Shown here in pieces: positions 1 to 64,000 of a stretch of 64,000 nt of DNA (position 1 is the first letter of the stretch; every line of letters begins with the position of its first letter). The stretch comes from Deltaproteobacteria bacterium (lineage in GTDB: Bacteria > Myxococcota_A > Bradymonadia > REDH01). The notes below the pieces were generated by a model. The model did not search any database and was not told the origin of the DNA. It worked only from the letters and a program-made list of their open reading frames with translations. The translations under genes and the position numbers were made by a program. The stretch spans positions 1-64,000 of the forward strand of contig REDH01000016.1 of NCBI GenBank assembly GCA_007693585.1, written 5' to 3'.

Positions 1-2
1 AC

Positions 3-50
3 TACAGGCCCGACTATCGGGAGGAATTGCTCGCAAGGGTCGCAACCTGA
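3..50 (+). CDS. Possible 3' end of an upstream gene (partial)
   Basis: The first bases read as 15 sense codons followed by TGA at 48-50, giving a peptide ending REELLARVAT. Most codons end in G or C, as in the real genes here, and the next 230 bases hold no convincing gene. This fits the tail of a gene that begins before the window, but 15 codons cannot identify a family and the reading could be chance. Confidence 0.3.
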   Translation, partial: YRPDYREELLARVAT

Positions 51-282
51 AAATCGTCTTGCGATTACCCTGCGGGTGCACCGTCCATCCGCGCCTGAAC
101 GCCGCCAGGCGTTCCCTCGCGAGCCACGCGTCTCCGCAAGCCGATGGGATCCCCATGGGTGGTCGTGGAGTGCCGAACGCGACCGAGGGAGCCTTGGTCG
201 CCCCGGGCGAGCGTGATACCGTTCCCGCGACGACGCATCGCCCCGCACGTCCCCTCCCGCTCTCCCTGCCCCCCCACGCGCC

Positions 283-1893
283 ATGGCCCGAATCCTGAAA
301 CTGCTGCGTGCCTTCCACGGCGCGGGCATGATCCGGCCCCACGTGCCGGCGCCCTCGCTCCTGCCGAGCCTCCTGCGGATGCCCTTCCGGCCGCGCAGCC
401 TCGCCACCGCCGTCACGGTCCATGCCACCCTGCGCGGCGAAGAGATCGCCGTGAACGACGACCATGGCGACACCTCCTGGCGCGACCTCCACGAGCGCGC
501 CAACCGCCTCGGTCACCTCCTCCTGCGCCTGCAGGCGGAGCAGGGCGGAGACCGCCGCCGCGTCGCCATCCTGCTGCGCAACGGCTGCCCCTTCGTGCTC
601 GCCACCATCGCCTGCGCCCGCGTCGGCCTCGATGGCGCCCCCATGAACACCTGGGCCCGCGCCGAAGAGATCCGCCACATCCTCGACACACAGCGGCCCT
701 TCGCCCTCCTCGTGGATGCCCACACCGCACCCCTGCTCGAGGGCCTCGACCTCGACCTCCCCGTGCTCCTCGCCGGACCGACCCCACAGGGCCCGCCCCC
801 GGGCACCCGGCCCCTCGAACCCCTCCTCGCCGAGTGCCCCGCGACCCTCCCGCCCACCCGGGAAGGCGCCCGCATCGTCATGCACACCAGCGGCACCACC
901 GGGCTCCCCAAGGGCGCCGAGCGCCAGGTCGACGGCGACAGCCTCGACACCGTCGTGCGCTTCCTCCAGAAGGTCCCCCTCCGCCAGGACGATGTCTTCG
1001 CCCTCGCGCCGCCCCTCTTCCACACCCTCGCCTGGGGCATGATGGCCATCGGCCTCGTCCTGGGCTGCCGCCTCGTCGTGCGCGAGCGCTTCGACGCCGC
1101 CGCCTTCGCCCGCGTCCTCCGCGAACAGGACGCCACCGCCCTCACCATGGTCCCCGTCATGGTGCGCCGCCTCCTCGACCAGCCCGACGACGCGCTCCCC
1201 ACCGGCCTGCGCATCCTCGTGACCAGCGGAGCCCCCATGACCCAGCCCCTGCGCGACCGCGTCCGCGAGCGCCTGGGCGACGTCCACCACGACCTCTACG
1301 GCAGCACCGAAACCGGCTGGGCCACCATCGCCACCCCCGCCGAGATGAAGGAGCGCCCCGGCACCGTCGGACGACCCGGCGACGACATGATCGTCCGCAT
1401 CCTCGACGAGGACGGCCAGGAGGTCCCCACCGGCGAGACCGGCCGCGTCTTCATGGGCACCGGCTGGGAGTTCGAGGGCTACACCGGCCGCGGCAACGAC
1501 CGCGACCGCGTCGGCGGCCTCCTCACCGTCGGCGACGTCGGGCATGTCGACGCCGAAGGGTGGCTCTACCTCAGCGGCCGCGCGGACGACATGATCATCC
1601 GCGGCGGAGAGAACATCTACCCCGGGGAGGTCGAGGTCGTCCTCGAGCGCCACCCCGACCTCGCCGAGAGCGTCGTCGTCGGCGTGCCCGACGAGGAGCT
1701 CGGCGAGGCCCTGCGCGCCGTCGTCGTCCCGCGCGCCGGCACCCCCCTCGACGCCGACACCCTCCGCGCCTGGCTCGACGAACGCCTGCCCCGCTGGAAG
1801 GTCCCCCGCGACATCGTGCTCGCCGAGGCGCTCCCCCGAAACGCCGCCGGAAAGGTCCTGCGCCGACAGCTCCGCGACGAGGCCGGCGCGTGA
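283..1893 (+). CDS. AMP-forming acyl-CoA synthetase (ANL superfamily)
   Basis: The 536-residue protein has the full set of adenylate-forming ligase motifs. The P-loop MHTSGTTGLPKG lies at about 200-211, YGSTET at 339-344, the ribose-binding Asp at about 418 (TVGD), the hinge region GRADDMIIRGGENIYP at 432-447, and the catalytic C-terminal Lys524 in NAAGKVLR. Members activate a carboxylic acid, here probably a fatty acid, to an acyl-AMP and then an acyl-CoA in the cytoplasm. The length fits the family. The chain-length preference cannot be read from the sequence. The TGA overlaps the GTG of the following histidine kinase gene by 4 bases, so the two are probably translationally coupled. That is an unusual partnership for a ligase. 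Confidence 0.9.
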   Translation: MARILKLLRAFHGAGMIRPHVPAPSLLPSLLRMPFRPRSLATAVTVHATLRGEEIAVNDDHGDTSWRDLHERANRLGHLLLRLQAEQGGDRRRVAILLRNGCPFVLATIACARVGLDGAPMNTWARAEEIRHILDTQRPFALLVDAHTAPLLEGLDLDLPVLLAGPTPQGPPPGTRPLEPLLAECPATLPPTREGARIVMHTSGTTGLPKGAERQVDGDSLDTVVRFLQKVPLRQDDVFALAPPLFHTLAWGMMAIGLVLGCRLVVRERFDAAAFARVLREQDATALTMVPVMVRRLLDQPDDALPTGLRILVTSGAPMTQPLRDRVRERLGDVHHDLYGSTETGWATIATPAEMKERPGTVGRPGDDMIVRILDEDGQEVPTGETGRVFMGTGWEFEGYTGRGNDRDRVGGLLTVGDVGHVDAEGWLYLSGRADDMIIRGGENIYPGEVEVVLERHPDLAESVVVGVPDEELGEALRAVVVPRAGTPLDADTLRAWLDERLPRWKVPRDIVLAEALPRNAAGKVLRRQLRDEAGA

Positions 1894-3539
1894 GCCCCTC
1901 CCGCGGAGCGGGCGCCCCCGACGCCTCCCCCTCCCGCCCCGCCGCCAGCCTGCGCGCGCGCACCCTCGGCGCCGTCCTCGCCGTCGTCCTGCCCCTCGTC
2001 CTCGCCTTCGGCATCGCCGGCACCTCCGCCGCCGCCCGCGCCCTCGAGGAGGAGAAGGTCCGGACCCTCACCGCCGTCGCCACCACCCTCGCCGCCCAGT
2101 GGGAAGGCGCCGGCGAGGCCGGGCGCGTCGCCCGACTCACCCCCGACTCCCGCGCCACCCGCGAACGCCTCCAGGCCTCCCTCCGAGACACCCGCGACGC
2201 CACCGGCGTCCGCCGCCTCCGCGTCGCCTCCGCCGAGCACGCCACCCTCCTCGATACCGACGACGCCGACCCCTTCGCCACCGCCTTCGACCTCGCCCAG
2301 GACCGCGCCACCCTCGCCGAACTCTTCGCCGACGGACGCCCCGGACGCTCCACCCTCTTCGACGACGCCGACGGCATCCCCCACCTGCGCGCCTACGCCC
2401 CACTGCGCGACGGCGACACCGTCGTCGCCGCCCTCGCCGTCGAGGGCGACCTCGCCCACCTCCACCTCCTGCGCCGCCTGCGCGCCGGACTCCTCGCCGT
2501 CATCCTCCTCACCCTCGCCGCCGTCTCCGGCGCCGTGCTCTGGGCCACCGGTCGCGTCTCCCGACCCCTCCGCCGCCTGGTCCGCGCCGCCCGCCGCATC
2601 GGGGCCGGGGACCTCCGCGAACCCATCGCCCCCGCCACCTCCGACGATGAAGTCGGCGCCCTCGCCCGCGCCATGGAACAGATGCGCGCCGACCTCGCCC
2701 GCCGCGACGAACAGATGCAGCTCATGCTCGGCGGCATCGCCCACGAGATCCGCAACCCGCTCGGCGGCCTCCGCCTCACCGCCGACCTCCTCGACGAGAC
2801 CGGCGCCCCCGACGCCGACGACGCCGCCCGGCGCCTGCGCCGCGATGTCGCCCACCTCGAACGCGTCACCGAGGAGTTCCTCGCCTTCGCCCGCCCGCGC
2901 CCCCTGCGACGCACCCCCGTCGACGTGGGGGACCTCGCCCGCATCGCCTGCGAGGCCTGCGCACCCCTCGCCGCCCAGCGCGGCGTCACCCTCGCCACAC
3001 ACCTCGACCCCCTCGTCCTCTCCGTCGACGCCGAGCAGCTCCGCGGGGCCCTCACCAACCTCGTCCGCAACGCCGTGGAGGCCTCCCCGGCCGGTGCGCC
3101 GATCGACGTTGCCGTCCTCTCCGACGCCGACGGCGCCCGCATCGAGATCGCCGACCGCGGCCCGGGGCTCGACCCCGCCGTCCGCGACCGCCTCTTCGAG
3201 CCCTTCGTCACCACCCGTCAGCAGGGCTCCGGCCTCGGCCTGCCCCTCGTGCGCCGCGTCCTTGACGCCCACGGCGGCACCGTTCGCCTCGAGGACCGGG
3301 ATGGCGGCGGCACCCGCGCGGTGGTCACGCTTCCGCCGACCGAGATCGCGGGCGCACACCCGAAGGGCAGGGCGGCGCCCACGGTGGAGTCCTCCGCCAG
3401 GGTCGAGTCATCGTCCCTGCCCGCGGAGGACACGAGCCCCCCGGCGGAGAGCACGGGAGCGGGCGCGGACACCTCATTGACCTCCGCGGACGCGAGCCGC
3501 CGGGATGTGGCGGGAGACGACGACTTCCTCATCGGTTGA
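1890..3539 (+). CDS. Membrane-bound sensor histidine kinase (HAMP)
   Basis: I place the start at GTG 1890, inside the stop of the upstream ligase gene; the same frame is open further upstream but there it only shadows the ligase. The 549-residue protein has a first membrane segment at about 25-47, an extracytoplasmic sensor region, a second membrane segment at about 200-220, a HAMP region (to ~275), an H-box with phosphoacceptor His285 (GIAHEIRNP), an N-box (LRGALTNLVRNAVEA) and G-boxes (DRGPGLD, GSGLGLPLV). The last ~70 residues after the ATPase domain are Ser/Glu/Thr-rich and look disordered. The sigma-54 response regulator at 6001-7431 is the nearest candidate partner, though one opposite-strand gene lies between. 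The sensed signal is unknown. Confidence 0.92.
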   Translation: MSPSRGAGAPDASPSRPAASLRARTLGAVLAVVLPLVLAFGIAGTSAAARALEEEKVRTLTAVATTLAAQWEGAGEAGRVARLTPDSRATRERLQASLRDTRDATGVRRLRVASAEHATLLDTDDADPFATAFDLAQDRATLAELFADGRPGRSTLFDDADGIPHLRAYAPLRDGDTVVAALAVEGDLAHLHLLRRLRAGLLAVILLTLAAVSGAVLWATGRVSRPLRRLVRAARRIGAGDLREPIAPATSDDEVGALARAMEQMRADLARRDEQMQLMLGGIAHEIRNPLGGLRLTADLLDETGAPDADDAARRLRRDVAHLERVTEEFLAFARPRPLRRTPVDVGDLARIACEACAPLAAQRGVTLATHLDPLVLSVDAEQLRGALTNLVRNAVEASPAGAPIDVAVLSDADGARIEIADRGPGLDPAVRDRLFEPFVTTRQQGSGLGLPLVRRVLDAHGGTVRLEDRDGGGTRAVVTLPPTEIAGAHPKGRAAPTVESSARVESSSLPAEDTSPPAESTGAGADTSLTSADASRRDVAGDDDFLIG

Positions 3540-3567
3540 GCGGTGGGGGGCGGTCGCCTGCACCGCT
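3539..3567. terminator. Hairpin between convergent genes
   Basis: AGCGGTG (3539-3545) is complementary to CACCGCT (3561-3567), giving a 7-bp stem with a 15-base loop in the 41-base gap between the convergent kinase and lipoprotein genes. There is no T-run, as is common at this GC content. It may act on transcripts from both sides. Confidence 0.4.
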
Positions 3568-3580
3568 GCGCCCGGTCGCG

Positions 3581-5674
3581 CTACCGGCAGGTGCTCGGGA
3601 AGAGGGGGATGACCTCGACCTGGCACTGCTCGCCCTCGCGGCAGTCGCTGTCGGAGCGGCACCCGGAGCAGATGTCGGTGAAGAACGAGTCGCCGCAGGT
3701 GGTGTCACCGATGCATGAGGAGGAGAAGATGTCCCCGGCGCTTCCGGCGGCGTTGAGCGGTCCGCAGAACCCCTTGGTGTAGCAGCCGATGCGGCTGTCA
3801 CACCGCGCCAGCTCGCTGCGTTCCTGGGTTTCGCCGAGGGCGCGCGCCCGCTGGGCGCACTGGGTGTCTGAGGTGCAGCTCGTCGTGGAGGTCGTGGTGC
3901 AGACGTTGCCGAGGCACTGCTGGTTGCCGCTGCACTGGTCGTCGCGTCGGCACTCCACGCAGGTGCCGCCGAAGAGGCTGGTGCGGCAGTAGGGCGTGCT
4001 TCCCCCGCAGTCTTCGTCGCGATCGCAGCCGGTGGACGGGGTGCGGCACGCGCCGTCGCGGCAGACCTCACCGCTGGCCGCGCAGTCGATGCGCTGTCGG
4101 GTGGCGTCGAAGTCGCAGCTGCCGCCGGAGCAGCGGCCGTTGCCGGTGGGCCAGGAGACCGCGGTCTCGCCGTCACAGAAGGCGTCCGGTGCACGGCAGT
4201 CGGTGTCGCCGCTGCACTCGCGCACGACCTCGCGGCACTCGGCATCCTCGCATACGGCGTCGGCACCGCAGTTGCGCTCGACGTCCCAGCCGGTGGAGGT
4301 GTCGTTGCAGGTCTCGATGGCGTTGCCGGCGCAGCGTCGGTCGCCGGGGGAGCAGGCGCGGGTCACGCACGCGCCGTCGCGGCAGACCTGACTCGCGGAG
4401 CATGAGGAGGTGGAGAAGGCGTTTCCGTCGGCGTCGCAGGTGCGCACGGTGTCGGGGTCTGCGCAGTCGCGGGCGCCGGGGGAGCAGAGCCGGTCGGAGC
4501 ACTGTGCGCGCCCGTCGATGATGGCGCAGGACTGTCCGCGCCGTCCGCAGTCGGTGGTGTCCCAGTCGTCGCCGATGCAGTACAGCTCGACGTCCCCTTC
4601 GCAGCGGTTGTCGCCGGTGGTGCAGGCGGTGGACACGCAGGCTCCGGCGATGCAGGTCTCGCCCGATGCGCAGTCTTCGGCGGGGAGCCAGCGGCGCCCG
4701 TCCTCGCCGCAGCGCTGGCTGCGGCCGTCCTGGCACCGGGCGCTGCCGGGGGTGCACACGCGCTCCACACAGTCTCCGTCGTGGCAGGTGCAGCCCAGGG
4801 CGGCGTCGGTGCAGCCCTCGGTGGCGCTGCACGACACGCTGACCTCGCTCTGGCCTGTGGCGTCGCAGATGACGAGGATGCTGCCGTCGCAGCGGGCGGT
4901 GGCCGGCGTGCACACGACCGAGAGGCACTGTCCGCTCACGCAGGTCTCGCCCCCGGTGCACCGCTCGACAATGCGCTGGCCGCCGGCGCCGCACACCCAG
5001 CGGCTCCCGTCGCGCTCGCAGCCGGTCTCGCCCACGTTGCACCCGGCGGCTCCGGCCTCGCAGCGGGCGTTCGACCCGTCCTGCACGCAGGTCTGCGAGG
5101 CGGTGCATCGTTCGACCACTTCGCGGGTTCCCGTGGAGTCGCACCGCAGCACCGCCCCGTCTTCGCACCGTGCGGTGTCGGGGGTGCAGGCGCTGTCCTG
5201 CACCGGGCGGCAGGCCCCGTCCCTGCAGACCTCACCCCCCAGACAGTCGCGGTCGCGCTCGCATCCCCGCGGCACGCACTCGCGCGTGTCGCGGTCACAC
5301 ACCTCGTCGGCCTCGCACTGCTCGTCCCGCGAGCACCCGTCCCGCACGCAGAAGCCCGACTGGCAGCTCCGCCCCTCGGCGCAGTCGTCCTGATCGAGGC
5401 ACTGCACGCACAGCCCGCTCACGGGCTCGCACCGATCCAGCGTTCCTTCGCACGCTTCATCGTCGTCGCACACCGACCGGCAGAACCCCTCGACGCAGAG
5501 CTCACCGCCGCGACAGTCGCGCACCTCCTCGCACTCGGCGAGACCGGCGTCACTCGTGACCTCTGCCGGCGCCATGCCGCTGTCGCCCGAGCAGCCGGGG
5601 AGCAGGGCGAGGACGAGGAGCGCGGCCGAAAAGGCACCGATGGCAGGGACGTCAGGGACGGAGAAGACGGGCAT
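3581..5674 (-). CDS. Cysteine-rich repeat lipoprotein
   Basis: I choose the ATG at 5674 because it begins a lipoprotein signal peptide (MPVFSVPD, then LVLALLPGC with the lipobox Cys); the open frame upstream of it has no signal. The mature part, about 670 residues, is made of short Cys-rich modules of the form C-x-D-x-D-C-x-G-x-x-C-x-x-G-x-C, with a longer variant (C-TPGTARC-DG..RCD..G) repeated in the middle. Such proteins are frequent in Myxococcota and are thought to be exported and disulfide-bonded. No enzymatic motif is visible. The export and disulfide call is inference from the signal and the Cys content; the partner is unknown. It is transcribed towards the histidine kinase and divergently from the NtrC-type regulator. 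Confidence 0.75.
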   Translation of the reverse strand: MPVFSVPDVPAIGAFSAALLVLALLPGCSGDSGMAPAEVTSDAGLAECEEVRDCRGGELCVEGFCRSVCDDDEACEGTLDRCEPVSGLCVQCLDQDDCAEGRSCQSGFCVRDGCSRDEQCEADEVCDRDTRECVPRGCERDRDCLGGEVCRDGACRPVQDSACTPDTARCEDGAVLRCDSTGTREVVERCTASQTCVQDGSNARCEAGAAGCNVGETGCERDGSRWVCGAGGQRIVERCTGGETCVSGQCLSVVCTPATARCDGSILVICDATGQSEVSVSCSATEGCTDAALGCTCHDGDCVERVCTPGSARCQDGRSQRCGEDGRRWLPAEDCASGETCIAGACVSTACTTGDNRCEGDVELYCIGDDWDTTDCGRRGQSCAIIDGRAQCSDRLCSPGARDCADPDTVRTCDADGNAFSTSSCSASQVCRDGACVTRACSPGDRRCAGNAIETCNDTSTGWDVERNCGADAVCEDAECREVVRECSGDTDCRAPDAFCDGETAVSWPTGNGRCSGGSCDFDATRQRIDCAASGEVCRDGACRTPSTGCDRDEDCGGSTPYCRTSLFGGTCVECRRDDQCSGNQQCLGNVCTTTSTTSCTSDTQCAQRARALGETQERSELARCDSRIGCYTKGFCGPLNAAGSAGDIFSSSCIGDTTCGDSFFTDICSGCRSDSDCREGEQCQVEVIPLFPSTCR

Positions 5675-6000
5675 TCGCACGATGGCCTCTCGGGCGCGGG
5701 GAGCGGGACGGACGGCGCGGCGTGGACGGCGCGATGGGCGCGCGTGTCGCTCGCGCGCGGCTGCATGGCACCGGGGTTCACACGCAGCGGACGGGAGACG
5801 GAAGCAGGGTAGCGAAACCGTTCGGGAAGGCAACGGGTCATTGCGGCGTAGGCTCGTTTGCCCCGGCCGTTGCGGCCGCAAGGATGAGCCCTGCACGCCC
5901 CCCTTTCGCCCCGCCGCGAGCCACGCTACACCCGCAGGCACGGGCGGAGCGGTAGCGCGTCCCGGGCCGACCGGGCCCGACCATTCCAGCGAGGTGCACG
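5675..6000. other. Divergent intergenic region
   Basis: This 326-base gap separates the start of the Cys-rich lipoprotein gene (minus) from the NtrC-type regulator gene (plus) and must hold both promoters. A TGGCAC at about 5765 resembles a sigma-54 -24 element, but the matching -12 position reads TTCA instead of TTGC, so I do not call a promoter. I see no repeat, RNA gene or convincing small gene. Confidence 0.5.
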
Positions 6001-7431
6001 GTGGCGGCGATTCTGGTCGTGGACGACAACGAGAGCGTGCGGGAGGGGGTGGCCACGGCGCTGCACCGCTCGGGGCATCAGGTGAGCATCGCCGCGGACG
6101 GGCCCTCCGGACTCGCTGCCTGGCAGGCCGCGTCGCCGCCCTTCGACGTGGTCATCACCGACCTGAAGATGACCCCGATGGACGGCATGGCCCTCCTCGA
6201 TGCCATCCACGCCGAAGACCCCGAGGCGGTGGTCCTCTTCATCACCGGACACGGGACCGTCCCGGCCGCCGTCTCCGCCATGCGCGAAGGCGCCTTCGAC
6301 TTCCTCGAGAAGCCCTTCTCCGCCGAGCTCCTGCGGGCCCGGGTGGAGAAGGCGCTGGAGGTCTCGCGCGGACGCGCGCAGACCGCCCGCCTTGCCCGCG
6401 AGAACGAGCATCTGCGCGCGAAGGCGGCCCCCCCCTCCGACAACGGCGTCGGCCGCCTGATCGGCGACTCCGCGCCCATGCAGCGACTGCGCGATCTCAT
6501 CGTGCGCGTCGCACGCACGGACTCCAGCGTGCTCGTGCTCGGCGAGTCCGGCACCGGCAAGGAGCTCGTCGCCTCGGCGATCCACGCCGAGAGCCCCCGC
6601 GCCGCCGGCCCCTTCGTCACGGTCAACTGCGGCGCCCTCGCCGACAGCCTCCTCGAGTCCGAGCTCTTCGGTCACGAGAAGGGCGCCTTCACCGACGCCC
6701 ACAGCCGCCGCCTCGGCCTCTTCGAGATGGCCCACGGGGGCACCCTCCTCCTCGACGAGATCGGCGACGTCTCCCCCGCCCTCCAGGTGCGCCTCCTCCG
6801 CGTCCTGCAGGAGGGGACCTTCCAGCGGCTCGGCGGGGAGCGGCCCATTCGGGTGGACGTCCGCGTGGTGGCCGCGACCCACCGGGACCTCGAACACGAG
6901 GTCGGCGAAGGGCGCTTCCGCGAAGACCTCTTCTACCGCCTCAACGTCGTGCCGCTGGAGGTGCCACCGCTGCGGGAGCGTCCGGAGGATGTCGCGCTGC
7001 TGGCGGAGCACTTTCTCGATCGGCTCCGCGCACGGACGCGGTCGCAGGTGGAGGGGTTCACGACCGAGGCGATGGAGCGGCTGAAGGCCTGGCCGTGGAA
7101 GGGCAACGTGCGGGAGCTCGAGAACTGCGTGGAGCACTGCCTCGTGTTCGCGGACGGGAAGCGGGTGGACCTCGGTGACCTGCCCGCCCCCATCGCCGGC
7201 ATGGACCCCGGCGAGAGCATGCCCGTGCCCTCCCTCGACATCCCCCTCAACGACGCCCTCGAGCAGCTCGAGCGCCGCCTGATCATGCGCGCATGGGAGA
7301 GGGCCGGCGGGGTCAAGACCGAGACCGCGCGGCTCCTCGGCATCAAGCCTTCGGCGCTCTACTACAAGCTCGACAAGTACGGGCTCGGCGACCGGGGCCC
7401 GGCCGGGCCAGGCGACGACGATTCCGGCTGA
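6001..7431 (+). CDS. NtrC-family sigma-54-dependent response regulator
   Basis: The 476-residue protein starts at GTG 6001 behind the Shine-Dalgarno-like GAGGTG. It has a receiver domain (~1-120; acidic pair D8/D9, phosphoacceptor Asp54, Lys104), then an AAA+ domain with Walker A GESGTGKE (181-188), the sigma-54-contacting loop GAFTDA (228-233) and Walker B LLLDEIGD (249-256). It ends in a Fis-type helix-turn-helix with [22 protein letters not shown]. It activates sigma-54 promoters on phosphorylation. The histidine kinase at 1890-3539 is a plausible partner by proximity only. Targets are not evident, since no clean -24/-12 element is visible nearby. Confidence 0.95.
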
Positions 7432-7449
7432 GTCATGGCCGAGGCCCCT

Positions 7450-7463
7450 CTCAGTTTTCTGAG
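7450..7463 (+). terminator. Short stem-loop after the NtrC-type gene
   Basis: CTCAG-TTTT-CTGAG forms a 5-bp stem with a four-T loop 19 bases after the regulator stop. It is short and lacks a T-tail, so it is only a weak terminator candidate. The rest of the gap up to 7676 shows nothing else I can support. Confidence 0.25.
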
Positions 7464-7676
7464 TCCGCGGGGGATCCCCACGTCAGAATCCCTGCGAACC
7501 TCGACGCGCTCTCGCGTCTCTCCCGGCCGGGGCGCGCCGGGATGCCGGTGCGCAAGGTGCTCACAGGACAAGGGATCGGGGAAATCGGCTCGCGAGCTGC
7601 GAGGAACGGCCCGCTCCTTGCATCCAAGCTGGTGCGCCCCCCCCGGGACTTCTCCGGCCGGGCTGGAGACGGTTCC

Positions 7677-8918
7677 ATGAATGACGTCCGCACCATCCTT
7701 CGCTCGTTCGCCCTGCTGCTCCTCGCGGTGGGGTGTCTCGGTGTGTCGGCGGCCGTGGCGAGCGCCATGCCGCTGCTCGAGGCGGAGCGGGCGGTGGTCA
7801 CGGCGGAGCGGACGCATGCCGAGGCGCTGACGCGCTTCGAGCGTGCCGCCGAGGCGTACCAGGCCGAGTTGCAGGCCATCGAGCGGCTGCAGAGAGAGGT
7901 CGTGAGCCGGCCGCGGGAGCTGCGCACCCTGCAGGCAGCGCTGGCCGCGTCCCAGACCTCCGCCGAGCGTCTGATCGGGCTGGAGGCGGACGTTCGGCAG
8001 GCCCGCGCCGAGCTCGAGCGTCGGCGAACCCTCGCCCGCTCGGCCCTGCAGGCGGAGCTGACCGCGCGACACGGTGCACCGGCCGGCAGCGCCGCCGCCC
8101 GCGAACGGCGCGCCCTCGGCGAGCGGCTGGAAGCCCTCGCGGCACCGCTGCCCCCGTTCCGGCCCGCGCCGCTGCAGGCGATCGTGTCGGTGCCCTACGA
8201 GACCCCGGAGCAGCTCCGCGCCGCCGCCGCCGAGCTCGAGGACGCCCTGGGCAGCGTGCAGTCGCGCCTGGAGCGCATCGACACGGAGGTGGAGGAGGCC
8301 CGGACCCGGGACCGCGTGGTGCGTCGAGCGCGCGGTTTCGCCACGGATGAGCGGTTCCTCGACGACGGGGAGCGTCCTCGCATCGGACCGCGCGTGGCCG
8401 CCGCGTCCGCCGAGGACGACGCGGGCGCGGACCGTGGAGCCCCGGCGGTGCCCGAGGCGGCCAGCGAGGCGGCCGCGGAGGAGCCCGCGCAGGGAGGCGT
8501 CGCACCGTCGGCCCCGCAGGACGACTTCGCCGAGGACGCCATGCCGCCGGAAGACGCCGCGCCCGGGGCCGGCGCCGGTGCGGACCCGGAGGGTGCGGTG
8601 CCGCCGGACAGCGGGTTTGTCGAGCGTGGATCCGGGGTGTTCGTTCCCGCACCGGATCGGGACGTGCCACGCGGGTCTGTCGACCTCGGGTCGCCGACGC
8701 GCGACGCGGCGGGTCCGCGGTTGCCTCGCGCCGACGAGGATGACGTGCGCGACCGCCGCGGAGACGAGGACGGCCGGACCGATCGCCGGCGAAACGACCC
8801 GCGGGGGCTCGAGGCGGAGCGGGCGGTCCTCGAGGCGGAGCGGCAGCGCATCGACCAGGCCCGGCAGCTCCTGCTGCGGCGCGCAGCCGAGCTGGAGCGG
8901 CTGGAACGGGCGCGGTGA
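7677..8918 (+). CDS. Secreted coiled-coil protein of unknown function
   Basis: I choose ATG 7677 because it opens a signal peptide (SFALLLLAVGCLGVSAAVASA), with GGAG about 9 bases upstream; the frame is open further upstream but is not protein-like there. The 413-residue product has an Ala/Glu/Arg-rich region with heptad-like spacing (~35-210), a Pro/Ala/Asp-rich low-complexity middle, and a final helix (LEAERQRIDQARQLLLRRA) resembling the first one. No family is recognised. It is probably periplasmic, perhaps a spacer or scaffold protein. The next gene on this strand encodes an outer-membrane barrel, which fits an envelope role. Confidence 0.65.
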   Translation: MNDVRTILRSFALLLLAVGCLGVSAAVASAMPLLEAERAVVTAERTHAEALTRFERAAEAYQAELQAIERLQREVVSRPRELRTLQAALAASQTSAERLIGLEADVRQARAELERRRTLARSALQAELTARHGAPAGSAAARERRALGERLEALAAPLPPFRPAPLQAIVSVPYETPEQLRAAAAELEDALGSVQSRLERIDTEVEEARTRDRVVRRARGFATDERFLDDGERPRIGPRVAAASAEDDAGADRGAPAVPEAASEAAAEEPAQGGVAPSAPQDDFAEDAMPPEDAAPGAGAGADPEGAVPPDSGFVERGSGVFVPAPDRDVPRGSVDLGSPTRDAAGPRLPRADEDDVRDRRGDEDGRTDRRRNDPRGLEAERAVLEAERQRIDQARQLLLRRAAELERLERAR

Positions 8919-9037
8919 GCGGGGGCGCGTTGCCCTCGGTCGCGAAACCTGCTTGAACGCGGGGCACCACGGTCCGATCCCGTGGCCCGTCGCCCCGTCC
9001 GGAGGCGCGGGTCCCCGCTGCTCCCTGTGTCCCGGTC

Positions 9038-10168
9038 GTGAAGAGCGCCACGCGAATGCATGCACCTCCCCCGGGCGCGCGGCCGACGCGGCGGTGCAGG
9101 GTCCGCCTCCCGCTGGCGTTGCAGGGGGCGCTGCTGGGGGCGTTGCTCGGGATGCCCGTGATGGCCGAGGCGCAGTTGGAGGGAACGCTGCGCGCCGGGG
9201 TGGAGGCGGATGACAACCCGGGGCGGAGCACGGCGGCGCCGGAGGGGTTCAGCGCAGGGGCGCGGGTGTTCGGAGAGCTGCACCTGGCCGAGCGCCCGAC
9301 CCGGAACCTCGATCTCGGCGTCACGGCGCGGGCGGGTGGGCGGTGGAACGCCGGAGCGACCGACGCCACCGGGGGAGCCGCCGAGGCGAGCGGGCGTGCG
9401 CGGCTGTGGCTGACCCGCAGCGTGGACTGGCGGGTGCGCGGGAGCTGGCGTGAGCGAGCGGAGCGGTCCGGGGATCGCGACTATCGGCTGCTGGTCGCGG
9501 CGACGGGGCCGGGGGCCTGGATCGGCGAGCACCACGCGACCCTGGAAGGCGGGGTGGAGCGCTTCGTGTTCCACCCGCAGCCCGACGCGTCGTCCACCGG
9601 AGGAATGGCCCGGGGAGCGCTTCGGCTGCGGCTCGCGGAGTCGCTGGTCCTCCCGGTGGAGGGATCGGTCCGCAGCCGGGCCACGCGGGAGGAGGCGCTC
9701 GGGGGGCCGACGGTCCCGGGGGAGGAGCCGGGGGGGCTGTCGGAGGATGCGTCGGACCGGCGCAGGGACCTGATGCTGGGGGTTGGTGCCGGTCTGGAGT
9801 GGGAGGCGACGCGAGCGTTGCTGGAGGTGCGCTGGCGGTATGCACACAACGACTCGACGGCGTTCGCGCGCTCCTGGCGGCGTCATGTGGTCGACGCGTC
9901 GGTGACGGTCCTTCCCGTCGGGGAGCTGCTCGTGCGCGGCGCCGTGGTGGTGCAGCGCACCCGCTGGCCGGACCGGCGCCTCGACGACGAGACGATCTTC
10001 CTGGAGGACGAGAATCGCAACCAGTTCTCGCTCACCCTGGAGCACCCCGTGGCGGGGCCGGTGTTCGGCGAGGTGCGGGTCACGCACCACCGTCAGGCCT
10101 TCGGTGCGGACGAGGTGGACGACTACCGCCGCACGGTGCTGTACGGTGGTCTCGCGTGGTGGTTCTGA
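9038..10168 (+). CDS. Predicted outer-membrane beta-barrel protein
   Basis: The protein (376 residues from GTG 9038; ATG 9056 is an alternative start) has a basic N-terminus, a signal peptide (LQGALLGALLGMPVMAEAQ) and then alternating amphipathic strands rich in R/W/E/G (LDLGVTARAGGRWNAG, WRVRGSWRERAER). It ends in TVLYGGLAWWF, with the C-terminal Phe typical of barrels assembled by the Bam complex. The GVEADDN start of the mature part also occurs in barrel proteins annotated as surface lipoprotein assembly or TIGR03016-like, but I cannot assign a subfamily. The last ~100 bases are imperfectly duplicated just downstream (10216-10310). Confidence 0.7.
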   Translation: MKSATRMHAPPPGARPTRRCRVRLPLALQGALLGALLGMPVMAEAQLEGTLRAGVEADDNPGRSTAAPEGFSAGARVFGELHLAERPTRNLDLGVTARAGGRWNAGATDATGGAAEASGRARLWLTRSVDWRVRGSWRERAERSGDRDYRLLVAATGPGAWIGEHHATLEGGVERFVFHPQPDASSTGGMARGALRLRLAESLVLPVEGSVRSRATREEALGGPTVPGEEPGGLSEDASDRRRDLMLGVGAGLEWEATRALLEVRWRYAHNDSTAFARSWRRHVVDASVTVLPVGELLVRGAVVVQRTRWPDRRLDDETIFLEDENRNQFSLTLEHPVAGPVFGEVRVTHHRQAFGADEVDDYRRTVLYGGLAWWF

Positions 10169-10215
10169 GCCCGGCGCCGTGACCCTGGCGCACCCCGTCG
10201 CGTTTCGTGTCCGAT

Positions 10216-10310
10216 GAGGTGCGGGTCACGCAGCGGCAGCGCACATTCGGGCGGACCTGGTCGGCGCCCACCGCCGGACGATGTGGCAGGTCGGCCTCGC
10301 AGGGTGGTGC
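10216..10310 (+). repeat. Degenerate duplicate of the upstream gene's 3' end
   Basis: This block copies bases 10070-10161, the last ~30 codons of the barrel gene, at an offset of about 146. The first 17 bases (GAGGTGCGGGTCACGCA) are identical; the rest aligns at about two thirds identity by hand, with small indels, down to the TGGTGG near the end. The copy has no stop at the equivalent place and does not continue the gene's frame. Confidence 0.6.
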
Positions 10311-10332
10311 CGGCAGCCGGAGCGCGGGCTGC

Positions 10333-12144
<1,812 letters not shown>

Positions 12145-12297
12145 GGTCGGCGGGGGAGGGCGGCGACCTGTCCGGTCACGGCGGGGGGGAGGCGCCCGGC
12201 AGCCCGCGGGGGGGTGGCGGTCGTGCATCGGGTCGCGCCAGCCGCACCGATGCGCGCGCTCCGCTAGCCGTGCCCCCGTCGGGCGTCAAGCGATTCC

Positions 12298-12316
12298 GCC
12301 GCCCTGCGTCATCCGC
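12298..12316. repeat. Copy A of a 19-bp direct repeat flanking the Rpn-like gene
   Basis: GCCGCCCTGCGTCATCCGC is identical to bases 13768-13786, which span the stop codon of the TPR gene. Similarity continues past the exact block: GCCATCGCAAAGT here against GCCGTTGCGGAGT in the TPR gene, where all differences are transitions. The two copies lie 1,470 bases apart and enclose the Rpn-like gene and the gene-less stretch beside it. Confidence 0.6.
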
Positions 12317-12342
12317 TCGGGGCCATCGCAAAGTCGGCAAGG

Positions 12343-12361
12343 CCGCCTCCCGAGGAGGCGG
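12343..12361 (-). terminator. Hairpin downstream of the Rpn-like gene
   Basis: CCGCCTC (12343-12349) pairs with GAGGCGG (12355-12361) across a 5-base loop, about 70 bases past the stop of the minus-strand gene at 12432 and before TypA. There is no T-run. It could end the Rpn-like transcript. Confidence 0.4.
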
Positions 12362-12431
12362 GCGCGAAGGCCACGATTGCAAGCGCATTCGCGGCGCCTG
12401 CACCGGGACGGGCACGGGTGCCGCTCGCAGC

Positions 12432-13322
12432 CTACCGACCGGAGCTCTCGCGAATCGCTGCTTCCACCGCGTGCTCGAGGGCTTCGAGATCCTCGATGCC
12501 GCGCAGCTGAGCGAGACGGTTCGGTGCGAGACGTGCCGCCAGGGCAAGCAGTGCCGCCCGGCCCTCCTGTCGGCCTTCCTGTCGGCCTTCCTTTCGGCCT
12601 TCCTGTCGGCCTTCCTGCCGACCCTTCTGAAGGCCTTCCTCGAGAAGTTCGCGCCGCAGCCGATGGTAGACACTCTCCTTCTCGGTATCGGTGTGGGGAA
12701 TCTGGTTGTCCATGAGGGCCTCCATGAGTTGCTCCCGGAAGAGGGTAGGAAGGGTGCGGTCGTCGAGCAAGCGTTGCAGGCGCTCACTGGCCTGCTCCGG
12801 AGTCCTGGCTCTTCCCGCCCAGGACCAGAAGGCGTAGCCGTCTTCGGCGCGCAGGGCGCTGGTCTCCAGCAGGACCAACCCACCGTGCTCGCAGTCCGCG
12901 GTGCTCCAGACCCCCGGGGCGTCCATGGGGCCCAGTGTGGGCACGGCGTGTGCTGCATCCTCGCGCAGGCTGTCGGCCACGACGATGACGAGCGGGGGTC
13001 TTGCGGTCTCCCGCAGACGCTGGAAAGCCTCCGCACGACCCGCGCGGGGCTGGATGCGCTTCCAGGCGAGCCAGGTCTGACCCACCAGTGCGCTCGCCAG
13101 CACATGGCGCGCAACAGGGCTGGACTCGTGCTCGAAGATCACGATGCGCTCACTGCACGTGGGCACCAACGCGCCGAACCACAGCGGGGCTTCGTGGAAG
13201 TGGTACACGAGGTCCAGCTTCCGCACCTTGCGCGACATGGAGAGTTCCTGGGACACCTCGCAGTTCCCTGCGGCGAACTGCATGAGTGCGGTGAAGCGAT
13301 CTTCGTGGGGCGTGCTGGACAT
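12432..13322 (-). CDS. Rpn/PD-(D/E)XK-like nuclease-family protein
   Basis: The 296-residue protein has the layout of Rpn/YhgA-like and DUF4351-type proteins. An N-terminal region has an Asp in [10 protein letters not shown] and an acidic strand in [10 protein letters not shown], candidate PD-(D/E)XK positions. A helical middle follows, then a linker of four-residue repeats ([22 protein letters not shown]-type, about 235-255) and a short C-terminal helix. Family members are DNA endonucleases linked to recombination and are often multicopy and mobile. The catalytic Lys is not obvious, so activity is uncertain. The gene is flanked by 19-bp direct repeats (12298-12316 and 13768-13786), one of them spanning the stop of the neighbouring TPR gene. 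Confidence 0.6.
12560..12640. repeat. 12-bp tandem repeat coding for GRQE units
   Basis: Within the Rpn-like gene the unit CGGCCTTCCTGT recurs about five times with single-base changes, each encoding Gly-Arg-Gln/Lys-Glu on the minus strand. Since 12 is a multiple of 3, slippage changes the linker length without breaking the frame. Such linkers are typical of this protein family. Confidence 0.8.
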
Positions 13323-13767
13323 GGGCTTGCGGGTGGGGCTGAGCGCGCGGGTAGTCAGCGAAAGAAGCAGATGAGCACTGCGCAGGCGTTCATGTGGGAC
13401 ATCTTGCTCGGTGAGATGGCCGAGTCAAGGCCTATTGTGACCCGGGGGTCGCAATTGCGGGAGATGGCGGACCGAGAACTGGGCGTGAAGACCGCCGAAA
13501 CCGGCGTCGAGCACGTGAACCACGAGGTGTCCACCGGTCACCAGCCCGACCTCTGCATGGGGCTGTCTACCTGCGCGCCCGCATCCACGACAGGCAATGG
13601 GCCTCGGTTGGTCGCGTTCGTCCCGGTCGTCGCGCCTGCCTGCGAGAGTCGGCATCCAGGGGTCCGATGGTGCTTCGGCAGTGGCGGCTGTGGCATGGCA
13701 GTCCCCCGGAGTCGGACGGCGCTGCACGCGGATCGGGAGGTTGACACGCCGGCGCAGGGCGACGTTG
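13323..13767. other. Gene-less stretch beside the Rpn-like gene
   Basis: About 450 bases between the start of the Rpn-like gene and the end of the TPR gene. Its composition is less GC-rich than the neighbouring genes in places, and no frame shows the G/C third-position bias of the real genes. A plus frame from about 13375 (starting MSTAQAFMWDILL) looks mildly protein-like but runs into the TPR gene without a stop. It may be a decayed remnant carried with the Rpn-like gene. I cannot support a gene here. Confidence 0.4.
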
Positions 13768-13786
13768 GCCGCCCTGCGTCATCCGC
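13768..13786. repeat. Copy B of the 19-bp direct repeat, across the TPR gene stop
   Basis: GCCGCCCTGCGTCATCCGC again, identical to 12298-12316. It contains the TPR gene stop (complement at 13779-13781) and its last codons. See the entry for copy A. Confidence 0.6.
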
Positions 13787-15959
13787 CGTCGCCGTTGCGG
13801 AGTGTGATGCCGAGCCCGTCGCGCAGGTGGTGGTACGCTGCGGACGCTGCCCACGCGAGCAGCGCCTCGCGGCGGTTCGCCAGCCCCGTCCGCGCGTGCG
13901 CGGGCGTGAGCCGCTCGAGCCCGTCCAGCGCCGCCACCACGTCGTCCGCGTACAGCAGCCCCACCCGGTTCGCCTCGTCCGCCACCGACACCAGCCAGCG
14001 GTCGAGCTGGTGTCCCACGCCGCTCTCCACGATGCTCTCCGCCGCCAGCCGCAGCGCCTCGCGCATGGCCGGGTCCAGCTTGCCGTCCAGGTCCGACCGC
14101 AGCCCCTCCGCCTCCGCGGTCTCCTGCACCGGCGCCTCGGGCAGGACCGCCAGCAGCAGTCCGGCGAGCACCGTGTGGAGCTGCGGAGGCATCAGCCGCG
14201 TCGTCAGCGCGAATTCAGGCCGCATGAGATGCAGCGCCCGCGCCAGCACGAACCGCATCTCCCGTGCGTTCACCCCGCGCAGCAGCTCCGGGGACACCAG
14301 CAGCGTGGGCTGCTGGAAGTACGGGTTCACGACCCCCGGAAGACCCTCCCGCACATAGACCGCCGGGGTCTGTTCGAGCCCGAATGGCTCCCGCAGCTGC
14401 TCCAGCGTCCGGATCACCAGCAGCTCGCCATCCTCCAGCCGATCCGATCGCCGCAGCCCGAAGCTGTCCGCGTCGTGGTGCAGCCGATCGGCCATCAGGG
14501 TCCCCGCGATCCGGAACAGCGACTCCAGTGGAGCGAACGCACGCACCGGCCGCAGGTACTCCCGCCGCAGGTCGTCGGGCACCCGCACCGTCACCTGCTC
14601 GGGCCGCCGCGCGCTCAACCGGTTCACCGCCTGCTCGGCGTTGCGTGACGCGCCCCCCCGGGCCACCGCCGCCCTCAGAACGAGATACCCGCGGTCGGTC
14701 TCGCCGCCCTTCAGCAGCGCTGCGCCATACCGCTCCGCCAGATCCGGCCGCTGCGGATGCGCCAGCGTCGCCTTCTCCAGCTCCGCCAGCGGAAGCTCCT
14801 TCTCGCCCACCCGCTCGACCAGGCGCAGGATGGCGTCCTGCACCGCGTCCTCCCGGCCGTGCTGGTACGCCATCCGATACGCATGCAGCGCCTGCGTCGG
14901 CTGATTCAGCTCCGTCTCCAGCAGCATCGCCAGGTTGCGCCACAGCACCGCCAGCAGGCGCTCGTCCGCATCCTCCCGGTTGTGCGTCCGCTGGATCATC
15001 CGCGCATACGCGTTGTGCAGCTCCTCCCACAGCTCCGCGTTGCCGAGCGTGATCGTCTGCCACTCGAACACCTTCAGATCCCCGGGGTGCGCATCCAGAT
15101 GCCGATCCAGCCGCCAGCCGAGCTCCAGCGCATCCCCGAGGTGCTCTCCGTGCAGCCGCACCAGCTCTTCCGCCCGGCTCAGTCGCTCCGCCGCGTCCTC
15201 CAGCGCGCGCGCATGGGTCTCCAGGACATCGGCCAACGCACCCCAGGCCTGCCCCTCGCGCAGCCACGGCTCCACCTCCTCCCGCACCCCTTCGTCCGGC
15301 TGCAGGCGATAGGCCTCCGCCATGAGCAACGCCGCCCGCGCGTGCTCCTCCCGGTCGCGGAGCTCCCGCGCCTGGTCCATCGCCAGCTTCGCCCGCGTCG
15401 CCGGCTCCTGCACAAGCCGAAGCAGCCGCGCGCGAACCTCCGCGGCCCGCACCTCGTTCCCCTGCTCCTCCAGCACCTCCAGCAGCGTCAGCCCCACGCC
15501 GCTGTTCTCCGGCGTGTCCGCGAACGCGCGGTCCAGAAGCACCCGCGTCAGGTCGAGATCCCCCTCCGCCCGCGCCCGCTCCGCCACCCGGAATGCCGTC
15601 AGCGACCGCGACGTCGGCGTCAGCGAGTCCGCATGGTGCATCCACAGCGCCGCAAAGCACGCGTACGCCCCCTCCTCGTCCCCGTCCGCCACACGAAGCT
15701 GCCCCAGCGCCGCCGTCACCTCCCGGTTCAGCGGATCCATCGCCCACGCCTGCTCCAGCCGATCGCGCGCCTCCGCCGACCGCCCGTCCCGCAGCGCCGC
15801 AAGCCCCGCCACCCGGTGCCACCGCGCCCGCGCCACCGGATCGAGCGTCCTCGGCGCCTGCCGCGGGTCCCCGACCTCCTCCCACAACGCCTCGATCCGC
15901 CCCTCGGCGAGCATGTCCTCCCACCGCGAGAGCGTCTCCTCGAATGCCGCTTCGGCCAT
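13779..15959 (-). CDS. Large TPR-repeat protein
   Basis: The 726-residue protein starts at ATG 15959 with GGAGG 5 bases upstream. Residues 1-430 are helical-pair repeats of TPR type (ARWHRVAGLAALRDGRSAEARDRLEQAWAMDPLNREV and later copies). The last ~270 residues form a separate domain with VNPYFQQPTLLVSPELLRGVNAREMRFVLARALHLMRPE, which recalls the helix region of M48-like proteins but lacks an HExxH zinc site. There is no signal peptide, so it is probably cytoplasmic. Similar TPR proteins are common beside Ser/Thr kinases in myxobacteria, and one lies immediately upstream here. The function is unknown. Confidence 0.75.
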   Translation of the reverse strand: MAEAAFEETLSRWEDMLAEGRIEALWEEVGDPRQAPRTLDPVARARWHRVAGLAALRDGRSAEARDRLEQAWAMDPLNREVTAALGQLRVADGDEEGAYACFAALWMHHADSLTPTSRSLTAFRVAERARAEGDLDLTRVLLDRAFADTPENSGVGLTLLEVLEEQGNEVRAAEVRARLLRLVQEPATRAKLAMDQARELRDREEHARAALLMAEAYRLQPDEGVREEVEPWLREGQAWGALADVLETHARALEDAAERLSRAEELVRLHGEHLGDALELGWRLDRHLDAHPGDLKVFEWQTITLGNAELWEELHNAYARMIQRTHNREDADERLLAVLWRNLAMLLETELNQPTQALHAYRMAYQHGREDAVQDAILRLVERVGEKELPLAELEKATLAHPQRPDLAERYGAALLKGGETDRGYLVLRAAVARGGASRNAEQAVNRLSARRPEQVTVRVPDDLRREYLRPVRAFAPLESLFRIAGTLMADRLHHDADSFGLRRSDRLEDGELLVIRTLEQLREPFGLEQTPAVYVREGLPGVVNPYFQQPTLLVSPELLRGVNAREMRFVLARALHLMRPEFALTTRLMPPQLHTVLAGLLLAVLPEAPVQETAEAEGLRSDLDGKLDPAMREALRLAAESIVESGVGHQLDRWLVSVADEANRVGLLYADDVVAALDGLERLTPAHARTGLANRREALLAWAASAAYHHLRDGLGITLRNGDGG

Positions 15960-16078
15960 GCACCGCCTCCAGCTCTGCCCACGTCGTCATCACCGCCGCC
16001 CCATCCCCGACCCGCATTGTGCGGCACCCCCCGGGGAAGCGCAACGCCCCCGCGCGACCGTCCTGGCGGAATCCCCCA

Positions 16079-16226
16079 CGCGGCCGCGGGGACACGTTCC
16101 CGACCAGCAGACGGGTCCGGTTTCGGCCCGTTCCCCCCGCGCGGCCGCGGGGACACGGGCGGGGAGCCGGGGAGCCTGGGAGCGCCGAAGATTCGCCCGA
16201 ATCCCCCACGCGGCCGCGGGGACACG
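16079..16226. repeat. Three copies of a GC-palindromic intergenic repeat
   Basis: CGCGGCCGCGGGGACACG occurs at 16079-16096, 16140-16157 and 16209-16226, each preceded by a run of C (CCCCC plus A or GC). The 10-base core CGCGGCCGCG is self-complementary, and the C-run and GGG on either side add pairs, so each unit can fold. The spacings are 61 and 69 bases. The array fills the gap between the kinase gene and the TPR gene, both on the minus strand. I see no gene in 15960-16250. Confidence 0.75.
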
Positions 16227-16250
16227 GACAAGGCCGTGCTCCCGCGCGCC

Positions 16251-18650
16251 CTACGGCGTGTACACGTGCACCACCCGCTGCAACTCCCCGGGGGCCACCT
16301 CGACCGTCTCCTCCCGCTCCTGATCCCCCGATCGCGTCCGCACCCGCACCCGCCCGGCCTCCACCTCGAACCCCCGCACCGGCGACCGACCCACCGCCCG
16401 GCCGTTCACCCAGACCTCCCCGCCCGGATGCACCACCACGTTCAGCCGCCCGGGAGCGAGGTCCCGCGGCGCAGGATCCTCCACGACCGGCCGCGCCGTG
16501 CGCCCGGAGCGCCGGGTGCTGCGCCGAACCGGCTCCTCCGCGTCCACTCGCGCGGTGCGTGCTCCGGAAGCGACGGGCGGGACCTCCGCTGGCGCCTCCG
16601 CGCGCCTGGCCGGGGACGACGACTCCTCCTCGGCCTCCGCCGCGGGGAGCGCCGTGCCCGCTCGTGCGGCGTCCGGGCCCGTGTCGGCCGGTGGCGCAGC
16701 GACGATTGCGCCGCTCTCGCTGTCCCGGTCGGGCGCCGCACCCTGGCCGGCGCCCTGTCCGTCGCGCGACGCGGGTTCCGGGGGGAGGGCCGCGGCGGCC
16801 CCGTCGTCCCGGGCCGGGGCGGTCGGAGCGCCGTCGGCCGGACCTGCGACGTCCGTACCGCGTTCGCTGAGGCCGTGCGGTTCTCCGGGAGGCGACACCG
16901 CGGAGAGCGCGCTGCCGGTCCCCGTGTGCGCACCGTCGAGGGGGGCTTGCGCGGCCGCGAGAGCGTCCTGTGGCTCGCCAGTGCCCGGGGGGGCCGAGAA
17001 CCACCAGAGGCCAGCGACGGCGAGGGCGGCGATCAGGGCGGCGATCGCGGATGTTGCGCCGATCGACCGTCGGCCCGCGGGTGTTGCTCGTGGGGTGGCT
17101 GCGGCCCGGTCCGCGTGCTCGGCGGCTCTGGGCCGGTCCGGATGCTTCGCGTTGTCAGGGCCGCCCGGCGCGGCCACTTCGGCGGGTTCCGCCGCGCGCT
17201 CCGCGGGGGGAGCGTCTGCCGGGTCGTGGGCATCCGCGGCCGCGGAACGCCGGCCCCCGTGCGGCGGCACTGCTTCGCGGTCGGGGTGCGGGAGGGCGCC
17301 GAGGTCGGGGGAGAAGGGCGTGGTTCGGTCGCCGTGGGTGCTCGCGGTGTCCGGGTGGACCTGCTGCGGAGGGGCGGGTTCGTCGCCGGAGTCATCGTCT
17401 CCGGGCCGCTCGATGGCGATGCCGCCCGCGGTGGCCAGAAGGGTGAGGGGCGGGTCGTCGTCCGGGGAGGGGAGGGCGCTGCCGGGGGAGGGGGGCTCGG
17501 CTGGCGGTGCTGCCGAGCGGTCGGGGGGAGGCGTTGCGGCGTGCGGAGCGGACTCGGCGTCGAGGAGGCTGGTGCGGGAGAAGAGGCTGTCGTGCTCGTC
17601 GGGGTGGGCTTCGCGGACGAGGGCGATCATCGCCTCGAGGCTCAGCAGGGTGCTTCGTCCCTGCGGGACGGCGGGGTCGACGAGGTCTCCGGCTTCGAGG
17701 GCACGGCGGGGGTCGGGGTCGTCGTCGTCGTGGCTCTCGGCGAGGGCGTGGGCCCGGGCGACCTGCTCGCGGAGGAGGCCGAAGGTGGAGGGGGCGTTGC
17801 CGGGGGTGCTGCGGAGGTCGTGGAGGCGCTCGATGATGCCGGGAAGGTCCGGTCGGTCCTCGGGGATCTTCTGGAGGCAGTCACGGATGAGCGTGTCGAA
17901 CTCGGCGGGGAGGTGCTCGCCGCGGGCGGAGGCGAGGGGGGGCATGGGCGCGTAGGCGTGCAGGCGGAGGGTCTCGATGATGTGGCCGCCGCGGAAGGGG
18001 ACGCGTCCGGCGATGAGTTCGAAGAGGATGACGCCGAGGGCGTAGATGTCGCTGGCGGCGGTGGCGCCCTGGCCGCGGGCGACCTCGGGGGAGATGTAGA
18101 GGGGGGTGCCGAGCATCTGCTCGGAGTTGGTGAGGACGGACTCGTCGTCGTCGGCTTCGGCGCTGGCGGCGAGCCCGAAGTCGATGAGCACGGGTTCGAG
18201 TTCGCCGCCGAGCTCGGCGAGGAGGATGTTGCTCGGCTTGAGGTCGCGGTGGATGAGGCCGCCGTCGTGGACGGCGCGGAGTCCTCCTGCGATGCGTGCG
18301 GCGATGTCGACGGCGCTGGCCCAGGAGAGGGGCGCGTTGGCGCGGGACCACTGGCGGAGGGTGGGGCCCTCGAGGAACTCCATGACGAGGTAGAGGAGCC
18401 CGGCTTCGGCGTGGAAGTCGTGGACGGCGACGACGTTGGGGTGGCGGATGCGGCTCAGCAGGCGCGCTTCGCGGCGGAAGCGCTGGATGATGTTGGGCCT
18501 CTCCGCGAGGTGCGGGTGGAGGAGCTTGATGGCGACGGGGCGTCCGATCTGGACCTGGGTTCCGCGGAACACCTCGCCGTATCCGCCGCTGCCGAGGCGG
18601 TGGTCGAGGGTGTAGCGGTCAGCGGGAATCTGGGTGAATTCCGTGCCCAT
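16251..18650 (-). CDS. Transmembrane Ser/Thr protein kinase with PEGA domain
   Basis: The 799-residue protein has a complete N-terminal protein kinase domain: glycine loop LGSGGYGEVFRG, Lys42 in VAIK, catalytic loop HRDLKPSN at 134-141, DFG at 157-159, and the APE-equivalent SPE in YISPEVARG. A Pro/Ala/Asp-rich linker, one membrane helix (TSAIAALIAALAVAGLWWF), a second disordered stretch and a C-terminal PEGA-like domain (LNVVVHPGGEVWVNGRAVGRSPV) follow. This is the standard layout of myxobacterial kinases with a cytoplasmic kinase and an external sensor or binding domain. All catalytic residues are intact. The substrate is unknown; the TPR protein just downstream on the same strand is the nearest candidate. 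Confidence 0.93.
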   Translation of the reverse strand: MGTEFTQIPADRYTLDHRLGSGGYGEVFRGTQVQIGRPVAIKLLHPHLAERPNIIQRFRREARLLSRIRHPNVVAVHDFHAEAGLLYLVMEFLEGPTLRQWSRANAPLSWASAVDIAARIAGGLRAVHDGGLIHRDLKPSNILLAELGGELEPVLIDFGLAASAEADDDESVLTNSEQMLGTPLYISPEVARGQGATAASDIYALGVILFELIAGRVPFRGGHIIETLRLHAYAPMPPLASARGEHLPAEFDTLIRDCLQKIPEDRPDLPGIIERLHDLRSTPGNAPSTFGLLREQVARAHALAESHDDDDPDPRRALEAGDLVDPAVPQGRSTLLSLEAMIALVREAHPDEHDSLFSRTSLLDAESAPHAATPPPDRSAAPPAEPPSPGSALPSPDDDPPLTLLATAGGIAIERPGDDDSGDEPAPPQQVHPDTASTHGDRTTPFSPDLGALPHPDREAVPPHGGRRSAAADAHDPADAPPAERAAEPAEVAAPGGPDNAKHPDRPRAAEHADRAAATPRATPAGRRSIGATSAIAALIAALAVAGLWWFSAPPGTGEPQDALAAAQAPLDGAHTGTGSALSAVSPPGEPHGLSERGTDVAGPADGAPTAPARDDGAAAALPPEPASRDGQGAGQGAAPDRDSESGAIVAAPPADTGPDAARAGTALPAAEAEEESSSPARRAEAPAEVPPVASGARTARVDAEEPVRRSTRRSGRTARPVVEDPAPRDLAPGRLNVVVHPGGEVWVNGRAVGRSPVRGFEVEAGRVRVRTRSGDQEREETVEVAPGELQRVVHVYTP

Positions 18651-18753
18651 GGGGAGCCATGCCGATCGGGGTCAGGGGGGCCTGCGGCGGTTTAGCCCCT
18701 GCGGGCGCGTGGGGCAACCCGTTCGTCGGCTTCGAGGTCGTCGGGCCGTGCAC

Positions 18754-20814
18754 TCACGGGGTGGAGCGGGTGGGCCCGGTGATGTCGTCGCCAGCCCAGC
18801 GCGCGAGGATACTCCAGCGTCCCGGGGGGAGGGTGTCCGGGAGGGTGGGGGAGACCCGGAAGTGGCCGTCGTCGTCGGTGGTCGCCGAGGCCAGGGGCAG
18901 GGCACGCTCGTCGTCGGGACCGGTCCGGGGGGCGCGCAGGAGGAGGTCCACGGTGGCGTTGCGGACGGGGCTTCCGTCGGCGCGGAGGAGTGTGCCCTCG
19001 AGGGGGAGCGAACGGCCGCGTTCCGCCCGGGGGGAGTCCGTGGCCAGGCGCAGGGTGCCGGGTGGCGGCGGGTCGGGAGCGGGTCGGGGTTCGATGGCGG
19101 ACGGGTCGGGGAGCGCCGGGGCGTATCCGGGCTCGGTCGCGATGTCGGATCCGGCATCTGCGGAGGTGTGGGCCGCGGGGGGGGCGACGCCCGGGTCGGC
19201 GGTGGAAGGGGTCCCGGCGGGAGCCACGGGATCAGGGATGGCAGGGGGTGTGGCACCCGGCTCGGTGGCGGGAGGCGGGCCGGCAAGGCCCGCGGGGTCG
19301 GGGGTGGGGGGGGAGGCGCTCGCGGGGCCTGTGGAGGGGACGCCGGAAGGCGCGTCGGCGGGGGGTGGGGAGGGGGCGCCGGACAGTCCGTGGGGGGCCT
19401 CGTCGTGGGTGGGTGCGTCCCCGGCGGGTGGAGGAGCGGAGGGGGAGGGCGAGGCCGGTCCGTTCGCTGCGGCCGCGGAGGTGGCAGGGGGGTGCGGGGC
19501 CTCGCCTGGGCCTGCTGGGGTGTGACGCCGGCGCTGCTCCTGCTCGGCTGCTCGGCGCCCGTCATCCACCTCCTCGAGGGAACGCCGGGTGGCGGTCAGG
19601 TCGGCCCGTCCGGTGGCGGACTGGGCGGGGTCGAGGCCCTCATGGCTCGCCGGCTGGTGGATCGGGGTGTCGTCGTCCGCGAAGAACTCGAAGCCCTCGG
19701 CATCGCCGCCGAGGTCCACGCGAACCCAGCCATGGTCGCGGATGAGGACCTCGGTGAAGGCGTGCGCCTCGTTGTACACCATCCGGGCCCGCAGCCCGAG
19801 CCCGATGGCGGTGAGCGCGAAGGCGTGCGCGCGGTGTCGGCACACCCCGTGTCCGCCGAGCCCGATGTCGAGGAAGTCGTTTCCGGTGCGGAGCGCGTCG
19901 GGGAACGGTTCGGCGACGAAGTCGAGGAACCAGCGCTGGAGGGTGCGGGCGATGAGGGCGTCGTCGGCGGTGTCGGGGTCGAGCCCGACGTGGCGCGCCA
20001 GGCGGCTGGCATCGCGGGCGAGGGCCGCGGGTGCGGGGTGCCGGGAACGGCCGGAGTTCTGCGGGAGGATGCCGTCGAGGTACCGGTCGGGTGCGGACAC
20101 GACCATGTGGAGCGTGACGGGTCCGGCGTGATCGATGCGGGCGAGGAGATTGTCGGCGCTGTCGCGGAACAGGCGAACGCCGTGCTCGCTGTCCGTCCGC
20201 GCTTCGTGAACCCGCATGTCGGGTGCGACGCTGGGAAGGGGCACGAGGGCATCATGCTGCCCGCGTGCGGTGATGCGTGCGGTGAAGCGGGTATAGCCCT
20301 CGGGGACGGGCTCCGGGTCGATGGGGACCGGCCGGGGCGACGGGTCGGCGATGCCGAGGAGCCACTGGCCGTCCCGGTGCACGGCGGCGTCGCGCGCACC
20401 GAGGCGCTTCCAGGGGGCGACGGAGGGGGTGAAGGTCTGTACGTAGCGGAGCTGGCCCTCGCGTCGGGTGTCGAGGTCGAGGGGGATGTCCTCGCCCGGC
20501 CCGTGAGGGGCGTTCTCGGTGGGGAGCCCTGCGGTGGAGGAGCGTCCCCCCACCTCGATGCCGCCGGCGTGGAAGAGGAGCGGCGCGAGGTTCGCGCGGG
20601 CGGCGTCGCCGGAAGGAGGCGCCACCCGCCCGGGCATGGGGAGCCGGATCCCGTCTTCGTCCTCGTCGTCTGTCCCGTCGCCGGTGGCTTCGTGGGTGAA
20701 GAACTCGTGCAGGACCTGTCCGCCGGCCGGGGCGGCGGGCAGGAGCATGACCGCCAGCAGGAGGACGGGGAGGAGGGGACCTGCGGCTCGGGATCGGCGC
20801 CGGAGTGGGACCAT
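18754..20814 (-). CDS. Secreted transglutaminase-like protein
   Basis: I prefer ATG 20814 because it opens a signal peptide (MVPLRRRSRAAGPLLPVLLLAVMLLPAAPAGG); ATG 20871 would add 19 residues. The 686-residue protein has a transglutaminase-like core with Cys325 (GVCRHRAHAF), His351 (NEAHAFTEV) and Asp367 (WVRVDLGG), the Cys-His-Asp triad in order. A ~200-residue Pro/Ala/Thr-rich low-complexity region follows. The end is a beta-rich domain like the carboxypeptidase regulatory or bacterial Ig type (LPLEGTLLRADGSPVRNATVDLLL). Family members act as proteases or cross-linkers, or are catalytically silent; here the triad is intact. It is probably periplasmic or surface-exposed. Confidence 0.8.
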   Translation of the reverse strand: MVPLRRRSRAAGPLLPVLLLAVMLLPAAPAGGQVLHEFFTHEATGDGTDDEDEDGIRLPMPGRVAPPSGDAARANLAPLLFHAGGIEVGGRSSTAGLPTENAPHGPGEDIPLDLDTRREGQLRYVQTFTPSVAPWKRLGARDAAVHRDGQWLLGIADPSPRPVPIDPEPVPEGYTRFTARITARGQHDALVPLPSVAPDMRVHEARTDSEHGVRLFRDSADNLLARIDHAGPVTLHMVVSAPDRYLDGILPQNSGRSRHPAPAALARDASRLARHVGLDPDTADDALIARTLQRWFLDFVAEPFPDALRTGNDFLDIGLGGHGVCRHRAHAFALTAIGLGLRARMVYNEAHAFTEVLIRDHGWVRVDLGGDAEGFEFFADDDTPIHQPASHEGLDPAQSATGRADLTATRRSLEEVDDGRRAAEQEQRRRHTPAGPGEAPHPPATSAAAANGPASPSPSAPPPAGDAPTHDEAPHGLSGAPSPPPADAPSGVPSTGPASASPPTPDPAGLAGPPPATEPGATPPAIPDPVAPAGTPSTADPGVAPPAAHTSADAGSDIATEPGYAPALPDPSAIEPRPAPDPPPPGTLRLATDSPRAERGRSLPLEGTLLRADGSPVRNATVDLLLRAPRTGPDDERALPLASATTDDDGHFRVSPTLPDTLPPGRWSILARWAGDDITGPTRSTP

Positions 20815-20938
20815 GAGGAGCGCGCGCGAGGGCGGGGATGGGTGCGGTCGGGTCGGGGCCCGGTGGCCCATCTACCGCAACGCGGTGGCTGCGGGAACGA
20901 TTCCGTCGATTGTGGGCAGGCGACGCAAGGAGTCGGCG

Positions 20939-21325
20939 GTGGCAGGAGAGGCTGGAGAAGCGTTGCGGGTTCCCGTGCGGGTCGTGGTGGATCTGGTGGC
21001 GTGCTCGTCGGCGGACTGCCGACAGGGGGAGGGTGGCGCCCCGGATCTTGTCGTCGTGGGCCTGTGCCCGCTGAGCCGCGTGGCGCTGCTTCAGGCGGTG
21101 TTCTCGGCGTTGCAGCGGACCTCCGGCTGGCGCCTCGACGTCGAGGTGGGCGCGGACGCCCCGGAAGTGCTGCGCTGGGTGCGACGTCGCAGCCGGTGCC
21201 CGGCGGTGCGGGGACGGATCGCACTGCGCTGCTGGCCCACCAGTGACGGGGTGCCATCGGGGGGAGCCGGCGCGGACGGGCGAGGCCGGAAGTGTCGCGC
21301 AGGACGACCCGCGCCCGCTCGTTGA
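20939..21325 (+). CDS. Small protein of unknown function
   Basis: I choose GTG 20939 because AAGGAG lies 6 bases upstream. From there the 128-codon frame has strong G/C third positions (for example RVPVRVVVDLVACSSADC), unlike the upstream part of the same open frame. The product mixes hydrophobic strands and helices (DLVVVGLCPLSRVALLQAVFSALQ) and has six Cys, with a basic tail. I recognise no family. It stands alone between the minus-strand transglutaminase-like gene and the 21455 gene. Confidence 0.55.
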   Translation: MAGEAGEALRVPVRVVVDLVACSSADCRQGEGGAPDLVVVGLCPLSRVALLQAVFSALQRTSGWRLDVEVGADAPEVLRWVRRRSRCPAVRGRIALRCWPTSDGVPSGGAGADGRGRKCRAGRPAPAR

Positions 21326-21334
21326 TGCAGCGCA

Positions 21335-21378
21335 TATTGGCGTCACCGGACAGGATGTATTAGCGTCATCGGGTCAGG
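21335..21378. repeat. Pair of 20-21 bp direct repeats upstream of 21455
   Basis: TATTGGCGTCACCGGACAGG (21335-21354) and TATTAGCGTCATCGGGTCAGG (21358-21378) are imperfect tandem copies with a 23-base period, about two helical turns, ending 76 bases before the next start codon. The spacing and place suit a tandem regulator-binding site. The core GGCGTCACCGGA recurs just after the gene (22831, 22857). Confidence 0.55.
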
Positions 21379-21454
21379 GAGTTCATTCCCCCGGCCCCGG
21401 CAACCTGTCCGGCGGCCGCGCGCGTGCGCGCAGCGACAGCACCGAGGAGGCGAC

Positions 21455-22765
21455 GTGTCGGATAGCAGCAAGACGGTCTTCGGGATCGCGCCCATCGACG
21501 ACGAGGAACTCGAGGAGAAGCCGTCCGCAGGGGCATCGACCGACGACGACGATGGCTTCGGGGACGACTGGGACATCGACGAGGCGTCCATCCGGCAGGT
21601 GTCGGGGGCGAATCCGGCCGTGCCGGCGGCGAAGGTCGCGGTGCCCCGCACGCTGGCTCGGCCGGCGGTGCCTATTCCGGCTCCGGTGCGGGGAACTGTT
21701 CCGACGCCGGGCGAGACGACATCACCCGCGCCGGAAAGGCCTCCCGAGCCATCTTCGGCCCCCGGACCGGCGGTCCCGTCGGCCGGAGCCGCAGAGGCTC
21801 CGGCAGGGGGCACGATGATGCTGGGCGGAGCGGACTTCGCTCGCGCCCTCGAGGAAGCGTCGGCCGCAGCGTCCACGGGAGATGCCGCGATGCCGACCCA
21901 CGACGAGTCGTCGCCTGGGGCGCCATCCGGTCCGGCCGCCTTGCCGACGGAATCCGATGCGTCGTCCGCGGGCATGGACGCGTTCGATGCCGAGGCGCCC
22001 ACCCTGCAGCGGGACCTCGACACCGCCCCCGGGGAGTCGGCCCCTGCGGCTCCTGTGGCGGCCGCCGGGGGCACGATGATGCTGGGCGGAGCGGACTTCG
22101 CTCGCGCCCTCGAGGAGGCTGCGGCCGCAGCGCCGAAGGCCGATGCCGCCACCGACGACGACGAGGAGTTGCGCGTGCCGGGCGCTGCCGAGCCGTCCGC
22201 AGCGTCCGACGAAGCGCCGGAATCCGGTTTCCCCGTTCAGGCCAGGCAGGCTCCGGCCGGCGGAACCATGGCCATGTCCGCTCTCGCGTTCGGCGACGAT
22301 GGCCCCGTGCCTTCGGCGTCTTCCCCGAGAGCGTCCGAGCCTTTCCCCGTGGATCCGCCGGAGGAAACGAAGCCCTCCCCTGCCATGCGCGAGGTGCCGG
22401 TGGCTGCTGCCCCTGTTCCTGCGCCTGAGCCCGGCGGGCCGGCCCTGGCGGGCCCGGATCCCGCTCCTGCGGTCGCGGCGCCGGCCCCCGGCCCGGTCGC
22501 CCCTGTGGCCTCCGCTCCCGAAGCCGGTCAGGCCGCGGCCGCGTCGCCCGCGGTCGCCCCGGCACAGGAGCAGCCCACCGCGCCGCAACGACGGCCGCCG
22601 GTCAGGCAACGGCCCGTCATCGAATACGCGAAGCCGGCCGAGCGGCCCATGCACGCCTCCGGCGACTCGGGCACGGTGGGTGATCAGGCCGCGATGCTCA
22701 AGCTGGTGGTGGTCGCGCTGGTGCTGCTCATCGTCGTGGTCGGCGTTTTCCTGCTGATGCGTTGA
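21455..22765 (+). CDS. Tail-anchored, Pro/Ala-rich repeat protein
   Basis: The GTG at 21455 follows GAGGAGG by 4 bases. The 436-residue protein has an acidic N-terminus (SKTVFGIAPIDDEELEE), a long Pro/Ala-rich disordered part with the module GGTMMLGGADFARALEEA twice and a weaker third copy (GGTMAMSALAFGDD), then a basic stretch and one C-terminal membrane helix (LKLVVVALVLLIVVVGVFLLMR). With no signal peptide it should be tail-anchored with its bulk in the cytoplasm. The two strong module copies share 50 identical bases 261 bp apart, so they arose recently. The family is unknown. The short Ala/Gly/Thr-Met motifs resemble those in myxobacterial kinase-associated proteins, which is only an impression. 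Confidence 0.7.
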   Translation: MSDSSKTVFGIAPIDDEELEEKPSAGASTDDDDGFGDDWDIDEASIRQVSGANPAVPAAKVAVPRTLARPAVPIPAPVRGTVPTPGETTSPAPERPPEPSSAPGPAVPSAGAAEAPAGGTMMLGGADFARALEEASAAASTGDAAMPTHDESSPGAPSGPAALPTESDASSAGMDAFDAEAPTLQRDLDTAPGESAPAAPVAAAGGTMMLGGADFARALEEAAAAAPKADAATDDDEELRVPGAAEPSAASDEAPESGFPVQARQAPAGGTMAMSALAFGDDGPVPSASSPRASEPFPVDPPEETKPSPAMREVPVAAAPVPAPEPGGPALAGPDPAPAVAAPAPGPVAPVASAPEAGQAAAASPAVAPAQEQPTAPQRRPPVRQRPVIEYAKPAERPMHASGDSGTVGDQAAMLKLVVVALVLLIVVVGVFLLMR

Positions 22766-22792
22766 TGCGGCTCCGGTGGAGCCTCTGCCCCG

Positions 22793-22820
22793 CGGAGACG
22801 CCGACGCGACGGCGTCTCCG
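22793..22820 (+). terminator. Strong hairpin after the tail-anchored gene
   Basis: CGGAGACGCCG and CGGCGTCTCCG form a perfect 11-bp stem with the loop ACGCGA, 27 bases after the stop at 22765. A short T-run follows only as GGTTTGG. This is the best intrinsic-terminator candidate in the window. Confidence 0.6.
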
Positions 22821-22884
22821 GGTTTGGACCGGCGTCACCGGATCCGGGTTCGGACCGGCGTCACCGGATTCGGGTTCGGGCCGG
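22819..22884. repeat. 26-bp tandem repeat, 2.5 copies
   Basis: The unit CGGGTTCGGACCGGCGTCAC(CGGATT) repeats at 22819, 22845 and 22871 (third copy truncated to 14 bases), with two to three substitutions. It lies between the hairpin and the next gene. It contains GGCGTCACCGGA, also present in the direct repeats upstream of the same gene. Confidence 0.75.
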
Positions 22885-23038
22885 TGAGCATCCGGGGCGG
22901 GCTCTCCCGTGCCTGGAATCGGCCGAGCCCCGGCACCGCACCGGGTGGCTTCGGGGCGATGGCCCGGGAGCCGGCGGGATGGCGCACGGGTCGCGACGCC
23001 CGTTCCGGAGGCTCATGCACCTGCGGAGCGTGTCTCGT

Positions 23039-23485
23039 TCAGCGGTTCGCCAGGCGTCGGGCGTCCCGGCGCATCTGCATCCGCGCACCGAAGCCGAACA
23101 GGATCCACAGGACGAAGGCGCCGCTGGCTCCGTAGCGCTTCCAGTCCTCCTGCTCGGCGATGGGGGCGGCCTCGGCGCAGCTGCGGTGCAGGTCGCGGTC
23201 CTGGGGACACTCCGTCATGCCGAAGCAGATGGAGAAGGACGTGCGCATGGCTCCGAAGAAGCCGGCGCTGGAGGAGACGCGTGTCAGGTCGGTGTGTCGC
23301 TCTCCGGAGTCCGGGTCGGCGATGGGGCGTGTGCGCGCGAGCTCGTCGAGGCTGACGTCCTCGTCGATCCCCTTGAAGGTGCACACCGTGGCCGGGAAGA
23401 TGGTCCAGGCGCCGAGCAGGAGCCCGACGATGAGGAAGATGCGGCCGAAGCCACGCCAGTCGAAGTCTGCCCGTTGTCGCGCCAT
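23039..23485 (-). CDS. Small membrane protein of unknown function
   Basis: I prefer ATG 23485, with GGAG 8 bases upstream; ATG 23491 is too close to that site. The 148-residue product has an N-terminal membrane helix (GRIFLIVGLLLGAWTIFPATVC), a ~60-residue region with four Cys, and a second helix near the end (YGASGAFVLWILFGFGARM) followed by a basic tail. The middle region probably lies outside the membrane. No family is recognised. It lies just downstream of the acyl-CoA dehydrogenase on the same strand and may be cotranscribed with it. Confidence 0.6.
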   Translation of the reverse strand: MARQRADFDWRGFGRIFLIVGLLLGAWTIFPATVCTFKGIDEDVSLDELARTRPIADPDSGERHTDLTRVSSSAGFFGAMRTSFSICFGMTECPQDRDLHRSCAEAAPIAEQEDWKRYGASGAFVLWILFGFGARMQMRRDARRLANR

Positions 23486-23554
23486 GCGCATCTCTCCGTA
23501 GGGGGGGCGGCGGTGGTCGGCTCGTGAGGCGTCCGGTCCGCGACGCTCTCGTGC

Positions 23555-24697
23555 TCAGTCGCTGAGGAGGTGACGCGCGATGACGATCCTCTGGATCTGG
23601 GACGTGCCCTCGTAGATCTGCAGAAGCTTGGCGTCGCGCATCAACTTCTCGACAGGATACTCCTTCACGTACCCGTTTCCACCAAAAACCTGGACGGCGT
23701 CGATGGCGACCTTCATGGCGTTGTCGGCCGCGAACGCCTTGCTGTAGGAAGAGACGACCGTCGCGGGCGCGCCACCGTCGAGGAGCGCGGCGGCCTTGAA
23801 GGTCAGCAGGTGCCCGGCCTCGTAGGCGATGGCCATGTCGGCGAGCATCATCTGGATCGCCTGATGCTGCCCGATGGGCACGCCGAAGGTCTTTCGTTCC
23901 TTTGCGTAGGCCACGCACTCGTCGAGCGCCCGGCGCATGATGCCGCAGGCGAAGGCGCCGATCTCCGGACGGGTGCGGTCGAAGGTCTTCATGGCGAGCT
24001 TGAAGCCCTCGCCCTCGCGCCCGAGAAGGTTCGACGCCGGAATCTCGACGTCTTCGAGGTGGATCTGCACGGTGTTGGAGGCGCGCTGACCGAGCTTGTC
24101 CTCCTTCTTGCCGATGGAGACGCCCGGGGTGTCGGCGGGAACGATGAAGGCCGAGATGCCCTTGTGTCGGAGGCCGGGGTCGCTCGTCGCGAAGATGACG
24201 AAGAAGTTCGCGTAGGCGCCGTTGGTGATCCACTGCTTGGACCCGTTGAGCACGAAGGAGTCTCCCTTGCGGACGTACTTCGTCCGAAGGCCGGCGACGT
24301 CGCTGCCCGCGTCGGGTTCGCTGGTGGCGTAGGCGCAGAAGATGCACTCCTCGGTGAGGCGGCCGAGGTATTCCTTCTTCTGGTCGTCCGTCCCCGCGAT
24401 CATGATGGGCGTGGCGCCGAGGGTGTTGCCGGTGACCGTGGTGGCCACACCGACACATCCGTAGGCGAGCTCTTCCATGATGAGGCAATTGTCGAAGATG
24501 CCGAGGCCGAGGCCGCCGAACTCGGGCTCGATCTCGAGGTTCATCAAACCGAGATCGAAGGCCTTCCGGCAGATGTCCATCGGAAACTCGCCCTTCTCGT
24601 CGAGTTCCCCGGCGACAGGGATGATGTGCTCCCGGGTGAAGTCCCGGGCGGTGCGCTGGATGGCGAGCTGCTCTTCGGACAGGGTGAAGCTGTACAT
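23555..24697 (-). CDS. Acyl-CoA dehydrogenase, short/medium-chain type
   Basis: The 380-residue protein starts [20 protein letters not shown] at ATG 24697, a typical N-terminus for the family. It carries the FAD-contacting [15 protein letters not shown] and [13 protein letters not shown] stretches, [20 protein letters not shown], and the catalytic base Glu in [10 protein letters not shown], which is the position used in short- and medium-chain enzymes. It oxidises acyl-CoA to trans-2-enoyl-CoA, feeding electrons to ETF, in beta-oxidation or amino-acid breakdown. Length and motifs are intact. Compare the paralogue at 46173-47339, whose base lies elsewhere. Confidence 0.95.
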
Positions 24698-24860
24698 GTG
24701 GTCGTCTCCATGGGCGAGCGGAACAGGGGAAGGGTTCGGGGCCCCGCGCGCGTTCATACGCACGGGCGCCCCCCGCTGGCAACCGGTGGGCGACCCCGGC
24801 ACGTGACTCCCCCCTTTCCCCCGGCGCTGGTCGCTGTTATGCACCCCGGCGCCGTCGCCC

Positions 24861-26069
24861 ATGGCCGTCGGCCTTCCGTCCCCCGCACACGCTGCGCCCG
24901 ACATGCGACAACGCCAACTGCCCGGCCGTGTTCTCACCCTGCTGGCGTCCCTGGTGGGCGTGGCCGCGTCCGTGCACCTGCTCGGCGTCCATCTCGCCTT
25001 CACCGCCGGCGAGGCGATGGGCGGTCTCTGCGGCATCAGCGACACCATCAACTGCGATGCGGCCGCCGGAAGCCGGTTCGCCACCTTCCTCGGGATCCCC
25101 ATCGCGCTGCTGGGAATGGGCTTCTACGTGGGCGCCGCCATCCTCTCCGCCTTCAACCCCGGAGGGGAACATCCGCGACGCGCGGTGCGTCCCGCCGGCG
25201 TGCTGCAGACCCTCTTCGTGCTGTCCACCCTCTACAGCGTGTACCTGTTCGCGGTCAGCATCGCGATCCTCGGCAGCTTCTGCCCCTTCTGCGGGCTGCT
25301 CTACGGGGTCAACATCGCCGGGGTGGTCACGACATGGATGTGGCTCGGCGCGGGGCCGACGAGGATCCTCCCCGCCCAGATTCGCGAGGCCGCAAGCCTC
25401 GTGCGCACGCCGGCCCTGCCCACTGTGGTGGTCCTCGGTGTCCTGACCGTCGGGGCCGGCACGCTGGTGCTCGACGGACTCCGCGAAGCCCGGATCGCCG
25501 AGGCCGAAGCGATGCGGGCCACGCTCGCGCAGGACACGCCCCGCGCCGACGACACCCTCCTGCTCGCGCCGCACGCCGGGGTGAAGGGACCCGAGGACGC
25601 GCCCGTCACCCTCGTCGAGTTCTCGAACTTCGGGTGTCCCTTCTGCGGTCGGCTCGCCGAAAGCATCGACGCCGTGGCCGACGTCGTCGGCGATCGCCTG
25701 CGCGTCGTCTACCGGCACTACCCCATCCGCCCCGATCAGCGTGTGGCAGCCCTGGCGGGCATCTGTGCCGTGGAGCAGGACCTGTTCTGGCCGCTCCACG
25801 ACCTGTTCTTCGAGCACCTCCCGGTGAGCGATCGGGACGCGGTGATGCGCCTCGCCGGTCAGGCCGGTCTCGACACCGCAGCCCTGGCCGTCTGCATGGA
25901 CGACCCGCGGGCCACAAGGGCCCTCGAGGCAGACCTCGACGCAGGCCGGGCCCTCGGCGTTCAGGGGACCCCGACCTTCTACGTCAACGGTCGCCAGTAC
26001 GTCGGCGCGATGCCGCCTGCGGAACTCCGCCGGATCATCGAGGCCGCAGCCCGCGACGCCGCCCCCTGA
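24861..26069 (+). CDS. VKOR-DsbA fusion (disulfide-bond formation)
   Basis: The 402-residue protein (start at ATG 24861; ATG 24903 is an alternative) fuses two oxidative-folding modules. Residues ~22-200 are a vitamin K epoxide reductase-like membrane domain with the loop cysteines Cys57 and Cys65 ([10 protein letters not shown]), Ser72 and the quinone-side CPFC at 141-144. Residues ~240-400 are a DsbA/thioredoxin domain with active site CPFC at 259-262 and cis-Pro in [13 protein letters not shown] reoxidises the thioredoxin domain and passes electrons to quinone, so the fusion can form disulfides in exported proteins by itself. The many Cys-rich exported proteins in this window are plausible clients. 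Confidence 0.92.
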
Positions 26070-26080
26070 AGCCGGCTCGC

Positions 26081-26107
26081 CTCCCGGGCGCCGTGCCTTC
26101 CCGGGAG
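26081..26107. terminator. Hairpin between convergent genes
   Basis: CTCCCGGG (26081-26088) and CCCGGGAG (26100-26107) form a perfect 8-bp stem with an 11-base loop in the 66-base gap between the VKOR-DsbA gene and the Hsp33 gene. It may end both transcripts. Confidence 0.5.
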
Positions 26108-26135
26108 CGGGCGGAAGCCTCCTGCGAACCGGAGC

Positions 26136-27014
26136 TCAGTCCCGGTCCAGCTCCGGAAAGTCCGCCCGGGTGTAGCAGTACTCGCGCTGGCTGAACTCGC
26201 ACCGCACCCGCAGGTCCGGCTGCTCGGACAGCAGCTCCTCCAGCGCGGCATGGCCCAGCAGCAGCAACCTCCCCCGGTAGTGTTCCGCGTCGTGGGGACA
26301 GTGGTAGCGCAGCGGGCGCTCCGCGAGAACGCGGTGATCGTCCCCGACCAGCGCGTGGATCAGCTCCCGCGGTTGCATCCCTCCCTCGAACGCGCGGGCC
26401 AGCTCGCGGACACCCGCGATGGCGGCCTCGAGGTCATCCACCTCGTCGTCCTCCAGGCCGCCGAGGATCTGAAGCAGGAAGCCACCGGCTCCGGTGACCT
26501 CTCCTTCCCCGCGCAGGAGCACCCCCACGCCGACCGCCGAGTGGATCTGCTCGCTCTGCAGCAGGTACGCCGCCAGATCGTCCCCGACCTCGCCGGTCGC
26601 GAGGGGAACGGTCCCCGTCCAGGGCTCGCCGATTCCGAGGTCGCGGGTCACGACGAGCACCCCCTGTCCCACCGCGGCACCGACATCGAGCTTCCCGTCC
26701 GGTCGCGGAGGCAGGTGGACCGCGGCCTGGCCGACCGCACCATGCACCGAGCCGTCCGGGGTGGATCGGGCCAGCAGCCACTGCAGCGGACCCGTGCCCC
26801 GGATCTGGAGCGTCACACGCTCCCGTCCCTTGAGCGTGGCCGCGAGCAGCGCGCTTCCCGCAAGAAGTCGCCCGAAGGCCGCACTCGCCGTGGGATGCGT
26901 CCCCTGAATGCGGCAGCCCTCGGCGACCGCGTGCGTGGCTGCACAGGCCACGATGCGGACCCGCTCGTCCATGGCCAGGGCGTGGAGGAGGGTGTCGGCG
27001 GGGAGATCGGTCAT
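26136..27014 (-). CDS. hslO: Hsp33-family chaperonin with altered zinc site
   Basis: I choose ATG 27014 (MTDLPADTLLHALAMDERVRI). The 292-residue protein matches Hsp33 along its length (TASAAFGRLLAGSALLAATLKG; the YLLQSEQIHSAVGVGV region; the C-terminal zinc-domain position). The usual four Cys (CXC then CXXC) are not all there: the first pair reads C239-P-H241 and the second C272-E-F-S275, with an extra Cys280 nearby. The redox switch of typical Hsp33 needs four Cys, so this copy may bind zinc with mixed ligands or have lost switching. It converges on a VKOR-DsbA gene, also in thiol redox. Confidence 0.88.
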   Translation of the reverse strand: MTDLPADTLLHALAMDERVRIVACAATHAVAEGCRIQGTHPTASAAFGRLLAGSALLAATLKGRERVTLQIRGTGPLQWLLARSTPDGSVHGAVGQAAVHLPPRPDGKLDVGAAVGQGVLVVTRDLGIGEPWTGTVPLATGEVGDDLAAYLLQSEQIHSAVGVGVLLRGEGEVTGAGGFLLQILGGLEDDEVDDLEAAIAGVRELARAFEGGMQPRELIHALVGDDHRVLAERPLRYHCPHDAEHYRGRLLLLGHAALEELLSEQPDLRVRCEFSQREYCYTRADFPELDRD

Positions 27015-27199
27015 GGGGCAGCCGGTGGGGGAGCGCGGTCGGGAGCCTGAGCCGTCGCCCACGAGAGCACGCCCGGGGCGGACGACGCAAGCGGGAATCC
27101 GCCCGGCGAATGCGCCCCACGCTTCCGAACGGGACACAGGACGGCTATGGTGCGGGCGCGCCATGGTGGGCGTCCGCGAACCGATCCCGAGGTGTGTTC

Positions 27200-29434
27200 A
27201 TGAATTCTGCCAGTACAACGAGCAGGGAAGCGGGGGTCGCCCTCCCGATCCTTCTTGCCGTCGCCGTCCTCGCTGTCGCCCTCGTCGCCTGCGGAAGCGA
27301 CGACGCGGGAACGCCCACGACGACGGACCCGAGCGGTACGGATGCGCCGCCCACCAGCGATCCGGACGCGACCTCGGTCCGGTCGGAGACGGACACCGAC
27401 CCGCCGTCGGGCCCCTCTGGCGGCGAGACCACATCCCCTCCGGCGGGGCCGCCCTCCCTGGTCTTCGATCCCGCCGACGAGGACTTCTTCGCCCTGCCGA
27501 TCCCGTCCGACGCCCGCCGTGACGGGGACGGGCGCATCCGGTTCTCGGAGTGGACCGGACTTCTGGGGATCACCCTGACCCGCCTGTGGGTCGAGGCCGC
27601 CGACGACCTCGTCGAGGGCTGGGGCGTGACGAGCGGATTCCACGCCTTCTTCGATGCGCCGATCGACGCGTCCACCCTGCCCGAGCGGTTGACCGGAAGC
27701 CTGTGGGAGCAGGGCGAGGACGCGCCGTCGGTCTTCCTCATCGACGTCGATCCCGACTCCCCCGAGCGCGGACGGACCTTCCCGCTGGAGTTCGATGTCC
27801 GGAACATCCCGAGCGTCCTCACCCCGGGCAACCGACTCGCGGCGATCACCCCCTTCGGCGTGACCCGGCGTCCGCTGACGCAGTATGCCTTCGTCGTGAC
27901 CACCGCCCTCGCCCCCGAGGACGGCGGTACCTTCGTGCCTTCCGATGCCATGCGGTCCCTCCTCGCCGGAGACGATGTGGCCTCGTGGCGCGCGGGCCAG
28001 GTGAGCGGCGCGCCGTACGCCGAGGCGGCCTCCTTCCTCGCCGAGCAGGGGCTGCCGACGGACGAGATCGTCGGTCTCGTCCTGTTCACGACCGCCGATC
28101 CGAGCGCCCGTCTCCGGATGCTCGCCGACTGGGCGGAGACCCTGCCCACCCCCACCCTCGGCGAGGACGGCTTCGAAGTGATCGAGGAGCTCGACGTCTT
28201 CACGGTGCTCGCCGGCCGGCACTCCGCACCCCAGGTGCAGGAGGGAACCCGGCCCTTCGCGTCGCCCCCGGCCGGTCGCATCCTCTTCGGCGAGGACGGA
28301 CTCCCCGTCGTCGTCGAGGAACAGTGGGCCCGCTTCAACGTCTCCCTGCCGCCCGGACCGATGCCCGAGGGCGGCTGGCCGGTGCTCCTCTACATGCATG
28401 GTTCGGGGAGCAACTGGATGGAGTCCATCGTGCGCGGGAACCCGTTCACGGAGCCCGACATCGGCTTCGGCACCGCCCGGGTCGCCGCCGAGGCGGGCTG
28501 GGCCACCGTCGGATTCGACTTCCCCCTCCACGGCGACCGCTCCGACCCCCCGGACACCACCGGCCTGCGCCTCTACAACCTCACGGAGAACCCCCGGGCC
28601 GCCGTCGACAACTTTCTGATGGCGGCCGTCGAGATGGCCCTCCGCACGCGGTTCCTGATCGATCTGGAGATCGATCCGGACGTGGCGCCCGGGCGGCTCG
28701 ACGCCGGGGACGCCGCGGACGGCATGATCCGGTTCAACCCCGAGCGCATCGCTGCCTTCGGGCAGAGCATGGGAAGCACCCTCGCCGTCCCGTGGGCCAC
28801 GATCGATGACAACGTGGGCGCCCTGTTCCTGCATGGATCCGGCGGTGTCCTGGTGGAGATCGGGGTGACCGCGGTGCAGCCCTTCGCCCTGCGCGGGGTG
28901 CTCGAGCTCGCCCTCGGCTACGTGCTCGCGCGCCCCCAGGAGGAGCTGACCCGGTTCGACCCCGTACTCCACTGGCTCCAGCACTACTGGGACATCGTCG
29001 ATCCCATCGCCCACGCCCGCCATGTCATCCGGGAGCCGCACGAGGGGCGGACGCCCACGCACGTCTACCAGCACAGCGGCCTCGACGACGGGTACTTCTC
29101 CGTGCGCGCGCGCACCGCGCTGGGGGCGGCGCTGGGGCTGGATGCGCTCGGGCCGACCATCGAGCCATGGCTGACCAACACCCTCGCCTTCGTGGGGCGT
29201 GGAACGGTCACGGCCCCCGTGTCCGCAAACCTCGCCGGGGAGAGCACCACCGGCGTGCTGGTGGAGTGGTGCCCCTGGGACACCCGGCGCGGTCACTACA
29301 TCGCCTTCGACCTCGACAACGCCCGGGCGCACCTGGCCGACGCGATGCGCGCCTTCGCGGACACCGGGATGCTCACGGTGGGGGAGCGCGAGGACTTCTC
29401 GACGGACTGCCCACAGGCGGATCTCTCCGAGTGA
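27200..29434 (+). CDS. Alpha/beta-hydrolase-fold lipoprotein
   Basis: ATG 27200 follows GAGGTG by about 6 bases and opens a lipoprotein signal (LAVAVLAVALVACGSD). After a ~60-residue Asp/Thr/Pro-rich linker the 744-residue protein has an N-terminal domain of unknown type. An alpha/beta-hydrolase region follows: oxyanion-loop LLYMHGSGSNW, GFDFPLHGDRS, nucleophile elbow GQSMGST with the candidate Ser, and a late His in DTRRGHYIAF. The order of motifs fits a secreted esterase or lipase-like enzyme of Myxococcota; the substrate cannot be told. It should sit in the outer membrane facing in or out. Its stop codon lies in a hairpin shared with the convergent RNase D gene. Confidence 0.8.
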   Translation: MNSASTTSREAGVALPILLAVAVLAVALVACGSDDAGTPTTTDPSGTDAPPTSDPDATSVRSETDTDPPSGPSGGETTSPPAGPPSLVFDPADEDFFALPIPSDARRDGDGRIRFSEWTGLLGITLTRLWVEAADDLVEGWGVTSGFHAFFDAPIDASTLPERLTGSLWEQGEDAPSVFLIDVDPDSPERGRTFPLEFDVRNIPSVLTPGNRLAAITPFGVTRRPLTQYAFVVTTALAPEDGGTFVPSDAMRSLLAGDDVASWRAGQVSGAPYAEAASFLAEQGLPTDEIVGLVLFTTADPSARLRMLADWAETLPTPTLGEDGFEVIEELDVFTVLAGRHSAPQVQEGTRPFASPPAGRILFGEDGLPVVVEEQWARFNVSLPPGPMPEGGWPVLLYMHGSGSNWMESIVRGNPFTEPDIGFGTARVAAEAGWATVGFDFPLHGDRSDPPDTTGLRLYNLTENPRAAVDNFLMAAVEMALRTRFLIDLEIDPDVAPGRLDAGDAADGMIRFNPERIAAFGQSMGSTLAVPWATIDDNVGALFLHGSGGVLVEIGVTAVQPFALRGVLELALGYVLARPQEELTRFDPVLHWLQHYWDIVDPIAHARHVIREPHEGRTPTHVYQHSGLDDGYFSVRARTALGAALGLDALGPTIEPWLTNTLAFVGRGTVTAPVSANLAGESTTGVLVEWCPWDTRRGHYIAFDLDNARAHLADAMRAFADTGMLTVGEREDFSTDCPQADLSE

Positions 29435-29453
29435 GCCAGGTTTCGCGGGCTCA
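29432..29453. terminator. Hairpin containing both stop codons
   Basis: TGAGCC (29432-29437) and GGCTCA (29448-29453) form a 6-bp stem with a 10-base loop. TGA of the plus-strand hydrolase gene and the complement of the RNase D stop are the outer three base pairs. The two genes are only 16 bases apart. Confidence 0.45.
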
Positions 29454-30629
29454 GGTCCGCAGCAGCCCGAGCCAGGCATCCGCATAGCGCCGCAGCCGCC
29501 ACCGCCGGACATCGGGGATTGCGGCGAGGACGTCGTGCTCCGGAGCGTCGACTTCGGCGAGCTGCTCGAGCAGCGCGCGCGGAGCGAGGAACCCGGCCTC
29601 GATCCCCGTGCGTTCGGCCTCCTCGTCCCGCCAGGCCAGCAGGGCCTGCACCCGGCGGTCGAAGTGCGGGCTGCGGTGCCAGGGCGGCCGGCCGCGCCCA
29701 CCGCGGCGCTCCGGGACGTCGCCCGCCTCGAACGGCGGCGGGTCCGTGAGGAGCTGCCGGAGCGCGTCGTCCCCGACCAGCCCGACGAAGGCGCGCAGCG
29801 CCTTGTTGCGGCGCTGACCGTCCATCATGCGGGGACCGCGGCGGACCAGCTCCGCGAGAAGCCACGGGGGCAGCGTCCGGGTCGGGTGACGGTCGTGGGT
29901 TCGGGCCACCTCGTCGCGCAGCGCCCAGAGGGCGGCGGCCCGGCGCTCCATCAGCGGCTCGAGGCGCTGGCCGCGGAGGCCCTTCTGGGAACGCCAGCCG
30001 GACGGATCGAAGCCCGGGTCGTTGACCGGGAGCTCGGCGAGGGCCTCGTTCTCCTCGGCCACGGCATCCTCGAAGCCGCGGGCGCGAACGCCCTCCTCAA
30101 GGCGCTCCCACAGGTCGGCCAGCCAGACCGTGTCCCGCCGGGCGTACCGGATCTGGTCGTTCGAGAGCGGGCGGGCGGTCCAGTCCGACATCCGCTGCTC
30201 CTTGTCGAGCGAGATGCCGAACTCCGATTCGAGCAGACCGGCAAGGCCGAACCTCGTCTGGCCTGCGAAGCGGGCCGCGATCTGGGTGTCGCGCAGCGCA
30301 TCCGGACCCACGCCGAAGTCCCGCTTCAGGCCGGTGACGTCATTCTGCGCGCCGTGCATCAGGATGGCACCCGCGCGGATGCACAGGGCCTCGACGATCG
30401 GCGAGAGGACCTCGTGCTCGAGCCGCAACGGGTCGAGGAGCACGTCCACCTCGTCGATCGTCACCTGCAGGAGAGCGATGCGCGGGGCGTAGTGGACCAT
30501 GCGGTCTTCCTCCACATCGAGGCCGATGGTGCGGCCCTCGATGTCCGGGAGGAACTCGTCGGCAAAGGCCCTGGCGGCCTCGGGGGTATCCACGAGGCGC
30601 AGGGGTCGGTTCAGCGGGGTGGATGACAC
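29451..30629 (-). CDS. rnd: Ribonuclease D-like 3'-5' exonuclease
   Basis: The 392-residue protein has the DEDDy exonuclease motifs: GLDVEED (~37-43; the first Asp and Glu), HGAQNDVTGL and YARRDTVWL (Tyr and last Asp). A first HRDC-like helical domain follows (RREEVARTHDR.. and LPPWLLAELVRRGP) with a further C-terminal helical part. RNase D trims tRNA and other small RNA 3' ends. Length and domain order fit the family. It converges on the hydrolase lipoprotein gene, sharing a hairpin at the stops. Confidence 0.92.
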   Translation of the reverse strand: MSSTPLNRPLRLVDTPEAARAFADEFLPDIEGRTIGLDVEEDRMVHYAPRIALLQVTIDEVDVLLDPLRLEHEVLSPIVEALCIRAGAILMHGAQNDVTGLKRDFGVGPDALRDTQIAARFAGQTRFGLAGLLESEFGISLDKEQRMSDWTARPLSNDQIRYARRDTVWLADLWERLEEGVRARGFEDAVAEENEALAELPVNDPGFDPSGWRSQKGLRGQRLEPLMERRAAALWALRDEVARTHDRHPTRTLPPWLLAELVRRGPRMMDGQRRNKALRAFVGLVGDDALRQLLTDPPPFEAGDVPERRGGRGRPPWHRSPHFDRRVQALLAWRDEEAERTGIEAGFLAPRALLEQLAEVDAPEHDVLAAIPDVRRWRLRRYADAWLGLLRT

Positions 30630-30660
30630 GCGGCAGCGGGGGCGGGAGTGGATAGTGGGT

Positions 30661-31383
30661 TCAGTCGTCGCGGGAGGAACGGGGCTGGGGCGTGGCGTCG
30701 AGGGTAGGGGGAGCAGAGGAACCCGGCTCCCCGCCGAGCGTGGCGATTCGCTCTCCGGCGCTGTGGCCGACGTGGCGCATCAGCCACGACTGCAGGAAGA
30801 TGCTGTAGCTCAGAAGCACGAAGCGGGCCTCGTCGTCCGGCGGGAGCTGGCCGAGGAGCGCCGGCCGGAGGGCCGGAAAGGGATCGAGCAGCCCTTCGGC
30901 GTCGAGGCGTTCGGCCAGTGCCCCGGACGGGGCATCCGGGAAGCCGCCGTGCAGGGCGGCGATGGTTCGAAGGATCGCCTCGCGGCCCCGTCGCACGAGG
31001 GCAGGATCGAGCACGGCGGCGGTCTCCGAGCCCCGGGACCGCATCAGGGGATCGAGCAGCCCGATCAGGGTTCCGTCGAGCATGGGGCTGTGGCGGAGCA
31101 GCATCCACGCAACCTCGTCCCGATCCTGGTCCTCGGCGAGTTCCTCCAGGAGCAGCGCCAGCTCGGCGGCCAGGTCATCGGAGGCCAGCAGCCGGGACGC
31201 GGCGAGGTCGGCAAGATCCCCCAGTCGGCCCGCGAGCTGCCGAATCAACGCTCCATCTCCGGGCTGCAGGAGCGCGCGGCCCGAGGAGAGCACCTGCGAG
31301 ACCGGCACCGGAAGGCGTCGCGCCGCCCGTCGGGCCGCCCGTCGGGCGAGGTCGCGAATGCGGTCTGGCGGAGAGTCGGCCAT
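30661..31383 (-). CDS. Helical protein of unknown function
   Basis: I choose ATG 31383; the frame is open upstream but loses the codon bias. The 240-residue product starts with a very Arg/Ala-rich segment (RIRDLARRAARRAARRLP), then a row of amphipathic helices (LIRQLAGRLGDLADLAASRLLASDDLAAELALLLEELAE...), and ends in a Ser/Pro-rich tail. There is no signal peptide or clear membrane helix and no recognised family. It ends 31 bases upstream of the RNase D start on the same strand and is likely cotranscribed with it. Confidence 0.6.
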   Translation of the reverse strand: MADSPPDRIRDLARRAARRAARRLPVPVSQVLSSGRALLQPGDGALIRQLAGRLGDLADLAASRLLASDDLAAELALLLEELAEDQDRDEVAWMLLRHSPMLDGTLIGLLDPLMRSRGSETAAVLDPALVRRGREAILRTIAALHGGFPDAPSGALAERLDAEGLLDPFPALRPALLGQLPPDDEARFVLLSYSIFLQSWLMRHVGHSAGERIATLGGEPGSSAPPTLDATPQPRSSRDD

Positions 31384-31641
31384 GCGCAGGCGGAGGTAGC
31401 GCGGACGCGTCGGGGAATCAAGCGGCCGGGATCCTCCCTTGACCTCTGCAAGCGACAATCCTAGAACATCCGTTACGGACAGGTGGCGCCTTCTCGTCCG
31501 AACAGACGGGAGCGCCCCCGCCACAGTGCCGTACGACCACCGTGCCGTACGGCCCCTGGCGCCCCGGAACGAAACGGGTCGCAAGGTGCCGCACGGGGTG
31601 TGCCCGTGCGGCGATGGACGACCCGAGGAGAGTGGAACGAT

Positions 31642-32064
31642 ATGGACATGCTCGAGGTATTCAGGCTGGCGGAAGAGAAGGGGGGAACGGAGCGAAAGGC
31701 TGCCATCCGGAAGCTGCTGCGCCACGCCCGTGACCTGGGATGCGTGTACTCCACAGGTGGCGGAAAGGTCGGTGGGTTCAACATCCGCTACGGCTCCCTC
31801 AACTACTCCATCCTCGACGTGAACACCGACGGTTCCGTCTTTCTCCACGTCAACCCCGACAGCACGACGACCATGGCCGACGAGGAACGGGACCGCCGCA
31901 ACAACTGGCTCGACGAGCTCGACGGTGTCACCCTCAAGAACGGACCGATCCAGAACTACGGTCAGATCGCCGAGAGCATCGAGGAGATCCCCGAGGAAAC
32001 CCTCACGCGATTCCTCGAGTTCACCGTCCAGAACATCCGCGACACCTTCTACAAGTCGGCCTGA
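31642..32064 (+). CDS. Small soluble protein of unknown function
   Basis: The start is ATG 31642, with GAGGAG about 11 bases upstream. The 140-residue protein has an N-terminal helical part (MDMLEVFRLAEEKGGTERKAAIRKLLRHARDLG), a central beta-rich part (GFNIRYGSLNYSILDVNTDGSVFLHVNP) and a C-terminal helical part (IEEIPEETLTRFLEFTVQNIRDTFY). It uses fewer Arg/Ala and more Asn/Tyr than its neighbours but its codons are typical. I do not recognise the family. The metallo-beta-lactamase gene follows after 5 bases, so they form an operon. Confidence 0.7.
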   Translation: MDMLEVFRLAEEKGGTERKAAIRKLLRHARDLGCVYSTGGGKVGGFNIRYGSLNYSILDVNTDGSVFLHVNPDSTTTMADEERDRRNNWLDELDGVTLKNGPIQNYGQIAESIEEIPEETLTRFLEFTVQNIRDTFYKSA

Positions 32065-32069
32065 ACCCC

Positions 32070-33092
32070 ATGGGCGTCGCGCCGCGCCCAGGCCGACCGC
32101 GAGAGGTGGCACCCGGTGTCCACCGACTCAGCACCGCCTCGCCGTCCGGCCTGACCGTCCACCTCTACGTCCTGCGACAGGGCGGGACCACCCTGCTCGT
32201 CGACGCCGGCTGGACCCACACGACCGCCGCCGTCGAGGAACGGCTGGCCGAGATCGACGTGCGCATCGAGGATCTCGACGGCGTCCTGCTCACCCACAGC
32301 CATGAAGACCACATGGGGGGCACCGTGGTCTGGCGCGACCGACTGGCCTGCCCCGTCCACGGCTGGCGACATACCACCCCCCTCTTCGGCAACTTCTACG
32401 AGCACTACGATCTCGCCGAACGCTGGGATGCGTGGTTCGACCTCGTCCTCCCCGAAGGCCCCCTCCGCGACACCGTCCTCGAGCGGCGGAGCCTCGCGCC
32501 CCGCGCCCCGCTGCGACAGGGTGGAGACGGCACCATCCCCACCGCCCGACCCGTCGACTTCGGCGAGGACCTCCGCATCGGCCCCTTCCACCTGCACTAC
32601 CTCGATGGACGCGGCCACGACCCCTTCCACGGCGGATGGTGGCTGCCCGACCGAAACCTCCTCTTCACCGGAGACGTTCTCCTCCGCGTGCCCACGCCGA
32701 TCATGCCCGCGATGGACGATGACATCGCCCTCTACCGGCAGACCCTGGACCGCTGGCAGGCGCTGGCCGCCTCGCCCCTCGTCCTCCCGGGACATGGGCC
32801 CCCGGAGCCGGACCTCGGTGCCTGCATCCAGCGGTCGCGCGCCTGGCTCGCCGAGGCGTGGACCACCCTCGAGGACGGCCTCGACCCGGTCACGCCCTTC
32901 AACGCGGCCCAGGCGGCGCTCGAACTCGCGTCCCGCTCCGGGCGCGACCTGCCCCGCAAGCTCTTCACCTGGCTGACCAACCTCGATGCGCAACTCGAGG
33001 AGCTCGCCGAGATGGGCATCACCCGCCGCCGCCCCGACCGCCACTGGGAGTTGTTGCGCCCGTTGCCGAGCTATACCAGTCTGCCCGGCTGA
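32070..33092 (+). CDS. Metallo-beta-lactamase-fold hydrolase
   Basis: ATG 32070 lies 5 bases after the preceding stop. The 340-residue protein has the metal-binding HxHxDH motif in LLTHSHEDHMGG, a further His in DGRGHDPFHGGWW, Asp in LLFTGDVLL and a last His in VLPGHGPPEPD. A ~90-residue C-terminal helical domain follows (LFTWLTNLDAQLEELAEMGI), similar to the tail of LACTB2-type and related hydrolases. Substrates of such enzymes range from thioesters to RNA; none can be chosen here. The stop overlaps a possible upstream start of the TamA-like gene, so an operon with the Tam pair is likely. Confidence 0.9.
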   Translation: MGVAPRPGRPREVAPGVHRLSTASPSGLTVHLYVLRQGGTTLLVDAGWTHTTAAVEERLAEIDVRIEDLDGVLLTHSHEDHMGGTVVWRDRLACPVHGWRHTTPLFGNFYEHYDLAERWDAWFDLVLPEGPLRDTVLERRSLAPRAPLRQGGDGTIPTARPVDFGEDLRIGPFHLHYLDGRGHDPFHGGWWLPDRNLLFTGDVLLRVPTPIMPAMDDDIALYRQTLDRWQALAASPLVLPGHGPPEPDLGACIQRSRAWLAEAWTTLEDGLDPVTPFNAAQAALELASRSGRDLPRKLFTWLTNLDAQLEELAEMGITRRRPDRHWELLRPLPSYTSLPG

Positions 33093-33145
33093 TGCCCTGC
33101 AGCCGCGGCCATGCGCCCGGCAACTCGACAGGAAGACCACTCCGG

Positions 33146-35368
33146 ATGGCCACGCCCCTGCACATGCCCGCCCCCGACGGGGGCGCCCTCTGCCGCGTAG
33201 CCCCCCCCCGCGGCGCATGGTGGCTGCTGCTCCTCGCGCTCACGCTGGCCACCTCCGCCTGCAGACCCTCGCCCGTCCAGGCCCCCGGGGTCACCTCGAT
33301 GCGGATCGTCGAGGTCACCTTCGAGGGCGTCGAGAACGTGGACGAGCGCGACCTCGCCGATGCGCTCGCCACACGCCGCGACCGCTACAACCCCTTCGAA
33401 CCCCCGCGGATGTTCAACCGGTTCGCCGTGCAGCAGGACATCCAGCGCATCCAGGCCTTCTACCACGCCCGCGGCTACTTCAACGCCCGCGTCGTCGACT
33501 GGACCGTGGAGCCCACCCCCGATCCCGACCAGGACCAGCGCCGCGCCCGCGTCCACTTCGTGATCGACGAAGGCGAACCGACCTTCCTCGACAGCGTCCG
33601 ATACGGTGACCGGGAAATCCGCGGCATCGACCGACGACGACTCCTCGCCGATCTCCCCATTCGGGAAGGCACCGTCCTCAACGTCGACGACGCCGAACGC
33701 GCCCGGCAGGAGATGCGCAGGCGCCTCCAGGAGAACTCCTACGCCTACGCTCGCGTCGACATGAGAATCTACGTCGACCGCGAGGCACGACTCGCCCAGC
33801 TCTTCTACTTCATCGACCCAGGCCCCGCCTCCCAGTTCGGCAACATCGAAGTCCGGGGAAACCGCCGCCTCCCCGACGAGGCGATCCGCAACCGCATCCG
33901 CATCCGCCCGGGCAACGTCTACCGACACTCCCTCCTGCGCACCGCCCAGCTCGACCTCTACGACATGAACGTCTTCTCCCTCGTCACCGTCGAGTCCATG
34001 GCCGACCGGGAGCAACGACGTGCCATCCGCTTCGACGGAGCACGACCCCCCGCCGCCTGGCAGGGTCGCGACCAGACCCTCCGCGCGCACGCCGAACGCG
34101 TGCACGAACAGGCTTCCGAATCCGGGCTCTCCCTCGCCTGGGACGTCGTCGACGGTATCCGACACGGCGCCGGTGACCTCGCCCGACTCGACCTGTTCGA
34201 CGACGTCGCCATCATCGACCCCAACGTCGACATCCTCATCACCGTCTCCGAACTCCCCTCCGCCAACTACCGCTTCGGCGGCGGCATCGGCATCGAGGCC
34301 GGACGCACCGAGGTCTTCGGACGCGCCAACGCCGTCTGGAGAAACGTGCTCTCCCCCCTCAACCGCATCGAGGCCGACGGACGCCTCGGCCACGCCTGGC
34401 TGCCCTCCCTGTGGCAGTCCGAGGAAACCGGCATCGTCGGCAGCGCGCAGGTCTCCTACGCACGCCCCGGTGCCTTCTTCCGGCTCGCCGACGTCAACCT
34501 CCGTCTCCGCTACGAAGAAGACATCGAACCCGGCTACCGGTACGCGAGCCCGCGGGCCAGAGTCGGCCTCTCCCGCCGCCTCACCCGCGATCTCACCCTC
34601 TCCCTCGGCTACAACGTCGACCTCTTCTTCATCCGCGATGACGAACTCCGCGGCGCCGACTCCGAATCCCTCCTGCCCCGCGAATTCTCCCTCGCCTACT
34701 TCGACCTCATGCTGCAGCTCGATCGCCGGGACAACCCCCTCTCGGCCCGCCGCGGCGACTACTCCGAACTGTCCATCGAACTCGGAGAAACCTTCGCCCT
34801 CGGCGAGTACCACTACCTGCGGATCCAGCCCGAATTCCGACACTACCAGCCCGTCGGCCGACGCCTCGTCCTCGCCTCCAGGCTCCGCGTCGGAACCATC
34901 TTCAACATCGGCGACCAGCCCGTCATCCGCACCCAGCGCTTCTTCGCCGGCGGATCCGACACCGTCCGCGGCTTCCGAAGACGGCAGATCAGCCCCTACG
35001 AGTTCGCCCTCGACGACGGCACCATCACCCGCGACGCCGCCTGCCTCGGCGCCGAGGAGAGCTGCCGGCGCGTCCCCATCGGCGGCTTCTCCGTCGCCGT
35101 CGCCAACATCGAACCCCGCTACATGATCGGACGCGACTGGCTCGCCGGTGCCATCTTCCTCGACGGCGGCTTCGTCGGAGACGAAACCCTCGCCTGGCGT
35201 CTCCAGCCCGGCGCCGACGGACTTCAGCTCGGCACCGGCTTCGGTCTCCGCCTCATCACCCCCATCGGGCCCATCCGCACCGACTTCGCCTGGCGGCTCA
35301 CCGACGACCCCGCCTTCGCCGGCATCCGCCGCTTCGGCTTCTACCTGTCCATCGGGGAGGCCTTCTGA
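33146..35368 (+). CDS. Omp85-family outer-membrane protein (TamA/BamA-like)
   Basis: I choose ATG 33146 (GGAAG about 10 bases upstream); ATG 33092, overlapping the previous stop, would lengthen the N-terminus before the signal. The 740-residue protein has a signal sequence (WWLLLLALTLATSAC), POTRA-like domains (VTFEGVENVDERDLADAL; FGNIEVRGNRRLPDEAIRNRIRIRPGNVY) and a C-terminal 16-strand-type barrel with the Omp85 signature RFFAGGSDTVRGFRR, ending in Phe. The next gene is TamB and starts inside this stop codon, so this is the TamA partner by position. The pair moves proteins or phospholipids between the membranes. Confidence 0.9.
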   Translation: MATPLHMPAPDGGALCRVAPPRGAWWLLLLALTLATSACRPSPVQAPGVTSMRIVEVTFEGVENVDERDLADALATRRDRYNPFEPPRMFNRFAVQQDIQRIQAFYHARGYFNARVVDWTVEPTPDPDQDQRRARVHFVIDEGEPTFLDSVRYGDREIRGIDRRRLLADLPIREGTVLNVDDAERARQEMRRRLQENSYAYARVDMRIYVDREARLAQLFYFIDPGPASQFGNIEVRGNRRLPDEAIRNRIRIRPGNVYRHSLLRTAQLDLYDMNVFSLVTVESMADREQRRAIRFDGARPPAAWQGRDQTLRAHAERVHEQASESGLSLAWDVVDGIRHGAGDLARLDLFDDVAIIDPNVDILITVSELPSANYRFGGGIGIEAGRTEVFGRANAVWRNVLSPLNRIEADGRLGHAWLPSLWQSEETGIVGSAQVSYARPGAFFRLADVNLRLRYEEDIEPGYRYASPRARVGLSRRLTRDLTLSLGYNVDLFFIRDDELRGADSESLLPREFSLAYFDLMLQLDRRDNPLSARRGDYSELSIELGETFALGEYHYLRIQPEFRHYQPVGRRLVLASRLRVGTIFNIGDQPVIRTQRFFAGGSDTVRGFRRRQISPYEFALDDGTITRDAACLGAEESCRRVPIGGFSVAVANIEPRYMIGRDWLAGAIFLDGGFVGDETLAWRLQPGADGLQLGTGFGLRLITPIGPIRTDFAWRLTDDPAFAGIRRFGFYLSIGEAF

Positions 35369-38300
35369 TGGCCGAGACCCCCCCCATCGAGCGGGACGAC
35401 CAGGCCACCGAAGCCCCCCCCCGCACCTGGTCCGCAGGACGCATCCTCCGAGGCGCTCTGTGGACCGTCCTCGCCGCCTCCGTCCTGCTGGTCGTGACCC
35501 TCGTCCTCCTCACCCAGACGCAGCCGGGCCGAAACCTCCTCCTCACCCAGGCCCTCCGGATCGCCAACCAGGCCGGGCTCGAGGGCACCCTCCACGCCGA
35601 GCGCCTGCGCGGACCCCTCCTGCGACACGCCGCACTCGATGGCGTCTCCCTCCGCGACCACGACGGACGAACCCTCCTGCATCTCGGCTCCGTCGACGTC
35701 CGGTACCGGCTGCGCCCCCTGCTCGACGGCCGCATTCACCTCGTCGACGTCGCCCTCGACGACCTGCTCGTCGACCTCCGCATCCTCGATGACGGCTCCC
35801 TCGACATCCTCGGCATCCTCCCCCCCTCCGACGAATCCACCGAGTCCGACCCGCTCGACCTCGTGATCGACAACCTCTCCCTGCGACAGGGCCGCGTCGT
35901 GCTGCGCGATGCCCGCAACGACGACGCGCGCCTCGTCGACCTCCGGGACCTCGACGTCGACCTCCGTCTGCGCATGACGCCCGATGGCGCCATCGGCATC
36001 GCCCTCCCGCAGCTCGACGCCGGCCTCCTCGTGCCCGGCGTGCTCCCGGAGCCGCTGGCCGTCGGATTGCAACACCTCGACCTCTTCCTGCAGGACGACG
36101 AACTCACCCTCCGCCTCCACACCCTCCGCGCTGGCCGCACCGCCCTCGACAGCCTGACGGCCGCCGTCGCCCTCGACCCCACCGGCGAGCACCCCTTCGC
36201 TCACCTGAACGTCGATCTGCCCACCCTCGTGCTCGACCCCGCCGAACTCAACACGCTCCTCGAAGCCGAGGTCCTCCGGCAGCCCGTCGCCATCTCCGCC
36301 ACCCTCGGCGGGCCCGTCGACAGTCTCCACCTCGCCCTGCAGGCCGCCGTGGACGACGAACCCCCCGTGCGCGCGGACGTCACCCTCGACCTGCGCAACC
36401 TCACCACCCCGGGATGGCGCGCCCGACTGGCCATCGAGCGCCTCGTCCCCGCCCGGTGGGTCGACCTCGAGGCCCTCGGTGCACCACCGCTCGACGCGGA
36501 CCTCAGCGCGGCGATCCGAATCGAGGGACGGGGCATCTCGCCCGACGAACTCGTCGTCGGCGGCATCGCCGAGATCGGCCCCTCGCGGGTGGGAGAGTGG
36601 GGGCTCCGAAGCGGCTTCCTGTCCTTCGCCTGGGAGGAGGAGACCCTCACCCTGCGGCGCCTCGACATCGACGCCCTCGACGCCCGTCTCCAGGCCGACG
36701 GTACCGCCGGCCTCGATGGCAGCCTCGATCTGCGCACCCGCCTCACCATCAGCGAGCTCGCCGCTCCGCTCTCCGCACTGCCCCCCGAGCTGGACCTCCC
36801 CTCCGTGCGCGGCGCCCTCGACCTCACCCTCGACGCCCGCGGCTCCGTGCCGGTCGATGTGCTCCAGACCCCCCCGGACGAAGTCGACGACCCCGTGGCA
36901 TTCGCCCTCGAGGCCCTCTCCAGTCTCCGCTTCCAGGCCGCCCTCACCCTCCGCAACCTGCGCATGGATGACATGCAGATCGCCCGCGCGGAGCTGCGCG
37001 CCAGCGGACGCCCCTCCACCCACCCCGAACTCACCGCCGAACTCTCCGTCCGGCAGGCCAGGATGGACGGCTTCCTGCTCGACCGGCTCGATGCCGACTG
37101 GAACAGCCGCGGTTTCGACGGCCGCCTCCGCGTCGATGGAGTCGCCCAGGGCGACGAGCTGCGCTTCGGCCTCACCACCGGCGCCGCGTGGGACGAAGGC
37201 CGCCTCTCCGGCAGCATCACCCGGCTCGAAGCCGCCATGCCCGACATCCAGGCCCGGCTCGAGAGCACGGCACCATGGCGGGTCCGCCTCTCCGACGAGT
37301 TCGCCCCCCTCGATGCCCGCATCGACATCCCGCGGCTGACGGCGCTCGGAGCCGAACTCTCCCTGTCCGGTCAATGGGACATCCGCGGGCGCATCGCCCT
37401 CGACGCCGTGGTCGAAGGACTCCGGCTGGAACGCCTCGGCGACCTCGTCGACGGGGTTCCGCCCGACTTGCGAGGCGTGGTGGGTGCGTCCCTGAGCGCC
37501 GGTGGCACGCTGCGGACGCCTACCCTCGATGCCCGGGTCACCGCCGAGGAGGTCGGCATCGCCGAGCTGGACGACCTGCGCGTCGAGGCGCGGCTCGACG
37601 TGTCCACAGGCCTCGCGAAATTCGGACTGGAGCTCTACCGGGCAGGCGACCGGCTCTCGCTGGTCAACGGGTTCGTTCCGCTCCTGCTCGACCTCGAGCG
37701 GGGCATCGTCGACGTGCCGTCCCGAGAGGTGCTCAGCGTGCGGGCGGAGTCGGATGACGTGGACCTCGGCGCGCTCGCGACCCTCATCCCCGATCTGGAG
37801 CCGCTCGCCATCGCCGGCCGGCTCGAGGGCTGGTTCAACCTCGAGGGCACCCTGCGCGACCCGCGGGGCCGGGGGCGGATGGCCGTGCGCGACCTGGGCG
37901 TGACCGTACCCCTGGACGAGGCGGGGGGGGTCACCTGGCGGATCGAGCCGATGAGCGTCCTGCTCGAGGGCGTCTACGGCGAGGGCGAGGACCGCGGCCT
38001 CACCGGGTCGCTGCGCGTCGACTGGCCCGAGGACGGGGAAGCGTCGGATGCGCCGCTGCTGGGCGCGTCGGTGAAGCTCGACGCCGACGTCCGGGACATC
38101 GTCGAGGACCCGGACATGCTGGAAGAGTGGATCCGGACGCTCCGGGGGCAGGTGCTGGTCGAGATGGCGGACACGTCCCTGACCCGGCTGCCGCCGGAGC
38201 TGCTCGACGGCCTGGGGCTGCGCGGCGGGGTCGTCGGTGGGGAGTTGGGCTGGCGGGGGCCGCTGGCCGCGGGAGAGCTGACTGCGGCAGTGCGCGCGCG

Positions 38301-40233
38301 CGAGGTCGACATCGAGGGACTGCCCCTGCTGCACGGCGCGTTCGAGGCCCGGATCGCGGACAATACGCGGATCGAGGGCCGCGCTGGCTATGCGGACCGC
38401 GACGTGCTGGAGCTGGAGCTGTCGCTCGAGGACAGCTACGCATCCCTGCTGGGGGGCACCCTCCGGACGGATGGCGAGGTGCGCGGCCGGCTCCTGGTGC
38501 AGGATGTTCGCCTGGCGCACCTGGTGGACGGCGTGACGTCGCACGGCGGGGAGCCCGGCACGCTGCAGGGCTACCTCGACGTGTTCGGGACGGTCGATGA
38601 CCCGCGGATGTTCGGGCGGCTGGCCCTGCGGGAGCTGCTTCTGTTCGACGAGCGGGAGTCCATGCTGGGGGTCGAGGTCCGGTTCGAGGACCAGGTCCTC
38701 TCGAGTCATGTGGTGATGTGCGATGGATCGCAGGACGCCGTGGAGGTCACGGCGAGTCTGGGGCTCCCGCTGTCGGTCCGGGCGCTGCTGGAAGGGGAGC
38801 CGCTGCCGGGGATCGAATCGTGGCCGGTCGAAGTGGCGCTGACCATGAACGACACCGACATGGTGGCCCTGTTCCCGCGGGTGCTCGTGGCCAGCTGGAT
38901 CGACGAGGCGGCGGGCCGAGTGAGCGCCGACGTCCGTGTGGGAGGGGTGATCGGGGACCCGAGGATCGACGGGTCGATGTCGCTTCGCGACGTGTCGCTC
39001 GGCATCATCCCGCTCGCGCGCACGCTCGACGAAGTGCGGCTCGACCTGGCGTTCGACAACGAACGCGTCCGGCTGAGCGACCTCCTGGTGCGCGACGGGA
39101 GTGGACGGCTCACCGGACAGGCCACCGTGCTGCTCGAGGACTGGTTCCCGACGACGATGGCGCTCGAGCTGGAGTCGCGGGACTTCCTGCTGGCCGATCC
39201 GTCCGGGGCGGGTGTGTTCTACACCGGCTCCGTGCGGGTGAACGGGAACACCGAGGCGGAGGTGCTCGCCCTCGACGTCGTGCTGGAAAACAGCGTGGTG
39301 GAAGTTCCCGATGATGCCACCCAGCAGCCCACGCTCGGGCCCACGCAGCTCGGCGCACCCATATTCTTCATCGGCGAGGATGTGGATGCATCGCAGGTGG
39401 GGCAGCGTGACCCCAGGCGCCTCGGCGAGGAGGACGAGCTCGCGATGGCCGACCTGAACGTGGACGTGAGGGTGCGGACGCGGGGGCGAAACGAGCTGCG
39501 ACACAGCCTGGCCACGATCCAGTTCGCGGTGGACCTGGGCCTCGAGCTGCGGGGCAACGACATCACGACGTCGGGTGCCGTGACCCTGCCGAGTGGCGAG
39601 ATTCGCGTGGCCGGACGCCGGCTGGACATCGAGCGAGGTCGGATCGCGTTCCAGGGGACGGGGGACGAGGCGTTCGACCCGTCGCTCGACATTCGCGCCG
39701 TGCACGTGCTGTCGTCCGGGGTGGCGGCGAACCTCGAGGCGCCCAGCGGCGAGCGGGCGACGATCACCGTGGTGGTCAGCGGCGTGGCCTCGGACCCGAC
39801 CATCGCGCTGCAGTCCGATCCGGCGATGTCGGAGGAGGACATCATCTTCGTGCTCCTCACGGGCCGGCCGCGCATGGAAGGAGACGGGGAGGCCGACGCC
39901 CAGTCGCAGGTGCTCGCGACCGCGGGCAGCCTCGCCCTCGGCCTCCTGAGCGACCGGATCTCGGGGGACATCCCGATCGATACTTTGCGGATCGAGGGCG
40001 ACGCGCAGGAGGGGCAGGCCATCTCGCGGGTGGAGGGCGGCAAGTACCTCAGCGAGAACGTGTACCTCTCCGGAACGTACATCCCCGGAGCGCGCGAGGA
40101 CGAGAACGACTTCGAGATCGGGCTCGAGTGGATCATCGTGCGGTTCGGCAACGGATCGATCCGCATCCACCTGCGTGGCGGCAACGCGCAGAAGGGAAGC
40201 ACCGAGGTCCTCTACAACTTCGTGGTGCCCTGA
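35368..40233 (+). CDS. tamB: TamB-family envelope protein
   Basis: ATG 35368 overlaps the TGA of the TamA-like gene. The 1,621-residue protein has one N-terminal membrane helix (TVLAASVLLVVTLVLL), then more than 1,400 residues of beta-strand repeats (AsmA-like lipid-groove type, with many L-D-L alternations) and the C-terminal TamB domain (DUF490; DLNVDVRVRT, GEIRVAGRRLDIERGRIAFQGTG, and a barrel-like end with Val-Pro). TamB spans the periplasm, anchored in the inner membrane and docked on TamA, and is implicated in lipid and protein traffic to the outer membrane. Bases around its stop are duplicated 101 bp downstream. Confidence 0.94.
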   Translation: MAETPPIERDDQATEAPPRTWSAGRILRGALWTVLAASVLLVVTLVLLTQTQPGRNLLLTQALRIANQAGLEGTLHAERLRGPLLRHAALDGVSLRDHDGRTLLHLGSVDVRYRLRPLLDGRIHLVDVALDDLLVDLRILDDGSLDILGILPPSDESTESDPLDLVIDNLSLRQGRVVLRDARNDDARLVDLRDLDVDLRLRMTPDGAIGIALPQLDAGLLVPGVLPEPLAVGLQHLDLFLQDDELTLRLHTLRAGRTALDSLTAAVALDPTGEHPFAHLNVDLPTLVLDPAELNTLLEAEVLRQPVAISATLGGPVDSLHLALQAAVDDEPPVRADVTLDLRNLTTPGWRARLAIERLVPARWVDLEALGAPPLDADLSAAIRIEGRGISPDELVVGGIAEIGPSRVGEWGLRSGFLSFAWEEETLTLRRLDIDALDARLQADGTAGLDGSLDLRTRLTISELAAPLSALPPELDLPSVRGALDLTLDARGSVPVDVLQTPPDEVDDPVAFALEALSSLRFQAALTLRNLRMDDMQIARAELRASGRPSTHPELTAELSVRQARMDGFLLDRLDADWNSRGFDGRLRVDGVAQGDELRFGLTTGAAWDEGRLSGSITRLEAAMPDIQARLESTAPWRVRLSDEFAPLDARIDIPRLTALGAELSLSGQWDIRGRIALDAVVEGLRLERLGDLVDGVPPDLRGVVGASLSAGGTLRTPTLDARVTAEEVGIAELDDLRVEARLDVSTGLAKFGLELYRAGDRLSLVNGFVPLLLDLERGIVDVPSREVLSVRAESDDVDLGALATLIPDLEPLAIAGRLEGWFNLEGTLRDPRGRGRMAVRDLGVTVPLDEAGGVTWRIEPMSVLLEGVYGEGEDRGLTGSLRVDWPEDGEASDAPLLGASVKLDADVRDIVEDPDMLEEWIRTLRGQVLVEMADTSLTRLPPELLDGLGLRGGVVGGELGWRGPLAAGELTAAVRAREVDIEGLPLLHGAFEARIADNTRIEGRAGYADRDVLELELSLEDSYASLLGGTLRTDGEVRGRLLVQDVRLAHLVDGVTSHGGEPGTLQGYLDVFGTVDDPRMFGRLALRELLLFDERESMLGVEVRFEDQVLSSHVVMCDGSQDAVEVTASLGLPLSVRALLEGEPLPGIESWPVEVALTMNDTDMVALFPRVLVASWIDEAAGRVSADVRVGGVIGDPRIDGSMSLRDVSLGIIPLARTLDEVRLDLAFDNERVRLSDLLVRDGSGRLTGQATVLLEDWFPTTMALELESRDFLLADPSGAGVFYTGSVRVNGNTEAEVLALDVVLENSVVEVPDDATQQPTLGPTQLGAPIFFIGEDVDASQVGQRDPRRLGEEDELAMADLNVDVRVRTRGRNELRHSLATIQFAVDLGLELRGNDITTSGAVTLPSGEIRVAGRRLDIERGRIAFQGTGDEAFDPSLDIRAVHVLSSGVAANLEAPSGERATITVVVSGVASDPTIALQSDPAMSEEDIIFVLLTGRPRMEGDGEADAQSQVLATAGSLALGLLSDRISGDIPIDTLRIEGDAQEGQAISRVEGGKYLSENVYLSGTYIPGAREDENDFEIGLEWIIVRFGNGSIRIHLRGGNAQKGSTEVLYNFVVP

Positions 40234-40257
40234 CGTCGGGTCGCGTCGCCGCGGTGC
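40220..40257 (+). repeat. 38-bp direct repeat across the tamB stop (copy 1)
   Basis: The 38 bases from TCGTGGTGCCCTGACGTCGG onward are repeated exactly at 40321-40358. Copy 1 holds the last codons (V-V-P), the TGA at 40231-40233 and the following 24 bases. Between the copies are 63 bases with no gene. Confidence 0.9.
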
Positions 40258-40320
40258 GCCGGAACCGGAGAAGCGCAGCGCCGCCCGTGATGATGGAGCG
40301 TGCCACGGTGCTCGAGCCCC

Positions 40321-40358
40321 TCGTGGTGCCCTGACGTCGGGTCGCGTCGCCGCGGTGC
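40321..40358 (+). repeat. 38-bp direct repeat downstream of tamB (copy 2)
   Basis: Identical to 40220-40257 at an offset of 101 bases, so the copied V-V-P-stop is not in the tamB frame. It lies between tamB and the convergent phosphatase gene. Confidence 0.9.
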
Positions 40359-40374
40359 TCCGACCCGGGGAGGC

Positions 40375-40860
40375 TCAGAGCCGTCGGCCGTGGTGGAGCA
40401 TGTGGGTGATGAGATGGGGCATGGCGCGGTCCAGGATGTCCCACACTTCCTGGAAGCCGTCGGTGCCCCCGCCGTACGGATCGGGGACGTCGAAGGTGTC
40501 GGAGCCGGGGTCGAAGCTGCGCACGAGGAGGAGCCGCTGCAGCTCGAGGGTGCCGAACTGCTCGATCTTCCCGGCGTTGCTGCGGTCCATGGCGACGAGG
40601 AAGTCGAACTGGTCGACGTCCTCCTGCTCGAGGGCACGGGCGCGCTGGTGGGAGATGTCGATGCCGTGGCGCCGCGCCACCTCGATGCTCCCGGGGTCGG
40701 GGGGCTCACCCGCGTGCCAGCGCGAGGTGCCCGCGCTGTCGACCTCGAACTCCGCGCGAAGGCCCATCCGGTCGAGGTGTTCGAGACAGATGCCCTCGGC
40801 GAGCGGAGATCGGCAGATGTTGCCCAGACAGACAAAGACCACTCGGATGGCCGGCTTCAT
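40375..40860 (-). CDS. Low-molecular-weight protein tyrosine phosphatase
   Basis: I choose ATG 40860 (MKPAIRVVFVCLGNICRSPLAEG). The 161-residue protein has the phosphate loop CLGNICRS with nucleophile Cys11 and Arg17, near the N-terminus as usual, and the general-acid Asp in VPDPYGGG. Length and layout are standard. Enzymes of this family dephosphorylate phosphotyrosine or phosphoarginine, and some act with capsule kinases; nothing here tells the substrate. It is divergent from the DUF6918-like gene across a 95-base gap. Confidence 0.94.
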   Translation of the reverse strand: MKPAIRVVFVCLGNICRSPLAEGICLEHLDRMGLRAEFEVDSAGTSRWHAGEPPDPGSIEVARRHGIDISHQRARALEQEDVDQFDFLVAMDRSNAGKIEQFGTLELQRLLLVRSFDPGSDTFDVPDPYGGGTDGFQEVWDILDRAMPHLITHMLHHGRRL

Positions 40861-40955
40861 GGTTGACGTCCTTGTCGGTGTTGCGGACAACGGCGCGCAC
40901 GGCAGGGACTGCCTGCGTCCGTGATCCAGTTCCCGCAGCGGGGGGAGGAAGAACA

Positions 40956-41405
40956 ATGAAATCGCTCGTCGAGGTCATCCAGGACCCTGTGGTTCGGCCG
41001 CGGGTCGTGGAGGATGCATGCAGGCTGATCGATGAAGAGGTGGACCGCAAGGGGGGTGTGGGCGGTTTCGCGCTGAAGCAGGGGTACAAGCTTGTGCGAA
41101 AGCTCAAGGGAGGGCGCATGATCCCCGATGCGGTGAATCACCTGCTGGACGAATTCGCGGGTGCGATCGAACCCTTGCACGCGGAGCACCGCGAGGCCGG
41201 GGGGCAGGGTTTCGACGCGTTCCTCCGGCAGCACGAGGATCGGGCGGCGAACGCACTTCTTGCGATCACCGACCGGCGTGCGGAGCGCTCGGACAACCGG
41301 GTGCTCGTGGCGACCTACCGCAAGCTCCGGCCCTCGGCCATCGGCCATGTCCGCGAGGCGCTTCCGGGCGTCGGCCGGATGGTGGACCGGTACACCGCAG
41401 ACTGA
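40956..41405 (+). CDS. DUF6918-like protein
   Basis: ATG 40956 follows GGAGGA by about 8 bases. The 149-residue helical protein (MKSLVEVIQDPVVRPRVVEDACRLIDEEVDRKGGVGGFALKQGYKLVRKLKGG.. and ..ALLAITDRRAERSDNRVLVATYRKLRPSAIGHVREALP) resembles my memory of DUF6918, small proteins of unknown function best known from actinobacteria. I cannot run a search to confirm. It has no signal or membrane segment. Its 3' end is partly repeated just downstream, in the gene's own reading frame beyond the stop. Confidence 0.75.
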   Translation: MKSLVEVIQDPVVRPRVVEDACRLIDEEVDRKGGVGGFALKQGYKLVRKLKGGRMIPDAVNHLLDEFAGAIEPLHAEHREAGGQGFDAFLRQHEDRAANALLAITDRRAERSDNRVLVATYRKLRPSAIGHVREALPGVGRMVDRYTAD

Positions 41406-41483
41406 CCCTCGGCCGTCGGCCGGACGGTGGACCCGTGTACCGCAGACCGGCCCTCGGCCGTCGGCCATGTCCGCGAGGCGCTT
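41327..41483 (+). repeat. Mosaic duplication of the DUF6918-like gene's 3' end
   Basis: Bases 41327-41363 recur at 41447-41483 (37 bases, one mismatch; offset 120). Bases 41370-41402 recur at 41415-41447 (offset 45) with a few changes. In the copy the stop TGA at 41403-41405 is replaced by CGG. The copied segments stay in the gene's frame, so they read as a second C-terminus. Confidence 0.8.
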
Positions 41484-41492
41484 CTCGTGAGA

Positions 41493-42251
41493 TCAGGGCG
41501 CCGGCGGGGGCAGCTCGTCGAGGACCGCGATGGCCTCGGCGACGCGGGCGACGATGAGGCCGTCCGGTTCGAGGCCGGCGGCCCGGCGGTAGATGGCGGC
41601 ACGCCGTGCCGGCTCGCGGCGCTCGTCCTCGATCGTCGTCCACAGCACGCAGCCATGGCCGGAGCGGCGAAGCGCCCGCCGCAGGACCCGGTGCAACAGC
41701 AGGTGGTGGATCACGAGGTCGGTCGCCTCGCACTCGCGCAGGGTGCGCATGGGCCAGGTCTCGTAGGCGCGCTGTCGCACGTGCAGCGAGCCGGAGCCCA
41801 CGAGGAGGCCGGTGCGGCCGCGAAAGCCGAGGACCCGGAGAAGGCGCAGGACGGACGGGTCGAACGAGGTGATCAGCACGTTCTCGATCGCTCCGGTCCC
41901 GTGCAGCACCTCGATCACGGCGGAGGCGGCTTCCCGGGTCGTGGCCTTCAGCTCCACGTCGAGGGTGGCCCGGGCGGAGATGAAGCGGCACGCCTCCTCC
42001 AGGGTGGGGATGGGCTCGTCGTTGGCGAGCCGCAGGCCCCGGAGCTCGTCCAGGGTGTGGAACTCGACCTCGAGGTCACGGTCGGCCACCCGTCCCGTGG
42101 TGGAGTCATGGCAGACGAGGGGAACGTGGTCGGAGGTCACGTGGACGTCCAGCTCGATCCGAACGGCGCCCTGGGCGATGGAGAGGTCGAAGGCCTCGAG
42201 CGAGTTCTCGGGCGCATCGAAGCAGGCGCCGCGGTGGGCGATGATCTCCAT
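41493..42251 (-). CDS. Glycerophosphodiester phosphodiesterase
   Basis: I choose ATG 42251 (MEIIAHRGACFDAPENSLEAF). The 252-residue protein has the GDPD signature: HRG at 6-8, PENS, Glu-Leu-Asp in RIELDVHVTSD (metal ligands) and His in LVCHDSTTGR, then the IPTLEEA and TLDVELKA strands. It hydrolyses glycerophosphodiesters to glycerol-3-phosphate plus an alcohol. No signal peptide is seen, so it should be cytoplasmic. It is convergent with the DUF6918-like gene and its downstream repeats. Confidence 0.95.
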   Translation of the reverse strand: MEIIAHRGACFDAPENSLEAFDLSIAQGAVRIELDVHVTSDHVPLVCHDSTTGRVADRDLEVEFHTLDELRGLRLANDEPIPTLEEACRFISARATLDVELKATTREAASAVIEVLHGTGAIENVLITSFDPSVLRLLRVLGFRGRTGLLVGSGSLHVRQRAYETWPMRTLRECEATDLVIHHLLLHRVLRRALRRSGHGCVLWTTIEDERREPARRAAIYRRAAGLEPDGLIVARVAEAIAVLDELPPPAP

Positions 42252-42433
42252 GGTCTCGGGGCCTCGGGTGCGGAGAGGAGCAGGCCCCCGGGGAGTTGCG
42301 TGGCGGACTGCCCGTGAGCACCAGCGAGGTGACACATCGCGTGTCCGCGCGCAACGGCGTCGTCCGCCGCCGTCTGCCCGCAGCGGAGATGTTCCGCGAC
42401 GAACAAGGTGAACTACGGGGGTTCTGGCGTCCG

Positions 42434-43129
42434 ATGAGCGCTTCCGCATCAGGAGAGAAACGACCGGTGCTCGCCCTGCCGCCAGGGACGACCGGTGCCG
42501 AGACGGAAGTGCCGGGTTCCGCGGACGCCGGCGTTCGGGAGAGCGGTGCGTTGATGGAGCCGGCCGGGGAGGGCAGGGGTGCGGAGCCCACTCCCCCGGG
42601 GGGGAAGCCGGCGGTGGAGGCGGGAGAGGGCGAGGACGAAGCGTCCGGGTTCGCGCGGGTACATGGTTCGGCGGCCCGGAGGGGCGAGGAAGGCGGGGGG
42701 GCGCTCGCGCTGGGATCGGTCTTCGACCTGCCGGCGCGGACCGGGAGAGCCGGGCCCGAGGTGCACGTGCGAGGACGTGCGGCGCCGGGAGGAGATGGAG
42801 CGGTCACGGTCCATGTGCCCGGACGGGTGGAGGACGCGGACGGGCGCATCCACGGGGCTGACGCGCTGGATCTCGACGGCCCGGAACGGTGGACGGTGCA
42901 TCTGGATGCTCCGCTCGAGCGGCCGGTTCGACTGCGCCTTCGGCGGCGCGGGTTGCCAGGGCCGGGCGGAGACCGCGGGGACGTGATCCTGGATGTGGTG
43001 CCCGACGCGAGCATCGTGCCGGTGGTCGCGGGCGCGCGGACCCGCTGGCCGGTGCCGGTGAGCATCGCAGTCGCCGTGGCGCTGGCCGTACTGGTGCTGA
43101 TCGCCCGCGTGGCGGGCTGCCCCGGCTGA
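42434..43129 (+). CDS. Tail-anchored protein of unknown function
   Basis: The start is uncertain: ATG 42434 is the first after a stretch of less GC-rich, promoter-like DNA; GTG 42314 would add 40 residues. From 42434 the 231-residue protein is Gly/Ala/Glu-rich and disordered up to about 110, then a small beta-rich domain (VHVRGRAAPGGDGAVTVHVPGRVEDADGRIHGADALDL), then one C-terminal membrane helix (VSIAVAVALAVLVLIARVAGC). The layout recalls the protein at 21455, but no family is recognised. A hairpin (43140-43163) follows. Confidence 0.55.
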   Translation: MSASASGEKRPVLALPPGTTGAETEVPGSADAGVRESGALMEPAGEGRGAEPTPPGGKPAVEAGEGEDEASGFARVHGSAARRGEEGGGALALGSVFDLPARTGRAGPEVHVRGRAAPGGDGAVTVHVPGRVEDADGRIHGADALDLDGPERWTVHLDAPLERPVRLRLRRRGLPGPGGDRGDVILDVVPDASIVPVVAGARTRWPVPVSIAVAVALAVLVLIARVAGCPG

Positions 43130-43139
43130 GCGGCAGCGA

Positions 43140-43163
43140 CCCCCGAATGGACGCGTCCGGGGG
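43140..43163 (+). terminator. Hairpin after the tail-anchored gene
   Basis: CCCCCG (43140-43145) pairs with CGGGGG (43158-43163); the 12-base loop contains GGACGCGTCC, itself a palindrome, so the structure can extend. It is 11 bases after the stop, and there is no T-run. Confidence 0.45.
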
Positions 43164-43171
43164 GCGATGCT

Positions 43172-43234
43172 GCTCCGTCGTGGCGCCGGTTCAGGACGAT
43201 GACGCTGCCGATGTCGGGACGGCTGCCGCTCGCG
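43172..43234 (-). repeat. Duplicate of the adjacent lipoprotein gene's 3' end
   Basis: These 63 bases copy 43253-43315 (last 20 codons plus stop of the minus-strand lipoprotein gene) at an offset of 81, with 7 mismatches. Read on the minus strand the copy gives GSRPDIGSVIVLNRRHDG against GSRPDIDSVVLLNWRRD-stop; the stop codon TGA has become GGA. The copy stays in frame with the gene. Confidence 0.85.
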
Positions 43235-43254
43235 AAGTCCGCGCGCGCACCCGC

Positions 43255-45465
43255 TCAGTCGCGGCGCCAGTTCAGGAGGACGACGCTGTCGATGTCGGGG
43301 CGGCTGCCGCTCGCGTGGTCGGCCACGATGCGGATGAACCTCGCCTCCGGGAGCCCGACCCGTGCGAGGTCGAAGCGGTCTCCGCCCGCGGCGGGGTGAC
43401 CGAGGCCGATGCCGTTGCCGGCAGGGTTGGCCCACGTCGGCTCGATGCCCACGAAGCCCTCCACGAAGCGGCGCACATCCGTGGCGAATCCGCCCGCATG
43501 GGCGCCGAACTCGAACGCTTCGTCCTCGACGGTGTCGAATGCGAACCACGTCTCGCCATCGGACGAGAGTTCCACCCGGGCGGGGTCGACCGCGCGGATC
43601 ATGGGATCTCCGCCGAGGAAGAGCACGTTCTCGAAGATCACGAGGTCGTCGCCGGGGCCGTCGACGAGGGCGACCCCGACCAGCTCGATGGTCATGGCCT
43701 CGCCGGCGGGCACGGTCGTCAGCTCCTCGCTGCTGAAGTTCGGGGCGAAGGCTCCACCGCCGGCCGGGGGACCGAACAGGTTTCGGGGATCCATGAAGCC
43801 GGTCCCGACCGCCGGGTGAAAGACGCGGGCGAGGTCCCCGGTGAGAGCGAGTGGAGGACGTGCGGGCGCAAGACGTGCGAGAAGCTGGGCGCCGAGGCCG
43901 GAGCCGCCCGGGGCCAGCTCGGTGAACTGGGTGACCTCGGTGATCTCGGAATCCTCGAGATCGGCCCACGTGAACACCCAGAGGCCGTCGGTGTTGAAGG
44001 ATGTGGCGTAGAGAAGCCCGTCCTCTCCGAGCAGCAGGCTGGCCGCGTTGTAGCTGGTGGCCTCGGTGCCGACCAGCGCGAGCGGGGCCGTGTCGATGTC
44101 CCGCACGACGACGCCGTCCTCCAGGTCGATCAGGCCCACCGTCGCGCTGCCGTCGGTCCCGGAGTAGGCGACGCGGTTGTGGAAGGCGTCCCAGGCGACG
44201 GAGTTGAGGGCCCCGGCCGGGAGGCTCACGGTCACCTCGAACTCGAGGGTGCGCAGATCGAGGACCGTGACCGCGCCAGGCACGTCGGCGTAGTTGCCGG
44301 TGCAGGCCACGAGAAGGCGCCGCCCCGCGAGGTGCAGATCCGACGGATTGAGGCACGCCTCGGGCAGGGCCAGCCATGGGTCGGGCGAGGGATCGGAGCC
44401 ACTTCCGGAGGGATCCTCGTTGGCCGAACCCTGCCCCGGGAACCCGGCGAACAGCGTCTCCTCCGCACCCGTCACGTCGAGGAAGAAGAGGACCGCAGGG
44501 GACTGGGCCACGAAGCTGTCGAGGGTGCTGTTGGCCACGATCATCCAGGGGCCCCACGTGGCTGCGGCGCTTCCGGCGCTGAGGGAAACAGACACACTCC
44601 AGTCGCCGGCGTCGGCGAAGGCCTCGACCTCGACCGCGGCGGCCGCGTCGGGATCCACCCGGTAGACCGAGTTGCCGGCTCCGACGAGCCAGAGCTCGTC
44701 GGCCGCACGAACCGCCACGTCGTAGGCGCCGGCCGGAGCAATGTCCTCAAGGAAGGTGATCGGTTCGAGGGTCACGGGGTCGAAGATCAGCAGCGCGCTG
44801 TCCGCAGTACCGCCGAAGGCGTCCCCGCTGAAGACGGCGTAGCCCGTGCCGTCGATGATGCGCAGCCGGGCCGGGATCTGGCCGACCGGGAGCGCATCGA
44901 TGGGTGCAGCGGACTCCAGCTGCGAACTGACCCCGTGGAAGCCGCTCGTCAGCGTGGACACGACGAGAAGATCGTCGCCGACGAAGACGTCGATCCCGGT
45001 CTCGAGGACGCCGGCGCCGGGGACCTCGGCGGTGGCGCGCACTGTCGTGGTACCGGGCCCCGCGGCCACGATTCGTCCGCCGTCCGTTGTCGCCACCGCC
45101 GGGTCATCGGAGGCGAGCGTGAAGGTGTCGACGGAGGCGTCGGATTCCACGCCTGTCCGGATCCGCAGCAGGACATCGTGGTCCTCACCCGGCCCGCCGA
45201 AGGAGACGCTGTCCTCGACCGGGAAGAGGGTGGTTCGCCGCGCCGGAGGCTCGTAGAGGTCGGCCTCCGTCGTGGTGGGCGGGGTGTCCGTGGTGGGCGG
45301 AGTGTCCGTGGTGGACACCTCGCCGGTCGGCGGCGCTTCACCGGACGTGCTCCCGACGCTGGTGTCATGGTCGGCATCGTCGCCGCACGCGGCGAGGGCC
45401 GCGGCGAGGATGAGCAGCAGGGCCAGCAGGCTGGCGTGGCGGGGGTGGCGGTGCGGGTCGTGCAT
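43255..45465 (-). CDS. Cobalamin-riboswitch-controlled beta-propeller-like lipoprotein
   Basis: ATG 45465 opens a lipoprotein signal (LLALLLILAAALAACGDD). The 736-residue protein then has a Thr/Pro linker, a bacterial Ig-like domain (~85-160; DDPAVATTDGGRIVAAGPGTTTVRATAEV), a long stretch of propeller-like blades (~165-520; for example GTGYAVFSGDAFGG, ADELWLVGAGNSVYRVDP, NRVAYSGTDGSATVGLIDL, GLLYATSFNTDGLWVF) and a C-terminal beta domain (GDDLVIFENVLFLGG, VELSSDGETWFAF). A cobalamin riboswitch (45626-45810) lies 160 bases upstream. BtuG of Bacteroides is a surface propeller lipoprotein that binds vitamin B12, so a B12-capture role is a fair guess, but no TonB receptor gene is next to it. Confidence 0.75.
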   Translation of the reverse strand: MHDPHRHPRHASLLALLLILAAALAACGDDADHDTSVGSTSGEAPPTGEVSTTDTPPTTDTPPTTTEADLYEPPARRTTLFPVEDSVSFGGPGEDHDVLLRIRTGVESDASVDTFTLASDDPAVATTDGGRIVAAGPGTTTVRATAEVPGAGVLETGIDVFVGDDLLVVSTLTSGFHGVSSQLESAAPIDALPVGQIPARLRIIDGTGYAVFSGDAFGGTADSALLIFDPVTLEPITFLEDIAPAGAYDVAVRAADELWLVGAGNSVYRVDPDAAAAVEVEAFADAGDWSVSVSLSAGSAAATWGPWMIVANSTLDSFVAQSPAVLFFLDVTGAEETLFAGFPGQGSANEDPSGSGSDPSPDPWLALPEACLNPSDLHLAGRRLLVACTGNYADVPGAVTVLDLRTLEFEVTVSLPAGALNSVAWDAFHNRVAYSGTDGSATVGLIDLEDGVVVRDIDTAPLALVGTEATSYNAASLLLGEDGLLYATSFNTDGLWVFTWADLEDSEITEVTQFTELAPGGSGLGAQLLARLAPARPPLALTGDLARVFHPAVGTGFMDPRNLFGPPAGGGAFAPNFSSEELTTVPAGEAMTIELVGVALVDGPGDDLVIFENVLFLGGDPMIRAVDPARVELSSDGETWFAFDTVEDEAFEFGAHAGGFATDVRRFVEGFVGIEPTWANPAGNGIGLGHPAAGGDRFDLARVGLPEARFIRIVADHASGSRPDIDSVVLLNWRRD

Positions 45466-45625
45466 GGTGTGCTCCGTTCTCGTGTCCCGAGAGAAGGGGG
45501 GCGGGAAGGCGGGCACTGCGCGACGCATGCGACACCGGGCTGGACGCGGAGTCCCACCCTGACGATGGCGCTGGTCGTTCCTGGCCGTGTTCCCGGGGCC
45601 GAACGATGCCGGTCGATGGACCGGA

Positions 45626-45810
45626 GTCGAAGCCGGTCTCCTGACTCAAGGCCTGACGCGGGAGCGTGGCCCGGTGCGCCTTCCCACCTCGTCCGCTCGG
45701 GGAGGCAGTGGCATGATGCGCCGGGCTTTCGGCCTTATACAGTGGCGGGTCCGTGCCGGATTCTCACCGGCTTCCCTGTGCCTCCGGACCTTCCGGTGGC
45801 ACGCTTCGAC
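45626..45810 (-). promoter_or_regulatory. Cobalamin (vitamin B12) riboswitch
   Basis: Read on the minus strand, the region has the conserved aptamer parts in order: AAGGTCCGGAGG, AGGGAAGCCGGTGAGAATCC, GGCACGGACCCGCCACTGTA, GAAAGCCCGGCGCAT with TGCCACTG, GGGAAGGC, and the 3' end GAGTCAGGAGACCGG. The closing P1 stem is perfect: GTCGAAGC (complement of 45803-45810) pairs with GCTTCGAC (complement of 45626-45633). Next comes a hairpin CCGGTC-CATC-GACCGG (45609-45624). The aptamer's own GACCGG can instead pair with that CCGGTC, undoing P1, so two exclusive folds are visible. B12 binding normally lowers expression of the gene behind it, here the lipoprotein at 43255-45465. Confidence 0.93.
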
Positions 45811-46172
45811 GGCGGGGGCGTATCGTGCCGGGTCGGCGCGGTCAAGCGGGAGCATGCCGAGCGCACCGGTTTGGCGGGGTGAACGCGAGGTCCGGGATGC
45901 AATCCGGCGTGGCACCGATCGGCGGTTCGCATGGGCCGCAACGGCGTGCATCATTGTGGTCCACGACGATGATTCCCCCACCGGGAGGGGTTCGGTGGTG
46001 ACTTTGCGGCAGCCCGGTCCAGTTTCGGCGGGTGCGGCGCTGTGCGAAGCGGGGGTGCGCGTTGCGCGGGGGCACGGCGCGGTTTAGAGTCCGCGGGCAG
46101 CGCCCGGCGCGGAACCGGTTCCGTGCCGGGTGACCGGAGCATGCCGGACGACAGGAGCGAGGAAGGACACCG
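45811..46172. other. Divergent promoter region
   Basis: This gap lies between the riboswitch leader (minus) and the acyl-CoA dehydrogenase gene (plus) and must hold both promoters. It contains an imperfect palindrome at 45950-45973, with arms ATCAT/ATGAT around GTGG-T-CCAC, which could be a regulator site. A lower-GC stretch lies around 45880-45980. No gene is supported. Confidence 0.5.
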
Positions 46173-47339
46173 ATGGCGAAGATCGATCTGTACAACCCGA
46201 CCGAGGAACACGCGGCGCTGCGCGAGACGGTGGCGCGCTGGGCGGAGGCGGAGCTCGATCCGCAGGCCGACGAGCACGATCGCACCGAGACGTTCAATGT
46301 GGCCCTCTTTCGGCGCCTCGCTACGGAACTCGGGCTGTTCGGGGTCACGATTCCGGAGAGTGCGGGGGGGCTTGGGCTCGACTCGGTCGCTGCGGTGATC
46401 ATCCACGAGGAGATGAGCCGGTTCGACCCGGCGTTCACGCTCTCGTACCTCGCGCACGAGGTGCTCTTCGTGAACAACTTCTACTGGAGCGCCACCGATG
46501 CGCAGCGCGAGCGGATTCTGGGCAAGGTGATCGACGGCACCTGGATCGGCGGCATGGCGATGAGCGAGCCCGATGCGGGAACGGACGTGCTCGGCATGAC
46601 GACGGTCGCCCGGCGGGACGGGGAACACTACATCCTCAACGGGGTGAAGCAGTGGATCACCAACTCGACGCACGCGGACGTCTTCCTCGTCTACGCCAAG
46701 ATGGATCGTGAGGATCCGCGCAGCATCACGTCCTTCGTCGTGGAGAAGGACTTCGCGGGGTTCGGCGTCGGAAAGAAGGAGACGAAGATGGGCATGCGGC
46801 AATCGCCGACGTGCCAGCTCGTCCTGGAGGATGTCCGGGTACCGGTGGGCAACCTGCTCGGGGAGGAAGGCGGAGCGCTCGTCCACATGATGCGCAACCT
46901 GGAGATCGAGCGGGTAACGCTCGGCGCGATGAGCAACGGGATTTCTCGCCAGTGTCTGGAGATCATGGCGCGGTACGCGATCAACGATCGCAAGGCGTTC
47001 GGCAAGCCGTTGAGCGCGTTCGGTCAGGTGCAGCGCTTCCTCGGAGAGGGCTACGCGAAGACCGAGGCCGCGCGGGCCCTGACCTACCATGTGGCGGCCG
47101 GACTCGGCCCGGATGTCCGCAACAGCCTCGGGGCGGGGGCGGCGAAGCTCGTGGCCACGATGACGGCGGAGGAGGTGGCCCGCATGGCCATCCAGGTCCT
47201 CGGCGGCTATGGATACACGCGGGAGTACCGGGTGGAGCGGCTGCTTCGTGACGCGATCCTCCTGAGCATCGGAGGAGGCACGAACGAGGCGATGCAGAAG
47301 AACATCACGTCGGACCTCGTCCGGCTCTACCGCGACTGA
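46173..47339 (+). CDS. Acyl-CoA dehydrogenase, isovaleryl-CoA type
   Basis: The 388-residue protein starts at ATG 46173 behind AGGAAGG. It has the family stretches IGGMAMSEPDAGTDV, WITNSTHADVFLVY and LGGYGYTREYRVERLLRDA. The usual catalytic Glu position near the C-terminus reads SIGGGTNEAMQK and has no Glu; instead Glu246 lies in NLEIERVTLG, matching the DLERL site of isovaleryl-CoA dehydrogenase, whose base is moved to that helix. So it probably acts on branched-chain acyl-CoA, as in leucine breakdown, a pathway that also feeds branched fatty acids in myxobacteria. It is followed by the PlsB-like operon after 43 bases. Confidence 0.9.
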   Translation: MAKIDLYNPTEEHAALRETVARWAEAELDPQADEHDRTETFNVALFRRLATELGLFGVTIPESAGGLGLDSVAAVIIHEEMSRFDPAFTLSYLAHEVLFVNNFYWSATDAQRERILGKVIDGTWIGGMAMSEPDAGTDVLGMTTVARRDGEHYILNGVKQWITNSTHADVFLVYAKMDREDPRSITSFVVEKDFAGFGVGKKETKMGMRQSPTCQLVLEDVRVPVGNLLGEEGGALVHMMRNLEIERVTLGAMSNGISRQCLEIMARYAINDRKAFGKPLSAFGQVQRFLGEGYAKTEAARALTYHVAAGLGPDVRNSLGAGAAKLVATMTAEEVARMAIQVLGGYGYTREYRVERLLRDAILLSIGGGTNEAMQKNITSDLVRLYRD

Positions 47340-47382
47340 CGGATCCGTAGGGGTCCACGGCACACGACGCACCCGGGGGCGC

Positions 47383-49023
47383 ATGGCCGCGACGAACGAC
47401 AACACGCCGCTCTTCCGGTTTCGGCGCGACCGGCAGGAGATCATCGACGAGGTCATCGAACGGGTGACCCGGGGGGCCATTCAGCGGGCCTGGGAAGACG
47501 ACGCCCAGGGGCTGGAGTACCTGCTCAACGAGGCCGCTTATCTCGAGATGAGCCGGATGGACGACGGCCAGGGCTCGTCCACGGGGCTCGACTACGGGTT
47601 CTGGAAGGGGCTCGCGCACCGTCTCGGCCGGGCCTCCGAGGAGGAGAACGCGGAGGCGCTGCAGCGCATCGTGACGACCTATGCCTCCGACATCGCCGGT
47701 CAGTTTCGTCCGTCGGTGTTCCGGGTGGCCACCCAGGTGCTCCCGACCGGGATCTCCTTCCTCTTCAACCGGCAGTCGGGCTCCCGCCTGCTTCGCCTGC
47801 CGGGGGAGATGCAGCCCCTCGAGGCGAAGCTCGGCATCGAGGGCGACCTCGCCCGGCTGCAGCGGCTGGCGGAGATCGGCACCCTCGTGGTGGTGCCGAC
47901 CCACTCGAGCCACATGGACAGCCCGCTCATCGGGTGGGCGCTCCATGCCTCGGGCCTTCCCCCGGTGACCTACGGGGCGGGAAAGAACCTGTTCACCAAC
48001 CCGCTGACCTCGTTCTTCATGGCGAACCTCGGCGCCTACAAGGTGGACCGGCGCCTGAAGCACAACATCTACGTGCAGGTCCTCAAGCAGTACTCGCAGG
48101 TCCTGCTCGAGCGCGGCTACCACAGCCTGTTCTTCCCCGGAGGAGGGCGCTCGCGCTCGAACGAGGTCGAATCCAGGCTGAAGCTCGGGCTCCTCGGCAC
48201 CTCGCTGGAAGCGTGGAGCCGGAACGTCATCCGCGGCCGCGCGCGCCCCATCTTCGTGGTGCCCGTCACCATCAACTACAACCTCGTGCTCGAGTCCGAG
48301 ACGCTCATCGGGGACCACCTGCGAACCGACGGCAAGGGGCGGTTCATCATCGAGGACGACGAGTTCTCCGACGTCCGCGTGGTCGCACACTACGTGCGCT
48401 CCACCCTCGAGATGGACGCCACGGTCCGAATCCGGTTCTGTCCCCCGCTCGACCTGTTCGGAAACGAGGTCGACGACCGGGGCCGAACCATCGACCAGCG
48501 CGGCCGCGTGGTGGACGTCGAGCGGTACATCTGGGTGGACGGGACCCCCGCAAGTGTTCGCGGGCGCGACCAGCAGTACACCCGGGAGCTGGGCAGCCGT
48601 GTCGCGGACGCCTTCCGGCGCAACACGATCCTCTTCCCGCTCCACGTGGTGAGCTTCGCGCTCTTCGAACACATGCGCAGGCAGCATCCCGGCTGGGACC
48701 TCTACCGCACCCTGCGATTCTGTCGGGGGGATACCGTGAGACTCGTCGTCGTCGAGGGGGAGACGGAGCGGCTCGTCCGGCTGCTGCGCGAAGCCGAGCA
48801 GCGGGGGGAGCTGAGGCTCGACGAGAGCGTCACCCGGCACGCCGCACCGACGCTCGTCGAGGAAGCACTCCGCTACTGGAACAGCTATCACCCCACGCCA
48901 GTGGCGGTGCGCGAGGCCGAGCGGATCCGCATCACCCAGCCCAACCTGCTCTACTACTACGGGGGCCGCGTGCGGGGCTACGACATGGAGCGCCTGCTCG
49001 GCCAGGCCGCAGGAGGTGCATGA
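47383..49023 (+). CDS. PlsB-like glycerol-phosphate acyltransferase family protein
   Basis: The 546-residue protein has acyltransferase motif I PTHSSHMDS with His174 and Asp179 (the HX4D catalytic pair), a glycerol-phosphate-binding-like block (GAGKNLFTNPLTSFFMANLGAYKVDRRLK) and motif III FFPGGGRSRSN at about 250-260, where the usual Glu (EGG/EGT) is Gly. Family enzymes transfer acyl groups to glycerol-3-phosphate at the membrane to start phospholipid synthesis. The Glu-to-Gly change may be normal for this subfamily; I cannot check. The stop overlaps the start of the GpsA-like gene, so substrate supply and acylation may be coupled. Confidence 0.87.
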   Translation: MAATNDNTPLFRFRRDRQEIIDEVIERVTRGAIQRAWEDDAQGLEYLLNEAAYLEMSRMDDGQGSSTGLDYGFWKGLAHRLGRASEEENAEALQRIVTTYASDIAGQFRPSVFRVATQVLPTGISFLFNRQSGSRLLRLPGEMQPLEAKLGIEGDLARLQRLAEIGTLVVVPTHSSHMDSPLIGWALHASGLPPVTYGAGKNLFTNPLTSFFMANLGAYKVDRRLKHNIYVQVLKQYSQVLLERGYHSLFFPGGGRSRSNEVESRLKLGLLGTSLEAWSRNVIRGRARPIFVVPVTINYNLVLESETLIGDHLRTDGKGRFIIEDDEFSDVRVVAHYVRSTLEMDATVRIRFCPPLDLFGNEVDDRGRTIDQRGRVVDVERYIWVDGTPASVRGRDQQYTRELGSRVADAFRRNTILFPLHVVSFALFEHMRRQHPGWDLYRTLRFCRGDTVRLVVVEGETERLVRLLREAEQRGELRLDESVTRHAAPTLVEEALRYWNSYHPTPVAVREAERIRITQPNLLYYYGGRVRGYDMERLLGQAAGGA

Positions 49024-50039
49024 ACATGTCCAGACTCGGATCATTCCGGGGCACCGTCGGGGTCATCGGCGCCGGGCGGTTCGGCCTCGCGCTTACCGAG
49101 ACCATCGCGCGCCACGGCCACGACGTCCTGCTGTTCACCTCGCTGGGCGAGCGTGCAAGGGAACTGCAGGAGTCGCGCCGACTGCCGGCGATCGTCCCCG
49201 AGCTCGACCGACTGCACCCGAAGGCGGGGGTCACCACCGACCCGCGCGCCTTCGCCGATGGCTGCTCCCTCATGCTGCTCACCGTCAGCTCCGAGTACTT
49301 CTCGCCCGTGATGGAGCCCCTGGGGGCATGCCTCGACGGAGCACATCAGGTCGTTCACGCCTTCCACAGCCTCGACGGCTCCGGACTCCAGCCCGTCAGC
49401 GAGCGGATCAAGAACCTGTCGTGTGTCCTTCAGGTCGGGGTCATGGCCGGCCCGATGCACGTCAGCGAGCTCCTCGAGGGAAAGCCCAACGCCGTCGTCG
49501 TGGGCTCGGCGTTTCCCGGGATCCGGGATGCCATCGGCAAGGTGCTCGGCGCCGGCCACATCCAGGTCTACGGCACCAGCGACCTCCGGGGTGTCGAGTA
49601 TGCAGCAGCTCTCGGCCAGGTCGTCGCCATCCTGATCGGGCTCGCGGACGGACTGGACCTCGGCGCCTCCAGCCACGCCGCCCTGCTGACCCGGGGACTT
49701 CGTGAGATCGCGTCCCTCGGGGTCGAGCTCGGAGCCCGCGAAGGAACGTTCCACGGCCTCGCCGGCCTCGGCCGGCTCGTGGACGCCGTCCGCCGCAACG
49801 AACCCAACTACGCGTTCGGCCTCGAGCTGGCCCGAACCACGTCCGTCCACGAACGGTTGCAGTGCGTGCCTCCCGAGGTGCAGGGCGTGGACGTGGCCCG
49901 TCACGTCGACGCCTGGTGTCGCCAGCACGGTGCGCAGGTGCCCGTCGTTCAGGCCCTTGCCCGCATCCTCCAGGGAGACGACCCGCCGCGCGAGTCCCTG
50001 CTGGCCCTCATGCAGCATGACGCGGCCCTGGTGGCATGA
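49020..50039 (+). CDS. GpsA-like protein, probably without dehydrogenase activity
   Basis: ATG 49020 overlaps the PlsB-like stop. The 339-residue protein keeps the NAD-binding fold (GVIGAGRFGLAL, 14-25) and the overall GpsA pattern (GPMHVSELLEGKPNAVVVGS; GVEYAAALGQVVAILIGLADGLDLG; LLTRGLREIASLG; GLAGLGRLVD). The residues used for catalysis are changed: the Lys of the ALKN motif is Gly199, the Lys of the KG loop is His116, the GDL Asp is Arg252 and the SRN Arg is Pro. It may be a regulator or substrate-binding relative of glycerol-3-phosphate dehydrogenase. Position next to PlsB supports a lipid link. Confidence 0.85.
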   Translation: MNMSRLGSFRGTVGVIGAGRFGLALTETIARHGHDVLLFTSLGERARELQESRRLPAIVPELDRLHPKAGVTTDPRAFADGCSLMLLTVSSEYFSPVMEPLGACLDGAHQVVHAFHSLDGSGLQPVSERIKNLSCVLQVGVMAGPMHVSELLEGKPNAVVVGSAFPGIRDAIGKVLGAGHIQVYGTSDLRGVEYAAALGQVVAILIGLADGLDLGASSHAALLTRGLREIASLGVELGAREGTFHGLAGLGRLVDAVRRNEPNYAFGLELARTTSVHERLQCVPPEVQGVDVARHVDAWCRQHGAQVPVVQALARILQGDDPPRESLLALMQHDAALVA

Positions 50040-51703
50040 CACGCCTTCTCTCCTCGGCCCTGCCGCTTGTCGCAGCCATCGCGATCGGCGGTGTCGCCGC
50101 CTGCGATCGGAGCTCGCGTGCGCCCCGGGAGTCCGCCCCGCCGCCGGCCCCTCAGGCGCCGGCACCCGATTTCCGGCCGAGCGGGGAAGCCTCCCTCGTT
50201 GGGCACGACGGCATGATCCTCGTCCCCTTCGCGGGAGGTCGAGCACGGCTGGGGGGAGACAACCCGGTGGATCCGGACGACTCCCTCCCGCCGCGGACGA
50301 TACGGATCGAACCCCTGCTGATGGACCAGCACCCGGTCACGGCCGGACTGTTCGCGGGATGTGTACAGGCAGGGCGTTGCTCACCCCTCCCCGACCCCGA
50401 CGACTACGCGCGACTCGCGTGCACGGTCTTCGATCGGATCGAGGTGGATCGCCCCGCGACCTGCATCACACGCGACGAGGCGGCAGCCTACTGCGCTGCC
50501 GTCGGTCGGCGGCTGCCGCGGGAAGAGGAGTGGGAGGCCGTCGCTCGACTCATGCACGGCGCAGACCCGCTGTCCGCCGACCCCCCCACGACCGAAGAAG
50601 ACGAGGACAGTGTCCGCGGGGTGCGCCGACCCGAGCCGGTGATCGGCGCGACCGTCCTCGGCAACGCCGATGTCCCGGCCATCCGCGGATTGCTGGAGGG
50701 CGTGAGGGAGTGGATGGGCGGCGCCTTCGACGGTGGCTCGAACGCGCGCGTCGGGCTCGTCGATGGTCGGCCGCGCGCTCCCGTGCGCGGGCGCTCTGTC
50801 GAGGACGCGGACGTACCTCGAACGGTCCTCGTGCGTCGTGGCGAAGGCGAGGGCCGCCGGGACCGGCGGATCGGCTTTCGCTGCGCCGTGGACGCCGCGC
50901 AGCGGGAGGAGGCGCTGTGCACGGACGAGGTGTGTGCGTGGCCACCCGTGCCTCTGCCCGAACTGCCCACGCGCCCCGACCCGATCGAGGTGGCCGCAGG
51001 GGAGGTCATGGTGGCCCTTCCGCGAGCACTGCCGCGGGAGGCCGCGCCGGTTGCGTTCGAGGTCGACTCGTTTCGGATCGATGCCGTGCCCGTCACGGCC
51101 ATCGAGTACGAACATTGCCTTCGGGAAGGAGCCTGCCCGCGCCCGCGGCGCGATCGCTTCTCCATCGGATGCACCCTCGGACGGGTCGGCGTGGAGGGCC
51201 ATCCCATGAACTGCCTCGATGCGGGTGACGCCGAACGCTACTGCGCGTGGACCGGCGGGCGGCTCCCCACCGAGGTCGAGTGGCTGCGGGCGGTGTTCGG
51301 GGACGGGAGCCACCCGTATCCCTGGGGCCCGTCCTGGGAGGAGGGGCGCGCGAACCGTGGCGGGGGCGAGCCGCAGGAGCCGGGAGAGTCGGAACGAGCA
51401 TGGGCCTTCACCTCTCCCGTCGGTGCGTTCGACTCCGACCGCTCGATGTGGGGGCTGCTCGACGGCGGCGGCAACGTCAGCGAGTGGGTACGCGAGCCCG
51501 TGAGTCCGCTCGCCGTTCCACCGGACCGGGAAGGAGATCGGGACCTCCACCGTCGTCTTCGCGCGCTCGCCGGGGGAGACGAGGAGCCCCCCGAGCACCG
51601 CGTGCTCGGTGCCTCATGGGCCGACTCCGCCCACACGGACGGGCGCCTGATCGCGCACGTGGTGCGGCGCGACGCGGTCGGTTTCCGGTGTGTTCGCCCC
51701 TGA
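50036..51703 (+). CDS. Lipoprotein with two FGE-sulfatase (SUMF1-like) domains
   Basis: ATG 50036 overlaps the GpsA-like stop by 4 bases. A lipoprotein signal (LPLVAAIAIGGVAAC) is followed by two formylglycine-generating-enzyme-like domains: ~55-290 (MDQHPVTAGLFAGCVQAG; REEEWEAVARL; GFRCAVD) and ~330-555 (DAVPVTAIEYEHCLREG; GRLPTEVEWLRAVFG; LDGGGNVSEWVREP; GFRCVRP). The second is the better conserved copy; the first lacks the N-x-x-E-W pattern in full (GVREWMGG). The paired Cys of true aerobic FGEs are not evident, so it is more likely a C-type-lectin-like binding protein than an enzyme. It should be on the periplasmic side or surface, a surprising partner for lipid-synthesis-like genes. Confidence 0.82.
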   Translation: MTRLLSSALPLVAAIAIGGVAACDRSSRAPRESAPPPAPQAPAPDFRPSGEASLVGHDGMILVPFAGGRARLGGDNPVDPDDSLPPRTIRIEPLLMDQHPVTAGLFAGCVQAGRCSPLPDPDDYARLACTVFDRIEVDRPATCITRDEAAAYCAAVGRRLPREEEWEAVARLMHGADPLSADPPTTEEDEDSVRGVRRPEPVIGATVLGNADVPAIRGLLEGVREWMGGAFDGGSNARVGLVDGRPRAPVRGRSVEDADVPRTVLVRRGEGEGRRDRRIGFRCAVDAAQREEALCTDEVCAWPPVPLPELPTRPDPIEVAAGEVMVALPRALPREAAPVAFEVDSFRIDAVPVTAIEYEHCLREGACPRPRRDRFSIGCTLGRVGVEGHPMNCLDAGDAERYCAWTGGRLPTEVEWLRAVFGDGSHPYPWGPSWEEGRANRGGGEPQEPGESERAWAFTSPVGAFDSDRSMWGLLDGGGNVSEWVREPVSPLAVPPDREGDRDLHRRLRALAGGDEEPPEHRVLGASWADSAHTDGRLIAHVVRRDAVGFRCVRP

Positions 51704-51774
51704 GCCCTCGCACCGCACGACGGCGCGCGGAGTCCGCGAGCGGGAGGGCGCCGCCGGGCTTGTGACGAGACCGC

Positions 51775-52434
51775 CTAGGCGGACGAAGGCGCGGGGCGGA
51801 TGCAGAGGTAGAAGCCGAGCTCGCTGCGCTTCGCGACACGCAGCACGGCGCGGAGATGATCCCACCAGTCCGCGAAGGCGTTGGCTTCATCCTCCGAGAA
51901 GACACCTCCTCCCTCGGCGTCGGCCAGCAGGCGCTGGACATCGCGACGGGTCAGCTCGTTCATGGCTGCGCTCGCGTCACGCACCGCCTCGTGCGGGAGC
52001 GCGGCGCGCCAGGTGTCGCCATGAGACGCCCAGGGGAGCGTGTGCTCGCTCAGGGTGCTGAAGAACCCCAGCAGCCGGGCCGTGCGTTCCTCGTCCCAGC
52101 GAAAGAAGAACTCGGCGGCTGCGTCGAAGTCCTCGAAGTGGTCGGTCGCCTCGCGCGCGTCGCCGTCGATGTAGAGATGCTCGATGAGCACGCCGGCCGG
52201 GGCCCGGAGCCACCGCTGCGACTGGACAGCATTGAGCAGCTTGTCGATCTGCTCCTGCACCGAGGTCGGGGGCGTACCGCCATGGCGGACCAGGAGCGCC
52301 CGAAGCGCGGCGGCGGCCTCTTCGGACTGCCCCGACCGGGTTGCCTTGCGGTGGAGCGGCTGGAACTCCTCCACGAGGGCGGTGTGATTCAGTGCGCCAA
52401 AGACGCAGCGCTTCCTCGGGATCGTGTCGGTCAT
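51775..52434 (-). CDS. Protein of unknown function
   Basis: I choose ATG 52434 (MTDTIPRKRCVFGALNHTALVEEF). The 219-residue product is acidic and helical with many aromatic residues (DHFEDFDAAAEFFFRWDEERTARLLGFFSTL; NAFADWWDHLRAVLRVAKRSELGFYLCI). It has no signal or membrane helix and matches no family I know. It converges on the double-FGE lipoprotein gene; a palindrome CCGCCTAGGCGG at 51771-51782 spans its stop. Upstream, the stem-loop GGCGTC-TCGG-GACGCC (52465-52480) lies in its leader. Confidence 0.6.
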   Translation of the reverse strand: MTDTIPRKRCVFGALNHTALVEEFQPLHRKATRSGQSEEAAAALRALLVRHGGTPPTSVQEQIDKLLNAVQSQRWLRAPAGVLIEHLYIDGDAREATDHFEDFDAAAEFFFRWDEERTARLLGFFSTLSEHTLPWASHGDTWRAALPHEAVRDASAAMNELTRRDVQRLLADAEGGGVFSEDEANAFADWWDHLRAVLRVAKRSELGFYLCIRPAPSSA

Positions 52435-52537
52435 GCACCAGCGGGGGCATCGGGAGCTGCAGGAGGCGTCTCGGGACGCCGCGGGCTCCGGTCGATAGTC
52501 ATCGCGGAAATCGCAGCAAGGGGGGGGCGTCACACCG

Positions 52538-55500
52538 TCAGGATCGGGTCGCGCTGGCGGTCGCACCGCGGCCCTGGCGCCTTGCGGCGAGGAAGCCGAG
52601 AAGGAGCAGCGCCAGACTCGCAGGGCCGTGCCAGGGACCACCGCTGGCGGCGCTGGCGCTGCAGCCGCCGCCGCCACCGCCGGAGGGGGGCTCCTCGTCA
52701 TCCTCACCGTCGGTCAGCGGAGGGCGGTCGGACTCGACGGCGCCGGGATCCCGGAACCGCAGCTCGAAGCTGGCGGTCTGCGACCAGGGCCCGAAGTCGA
52801 TGCCGTCGTTGGCCCGTGCACGCCAGAAGTAGGTCTCGTCCTGCAGGTCCTCCACCCGAACGGAGGTCTGGTCGGGCTGCTCGGCGACGTCGATGACCGA
52901 GGCCACCAGTCGGGTCCAGTCGGGAGAACGGGAGACCTGGAACTGGTACGTGAGGGGTTGTCCCTCCGGATCCGTGGCATTGCTCACGGTGAGCTCGGCC
53001 TCTCCGGAGGGGGAGATCACGCGCTGGCCCCCGATGGGAGCCACGGCCACGGGCGCACTCGGGGCGGTGTTGAAGGAGACGAACCGGAAGCTGGACGCGG
53101 TCGGGTCACTGTAGGCGAGCCCGTCGAAGGCGCGCACGCGCCAGTGGATGACGCCGGATGTCTGGAAGGGGAGCGTCCGGGTCACGCTGGTGGTGCTCTG
53201 ACGGCCCTGCAGGATGCGGTCCACGTCGAGGATCACCTCCTCGAAGTCGCTCGTGCGGGAGAACTCGAGCCGATAGGTCAGGGTATCCCCATCCGGGTCG
53301 ACACTGTTCTCCCACGTGAAGGTCTGGGTATCCGTCCCGATCAGCAGCTCGTCCTCGGACGGGGCCACGAGCACTGGCGCGGACGGCGCGCGGTTGGTGG
53401 TGTTCACCTCGAAGGAGCTGAGCGCGAACGGTCCGGCCTGCAGCCCGTCGCGGGCACGCGCACGCCACAGGTAGGTCTGCCCTTCCTGCAGGGGATCGGT
53501 GAGCTCGACGGAGGTCTCCCCTCCGTCTCCCTCGGCGACATCCGTGATGCGGAACACCCGTTCACTTGCCGTGGGCTGGGTTCCCCGGAAGACCTCGAAC
53601 TCGTACAACAGACGGTCGCCATCGGGATCCACGGCGTTGCGGACGCGCAACACGGGTGGATTCTCGGTGGCGAAGCCGGACGGCGAGACGATTCCGGGCG
53701 CACCGGGCGGCGTGTTCTCGGGGGAGTAGACGAAGCTCCAGACCGAGCTCCACTCGCCGACGGCCCAGGGGTCTTCGGCCCGGGCCCGCCACCAGTATCG
53801 CGTGCCCGCTTCCGGCTCGAAGTCGGAGAACACGACGTCGACGAACGCCGGTCCCGCCTCGTCGAGGTCAGTGACCTCGAACATCGGTTCCTCCAGGTCC
53901 TCGCTGTCGAAGACCTGCACGGTGTACGTCAGGGGGGCGGAGAACGGAACGTCATCCCGGGGCTCGACGACCCGGAGCCGGACATCGAGCGGGAGGTTGC
54001 GGACCGCGGAGTCGTCCGTGGGCCGAATCAGCACGGGCGCTTCGGGGCCGGTGAAGGCCGTCGGGTCGCGTCCGATGATGCAGGCATCCGCCACGGTGAG
54101 CCCGTCGCCGCTCAGGTCCTCCACGTCGTCGGACGGGTCCTCCGGGTCGAGTCCGTAGGCGATCTCGCAGGAGTCCGGTGCGCCGCCGCCGTCCCCATCC
54201 TCGATGACCGGCTCGATGGTCCAGCTCTGGCTGTCCGAACCGCCGCCGTTGTCGGACACCCGAACGGTCACCTCCACCGGCAGGTAGTTGGACGTGACGG
54301 GATCCCAGGACCACGTGATGAGCCCCGTGTCGGAGACGGACATGCCCGCCGGGGCCTCCTCCAGCGTGAACGAGTGCACGTCGTCCTCGCCCGGGTCGTC
54401 GAACGTCACCTGGTAGGTGTAGGGGGCGTCCTCGGTGACGGTCAGTGGCGGAGTGCTCGTGATGGTCGGCGCCACGTTCAGAATTCTCACCTGCAGGGCC
54501 CGCTGGCTGCTCTGCGCGCCGGCGTCGTCCCGCGCGCGAACCCGCAGCGTGAAGGTGCCACTCGTCCGGTACGTCCAGGTCAGCTCCCCCGTCTCCGTCT
54601 CCACGGGCTCCGACCCGTCGCCCGGCTCCCAGAGGAAGACGATCGGGTCGTCTCCGGGGTCGGTGGACGTGGTGGAGAAGGTCACCGAGGTCCCCTCGTC
54701 CACGGGAAGTGCCGGATCCGCCGTCACCGGCGTGGGCGTGGTCGGCGGCGCGTTCACCTTCTCGATGGTGAGGGTGGCCTCGCCGGTCGCTCCCGCACCG
54801 TCCTCGGCGGTGACCGTGATCACGTACGTGCCAAGTTCGTCGTACTCGTGAGGAGCAGGCAGACGGAAACGGGTGGGGATCGTCGCGTGCTGCTCCGCCT
54901 CGACCTCGGTGCCATCCCCGAGATCGACGGTCACGCGCATGATCTCCAGGTCACCCGGCACGTCCTGCACCGTGATGGTCGGGTCGAAGGTCGCGCCCTG
55001 AAGAATTCGGTTCCCGGCCGGTCCGGAGATGCTGACCCGCGGCGCGACATTGTTCACCGTGATCGTGAATCGGGTCGAGGTCGCGATCCCGGTCTCGTTG
55101 GTGACCTCCAGCCCCAGCTCGATCACGTCGGGCCCGTTGAAGTCCGAACCGTCGAGCGTCACCGTGGGGCCACCCGGAGCGTACACGCCGTCTCCGTCCA
55201 GATCCCACGCGAAGGTCAGCGCCTCGTCGAAGGGATCCCGGCTCAGCGAGCCGTCGAGCACGATGCTCGTTCCCTCGTCCATTTCGGTCGGCCCACTGTA
55301 CACCGGCGTCGGCGCCTTCCCGGCCCAGGTGATCTGGTTGGCCAGGAGGCCTTCCCGATCGGGTCGGATGCCGTCGCCGTCCGCCTGAAGGGCCAGCATG
55401 GACGGGAGGAAGCCGCTGATGAGCGTGGTCGCCTCCGGCAGCTGCACCGTGACCGATGCCCCGGTGTCCCGGGCGGCACGGATGAGACCGGGGAGCCCCC

Positions 55501-57979
55501 CCGCGAACACGCTGATCGTCGTGTCACCCGCGTCGAACGCGATCGGGCTCCCCACGACGTAGGGGTCGTCGAAGAGGAAGGGCGCGGAGGTGGCGCCGGC
55601 GCCCGAGCGCGGGCGCACCACCTGCCCCGCGACGCTCGCCGTGGCACCGGGCAGCCCAAGCGCCTCCAGCGTCTCGTCGTCCACCTCGTGGAACGCGCCA
55701 TCGAACAGCAGCAGCCCGCGCCGCGTTTCCCGCCATTGCGCGAGGGCCGCCACGAGCTCCGGTGACCAGCCGGCTCCCGCCGAAGCGGCCGGCTGCTGCA
55801 CGGTGAGGTGGATGAAGCCCTCGGGCTCCTCCATGATGTCCAGAAGGTCCTGTGGGTCGCTGACGATCTCCGCGAGAAGGCCCGTGGCGAGGTAGGCGGC
55901 GCGCAGCAGGTCCGCATCCGTGGTGGATGCGGCGAGGCCGAGCGCGCGGTTCGGCTCCTCGATCCGCTCGAGCTGATTCAGGAAGAAGCGGGTGATGGCC
56001 CGCGGCCCCTCGGTCACCGCCCCCTGGCCCACCGTGGTCGGAACGAAGCCGTTCACGGCCACCCGCCCGTCATGGGTCCAGAGCACCGCGGCTCCCTCGT
56101 CCCGACCGGCGAACCGCGCGATGGACGCGCCGGGGATGGTCGCTTCCAGCGGAATCCCGTAGACAGGTTCCTCGCCGGGAAGCTGGGCGCCCGAGGCGCG
56201 CTGCAGCACCGGGGCGAGCCCGTCGAAGAAGCCCGCGAAGCTCAGGGTCGCCTCGATCGCCGCCGGTGCGTCGAGCGGCTGGGCGCCAGGGACCGGAGCG
56301 ACGCCGAGAACCCCGGCCAGCCCCGCGCGTTCGCCGAGGTCGTTGCCTGCGAAGAGCACCGGGCCCCCGCTGGCGATCCAGCCATCCATGGCCGCCAGCA
56401 CGGCCGCGTCGTCGAGGACGTCAAGTGAACCCAGCACGCTCTCGATCATCAGGAGGGACAGACTTCCCGAACCCAGCGCCGCCACGAGTTCGTCCGCGTC
56501 GTCCTCGACAAGCGGGAAGAACCCGGCGCGCCGAGCGACTTCGAGAAGCTCCGAGTCGACTGTGGCCCCGAAGGTGTCCGTGACGATGTACGCCAGGGGA
56601 GCCGCGGAATCGATGAAGAACAGGAGGTTCTCGAGAAACGTGGCCAGGTCCGCGATGGATGCGCCGTTGCCGTCGCCGTTGCCGTCGCCGTCGCGTTCGA
56701 GAGCGGTGAGCAGTCCGCCGAACGAGAAGCCGCCGAGCACGAGGGAGCCGTCTTCCGCGCCGAGCAGGGTGACGGGGCCGTCGGTGGCGTCGATGCGGGC
56801 GAGCGGGAAGTAGCCCGAGAATGCGGTGAAGGAGGTGAACCCTGCGGGTGTGTCGAGGGGCAGGTCCGGGATGCTCTCGGGCTGGCGGAAGACGACCCGC
56901 TCGATCCCGCCCGGTCCGCGGTGCAGCAGGCTTGCGCTCGTGGGCAGGGTCACCCCGTCGATGTCGAGGGCGGCGAGGAGACCGGCGCCACTCTCGCCGA
57001 GGCCAGGGGAGAACAGCAGGACGGGTATGCCGGCTTCGGCGGCCTCCTCGAGCAGGAGCAGCAGATCGCCTTCGGGCGAGGAAGGGTCCTCGAGGTCGAT
57101 CAGGAGCCCTGCGGTCGTGCCGGGCTCGAGAGATTCCCTCGCGGCGTCGAAGGACGAGAATGCATTGAACTGGATGCCGAGGGGGATTCCGAAGCGGTCG
57201 AGCGCTTCGAGGTCGCCGTCGGAGACCACGGTCCACTGCTGGGCGAGCAGGAAGGAGAGCTGGTTGGCGAGCAGGAACTCGATGGGTCCTGGCGGGGCAG
57301 CGGTGTCCGTGGCGCGATAGCGGTTGCTGGAGAACGAGTGAACGATGATCTGTCCATCGCGGACGCTGTAGATGGCGGGGACGGGGTCGCCTTCGTCGTC
57401 GACGATGTCGTCGTAGAGCAGGATGTCGTTCCGGAGCGATGGGTCGCTGCACCAGGTGATGCTGCCGGCGGAGGTGCGCATGGGGATGGGCTCGTCGACG
57501 TCGAACCGGCCGCGGAAGACGTTCGGCTGTGCATCGGGATCCTCGACGAGCGGCACCGGATCGGTGATGGCTGGTCGTGCGGTGAAACAGGCCTGGGGAA
57601 GCTGCAGGACATCGCTGTAGAGGGCCGGGGTTCCCTGGCGCAGGTTGTCGACGAGCAGCATCACCTGTCCGCCCTCGTCGAGATGTGCGGTGAGGACGGG
57701 GTCGAGGGCGGCCGGGAGCGCGGACTGGGCGGAAAAGTCCACCACGAGCATGTCCCACGGGCCATCCTGCTGGAAGGCGTTCGCGAACGCGGCGGTGGTG
57801 GAGGTGTTCCGGACCTCGACGGTGTCGACCAGCGAGCCCGCGATGCCGACTTCGAACCGCGTGGCGGACGAGTCGTAGAGCAGGACGCGGGACTGAGCGT
57901 GCGCGTCGGTCGCGGCGAGCGCCGCGACGACGAGTGTGCCAAGGACGAGCAGGGTGGAGAGGGTGCGGGCGACGGGCAT
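52538..57979 (-). CDS. Giant MYXO-CTERM surface protein
   Basis: I choose ATG 57979 (AGG about 7 bases upstream; ATG 57985 is too close). The 1,813-residue protein has a signal peptide (STLLVLGTLVVAALAATDAHAQ) and an N-terminal half (~25-870) of about four Rossmann-like modules, each with a strand-helix pattern around LLVVDFS, LLIDLED, LLMIESV or LLLFDGA. PKD-type domains (~880-1160; VDLGDGT, WEPGDGS), a cadherin-like domain, a short Ca-binding-like DGDGGGAPDSCEIAYGLDP segment and four fibronectin-III-like domains (~1350-1750; YWWRARAEDP, YLWRARARDG, IHWRVRAFDG, YFWRARANDG) follow. The end is a MYXO-CTERM tail (GGGCSASAASGG, LALLLLGFLAARR). It is expected at the cell surface. Confidence 0.85.
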   Translation of the reverse strand: MPVARTLSTLLVLGTLVVAALAATDAHAQSRVLLYDSSATRFEVGIAGSLVDTVEVRNTSTTAAFANAFQQDGPWDMLVVDFSAQSALPAALDPVLTAHLDEGGQVMLLVDNLRQGTPALYSDVLQLPQACFTARPAITDPVPLVEDPDAQPNVFRGRFDVDEPIPMRTSAGSITWCSDPSLRNDILLYDDIVDDEGDPVPAIYSVRDGQIIVHSFSSNRYRATDTAAPPGPIEFLLANQLSFLLAQQWTVVSDGDLEALDRFGIPLGIQFNAFSSFDAARESLEPGTTAGLLIDLEDPSSPEGDLLLLLEEAAEAGIPVLLFSPGLGESGAGLLAALDIDGVTLPTSASLLHRGPGGIERVVFRQPESIPDLPLDTPAGFTSFTAFSGYFPLARIDATDGPVTLLGAEDGSLVLGGFSFGGLLTALERDGDGNGDGNGASIADLATFLENLLFFIDSAAPLAYIVTDTFGATVDSELLEVARRAGFFPLVEDDADELVAALGSGSLSLLMIESVLGSLDVLDDAAVLAAMDGWIASGGPVLFAGNDLGERAGLAGVLGVAPVPGAQPLDAPAAIEATLSFAGFFDGLAPVLQRASGAQLPGEEPVYGIPLEATIPGASIARFAGRDEGAAVLWTHDGRVAVNGFVPTTVGQGAVTEGPRAITRFFLNQLERIEEPNRALGLAASTTDADLLRAAYLATGLLAEIVSDPQDLLDIMEEPEGFIHLTVQQPAASAGAGWSPELVAALAQWRETRRGLLLFDGAFHEVDDETLEALGLPGATASVAGQVVRPRSGAGATSAPFLFDDPYVVGSPIAFDAGDTTISVFAGGLPGLIRAARDTGASVTVQLPEATTLISGFLPSMLALQADGDGIRPDREGLLANQITWAGKAPTPVYSGPTEMDEGTSIVLDGSLSRDPFDEALTFAWDLDGDGVYAPGGPTVTLDGSDFNGPDVIELGLEVTNETGIATSTRFTITVNNVAPRVSISGPAGNRILQGATFDPTITVQDVPGDLEIMRVTVDLGDGTEVEAEQHATIPTRFRLPAPHEYDELGTYVITVTAEDGAGATGEATLTIEKVNAPPTTPTPVTADPALPVDEGTSVTFSTTSTDPGDDPIVFLWEPGDGSEPVETETGELTWTYRTSGTFTLRVRARDDAGAQSSQRALQVRILNVAPTITSTPPLTVTEDAPYTYQVTFDDPGEDDVHSFTLEEAPAGMSVSDTGLITWSWDPVTSNYLPVEVTVRVSDNGGGSDSQSWTIEPVIEDGDGGGAPDSCEIAYGLDPEDPSDDVEDLSGDGLTVADACIIGRDPTAFTGPEAPVLIRPTDDSAVRNLPLDVRLRVVEPRDDVPFSAPLTYTVQVFDSEDLEEPMFEVTDLDEAGPAFVDVVFSDFEPEAGTRYWWRARAEDPWAVGEWSSVWSFVYSPENTPPGAPGIVSPSGFATENPPVLRVRNAVDPDGDRLLYEFEVFRGTQPTASERVFRITDVAEGDGGETSVELTDPLQEGQTYLWRARARDGLQAGPFALSSFEVNTTNRAPSAPVLVAPSEDELLIGTDTQTFTWENSVDPDGDTLTYRLEFSRTSDFEEVILDVDRILQGRQSTTSVTRTLPFQTSGVIHWRVRAFDGLAYSDPTASSFRFVSFNTAPSAPVAVAPIGGQRVISPSGEAELTVSNATDPEGQPLTYQFQVSRSPDWTRLVASVIDVAEQPDQTSVRVEDLQDETYFWRARANDGIDFGPWSQTASFELRFRDPGAVESDRPPLTDGEDDEEPPSGGGGGGCSASAASGGPWHGPASLALLLLGFLAARRQGRGATASATRS

Positions 57980-58131
57980 GGACATCCTGAGATACACGCA
58001 TTGACGCGGCGCTGCAGGGCCAGCGCCGAACAGGACCCCGTGGCAGGGCGCGGGGGGATGCAGGCTGAGGGGGGGCAACCCCCGACCCGAATGCGCGTAG
58101 CGATGGCGTCACCGGGTTGCAACACCATGCG

Positions 58132-59208
58132 TCATGAAAATTCGCGGCCGCCCGCGGCCGTGCTGTTCCCGCTTCGGGATTGGGGGGCGGGGCGCTCCGC
58201 GCGGGTGAGCAGCCATGAGGCGATGCGTGCGTACTGCTCGACGCCGTTCTCGAGATCCCGGTCGGTGAGGATTTCGTCGGGGGAGTGTGCGGAGCGGATG
58301 TCTCCGGGTCCCGCGAGGACGACCGGGGCGAGGTGTCGGAGGTACGGGGCATCGGTGTTGAACGGGATGATGCAGGTGTCCTCCCCGGGGACGGGCAGGA
58401 GCTGCATCGGGTCGTTGGTGCTGACGATGTCGAGCACCACGCCATCCGGGATCAGCGATCGGATGGTGTTCAGCACCTCGTCGGCCGGGGTGACGATGCG
58501 GAAGAGGAGCTCGGCGGAGGCTTCCGGAGCGAAGATGTTGGCGGCGGGTCCGGCCGTCAGGACGCCGATGTTGACGTCGGTGTCCCCCAGTGTGTCGTCC
58601 CCGGGCCAGGGGTGTCTGCGCAGCGCGTCCAGGGCATCGAGCAGGGGGGGGACGGCGCTTCGGCCGGCCTCCGGGAAGGCGGAATGGCCCGCGACGCCGG
58701 TCGCCCGGAGGCGGAGTCGGACGATTCCCTTCTGGCCGAGGGCGACCCGCCCACGTGTGGGTTCGCACAGGAGAATGGCGCGGAGGTCGGGGAAGGACAG
58801 CTCTGCGGCCCGGATGGCGCCGTCGTGGTTCACTTCCTCCCCGACGACGAGCAGGAACCCGGTGACCCGTCGCAGGTCCTCGGGCAGCCGGTGCCAGGCG
58901 CGGAGCATGGCGAAGAGGCCTCCCTTGGTGTCGCAGGCGCCGCGCGCCCGGGTCGCGGCTCCGTCCCTGCGCGGACCGAAGTGGGGCGGCACGGTGTCGA
59001 CGTGGGTGCTGAACAGCAGCTTCGTGTTCGCTGGGGGCGCGGCGACGAGGTTCCAGCGTCCGGGGGAGACCGCCTGCCGGGTGCAGCGCAGTCCGCGCCG
59101 TCCGAGGTCCTCCTCGAGCCGTTCGAGGAAGGCGCGCTCGCGGCCGGTGGTGCTGTCGATGGCCAGCCAGTCCAGGAGGCACTGGAGGTCGGGCTCGTGG
59201 TCGCTCAT
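58132..59208 (-). CDS. M20-family metallopeptidase/deacylase
   Basis: The 358-residue protein starts at ATG 59208, overlapping the GluQ stop by 4 bases. M20 metal and catalytic residues are visible: His69 and Asp71 in FSTHVDTVP, Asp93 in ACDTKGG, Glu124 and Glu125 in VGEEVNHDG, and a late His in IRSAHSPDE. Members of this ArgE/DapE group hydrolyse N-acyl amino acids or small peptides. Motifs resemble DapE and ArgE about equally, and no biosynthetic gene lies nearby, so the substrate is open. It is downstream of gluQ in one transcript. Confidence 0.9.
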   Translation of the reverse strand: MSDHEPDLQCLLDWLAIDSTTGRERAFLERLEEDLGRRGLRCTRQAVSPGRWNLVAAPPANTKLLFSTHVDTVPPHFGPRRDGAATRARGACDTKGGLFAMLRAWHRLPEDLRRVTGFLLVVGEEVNHDGAIRAAELSFPDLRAILLCEPTRGRVALGQKGIVRLRLRATGVAGHSAFPEAGRSAVPPLLDALDALRRHPWPGDDTLGDTDVNIGVLTAGPAANIFAPEASAELLFRIVTPADEVLNTIRSLIPDGVVLDIVSTNDPMQLLPVPGEDTCIIPFNTDAPYLRHLAPVVLAGPGDIRSAHSPDEILTDRDLENGVEQYARIASWLLTRAERPAPQSRSGNSTAAGGREFS

Positions 59209-60266
59209 GGGCAGTTGTCCCTGGGGTGCGGGGTGATCCGTCGAGACCCCGCGATCAGGGCGTCCGGCCCCTCGAAAAGGGCATCGGGAACGCGGATCGA
59301 GGGTCGATTCAGGGGGATGGGTGTCCACAGGCGGGGCAGCGCCTCCGGTGCGATTGCGTCGAGATCGTCGGTCCATCCCCACAGCCAGGCGAGGGCCCCG
59401 CGCAGGGTCGCCGGTGTCCACCCGCTGTCGAGCAGCCCGTCGAGCGAGATGTCCCGTCGCCGCTTGCTGAGTCGTTCACCGTGCTCGTCGAGGAGGAGAG
59501 GCACGTGCCAGAAGGTCGGTCGTTGGGCATCGAGTGCGTCGAAGAGCGCGGCCTGCCGCAGGGCGGAGTCGAGGAGGTCGCGGCCGCGCAGCACGTCGGT
59601 CACGCCCATGGCGGCGTCGTCGACGACCACGGCGAGCTGGTAGGCGAACAGCCCGTCCTTGCGGGCGATCACGAAGTCGCCGGGGTCGTCCTCGAGGCGG
59701 GCGTTCAGCGGCCCTGCCACCCCGTCGTCGAGCCGGAGCGCGCCGCGGGCGCGGAATCGCCACGCGAAGGGTTCCGCCCGGGCTCGCTGTCGCGCCACGT
59801 CGTCGGCGATGCGGGAGCATGTGCCCGGATAGGCGCGGCGTGGCCGGCGCCGGGCGTGGGGTGCGCTGAGGGCCTCGGATATATCGCGCCGCGAGCAGAA
59901 GCACCGGTAGACGAGACCCCGCCGGTCGAGCTCGGCGAGCGCCATTCGGTATACCGCGCTCCGCTCGCTCTGATACCACTGTCGGTCGTCCGCGGTCCGG
60001 TCGCCATCGGGCCCGGCGTCCCACTCGATGCCGAGGCGTCGGAGATCGTGCATGAGCGCCCGGTCGGCGCCGGGGACGACCCGGGGAGGATCGAGGTCCT
60101 CGATGCGGAGGAGCAGTCGGGCTCCGGTCGCGCGGGCGTGGGTCCAGGCGAGCAGGGCCGAGGAGAGGTTGCCGAGGTGGAGCCGTCCCGTCGGGCTCGG
60201 GGCGAGCCGGGCCACGCGTTGGCGGGGTGCGCTGGGTGGTGGGCCTGGCCGATTTGTCGGGGTCAT
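59205..60266 (-). CDS. gluQ: Glutamyl-Q tRNA(Asp) synthetase
   Basis: I choose ATG 60266 (MTPTNRPGPPPSAPRQRVARLAPSPTGRLHLGNLSSALLAW). The 353-residue protein is shorter than GluRS and lacks its anticodon-binding domain, as GluQ does. It has the class-I HIGH-like HLGN, the KMSKS-like LSKRRRD, and the Cys residues of the zinc site in YRCFCSRRD and AYPGTC. GluQ attaches glutamate to queuosine in tRNA-Asp. Its stop overlaps the M20 gene start. Confidence 0.93.
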   Translation of the reverse strand: MTPTNRPGPPPSAPRQRVARLAPSPTGRLHLGNLSSALLAWTHARATGARLLLRIEDLDPPRVVPGADRALMHDLRRLGIEWDAGPDGDRTADDRQWYQSERSAVYRMALAELDRRGLVYRCFCSRRDISEALSAPHARRRPRRAYPGTCSRIADDVARQRARAEPFAWRFRARGALRLDDGVAGPLNARLEDDPGDFVIARKDGLFAYQLAVVVDDAAMGVTDVLRGRDLLDSALRQAALFDALDAQRPTFWHVPLLLDEHGERLSKRRRDISLDGLLDSGWTPATLRGALAWLWGWTDDLDAIAPEALPRLWTPIPLNRPSIRVPDALFEGPDALIAGSRRITPHPRDNCP

Positions 60267-60379
60267 CAATGCGGATCCGGGGGCTTGCCACGGGATGTCC
60301 CGGTGTCGAGACTCCCTCGGTGAGGTAGCCATCGGCGATCGAGCCGGTGTTCCTGACTGTACCGGCGAGGATGAAGACG

Positions 60380-60703
60380 ATGGGGAATGACAACGCATTG
60401 ATCAAGCGGGGTGACCAGGGGGTCAGTGGCCTGACGGTGGCCAAGTGGGGCCTGATGGGTGTTGGCGCGATCGTGGTCGCCGGCTGGGCCCTGTCCCTGC
60501 TGTCGTGGTTCCTGCCGTTCCTGATCGTGGGGGGCATCGGTTACGGTGCGTACCGGCTGCTTCGCAGGAAGCCGGCGAGCCAGCAGGCCCTGCCGCACCA
60601 CCCGGCGACTTCTGATGTGGGCGGAGCGCGGGATGCGCGTCGGGAGCTGGAGGAGTTCGATCGCCGGCTGGCGGAGGCGGAGTCCGAGGTGCATCGACGC
60701 TGA
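60380..60703 (+). CDS. Small membrane protein of unknown function
   Basis: I prefer ATG 60380 with GAGG 9 bases upstream; ATG 60371 touches that site. The 107-residue product has a hydrophobic core that can form two membrane helices (LTVAKWGLMGVGAIVVAGWALSLLSWFLPFLIVGGIGYGAYRLL) and a charged helical tail (ARRELEEFDRRLAEAESEVHRR). No family is recognised. It is divergent from gluQ. Confidence 0.6.
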   Translation: MGNDNALIKRGDQGVSGLTVAKWGLMGVGAIVVAGWALSLLSWFLPFLIVGGIGYGAYRLLRRKPASQQALPHHPATSDVGGARDARRELEEFDRRLAEAESEVHRR

Positions 60704-61208
60704 TGGCTTGCGGGCGGATGGCCCTGATTCCTCCGGAGCAGGGGCCACGGAAGCCGGGGCACGGGTCCCGGGAGGACAGCGATTCGCCCGGTTCGATTCC
60801 CACGTGACCCCGGCCACGACGGGACGACGCTCTCGTCGGTGGGCGGACGGTCGCGCCGGCTCCGCAGACCCTGTCGCGCAGCCGGAGGTCTTCTGCGCGC
60901 CGCGGTCCGGGCGTCGGCCTGTCGTCGCCGCGGGGTGATCGCAGCGTCGTCACAGAGCCTCCTGCGGCCGGGAATGCCGACGGTTCGGGCCCTCTGAACT
61001 CTCACCTGCAACCGATTCAGCGTCACCAGGCGGCACCGCTGCAGCCTGCGGACCGGACGTTGCGAGAGCCCTGGTCGTCGCCGCGAACGCAGGGGTTGAC
61101 CGGGGTCCTGTCATGGGGTTGACCGACGTCGGAGCCGCGTGCCGGACCCCCATTCGCGTGTGGAGACCGCGCGGGCGACTCCGGCAAGGACCCTCACACT
61201 CCCCGGCC
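60704..61208. other. Intergenic stretch without a supported gene
   Basis: About 500 bases between the small membrane protein and the MscS gene. Open frames are present on both strands (for example 60950-61210 minus) but none shows the third-position bias of real genes. A GGTTCGATTCC at about 60793 looks like a tRNA T-loop, but the bases around it do not pair as a T-arm. It holds the MscS promoter region. Confidence 0.45.
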
Positions 61209-62702
61209 ATGCCGATGTTCGATCGCAGTCACCGCTCCGCCGTGTCGCCGCGCTGGTTCTCCCTGCTGCCGGGGCTGGGCGTTTTCGTGTTTCTGGCCGT
61301 GGTCCATGCCGCGGGTGGATCCTTCGCGGTGGCGCAGTCCACCGGCGGGGCAGGGGTTCGCGATCCGGGTGCCGCCGAGTCCAGCACGGTGCGCTCCATG
61401 GGTGGACCCGGGCTGGAGGAGGCCGGAGGAGCGCGCACCGGGGTGAGCACCGATGATGCTGCTGCGGCCTGGTTCTTTTCGGACGACGGCGAGGCCGAGC
61501 AGTGGCTGGTGTCGGTGTTCGGGGAGGGAGCCGCCTGGCTGACGGAGACTGTGGGGCAGAATGCGCTTTGGCGCTACTTTGCGGCGTTCTTCACGGTGGT
61601 CGTGCTGCTGCTGCTGCGGCGCTGGGCACTGGGGTTCGCCTTGCGGGTGCTCAAGGAGGCGGCACAGAAGACCTCCACGGATCTCGACAGCCAGCTTCTC
61701 GAGGCGCTGTCGCTGCCGGTGACGTGGATCGTCGGGGCATTCGCGCTCTATGCCGGAACGGTGTGGCTCGTGCTGTCGGAGGGTGCTCGTCACTTCGCGA
61801 CCGGATTGTTGCGGATCGTGGTGGTGATTCTGGTGGCGCAGGGGCTGTACCGCAGCATCGCCGTGGTCGGGGTGGCGATCGACCGGTTCGCGACACGTCG
61901 GGGCATGGACGAGTCGGCAGGACTGCGGCAGCTCGTGTTGCGCTTCCTGCGGGTGCTGGTGTGGCTGGTGGCGGCCCTGGTGGTGATTCAGGAGCTCGGG
62001 TACAACGTGACGGGGCTCGTGGCCGGCCTGGGGGTGGGTGGTCTGGCGGTGGCGCTGGCGGCGAAGGACACGCTGGCCAACTGGTTCGGTGCCCTGATGA
62101 TCTTCACGGACCGGCCCTTCTCGGTCGGGGACTGGATCAAGACGAGCAATCTCGAGGGCACGGTGGAGGAGATCGGCCTTCGCTCGACAAAGGTGCGGAC
62201 CTTTGCCCGGACACTGGTGAGCGTGCCCAACTCCACCGTGGCGAATGCGGTGGTGGAGAACTTCTCCCGGATGCCGGTCCGGCGGGTGTCCTACACGCTC
62301 GGTGTGACCTACGGCACCACGCCCGCGATGATGCAGGAGTCCCTGGAGCGGATTCGGGACATCCTGCGGACCCACGAGGCGGTCGATCAGACGTTCTGGA
62401 TCGTGCGGTTCACGGACTTCGGGTCGTCGTCGCTGGACATTCTCGTGATGTACTTCACGAAGACGACCGTGTGGGACGAGTACCTGGCGGCGCGGGAGGA
62501 GATCAACCTGCTGATCATGACGAGTCTCTCGGCGATCGGCGTGTCGGTGGCCTTCCCCACGCGGAGCGTCTACGTGGAGAACACGGATGCGGAAGAGGTG
62601 GCGAGGCTGGATCGGCAGGCGCGCAAGCTGTTCGAGGCCCGGGCGGGCAGTGCGGCGCACGGCCCGGAGGAGCCGGCCATGCGCGGCAACGAGGACGCCT
62701 GA
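61209..62702 (+). CDS. MscS-family mechanosensitive channel
   Basis: I choose ATG 61209, before a signal-like hydrophobic segment (GVFVFLAVVHAAGGSFAVAQ). The 497-residue protein has a ~90-residue low-complexity periplasmic region, four further membrane segments (YFAAFFTVVVLLLL; LPVTWIVGAFALYAGTVWLVL; FATGLLRIVVVILVAQGLY; FLRVLVWLVAALVVIQELG), then the pore-lining TM3 VTGLVAGLGVGGLAVALAAKDTLANWFGAL with the Ala/Gly pattern, and the cytoplasmic beta and alpha/beta domains (FSVGDWI; GTVEEIGLRSTKVRT; VSVPNSTVANA). It opens on membrane tension to release solutes. The extra N-terminal part is longer than in E. coli MscS. Confidence 0.93.
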   Translation: MPMFDRSHRSAVSPRWFSLLPGLGVFVFLAVVHAAGGSFAVAQSTGGAGVRDPGAAESSTVRSMGGPGLEEAGGARTGVSTDDAAAAWFFSDDGEAEQWLVSVFGEGAAWLTETVGQNALWRYFAAFFTVVVLLLLRRWALGFALRVLKEAAQKTSTDLDSQLLEALSLPVTWIVGAFALYAGTVWLVLSEGARHFATGLLRIVVVILVAQGLYRSIAVVGVAIDRFATRRGMDESAGLRQLVLRFLRVLVWLVAALVVIQELGYNVTGLVAGLGVGGLAVALAAKDTLANWFGALMIFTDRPFSVGDWIKTSNLEGTVEEIGLRSTKVRTFARTLVSVPNSTVANAVVENFSRMPVRRVSYTLGVTYGTTPAMMQESLERIRDILRTHEAVDQTFWIVRFTDFGSSSLDILVMYFTKTTVWDEYLAAREEINLLIMTSLSAIGVSVAFPTRSVYVENTDAEEVARLDRQARKLFEARAGSAAHGPEEPAMRGNEDA

Positions 62703-62949
62703 GGCAGCGGTGGGGTCGCGATGGTGCGGGGCTGGGCGGCGGCTGTTGCGGCGCGTCGGAGCCCCGGGCTGAACGAAGTCGTGATCGTGCTTGTCCCTCG
62801 CGCCCGGTGCAGCTACTCTTGAGGGGAGGGCCGGTGCGCGGTCCGCAGCCACCTCACTGGTGGCCGGTGCCGCCTCCCGGGTGACGACGCGGTCTCGACC
62901 GCAGTCACCACCCGACTGGCCACCCCACTCCCCGTTCCATGGTCAACCC

Positions 62950-64000
62950 ATGAACACCCGAAACCCGATTGTTGTCGGCCTGGCCCTGTCCCTTGCCGTC
63001 ATGCACCTCACGGCCTGTGGAGATGACACCGGAGGTGTCGGAGGGATCCCGAGCGGCGGGTCCGGATCCGGGGTTCCCGGTACGGTGAGCGGACCGTCCA
63101 GCGGCTCCGGCGGGAGCGGGCACGGGGAGACCGATGTGAACGGAAGTTCGACGGACGATCCGGACCCCACCGACGTGAGCGGCTCGGGAGGTGAGCCCTC
63201 GGACACGACCGACCCGCGGGTGACGGATGACCTGGAGGGGACGCCATGCCCCCTCGATGGCACGATGATCAGGTGCTACGGCGGCCCGCCCGAGACGCGG
63301 AACGTGGGCATGTGCCGGGACGGATTCCGGACCTGCATGGACGGGCTCTGGGGGGCCTGCGAGGGGGACGTGCTTCCCCGCGCGGAGGCCTGCAACGGGC
63401 GGGACGACAGCTGCAACGGCATCGTGGACGACGGAGTGACCAACGCATGCGGGGGCTGCGGCCCCGTGCCGGAGGAGATCTGCGGCAACGGCCTCGACGA
63501 CAACTGCTCCGGGATCATCGACGAAGGATGCGACTGCGACGACCGCACGAACCAGCCCTGCTACTCCGGGCCGCCGTCGACCCTCGGCGTCGGCGACTGC
63601 CGCGGGGGGCTGATGGACTGCATCGACGGCGTGTGGGGGCCCTGCATCGGCGAGGTGCTCCCGACGGAGGAGACCTGCGACGGCCGCGACAACAGCTGCA
63701 ACGGCATCATCGACGACGGCGTCCGAAATGCCTGCGGCGACTGCATCGGAAACGAGCCGGAGGAGGTCTGCGACGGCACGGACACCAACTGCAACGGCGT
63801 CATCGACGACGGTCTCCGGGTCCTGCCCTGCGATCGCTGCCCGGACGACATCTTCGCGGAGGAGCAGTGCGGAGACGACGGCAGCGGCACCGGCTACGAT
63901 GACAATTGCTCGGGCATCGTCGACGAGGGGTGCCTGTGCGGCGAGCTCGCCGAGCGACCCTGCTACCCCGGAGATCCGGACAAGGCGGGCGTCGGGGCGT
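62950..64000 (+). CDS. MopE-like metal-binding repeat lipoprotein (partial)
   Basis: ATG 62950 opens a lipoprotein signal (IVVGLALSLAVMHLTACGDD); the frame is open to the window edge, so the C-terminus is missing. A Gly/Ser/Asp-rich linker is followed by MopE-type modules with the motif C-x-G-x-D-[DN]-[ST]-C-[NS]-G-x-[IV]-D-[DE]-G, seen at least five times (CNGRDDSCNGIVDDG, CGNGLDDNCSGIIDEG, CDGRDNSCNGIIDDG, CDGTDTNCNGVIDDG, YDDNCSGIVDEG). These motifs bind metal, probably calcium or copper as in MopE relatives, and are abundant in Myxococcota exported proteins. About 350 residues are visible. Confidence 0.88.
   Translation, partial: MNTRNPIVVGLALSLAVMHLTACGDDTGGVGGIPSGGSGSGVPGTVSGPSSGSGGSGHGETDVNGSSTDDPDPTDVSGSGGEPSDTTDPRVTDDLEGTPCPLDGTMIRCYGGPPETRNVGMCRDGFRTCMDGLWGACEGDVLPRAEACNGRDDSCNGIVDDGVTNACGGCGPVPEEICGNGLDDNCSGIIDEGCDCDDRTNQPCYSGPPSTLGVGDCRGGLMDCIDGVWGPCIGEVLPTEETCDGRDNSCNGIIDDGVRNACGDCIGNEPEEVCDGTDTNCNGVIDDGLRVLPCDRCPDDIFAEEQCGDDGSGTGYDDNCSGIVDEGCLCGELAERPCYPGDPDKAGVGA

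Follow-up and report, generated by a model that had tools for sequence, protein, structure and literature searches.

The window, by which we mean the whole 64,000-nt stretch of DNA analysed here, carries on its minus strand a gene for a TPR-repeat protein and the typA/bipA GTPase gene, and between the two lies an Rpn-like gene enclosed by two copies of a 19-nt direct repeat (Table 1). The sequence-only reading of this DNA had described the repeat as a copy of the neighbouring gene's 3' end, and most of that description agrees with our results: a search of the window finds exact copies of GCCGCCCTGCGTCATCCGC on both sides of the segment, the TPR stop codon (13779-13781, minus) falls inside the right copy, and between the copies lie a complete gene of 296 codons and, as described, about 450 bases (445 by position) in which our reading of the open reading frame list finds no gene-like frame. 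Since the right copy spans the TPR stop, the TPR gene stays whole.

Table 1. Features of the TPR-typA interval and its neighbours, in window coordinates
Feature	Position	Strand	Remarks
typA/bipA GTPase gene (listed ORF)	10333-12228	-	start probably ATG at 12144
Left 19-nt direct-repeat copy	12298-12316	+	between insert and typA upstream region
Inferred insert, 1451 nt	12317-13767		TPR-typA adjacent without insert in 12/29 relative loci; composition
Copy of dispersed intergenic repeat, end GGGGCYATCGCAAAGTC	12318-12413		starts one base inside left 19-mer
Rpn-like gene, 296 aa	12432-13322	-	assigned by motif and repeats; profile searches without significant match
Candidate internal start (ATG of M204, GGAGG 5 nt upstream), predicted 93-aa RpnS-like C-terminal protein	12432-12713	-	
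12-nt tandem repeats (family D1) encoding four-residue GRQE-like units	12547-12642	-	
Gene-free stretch	13323-13767		similarity to C57 paralogue only as far as 13430
Right 19-nt direct-repeat copy	13768-13786	+	holds TPR stop codon
TPR-repeat gene, 726 aa, intact	13779-15959	-	

No third copy of the 19-mer occurs in the window with up to three mismatches allowed, and the word is not a common one in the 4.97 Mb genome, where only the pair itself and one word with two mismatches (contig C95) are found. The further similarity beyond the repeat, said to differ by transitions only, could not be recovered: in the aligned flanks the first base on the right differs by a transition, and no run of matching bases follows. 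Close exact repeats of at least 19 nt (within 2 kb) number 0.0 per 64 kb under an order-1 Markov model, 0.017 under an order-5 model and nine in the real window, the nine being mostly coding or near-tandem. When paired 600-nt flanks of window composition were simulated, a shared exact repeat of at least 18 nt appeared in 0 of 4000 cases (17 nt: 0.00025). Four exact repeats of at least 19 nt with a spacing of 400-5000 nt are present in 328 kb of the source genome; by our reading one belongs to a repetitive gene, one to a charged-repeat gene and one to a CCG run, and the 19-mer pair remains. The pair is unlikely to have arisen by chance.

Relatives in which the TPR gene and typA adjoin without the insert, as the sequence-only reading had suggested looking for, do exist. 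Among 29 TPR loci with flanks drawn from the class, 12 have typA directly downstream on the same strand at a distance of -5 to 291 nt (a typA match of 27% identity in G052 is not counted as typA), none of the 12 with an Rpn-like gene, and the distance in the window is about 1.6 kb. All 12 belong to family f5, with typA 58-64% identical to that of the window, and a protein-kinase-like gene stands before the TPR gene, as in the window, in at least two of the five f5 genomes that were looked at closely. Four genomes of the same family as the window genome (G001-G004) have typA with no upstream TPR gene within the stretch examined, and f5 is therefore the nearest informative comparison; a scan of the genome contigs with the TPR protein and then with the Rpn-like pair (A2) found no empty site in a close relative. 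In the f5 loci the 19-mer is matched at 13-15 of its 19 positions at best. The insert has a G+C content of 67.5%, compared with 72.7% for the TPR gene, 71.3% for the window and 67.9% for typA. To judge from gene order and composition, the segment 12317-13767 is a lineage-specific insert relative to f5-level relatives. We also noted a palindromic CACGCGGCCGCGGGGACACG-like word that occurs three times in the stretch separating the TPR gene from the kinase-like gene (16065-16227).

The architecture of the gene resembles that of the Rpn/YhgA-like family (TIGR01784; RpnA-E of E. coli) and of RpnL/RpnS in several ways. The protein contains what we take to be the D...EHxS motif; this motif reading, together with a sporadic multi-copy distribution (homologues in 8 of the 57 genomes of the class, with up to nine per genome), is shared with the Rpn family. 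Charged four-residue repeats near the C-terminus, present in the homologues too, are likewise shared, and a candidate internal start behind a GGAGG of Shine-Dalgarno type resembles the gene-within-gene toxin-antitoxin arrangement of RpnL/RpnS. The GGAGG-ATG at M204 was found in four of the six homologues examined, namely the window gene, the paralogue on contig C57 and two homologues in G056. In the published RpnL/RpnS plan, a C-terminal protein with four-residue repeats is made from the internal start, and the repeats begin 8-20 residues from it (PMC10327210), versus about 25 residues after M204 in the window protein. The predicted product of the M204 start is a candidate RpnS-like protein.

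The Rpn type named in the sequence-only reading fits the four-residue repeats and the candidate internal start, but profile tests against canonical Rpn proteins were negative. TIGR01784 scored 11.1 bits against the window protein (E = 0.25) and 19.0 and 16.2 bits against its best homologues, with a curated cut-off of 52.1 bits, and in G000 nothing matched it at E 1e-10. An hhalign comparison of 13 Rpn-like with 12 canonical Rpn N-termini returned a probability of 0.4% (E = 0.14) and set the EH motif opposite the canonical EMQ, and in the full-length profile comparison the repeat helix alone matches. No Rpn family was matched in Pfam, no convincing match came from a PDB profile search and no Rfam family exceeded its threshold; PADLOC matched weakly, in the repeat region only, and no relative was found among plasmids and phages. 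As to a PD-(D/E)XK fold, the alignment shows conserved residues D37 and E64, and the AlphaFold2 single-sequence model of the protein (pLDDT 48.6) was too poor for a fold search. Because profile membership is lacking, we call the gene Rpn-like, by architecture and motif reading, and regard its product as a putative nuclease-like defence protein.

Two relatives of the gene are present elsewhere in the source genome, a paralogue on contig C57 (71%) and a DNA fragment on contig C48 that corresponds to the 3' end and is 89% identical to the window gene. The C57 paralogue (L030) lies near toxin-antitoxin-like and ImmA/IrrE-type frames, presumably an RHH/GNAT pair and an ImmA/IrrE-type gene, and this region is perhaps a defence island. 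The orphan 3' end on C48 (L031, 3827-4016) is located downstream of what we assume to be an alanine-dehydrogenase-like gene, and may be either a decay product or a stand-alone antitoxin-like piece.

Exact repeats in the flanks of Rpn genes were scored as the longest repeat shared between the 600 nt upstream and the 600 nt downstream of the gene, with a threshold of 19 nt. We assembled 35 Rpn-like loci and tested 32 after dropping three with less than 250 nt of flank; of 71 canonical Rpn matches listed, 51 were entered and 44 had enough flank (an earlier pass over 19 canonical loci, two with repeats, is part of the 44). Five further canonical loci (L311, L319, L320, L324, L325) and nine of the matches (L261, L264, L269, L275, L277, L282-L285) were left out, mostly for their position near a contig end or because the gene is partial. 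Repeats reaching the threshold flank five of the 32 Rpn-like genes and three of the 44 canonical ones, leaving 27 and 41 loci, respectively, below 19 nt, and the same five Rpn-like loci were found in a test of 23 of 29 loci that took in as much as 1 kb of flank. Of the controls by position, 4 of 714 reached 19 nt in the genomes of the canonical loci and 0 of 542 did so in the source genome and genus g2, as did controls centred on open reading frames in 3 of 217, while not even a 15-nt repeat was seen at 19 typA and 26 TPR loci. Fisher's test gives p = 0.0012 for 8 of 76 Rpn loci versus 3 of 217 ORF controls, and p = 0.026 (5/73) once an orthologous duplicate and two arrays of hairpin repeats are removed. 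The enrichment is real but modest. It may not be specific to Rpn genes. Of the three ORF controls with a repeat, one resembles a tandem gene duplication, and in another a DUF4143/AAA_14 gene lies next to a word that occurs three times. No flanking repeat was found at the closest paralogue on C57 or at any of the five rpn genes of E. coli K-12 (rpnA-E). The latter agrees with Zhong et al., who describe rpn genes as lacking target-site duplications and having variable ends and who do not regard Rpn proteins as transposases (PMC10327210), while the repeat-flanked loci contradict their statement on duplications. The expectation that other Rpn-like genes would be flanked by copies of adjacent gene ends is supported by this excess of flanking repeats over controls and by individual cases, and does not extend to the C57 paralogue or to most loci.

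Among the best cases is a canonical rpn gene in G006. Here a 37-nt exact repeat takes in the final 16 nt of a flavin-subunit-like gene, stop codon included, plus 21 nt, and its second copy forms the 3' end of the rpn gene itself, at a distance of 7 nt from the end of a convergent gene; the anatomy of the window locus, a repeat across the neighbour's stop codon, is repeated here. In G110 one copy of a 53-nt exact repeat lies 19 nt after a glnA-like stop and the other lies at the end of a convergent gene, and in G012 the exact repeat is 24 nt long with a spacing of 1155. In both G001 and G003 a 55-60 nt repeat stands on either side of an Rpn-like gene upstream of a gene that we presume to be of AMIN type, and the repeat core is unique to that pair in each genome. 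No full repeat copy is present in G004, where one half sits once beside the AMIN-type gene, without an Rpn-like gene. This hints at an empty site, though not a clean one, as the gene on the left is another one. For the window, G006, G110 and G012 no precise empty site came to light. At the same locus in G005 (L237, contig C157), Rpn-like sequence occupies both contig ends; the repeat follows one gene copy and a half-repeat precedes the next, an array-like arrangement. A tandem pair of Rpn-like genes in G003 (L194, contig C213) has hairpin repeats (CCCAGGG..CCCTGGG) between its members, in direct and inverted orientation. In genus g2 a sharply bounded conserved leader of about 95 nt precedes the start codon of Rpn-like genes, at L191 (9757-9849) and in homologues from G001 and G003-G005, and is shared by 8 of 8 aligned sequences.

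The best reading of the window locus, which we hold with slightly better than even confidence, is an insertion in which target sequence was duplicated over a variable length, possibly through staggered nuclease breaks. A 1451-nt Rpn-like segment would have entered between the TPR gene and typA in this lineage, duplicating 19 bp of the TPR 3' end, and under this proposal the duplication is why the TPR gene still has its stop and final codons while typA retains its upstream region. The rpn-bearing fragment may have been captured where a break was staggered; filling in of the single strands would then leave direct repeats. We infer that the 19-mer pair arose in the insertion event itself, and that the break was made by an Rpn-type nuclease; published work on RpnA describes non-specific double-strand cuts with 3' hydroxyls and promotion of RecA-independent recombination (PMC5350276). 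The repeats around Rpn genes measure 19, 24, 37, 53 and about 55 nt and differ in sequence between loci. This variation, with positions mostly at or near gene ends, makes them look target-derived and fits a staggered break with fill-in better than a transposase whose footprint is fixed. Duplication of variable length agrees with the variable ends reported for rpn genes but contradicts the reported absence of duplications (PMC10327210). The earlier suggestion of an element that enters a gene end and restores the gene survives in part: there is an insert relative to relatives and the TPR 3' end is whole, but the C57 paralogue, most Rpn loci and E. coli K-12, all without a flanking repeat, argue against a defined element with fixed ends.

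Two alternatives separate the repeat from the movement of the gene or attach it to another element. The 19-mer pair may first have arisen as a local duplication of a gene 3' end, with the Rpn-like segment entering later by an unrelated route, and we consider this unlikely. Empty 3'-end duplications, which the sequence-only reading had reported elsewhere in the window, do occur in the source genome, where seven close repeat pairs (about five loci) bracket gene 3' ends and none bracket 5' ends in 328 kb, compared with one and seven, respectively, in 435 kb of other genomes; these counts are rough, being based on a strict gene-call rule that covered 67% of the sample. A mechanism shared with the 19-mer pair is possible. 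However, these duplications have a spacing of only 101-296 nt (roughly 100-300 nt) with no gene inside, unlike the 19-mer pair, two events would be needed at one site, and the repeats in G006, G110 and G012 lie at Rpn genes outside the source genome, the sampled stretches of G006 and G110 showing no excess at 3' ends. Slightly less probable still is that the gene was brought in by a small transposon or a MITE end; this would make the 19-mer the target duplication of 12318-12413, which belongs to the dispersed family with GGGGCYATCGCAAAGTC at its end. The position of this repeat at the left 19-mer speaks for such an origin, as does its recurrence, with 77-96 nt shared by contigs C110 and C174 and the end word forming an inverted pair about 87 nt long in C26. 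Insertion sequences leave target-site duplications, and the insert is like them in being a single gene with a direct repeat at both sides. It differs in its repeats, which range from 19 to about 55 nt across loci, and in lacking inverted ends and a transposase: no matching inverted end is seen by eye at 13767, no terminal inverted repeats at 12317/13767 are among the 25 of 37 pairs listed by a repeat search of 11000-16500, and the insert's one gene has no transposase or integrase match over the cut-off. The relatives on C57 and C48 are without the dispersed repeat.

Integrative elements enter the 3' ends of genes at att sites in tRNA or protein genes and restore the gene. Site-specific integration of this kind, with the integrase supplied in trans and the 19-mer as att core, would explain why the direct repeat overlaps the gene 3' end on one side and leaves the gene intact, as in gene-restoring islands. 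We nevertheless judge it improbable, because the 1.45-kb insert contains no integrase, other Rpn loci have repeats of different sequence and length, and no repeat flanks the C57 paralogue. The least probable of the readings, marginally behind integration, makes the 19-mer pair a coincidence and lets the gene arrive by ordinary illegitimate recombination; the absence of a repeat at most Rpn loci would fit, but the copies sit at both sides of the insert and the simulated flank pairs never reached 18 nt.

Beyond insertion with a target duplication at this locus lies a broader proposal that we consider unlikely, in which rpn genes would be self-spreading single genes without fixed ends: their nuclease would open the target by opposed nicks about 20-55 bp apart, an rpn-bearing fragment would be joined and fill-in would produce a target copy of variable length, often at harmless gene 3' ends. 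If true, this would account for the mobility of rpn genes, for the missing defined ends and for the lack of a single fixed footprint. How rpn genes spread is unsettled, as they are annotated as transposases yet reported without target duplications, and our literature search found no paper joining 'target site duplication' with 'recombination-promoting nuclease'. The exact target-like repeats, two of them across neighbour stop codons, offer concrete sites for testing whether insertion can proceed without a transposase, perhaps with a defence gene's nuclease as its driver.

Several other repeats were seen in the source genome. The dispersed repeat ending in GGGGCYATCGCAAAGTC is found at L116 (108-194, contig C26) and on contigs C110, C174, C32 and C187, the inverted pair in C26 being MITE-like. 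Short direct repeats bracketing gene 3' ends lie at 10070/10216, 40220/40321 and 41341/41461 in the window and at 88736/88884/89031 on contig C24. At L210 (11108-11480, contig C187) a 124-nt unit at the 3' end of a sigma-factor-like gene, with the stop codon inside it, is present in three exact tandem copies, which may be real or an effect of assembly.

Follow-up and report, generated by a model that had tools for sequence, protein, structure and literature searches.

A cobalamin riboswitch precedes a multidomain lipoprotein gene

The DNA analyzed here, which we call the window, is a stretch of 64,000 nt from Deltaproteobacteria bacterium (Myxococcota_A; Bradymonadia; REDH01; assembly GCA_007693585.1, contig REDH01000016.1, positions 1–64,000). 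On its minus strand, a cobalamin riboswitch aptamer lies upstream of a gene for a lipoprotein, which we refer to as P0001. The features of the locus are as follows.

45614..45823, minus strand: complete cobalamin riboswitch aptamer, RF00174 (cmscan, model 1–189)
45466..45613, minus strand: leader from aptamer to start codon, the start codon lying 149 nt downstream of the aptamer
43255..45465, minus strand: lipoprotein gene, 736 aa (P0001; open reading frame; the same riboswitch also heads syntenic orthologues in genomes G004 and G001)
45385..45465, minus strand: lipoprotein signal peptide with lipobox LAAC, residues 1–27 (sequence)
45256..45384, minus strand: Ser/Thr/Pro-rich linker, residues 28–70 (sequence)
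44980..45240, minus strand: Ig-like domain, residues ~76–162, with weak Big_2 similarity (Pfam below cut-off; strands in the model)
43936..44979, minus strand: beta-propeller-like region, residues ~163–510 (predicted model, Foldseek)
43258..43893, minus strand: C-terminal beta-sandwich, residues 525–736, LIC_13355-type with a CBM32/F5-8C-like fold (NF033170, model, Foldseek)

A first-pass annotation, made from the sequence alone, had described a complete cobalamin aptamer ahead of the gene, and this was borne out. The RF00174 match (E 5e-20) spans the full model from 1 to 189 with a score of 86.8 bits, the gathering score being 31.5, and is the sole Rfam RNA above its gathering score within the 64-kb window. 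The interval proposed at that stage begins correctly with the gene at 43255, but its end at 45810 clips 13 bases from the aptamer. In the leader (45466..45613), we detected neither an intrinsic-terminator-like site nor convincing sequestration of the ribosome site, and its predicted fold was no more stable than those of shuffled sequences.

Translation of P0001 is assigned to the ATG at 45465, which has GGAG in front of it and at which the signal peptide begins; an alternative ATG at 45528 (757-aa frame) is disfavored since both of these features go with the ATG at 45465. The signal peptide reads MHDPHRHPRHASLLALLLILAAALAAC, ends in LAAC and is followed by GDD, in agreement with the lipobox noted earlier. 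The neighboring genes encode a GDPD protein, an acyl-CoA dehydrogenase, an acyltransferase and TamB, no transport gene is among them, and the window contains no receptor gene. An imperfect 71-bp direct repeat (86%) occupies 43172–43242 and 43253–43323: just 3' of the lipoprotein stop codon, the DNA repeats the sequence coding for the C-terminus, which looks like a duplication of the end of the gene. A 277-aa open frame on the plus strand (42296–43129), convergent with the lipoprotein gene, has no Pfam match.

The predicted fold of P0001 most resembles BtuG1

We modeled P0001 from residue 71 onward (pLDDT 66.7, with only three sequences covering the propeller) and compared the mature-protein model with solved structures using Foldseek. 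The best PDB match was 8blw_B, Bacteroides thetaiotaomicron BtuG1 (E 1.1e-11), the next being roughly a thousandfold worse (E 1.1e-8), and the matches below BtuG1 comprised YncE and other propellers. The alignment with 8blw_B extends over 742 columns at a low TM-score (0.35) and 11% identity, from a query model of modest confidence. The structure prediction and BtuG comparison suggested in the first-pass annotation thus returned a propeller-type fold with BtuG1 at the top. Its propeller claim fits the predicted fold, which mostly matches propellers, but gains nothing from sequence, as the region has neither a Pfam match nor a PDB sequence match. Likewise, the proposed Ig-like domain has its strands in the model, whereas its Big_2 similarity covers only residues 108–148 at a sub-threshold E of 0.12. 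The C-terminal beta domain was also predicted correctly: modeled alone (pLDDT 85), it has CBM32/F5-8C sandwiches as its nearest solved folds, with low TM-scores. CBM32 came first, and neither BtuH nor BtuJ was among the 50 matches listed.

BtuG1, since renamed BtuGH, joins a propeller to a BtuH domain, and both domains bind cobalamin (PMC10404256, PMC12751083). Because this is its best fold match, the layout of P0001 is, as modeled, BtuGH-like; the remark that it is larger than that of BtuG does not stand, since BtuG1 itself combines a propeller with a BtuH domain. P0001 and BtuGH (BT_1490) are both lipoproteins with a propeller and a C-terminal beta domain, both are under a cobalamin riboswitch, and P0001 would share the surface location of BtuGH. 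They differ in that no sequence similarity between them was detected, that P0001 adds an N-terminal Ig-like domain and ends in a domain of LIC_13355 type, and that BtuGH is encoded inside a btu operon, whereas the P0001 gene is away from a receptor gene. As for the independent evolution suggested in the first-pass annotation, the likeness in fold is compatible with convergence and with distant descent alike.

Sequence searches did not connect P0001 to known B12 binders. They revealed no homology with BtuG, BtuH or DUF4465, and neither P0001 nor the other Myxococcota propellers examined matched PF16819 (DUF5074, BtuG), which sets them apart from BtuG2 and BtuG3, propeller lipoproteins that likewise belong to a B12-uptake context. 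Profiles A1, A2 and A3, of which A1 is an alignment of 32 sequences of the C-terminal domain, found no Btu or other B12-binding protein among PDB sequences up to E 10; phmmer against PDB sequences found no known B12 binder, and Pfam scans of single copies and of sets of 32 and 50 members found neither a known B12 binder nor DUF4465. Matches to Drosophila Spineless (E 0.37) and PA2218 (E 0.77) were taken as chance. BtuJ1 and BtuJ2 carry DUF4465 (IPR027828), a B12-binding domain of jelly-roll type found in lipoproteins under cobalamin riboswitches (PMC13398666, PMC12751083), and P0001 may resemble them in binding as well. DUF4465 members are known from Myxococcota (PMC13398666, PMC12751083). However, no LIC_13355-type member matches Pfam DUF4465, and neither the window domain nor the family alignment shows the reported GTPAYF/NTPAY loop motif.

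The C-terminal domain recurs under cobalamin riboswitches across Myxococcota

When relatives were searched with whole P0001, mostly its last ~185 residues were matched, in stand-alone open reading frames of ~230–430 aa. Full-length orthologues turned up only in the same family, namely G004 and G001 (the latter split over contigs C159 and C124), and both have the same riboswitch above and a GDPD gene downstream. The A1 alignment shows a signature pattern of VFEN, VSxDGxxW and GGDxFDL. All 32 of its members match NF033170, the LIC_13355 family lipoprotein model (best E 1.5e-39). The window domain resembles this Leptospira family in matching the profile (E 6.7e-7; 28.8 bits over partial profile 65–157), but it is fused to a propeller and falls short of the curated cut-off of 120 bits, while some Myxococcota relatives reach 186 bits. 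No A1 member had a convincing Pfam family, and the A1 profile found no solved structure by sequence. The profile detects the domain in 178 of the 284 Myxococcota genomes, almost always in a single copy. Fusion to a propeller occurs in two separately supported clades, f1 (the family of the window) and f2; many forks of the domain tree are unresolved, so it only suggests how many times fusion took place.

We inspected the surroundings of 73 copies: 19 relatives picked by protein similarity when their riboswitch positions were not yet known, and 54 from a phylum list, for which some riboswitch positions had already been seen at the time of choice. With a riboswitch counted if on the same strand and ≤4.5 kb upstream, 12 of the 19 relatives and 46 of all 73 copies have one; the remaining 27 have none at the gathering score in the stretch inspected. 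For lists 1 and 2 together, a riboswitch was present at 23 of 40 loci, where ~0.02 would be expected if genomes carry roughly 1.6 riboswitches each. Of the 73 copies, 23 have a TonB receptor no more than 4 kb away, 20 have a propeller near or fused to them, and 53 have a riboswitch or a TonB receptor. At three loci (L003, L056, L153) the order is riboswitch, domain lipoprotein, TonB receptor, propeller; at three others it is TonB receptor, propeller, domain (L101 and L116, both under a riboswitch, and L006). Because of these complete arrays, there is little doubt that the LIC_13355-type domain belongs to B12 acquisition or a co-regulated process. The first-pass view of a lone gene therefore fails at the level of the phylum, where the domain recurs under cobalamin riboswitches and often stands beside TonB receptors and propeller lipoproteins.

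A linked domain family and the Leptospira proteins

A second domain, of LIC13354 type, is near or fused at 25 of the 73 loci, either as a gene between the riboswitch and the LIC_13355-type gene or as an N-terminal fusion. Six examples scanned match NF047669 (LIC13354 family exoprotein), all below threshold (E 0.016 to 1e-11), and comparison of the domain with the PDB gave chance matches only. It is ~105 aa long and occurs in one to three tandem copies (L114 2319–3731, L147 2508–3812, L119, L124, L141 and 20 other loci). The Leptospira genes LIC13354 and LIC13355 have consecutive locus numbers and are up 3.8- and 3.7-fold, respectively, in host-adapted cells (PMC3953431); together with the Myxococcota loci, the consecutive numbers indicate that the pair recurs in two phyla. 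The two cobalamin riboswitches reported in Leptospira lie upstream of btuB and LIC20135, not of LIC13354/LIC13355 (PMC3953431).

Laminin and plasminogen are reported ligands of Leptospira LIC_13355 (PMC11891782). This report, along with the CBM32/F5-8C-like fold of the domain, is what one would expect if P0001 were regulated by B12 without binding it, its propeller and CBM32-like domain attaching instead to glycans or to a host or prey surface, with B12 as an ecological cue. We consider this quite unlikely given the tight phylum-wide linkage of the domain to cobalamin riboswitches and TonB receptors. Moreover, the LIC_13355 binding assays were done on protein that had been insoluble and was refolded, and B12 was not among the reported tests (PMC11891782).

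B12 genes elsewhere in the genome

The first-pass annotation had proposed searching the genome for further riboswitches and TonB receptors. The assembly (223 contigs, 97.7% complete) contains two RF00174 riboswitches, the window copy and one at C153:38007–38238 on the minus strand. The latter is directly ahead of a TonB receptor gene (PF00593 and PF07715; about C153:35815–37950, minus strand), which is followed by a gene for a propeller-like lipoprotein of ~400 aa. The earlier statement that no BtuB or transport gene is adjacent is correct locally, but the genome does hold a riboswitch–receptor–propeller operon on contig C153. Three genomes from the same family, G001, G003 and G005, have this order too, and in G002 a riboswitch and receptor lie at a contig end. 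The TonB receptors give only weak, sub-threshold matches to the B12-receptor model. Homology between the window and C153 propellers was considered but is not claimed: hhalign found only a 39-column stretch (E 0.011, probability 3.8%), centered on a common NP...LLV..G.Y motif.

P0001 is not encoded beside BtuB, as BtuG is, and the C153 receptor gene already has a propeller gene next to it, so the C153 lipoprotein is the likelier positional counterpart of BtuG. This arrangement would also suit a surface cobamide binder outside any receptor lid, namely a scavenger of BtuJ type, free-standing or carried on vesicles, whose cargo reaches the receptor indirectly; B. thetaiotaomicron BtuJ proteins act on vesicles (PMC12751083), and the P0001 gene has no receptor gene adjacent to it. 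In other Myxococcota, however, the domain gene directly adjoins TonB receptors, and we regard such a scavenger as unlikely.

The genome further encodes a permease and an ATPase of BtuCD type, a pair interrupted at the start of contig C27, and six B12-binding-domain proteins above cut-off. CbiC is a marker of de novo synthesis, and it was not found in this genome. As this is a single marker in a 97.7% complete draft, we conclude only that the organism is likely a B12 auxotroph. In the close relative G002, a cobalamin riboswitch is followed by cobU-btuR-btuC-btuD-btuF-cobT (L138 1499–7021; genes read from translations of open reading frames), an operon that combines corrinoid salvage with inner-membrane transport. 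The salvage genes cobU, btuR and cobT in this riboswitch operon, and the finding that many cobalamin riboswitches answer to several corrinoids (PMC9600662), would accord with a ligand other than cobalamin, such as cobinamide or a particular cobamide. We think this very improbable; in all other respects it would leave the reading developed below unchanged.

A proposed model for P0001 in cobamide capture

Because its tail domain recurs under the cobalamin riboswitch across the phylum, P0001 probably belongs to a hitherto undescribed system for scavenging B12. Our preferred reading, to which we assign a probability of roughly 0.68, is that P0001 is a BtuGH-like surface lipoprotein that captures cobamides and acts with a BtuB-like receptor encoded elsewhere. 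The idea of a BtuG-like B12 catcher is thus retained in the form of a riboswitch-controlled propeller lipoprotein whose nearest fold is BtuG1, but without a PF16819 match, detected sequence homology or adjacency to BtuB.

The model is patterned on B. thetaiotaomicron BtuGH. In that species, B12 almost completely silences the btu promoters that carry cobalamin riboswitches (PMC12751083), and BtuG lids catch B12 and hand it to BtuB (PMC10404256). By analogy, the window riboswitch would be ON at low B12, allowing the lipoprotein to be made, and presumably OFF when B12 is present. P0001 would then be exported and lipidated, reaching the outer membrane and probably becoming surface-exposed, where a cobamide would probably be captured by the propeller, the C-terminal LIC_13355-type domain or both. 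Its cargo would then be handed over to the TonB-dependent, BtuB-like receptor encoded on C153, perhaps via the C153 propeller lipoprotein, with TonB-driven uptake leading on to BtuCD.

Earlier work regarded lipoprotein-capped TonB transporters as seemingly restricted to Bacteroidetes (PMC10404256). A comparable layout, consisting of a lipoprotein with a propeller and a beta domain, a BtuB-like receptor and a cobalamin riboswitch, is seen across Myxococcota, which hints at a broader origin or spread of surface-lipoprotein-based B12 scavenging than has been assumed. The literature we searched, which covered few subscription journals, contained no account of propeller-assisted B12 uptake in Myxococcota and no link between LIC_13355 or LIC13354 and B12, and the LIC_13355-type domain family carries no B12 annotation in Pfam or NCBIfam. 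A broader proposal, which we put forward tentatively and at somewhat under even odds, is that Myxococcota have their own phylum-wide cobamide-capture system, in which domains of LIC_13355 and LIC13354 type, standing alone or joined to propellers, serve BtuB-like receptors; that LIC_13355 is a B12-binding family not recognized until now; and that Leptospira LIC_13354/LIC_13355, studied as adhesins or vaccine candidates, are a cobamide-acquisition pair. Both families would thereby gain a testable function, including the Leptospira proteins, which up to now have been investigated for host adhesion and whose genes may merit re-reading as cobamide-acquisition genes.

Finally, the loci vary in setting and architecture. 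In one group (L050, L052, L053, L054 and L057), a riboswitch–LIC13354–LIC13355 block lies near a tRNA gene cluster and the small SRP RNA in a conserved neighborhood. A deeply separate branch of the domain (tree branch 1.88; L126–L128 and L151–L153, families f17, f31, f33 and f44) is also found under cobalamin riboswitches and near TonB receptors, and some of its members have a C-terminal hydrophobic tail resembling PEP-CTERM-type sorting signals.
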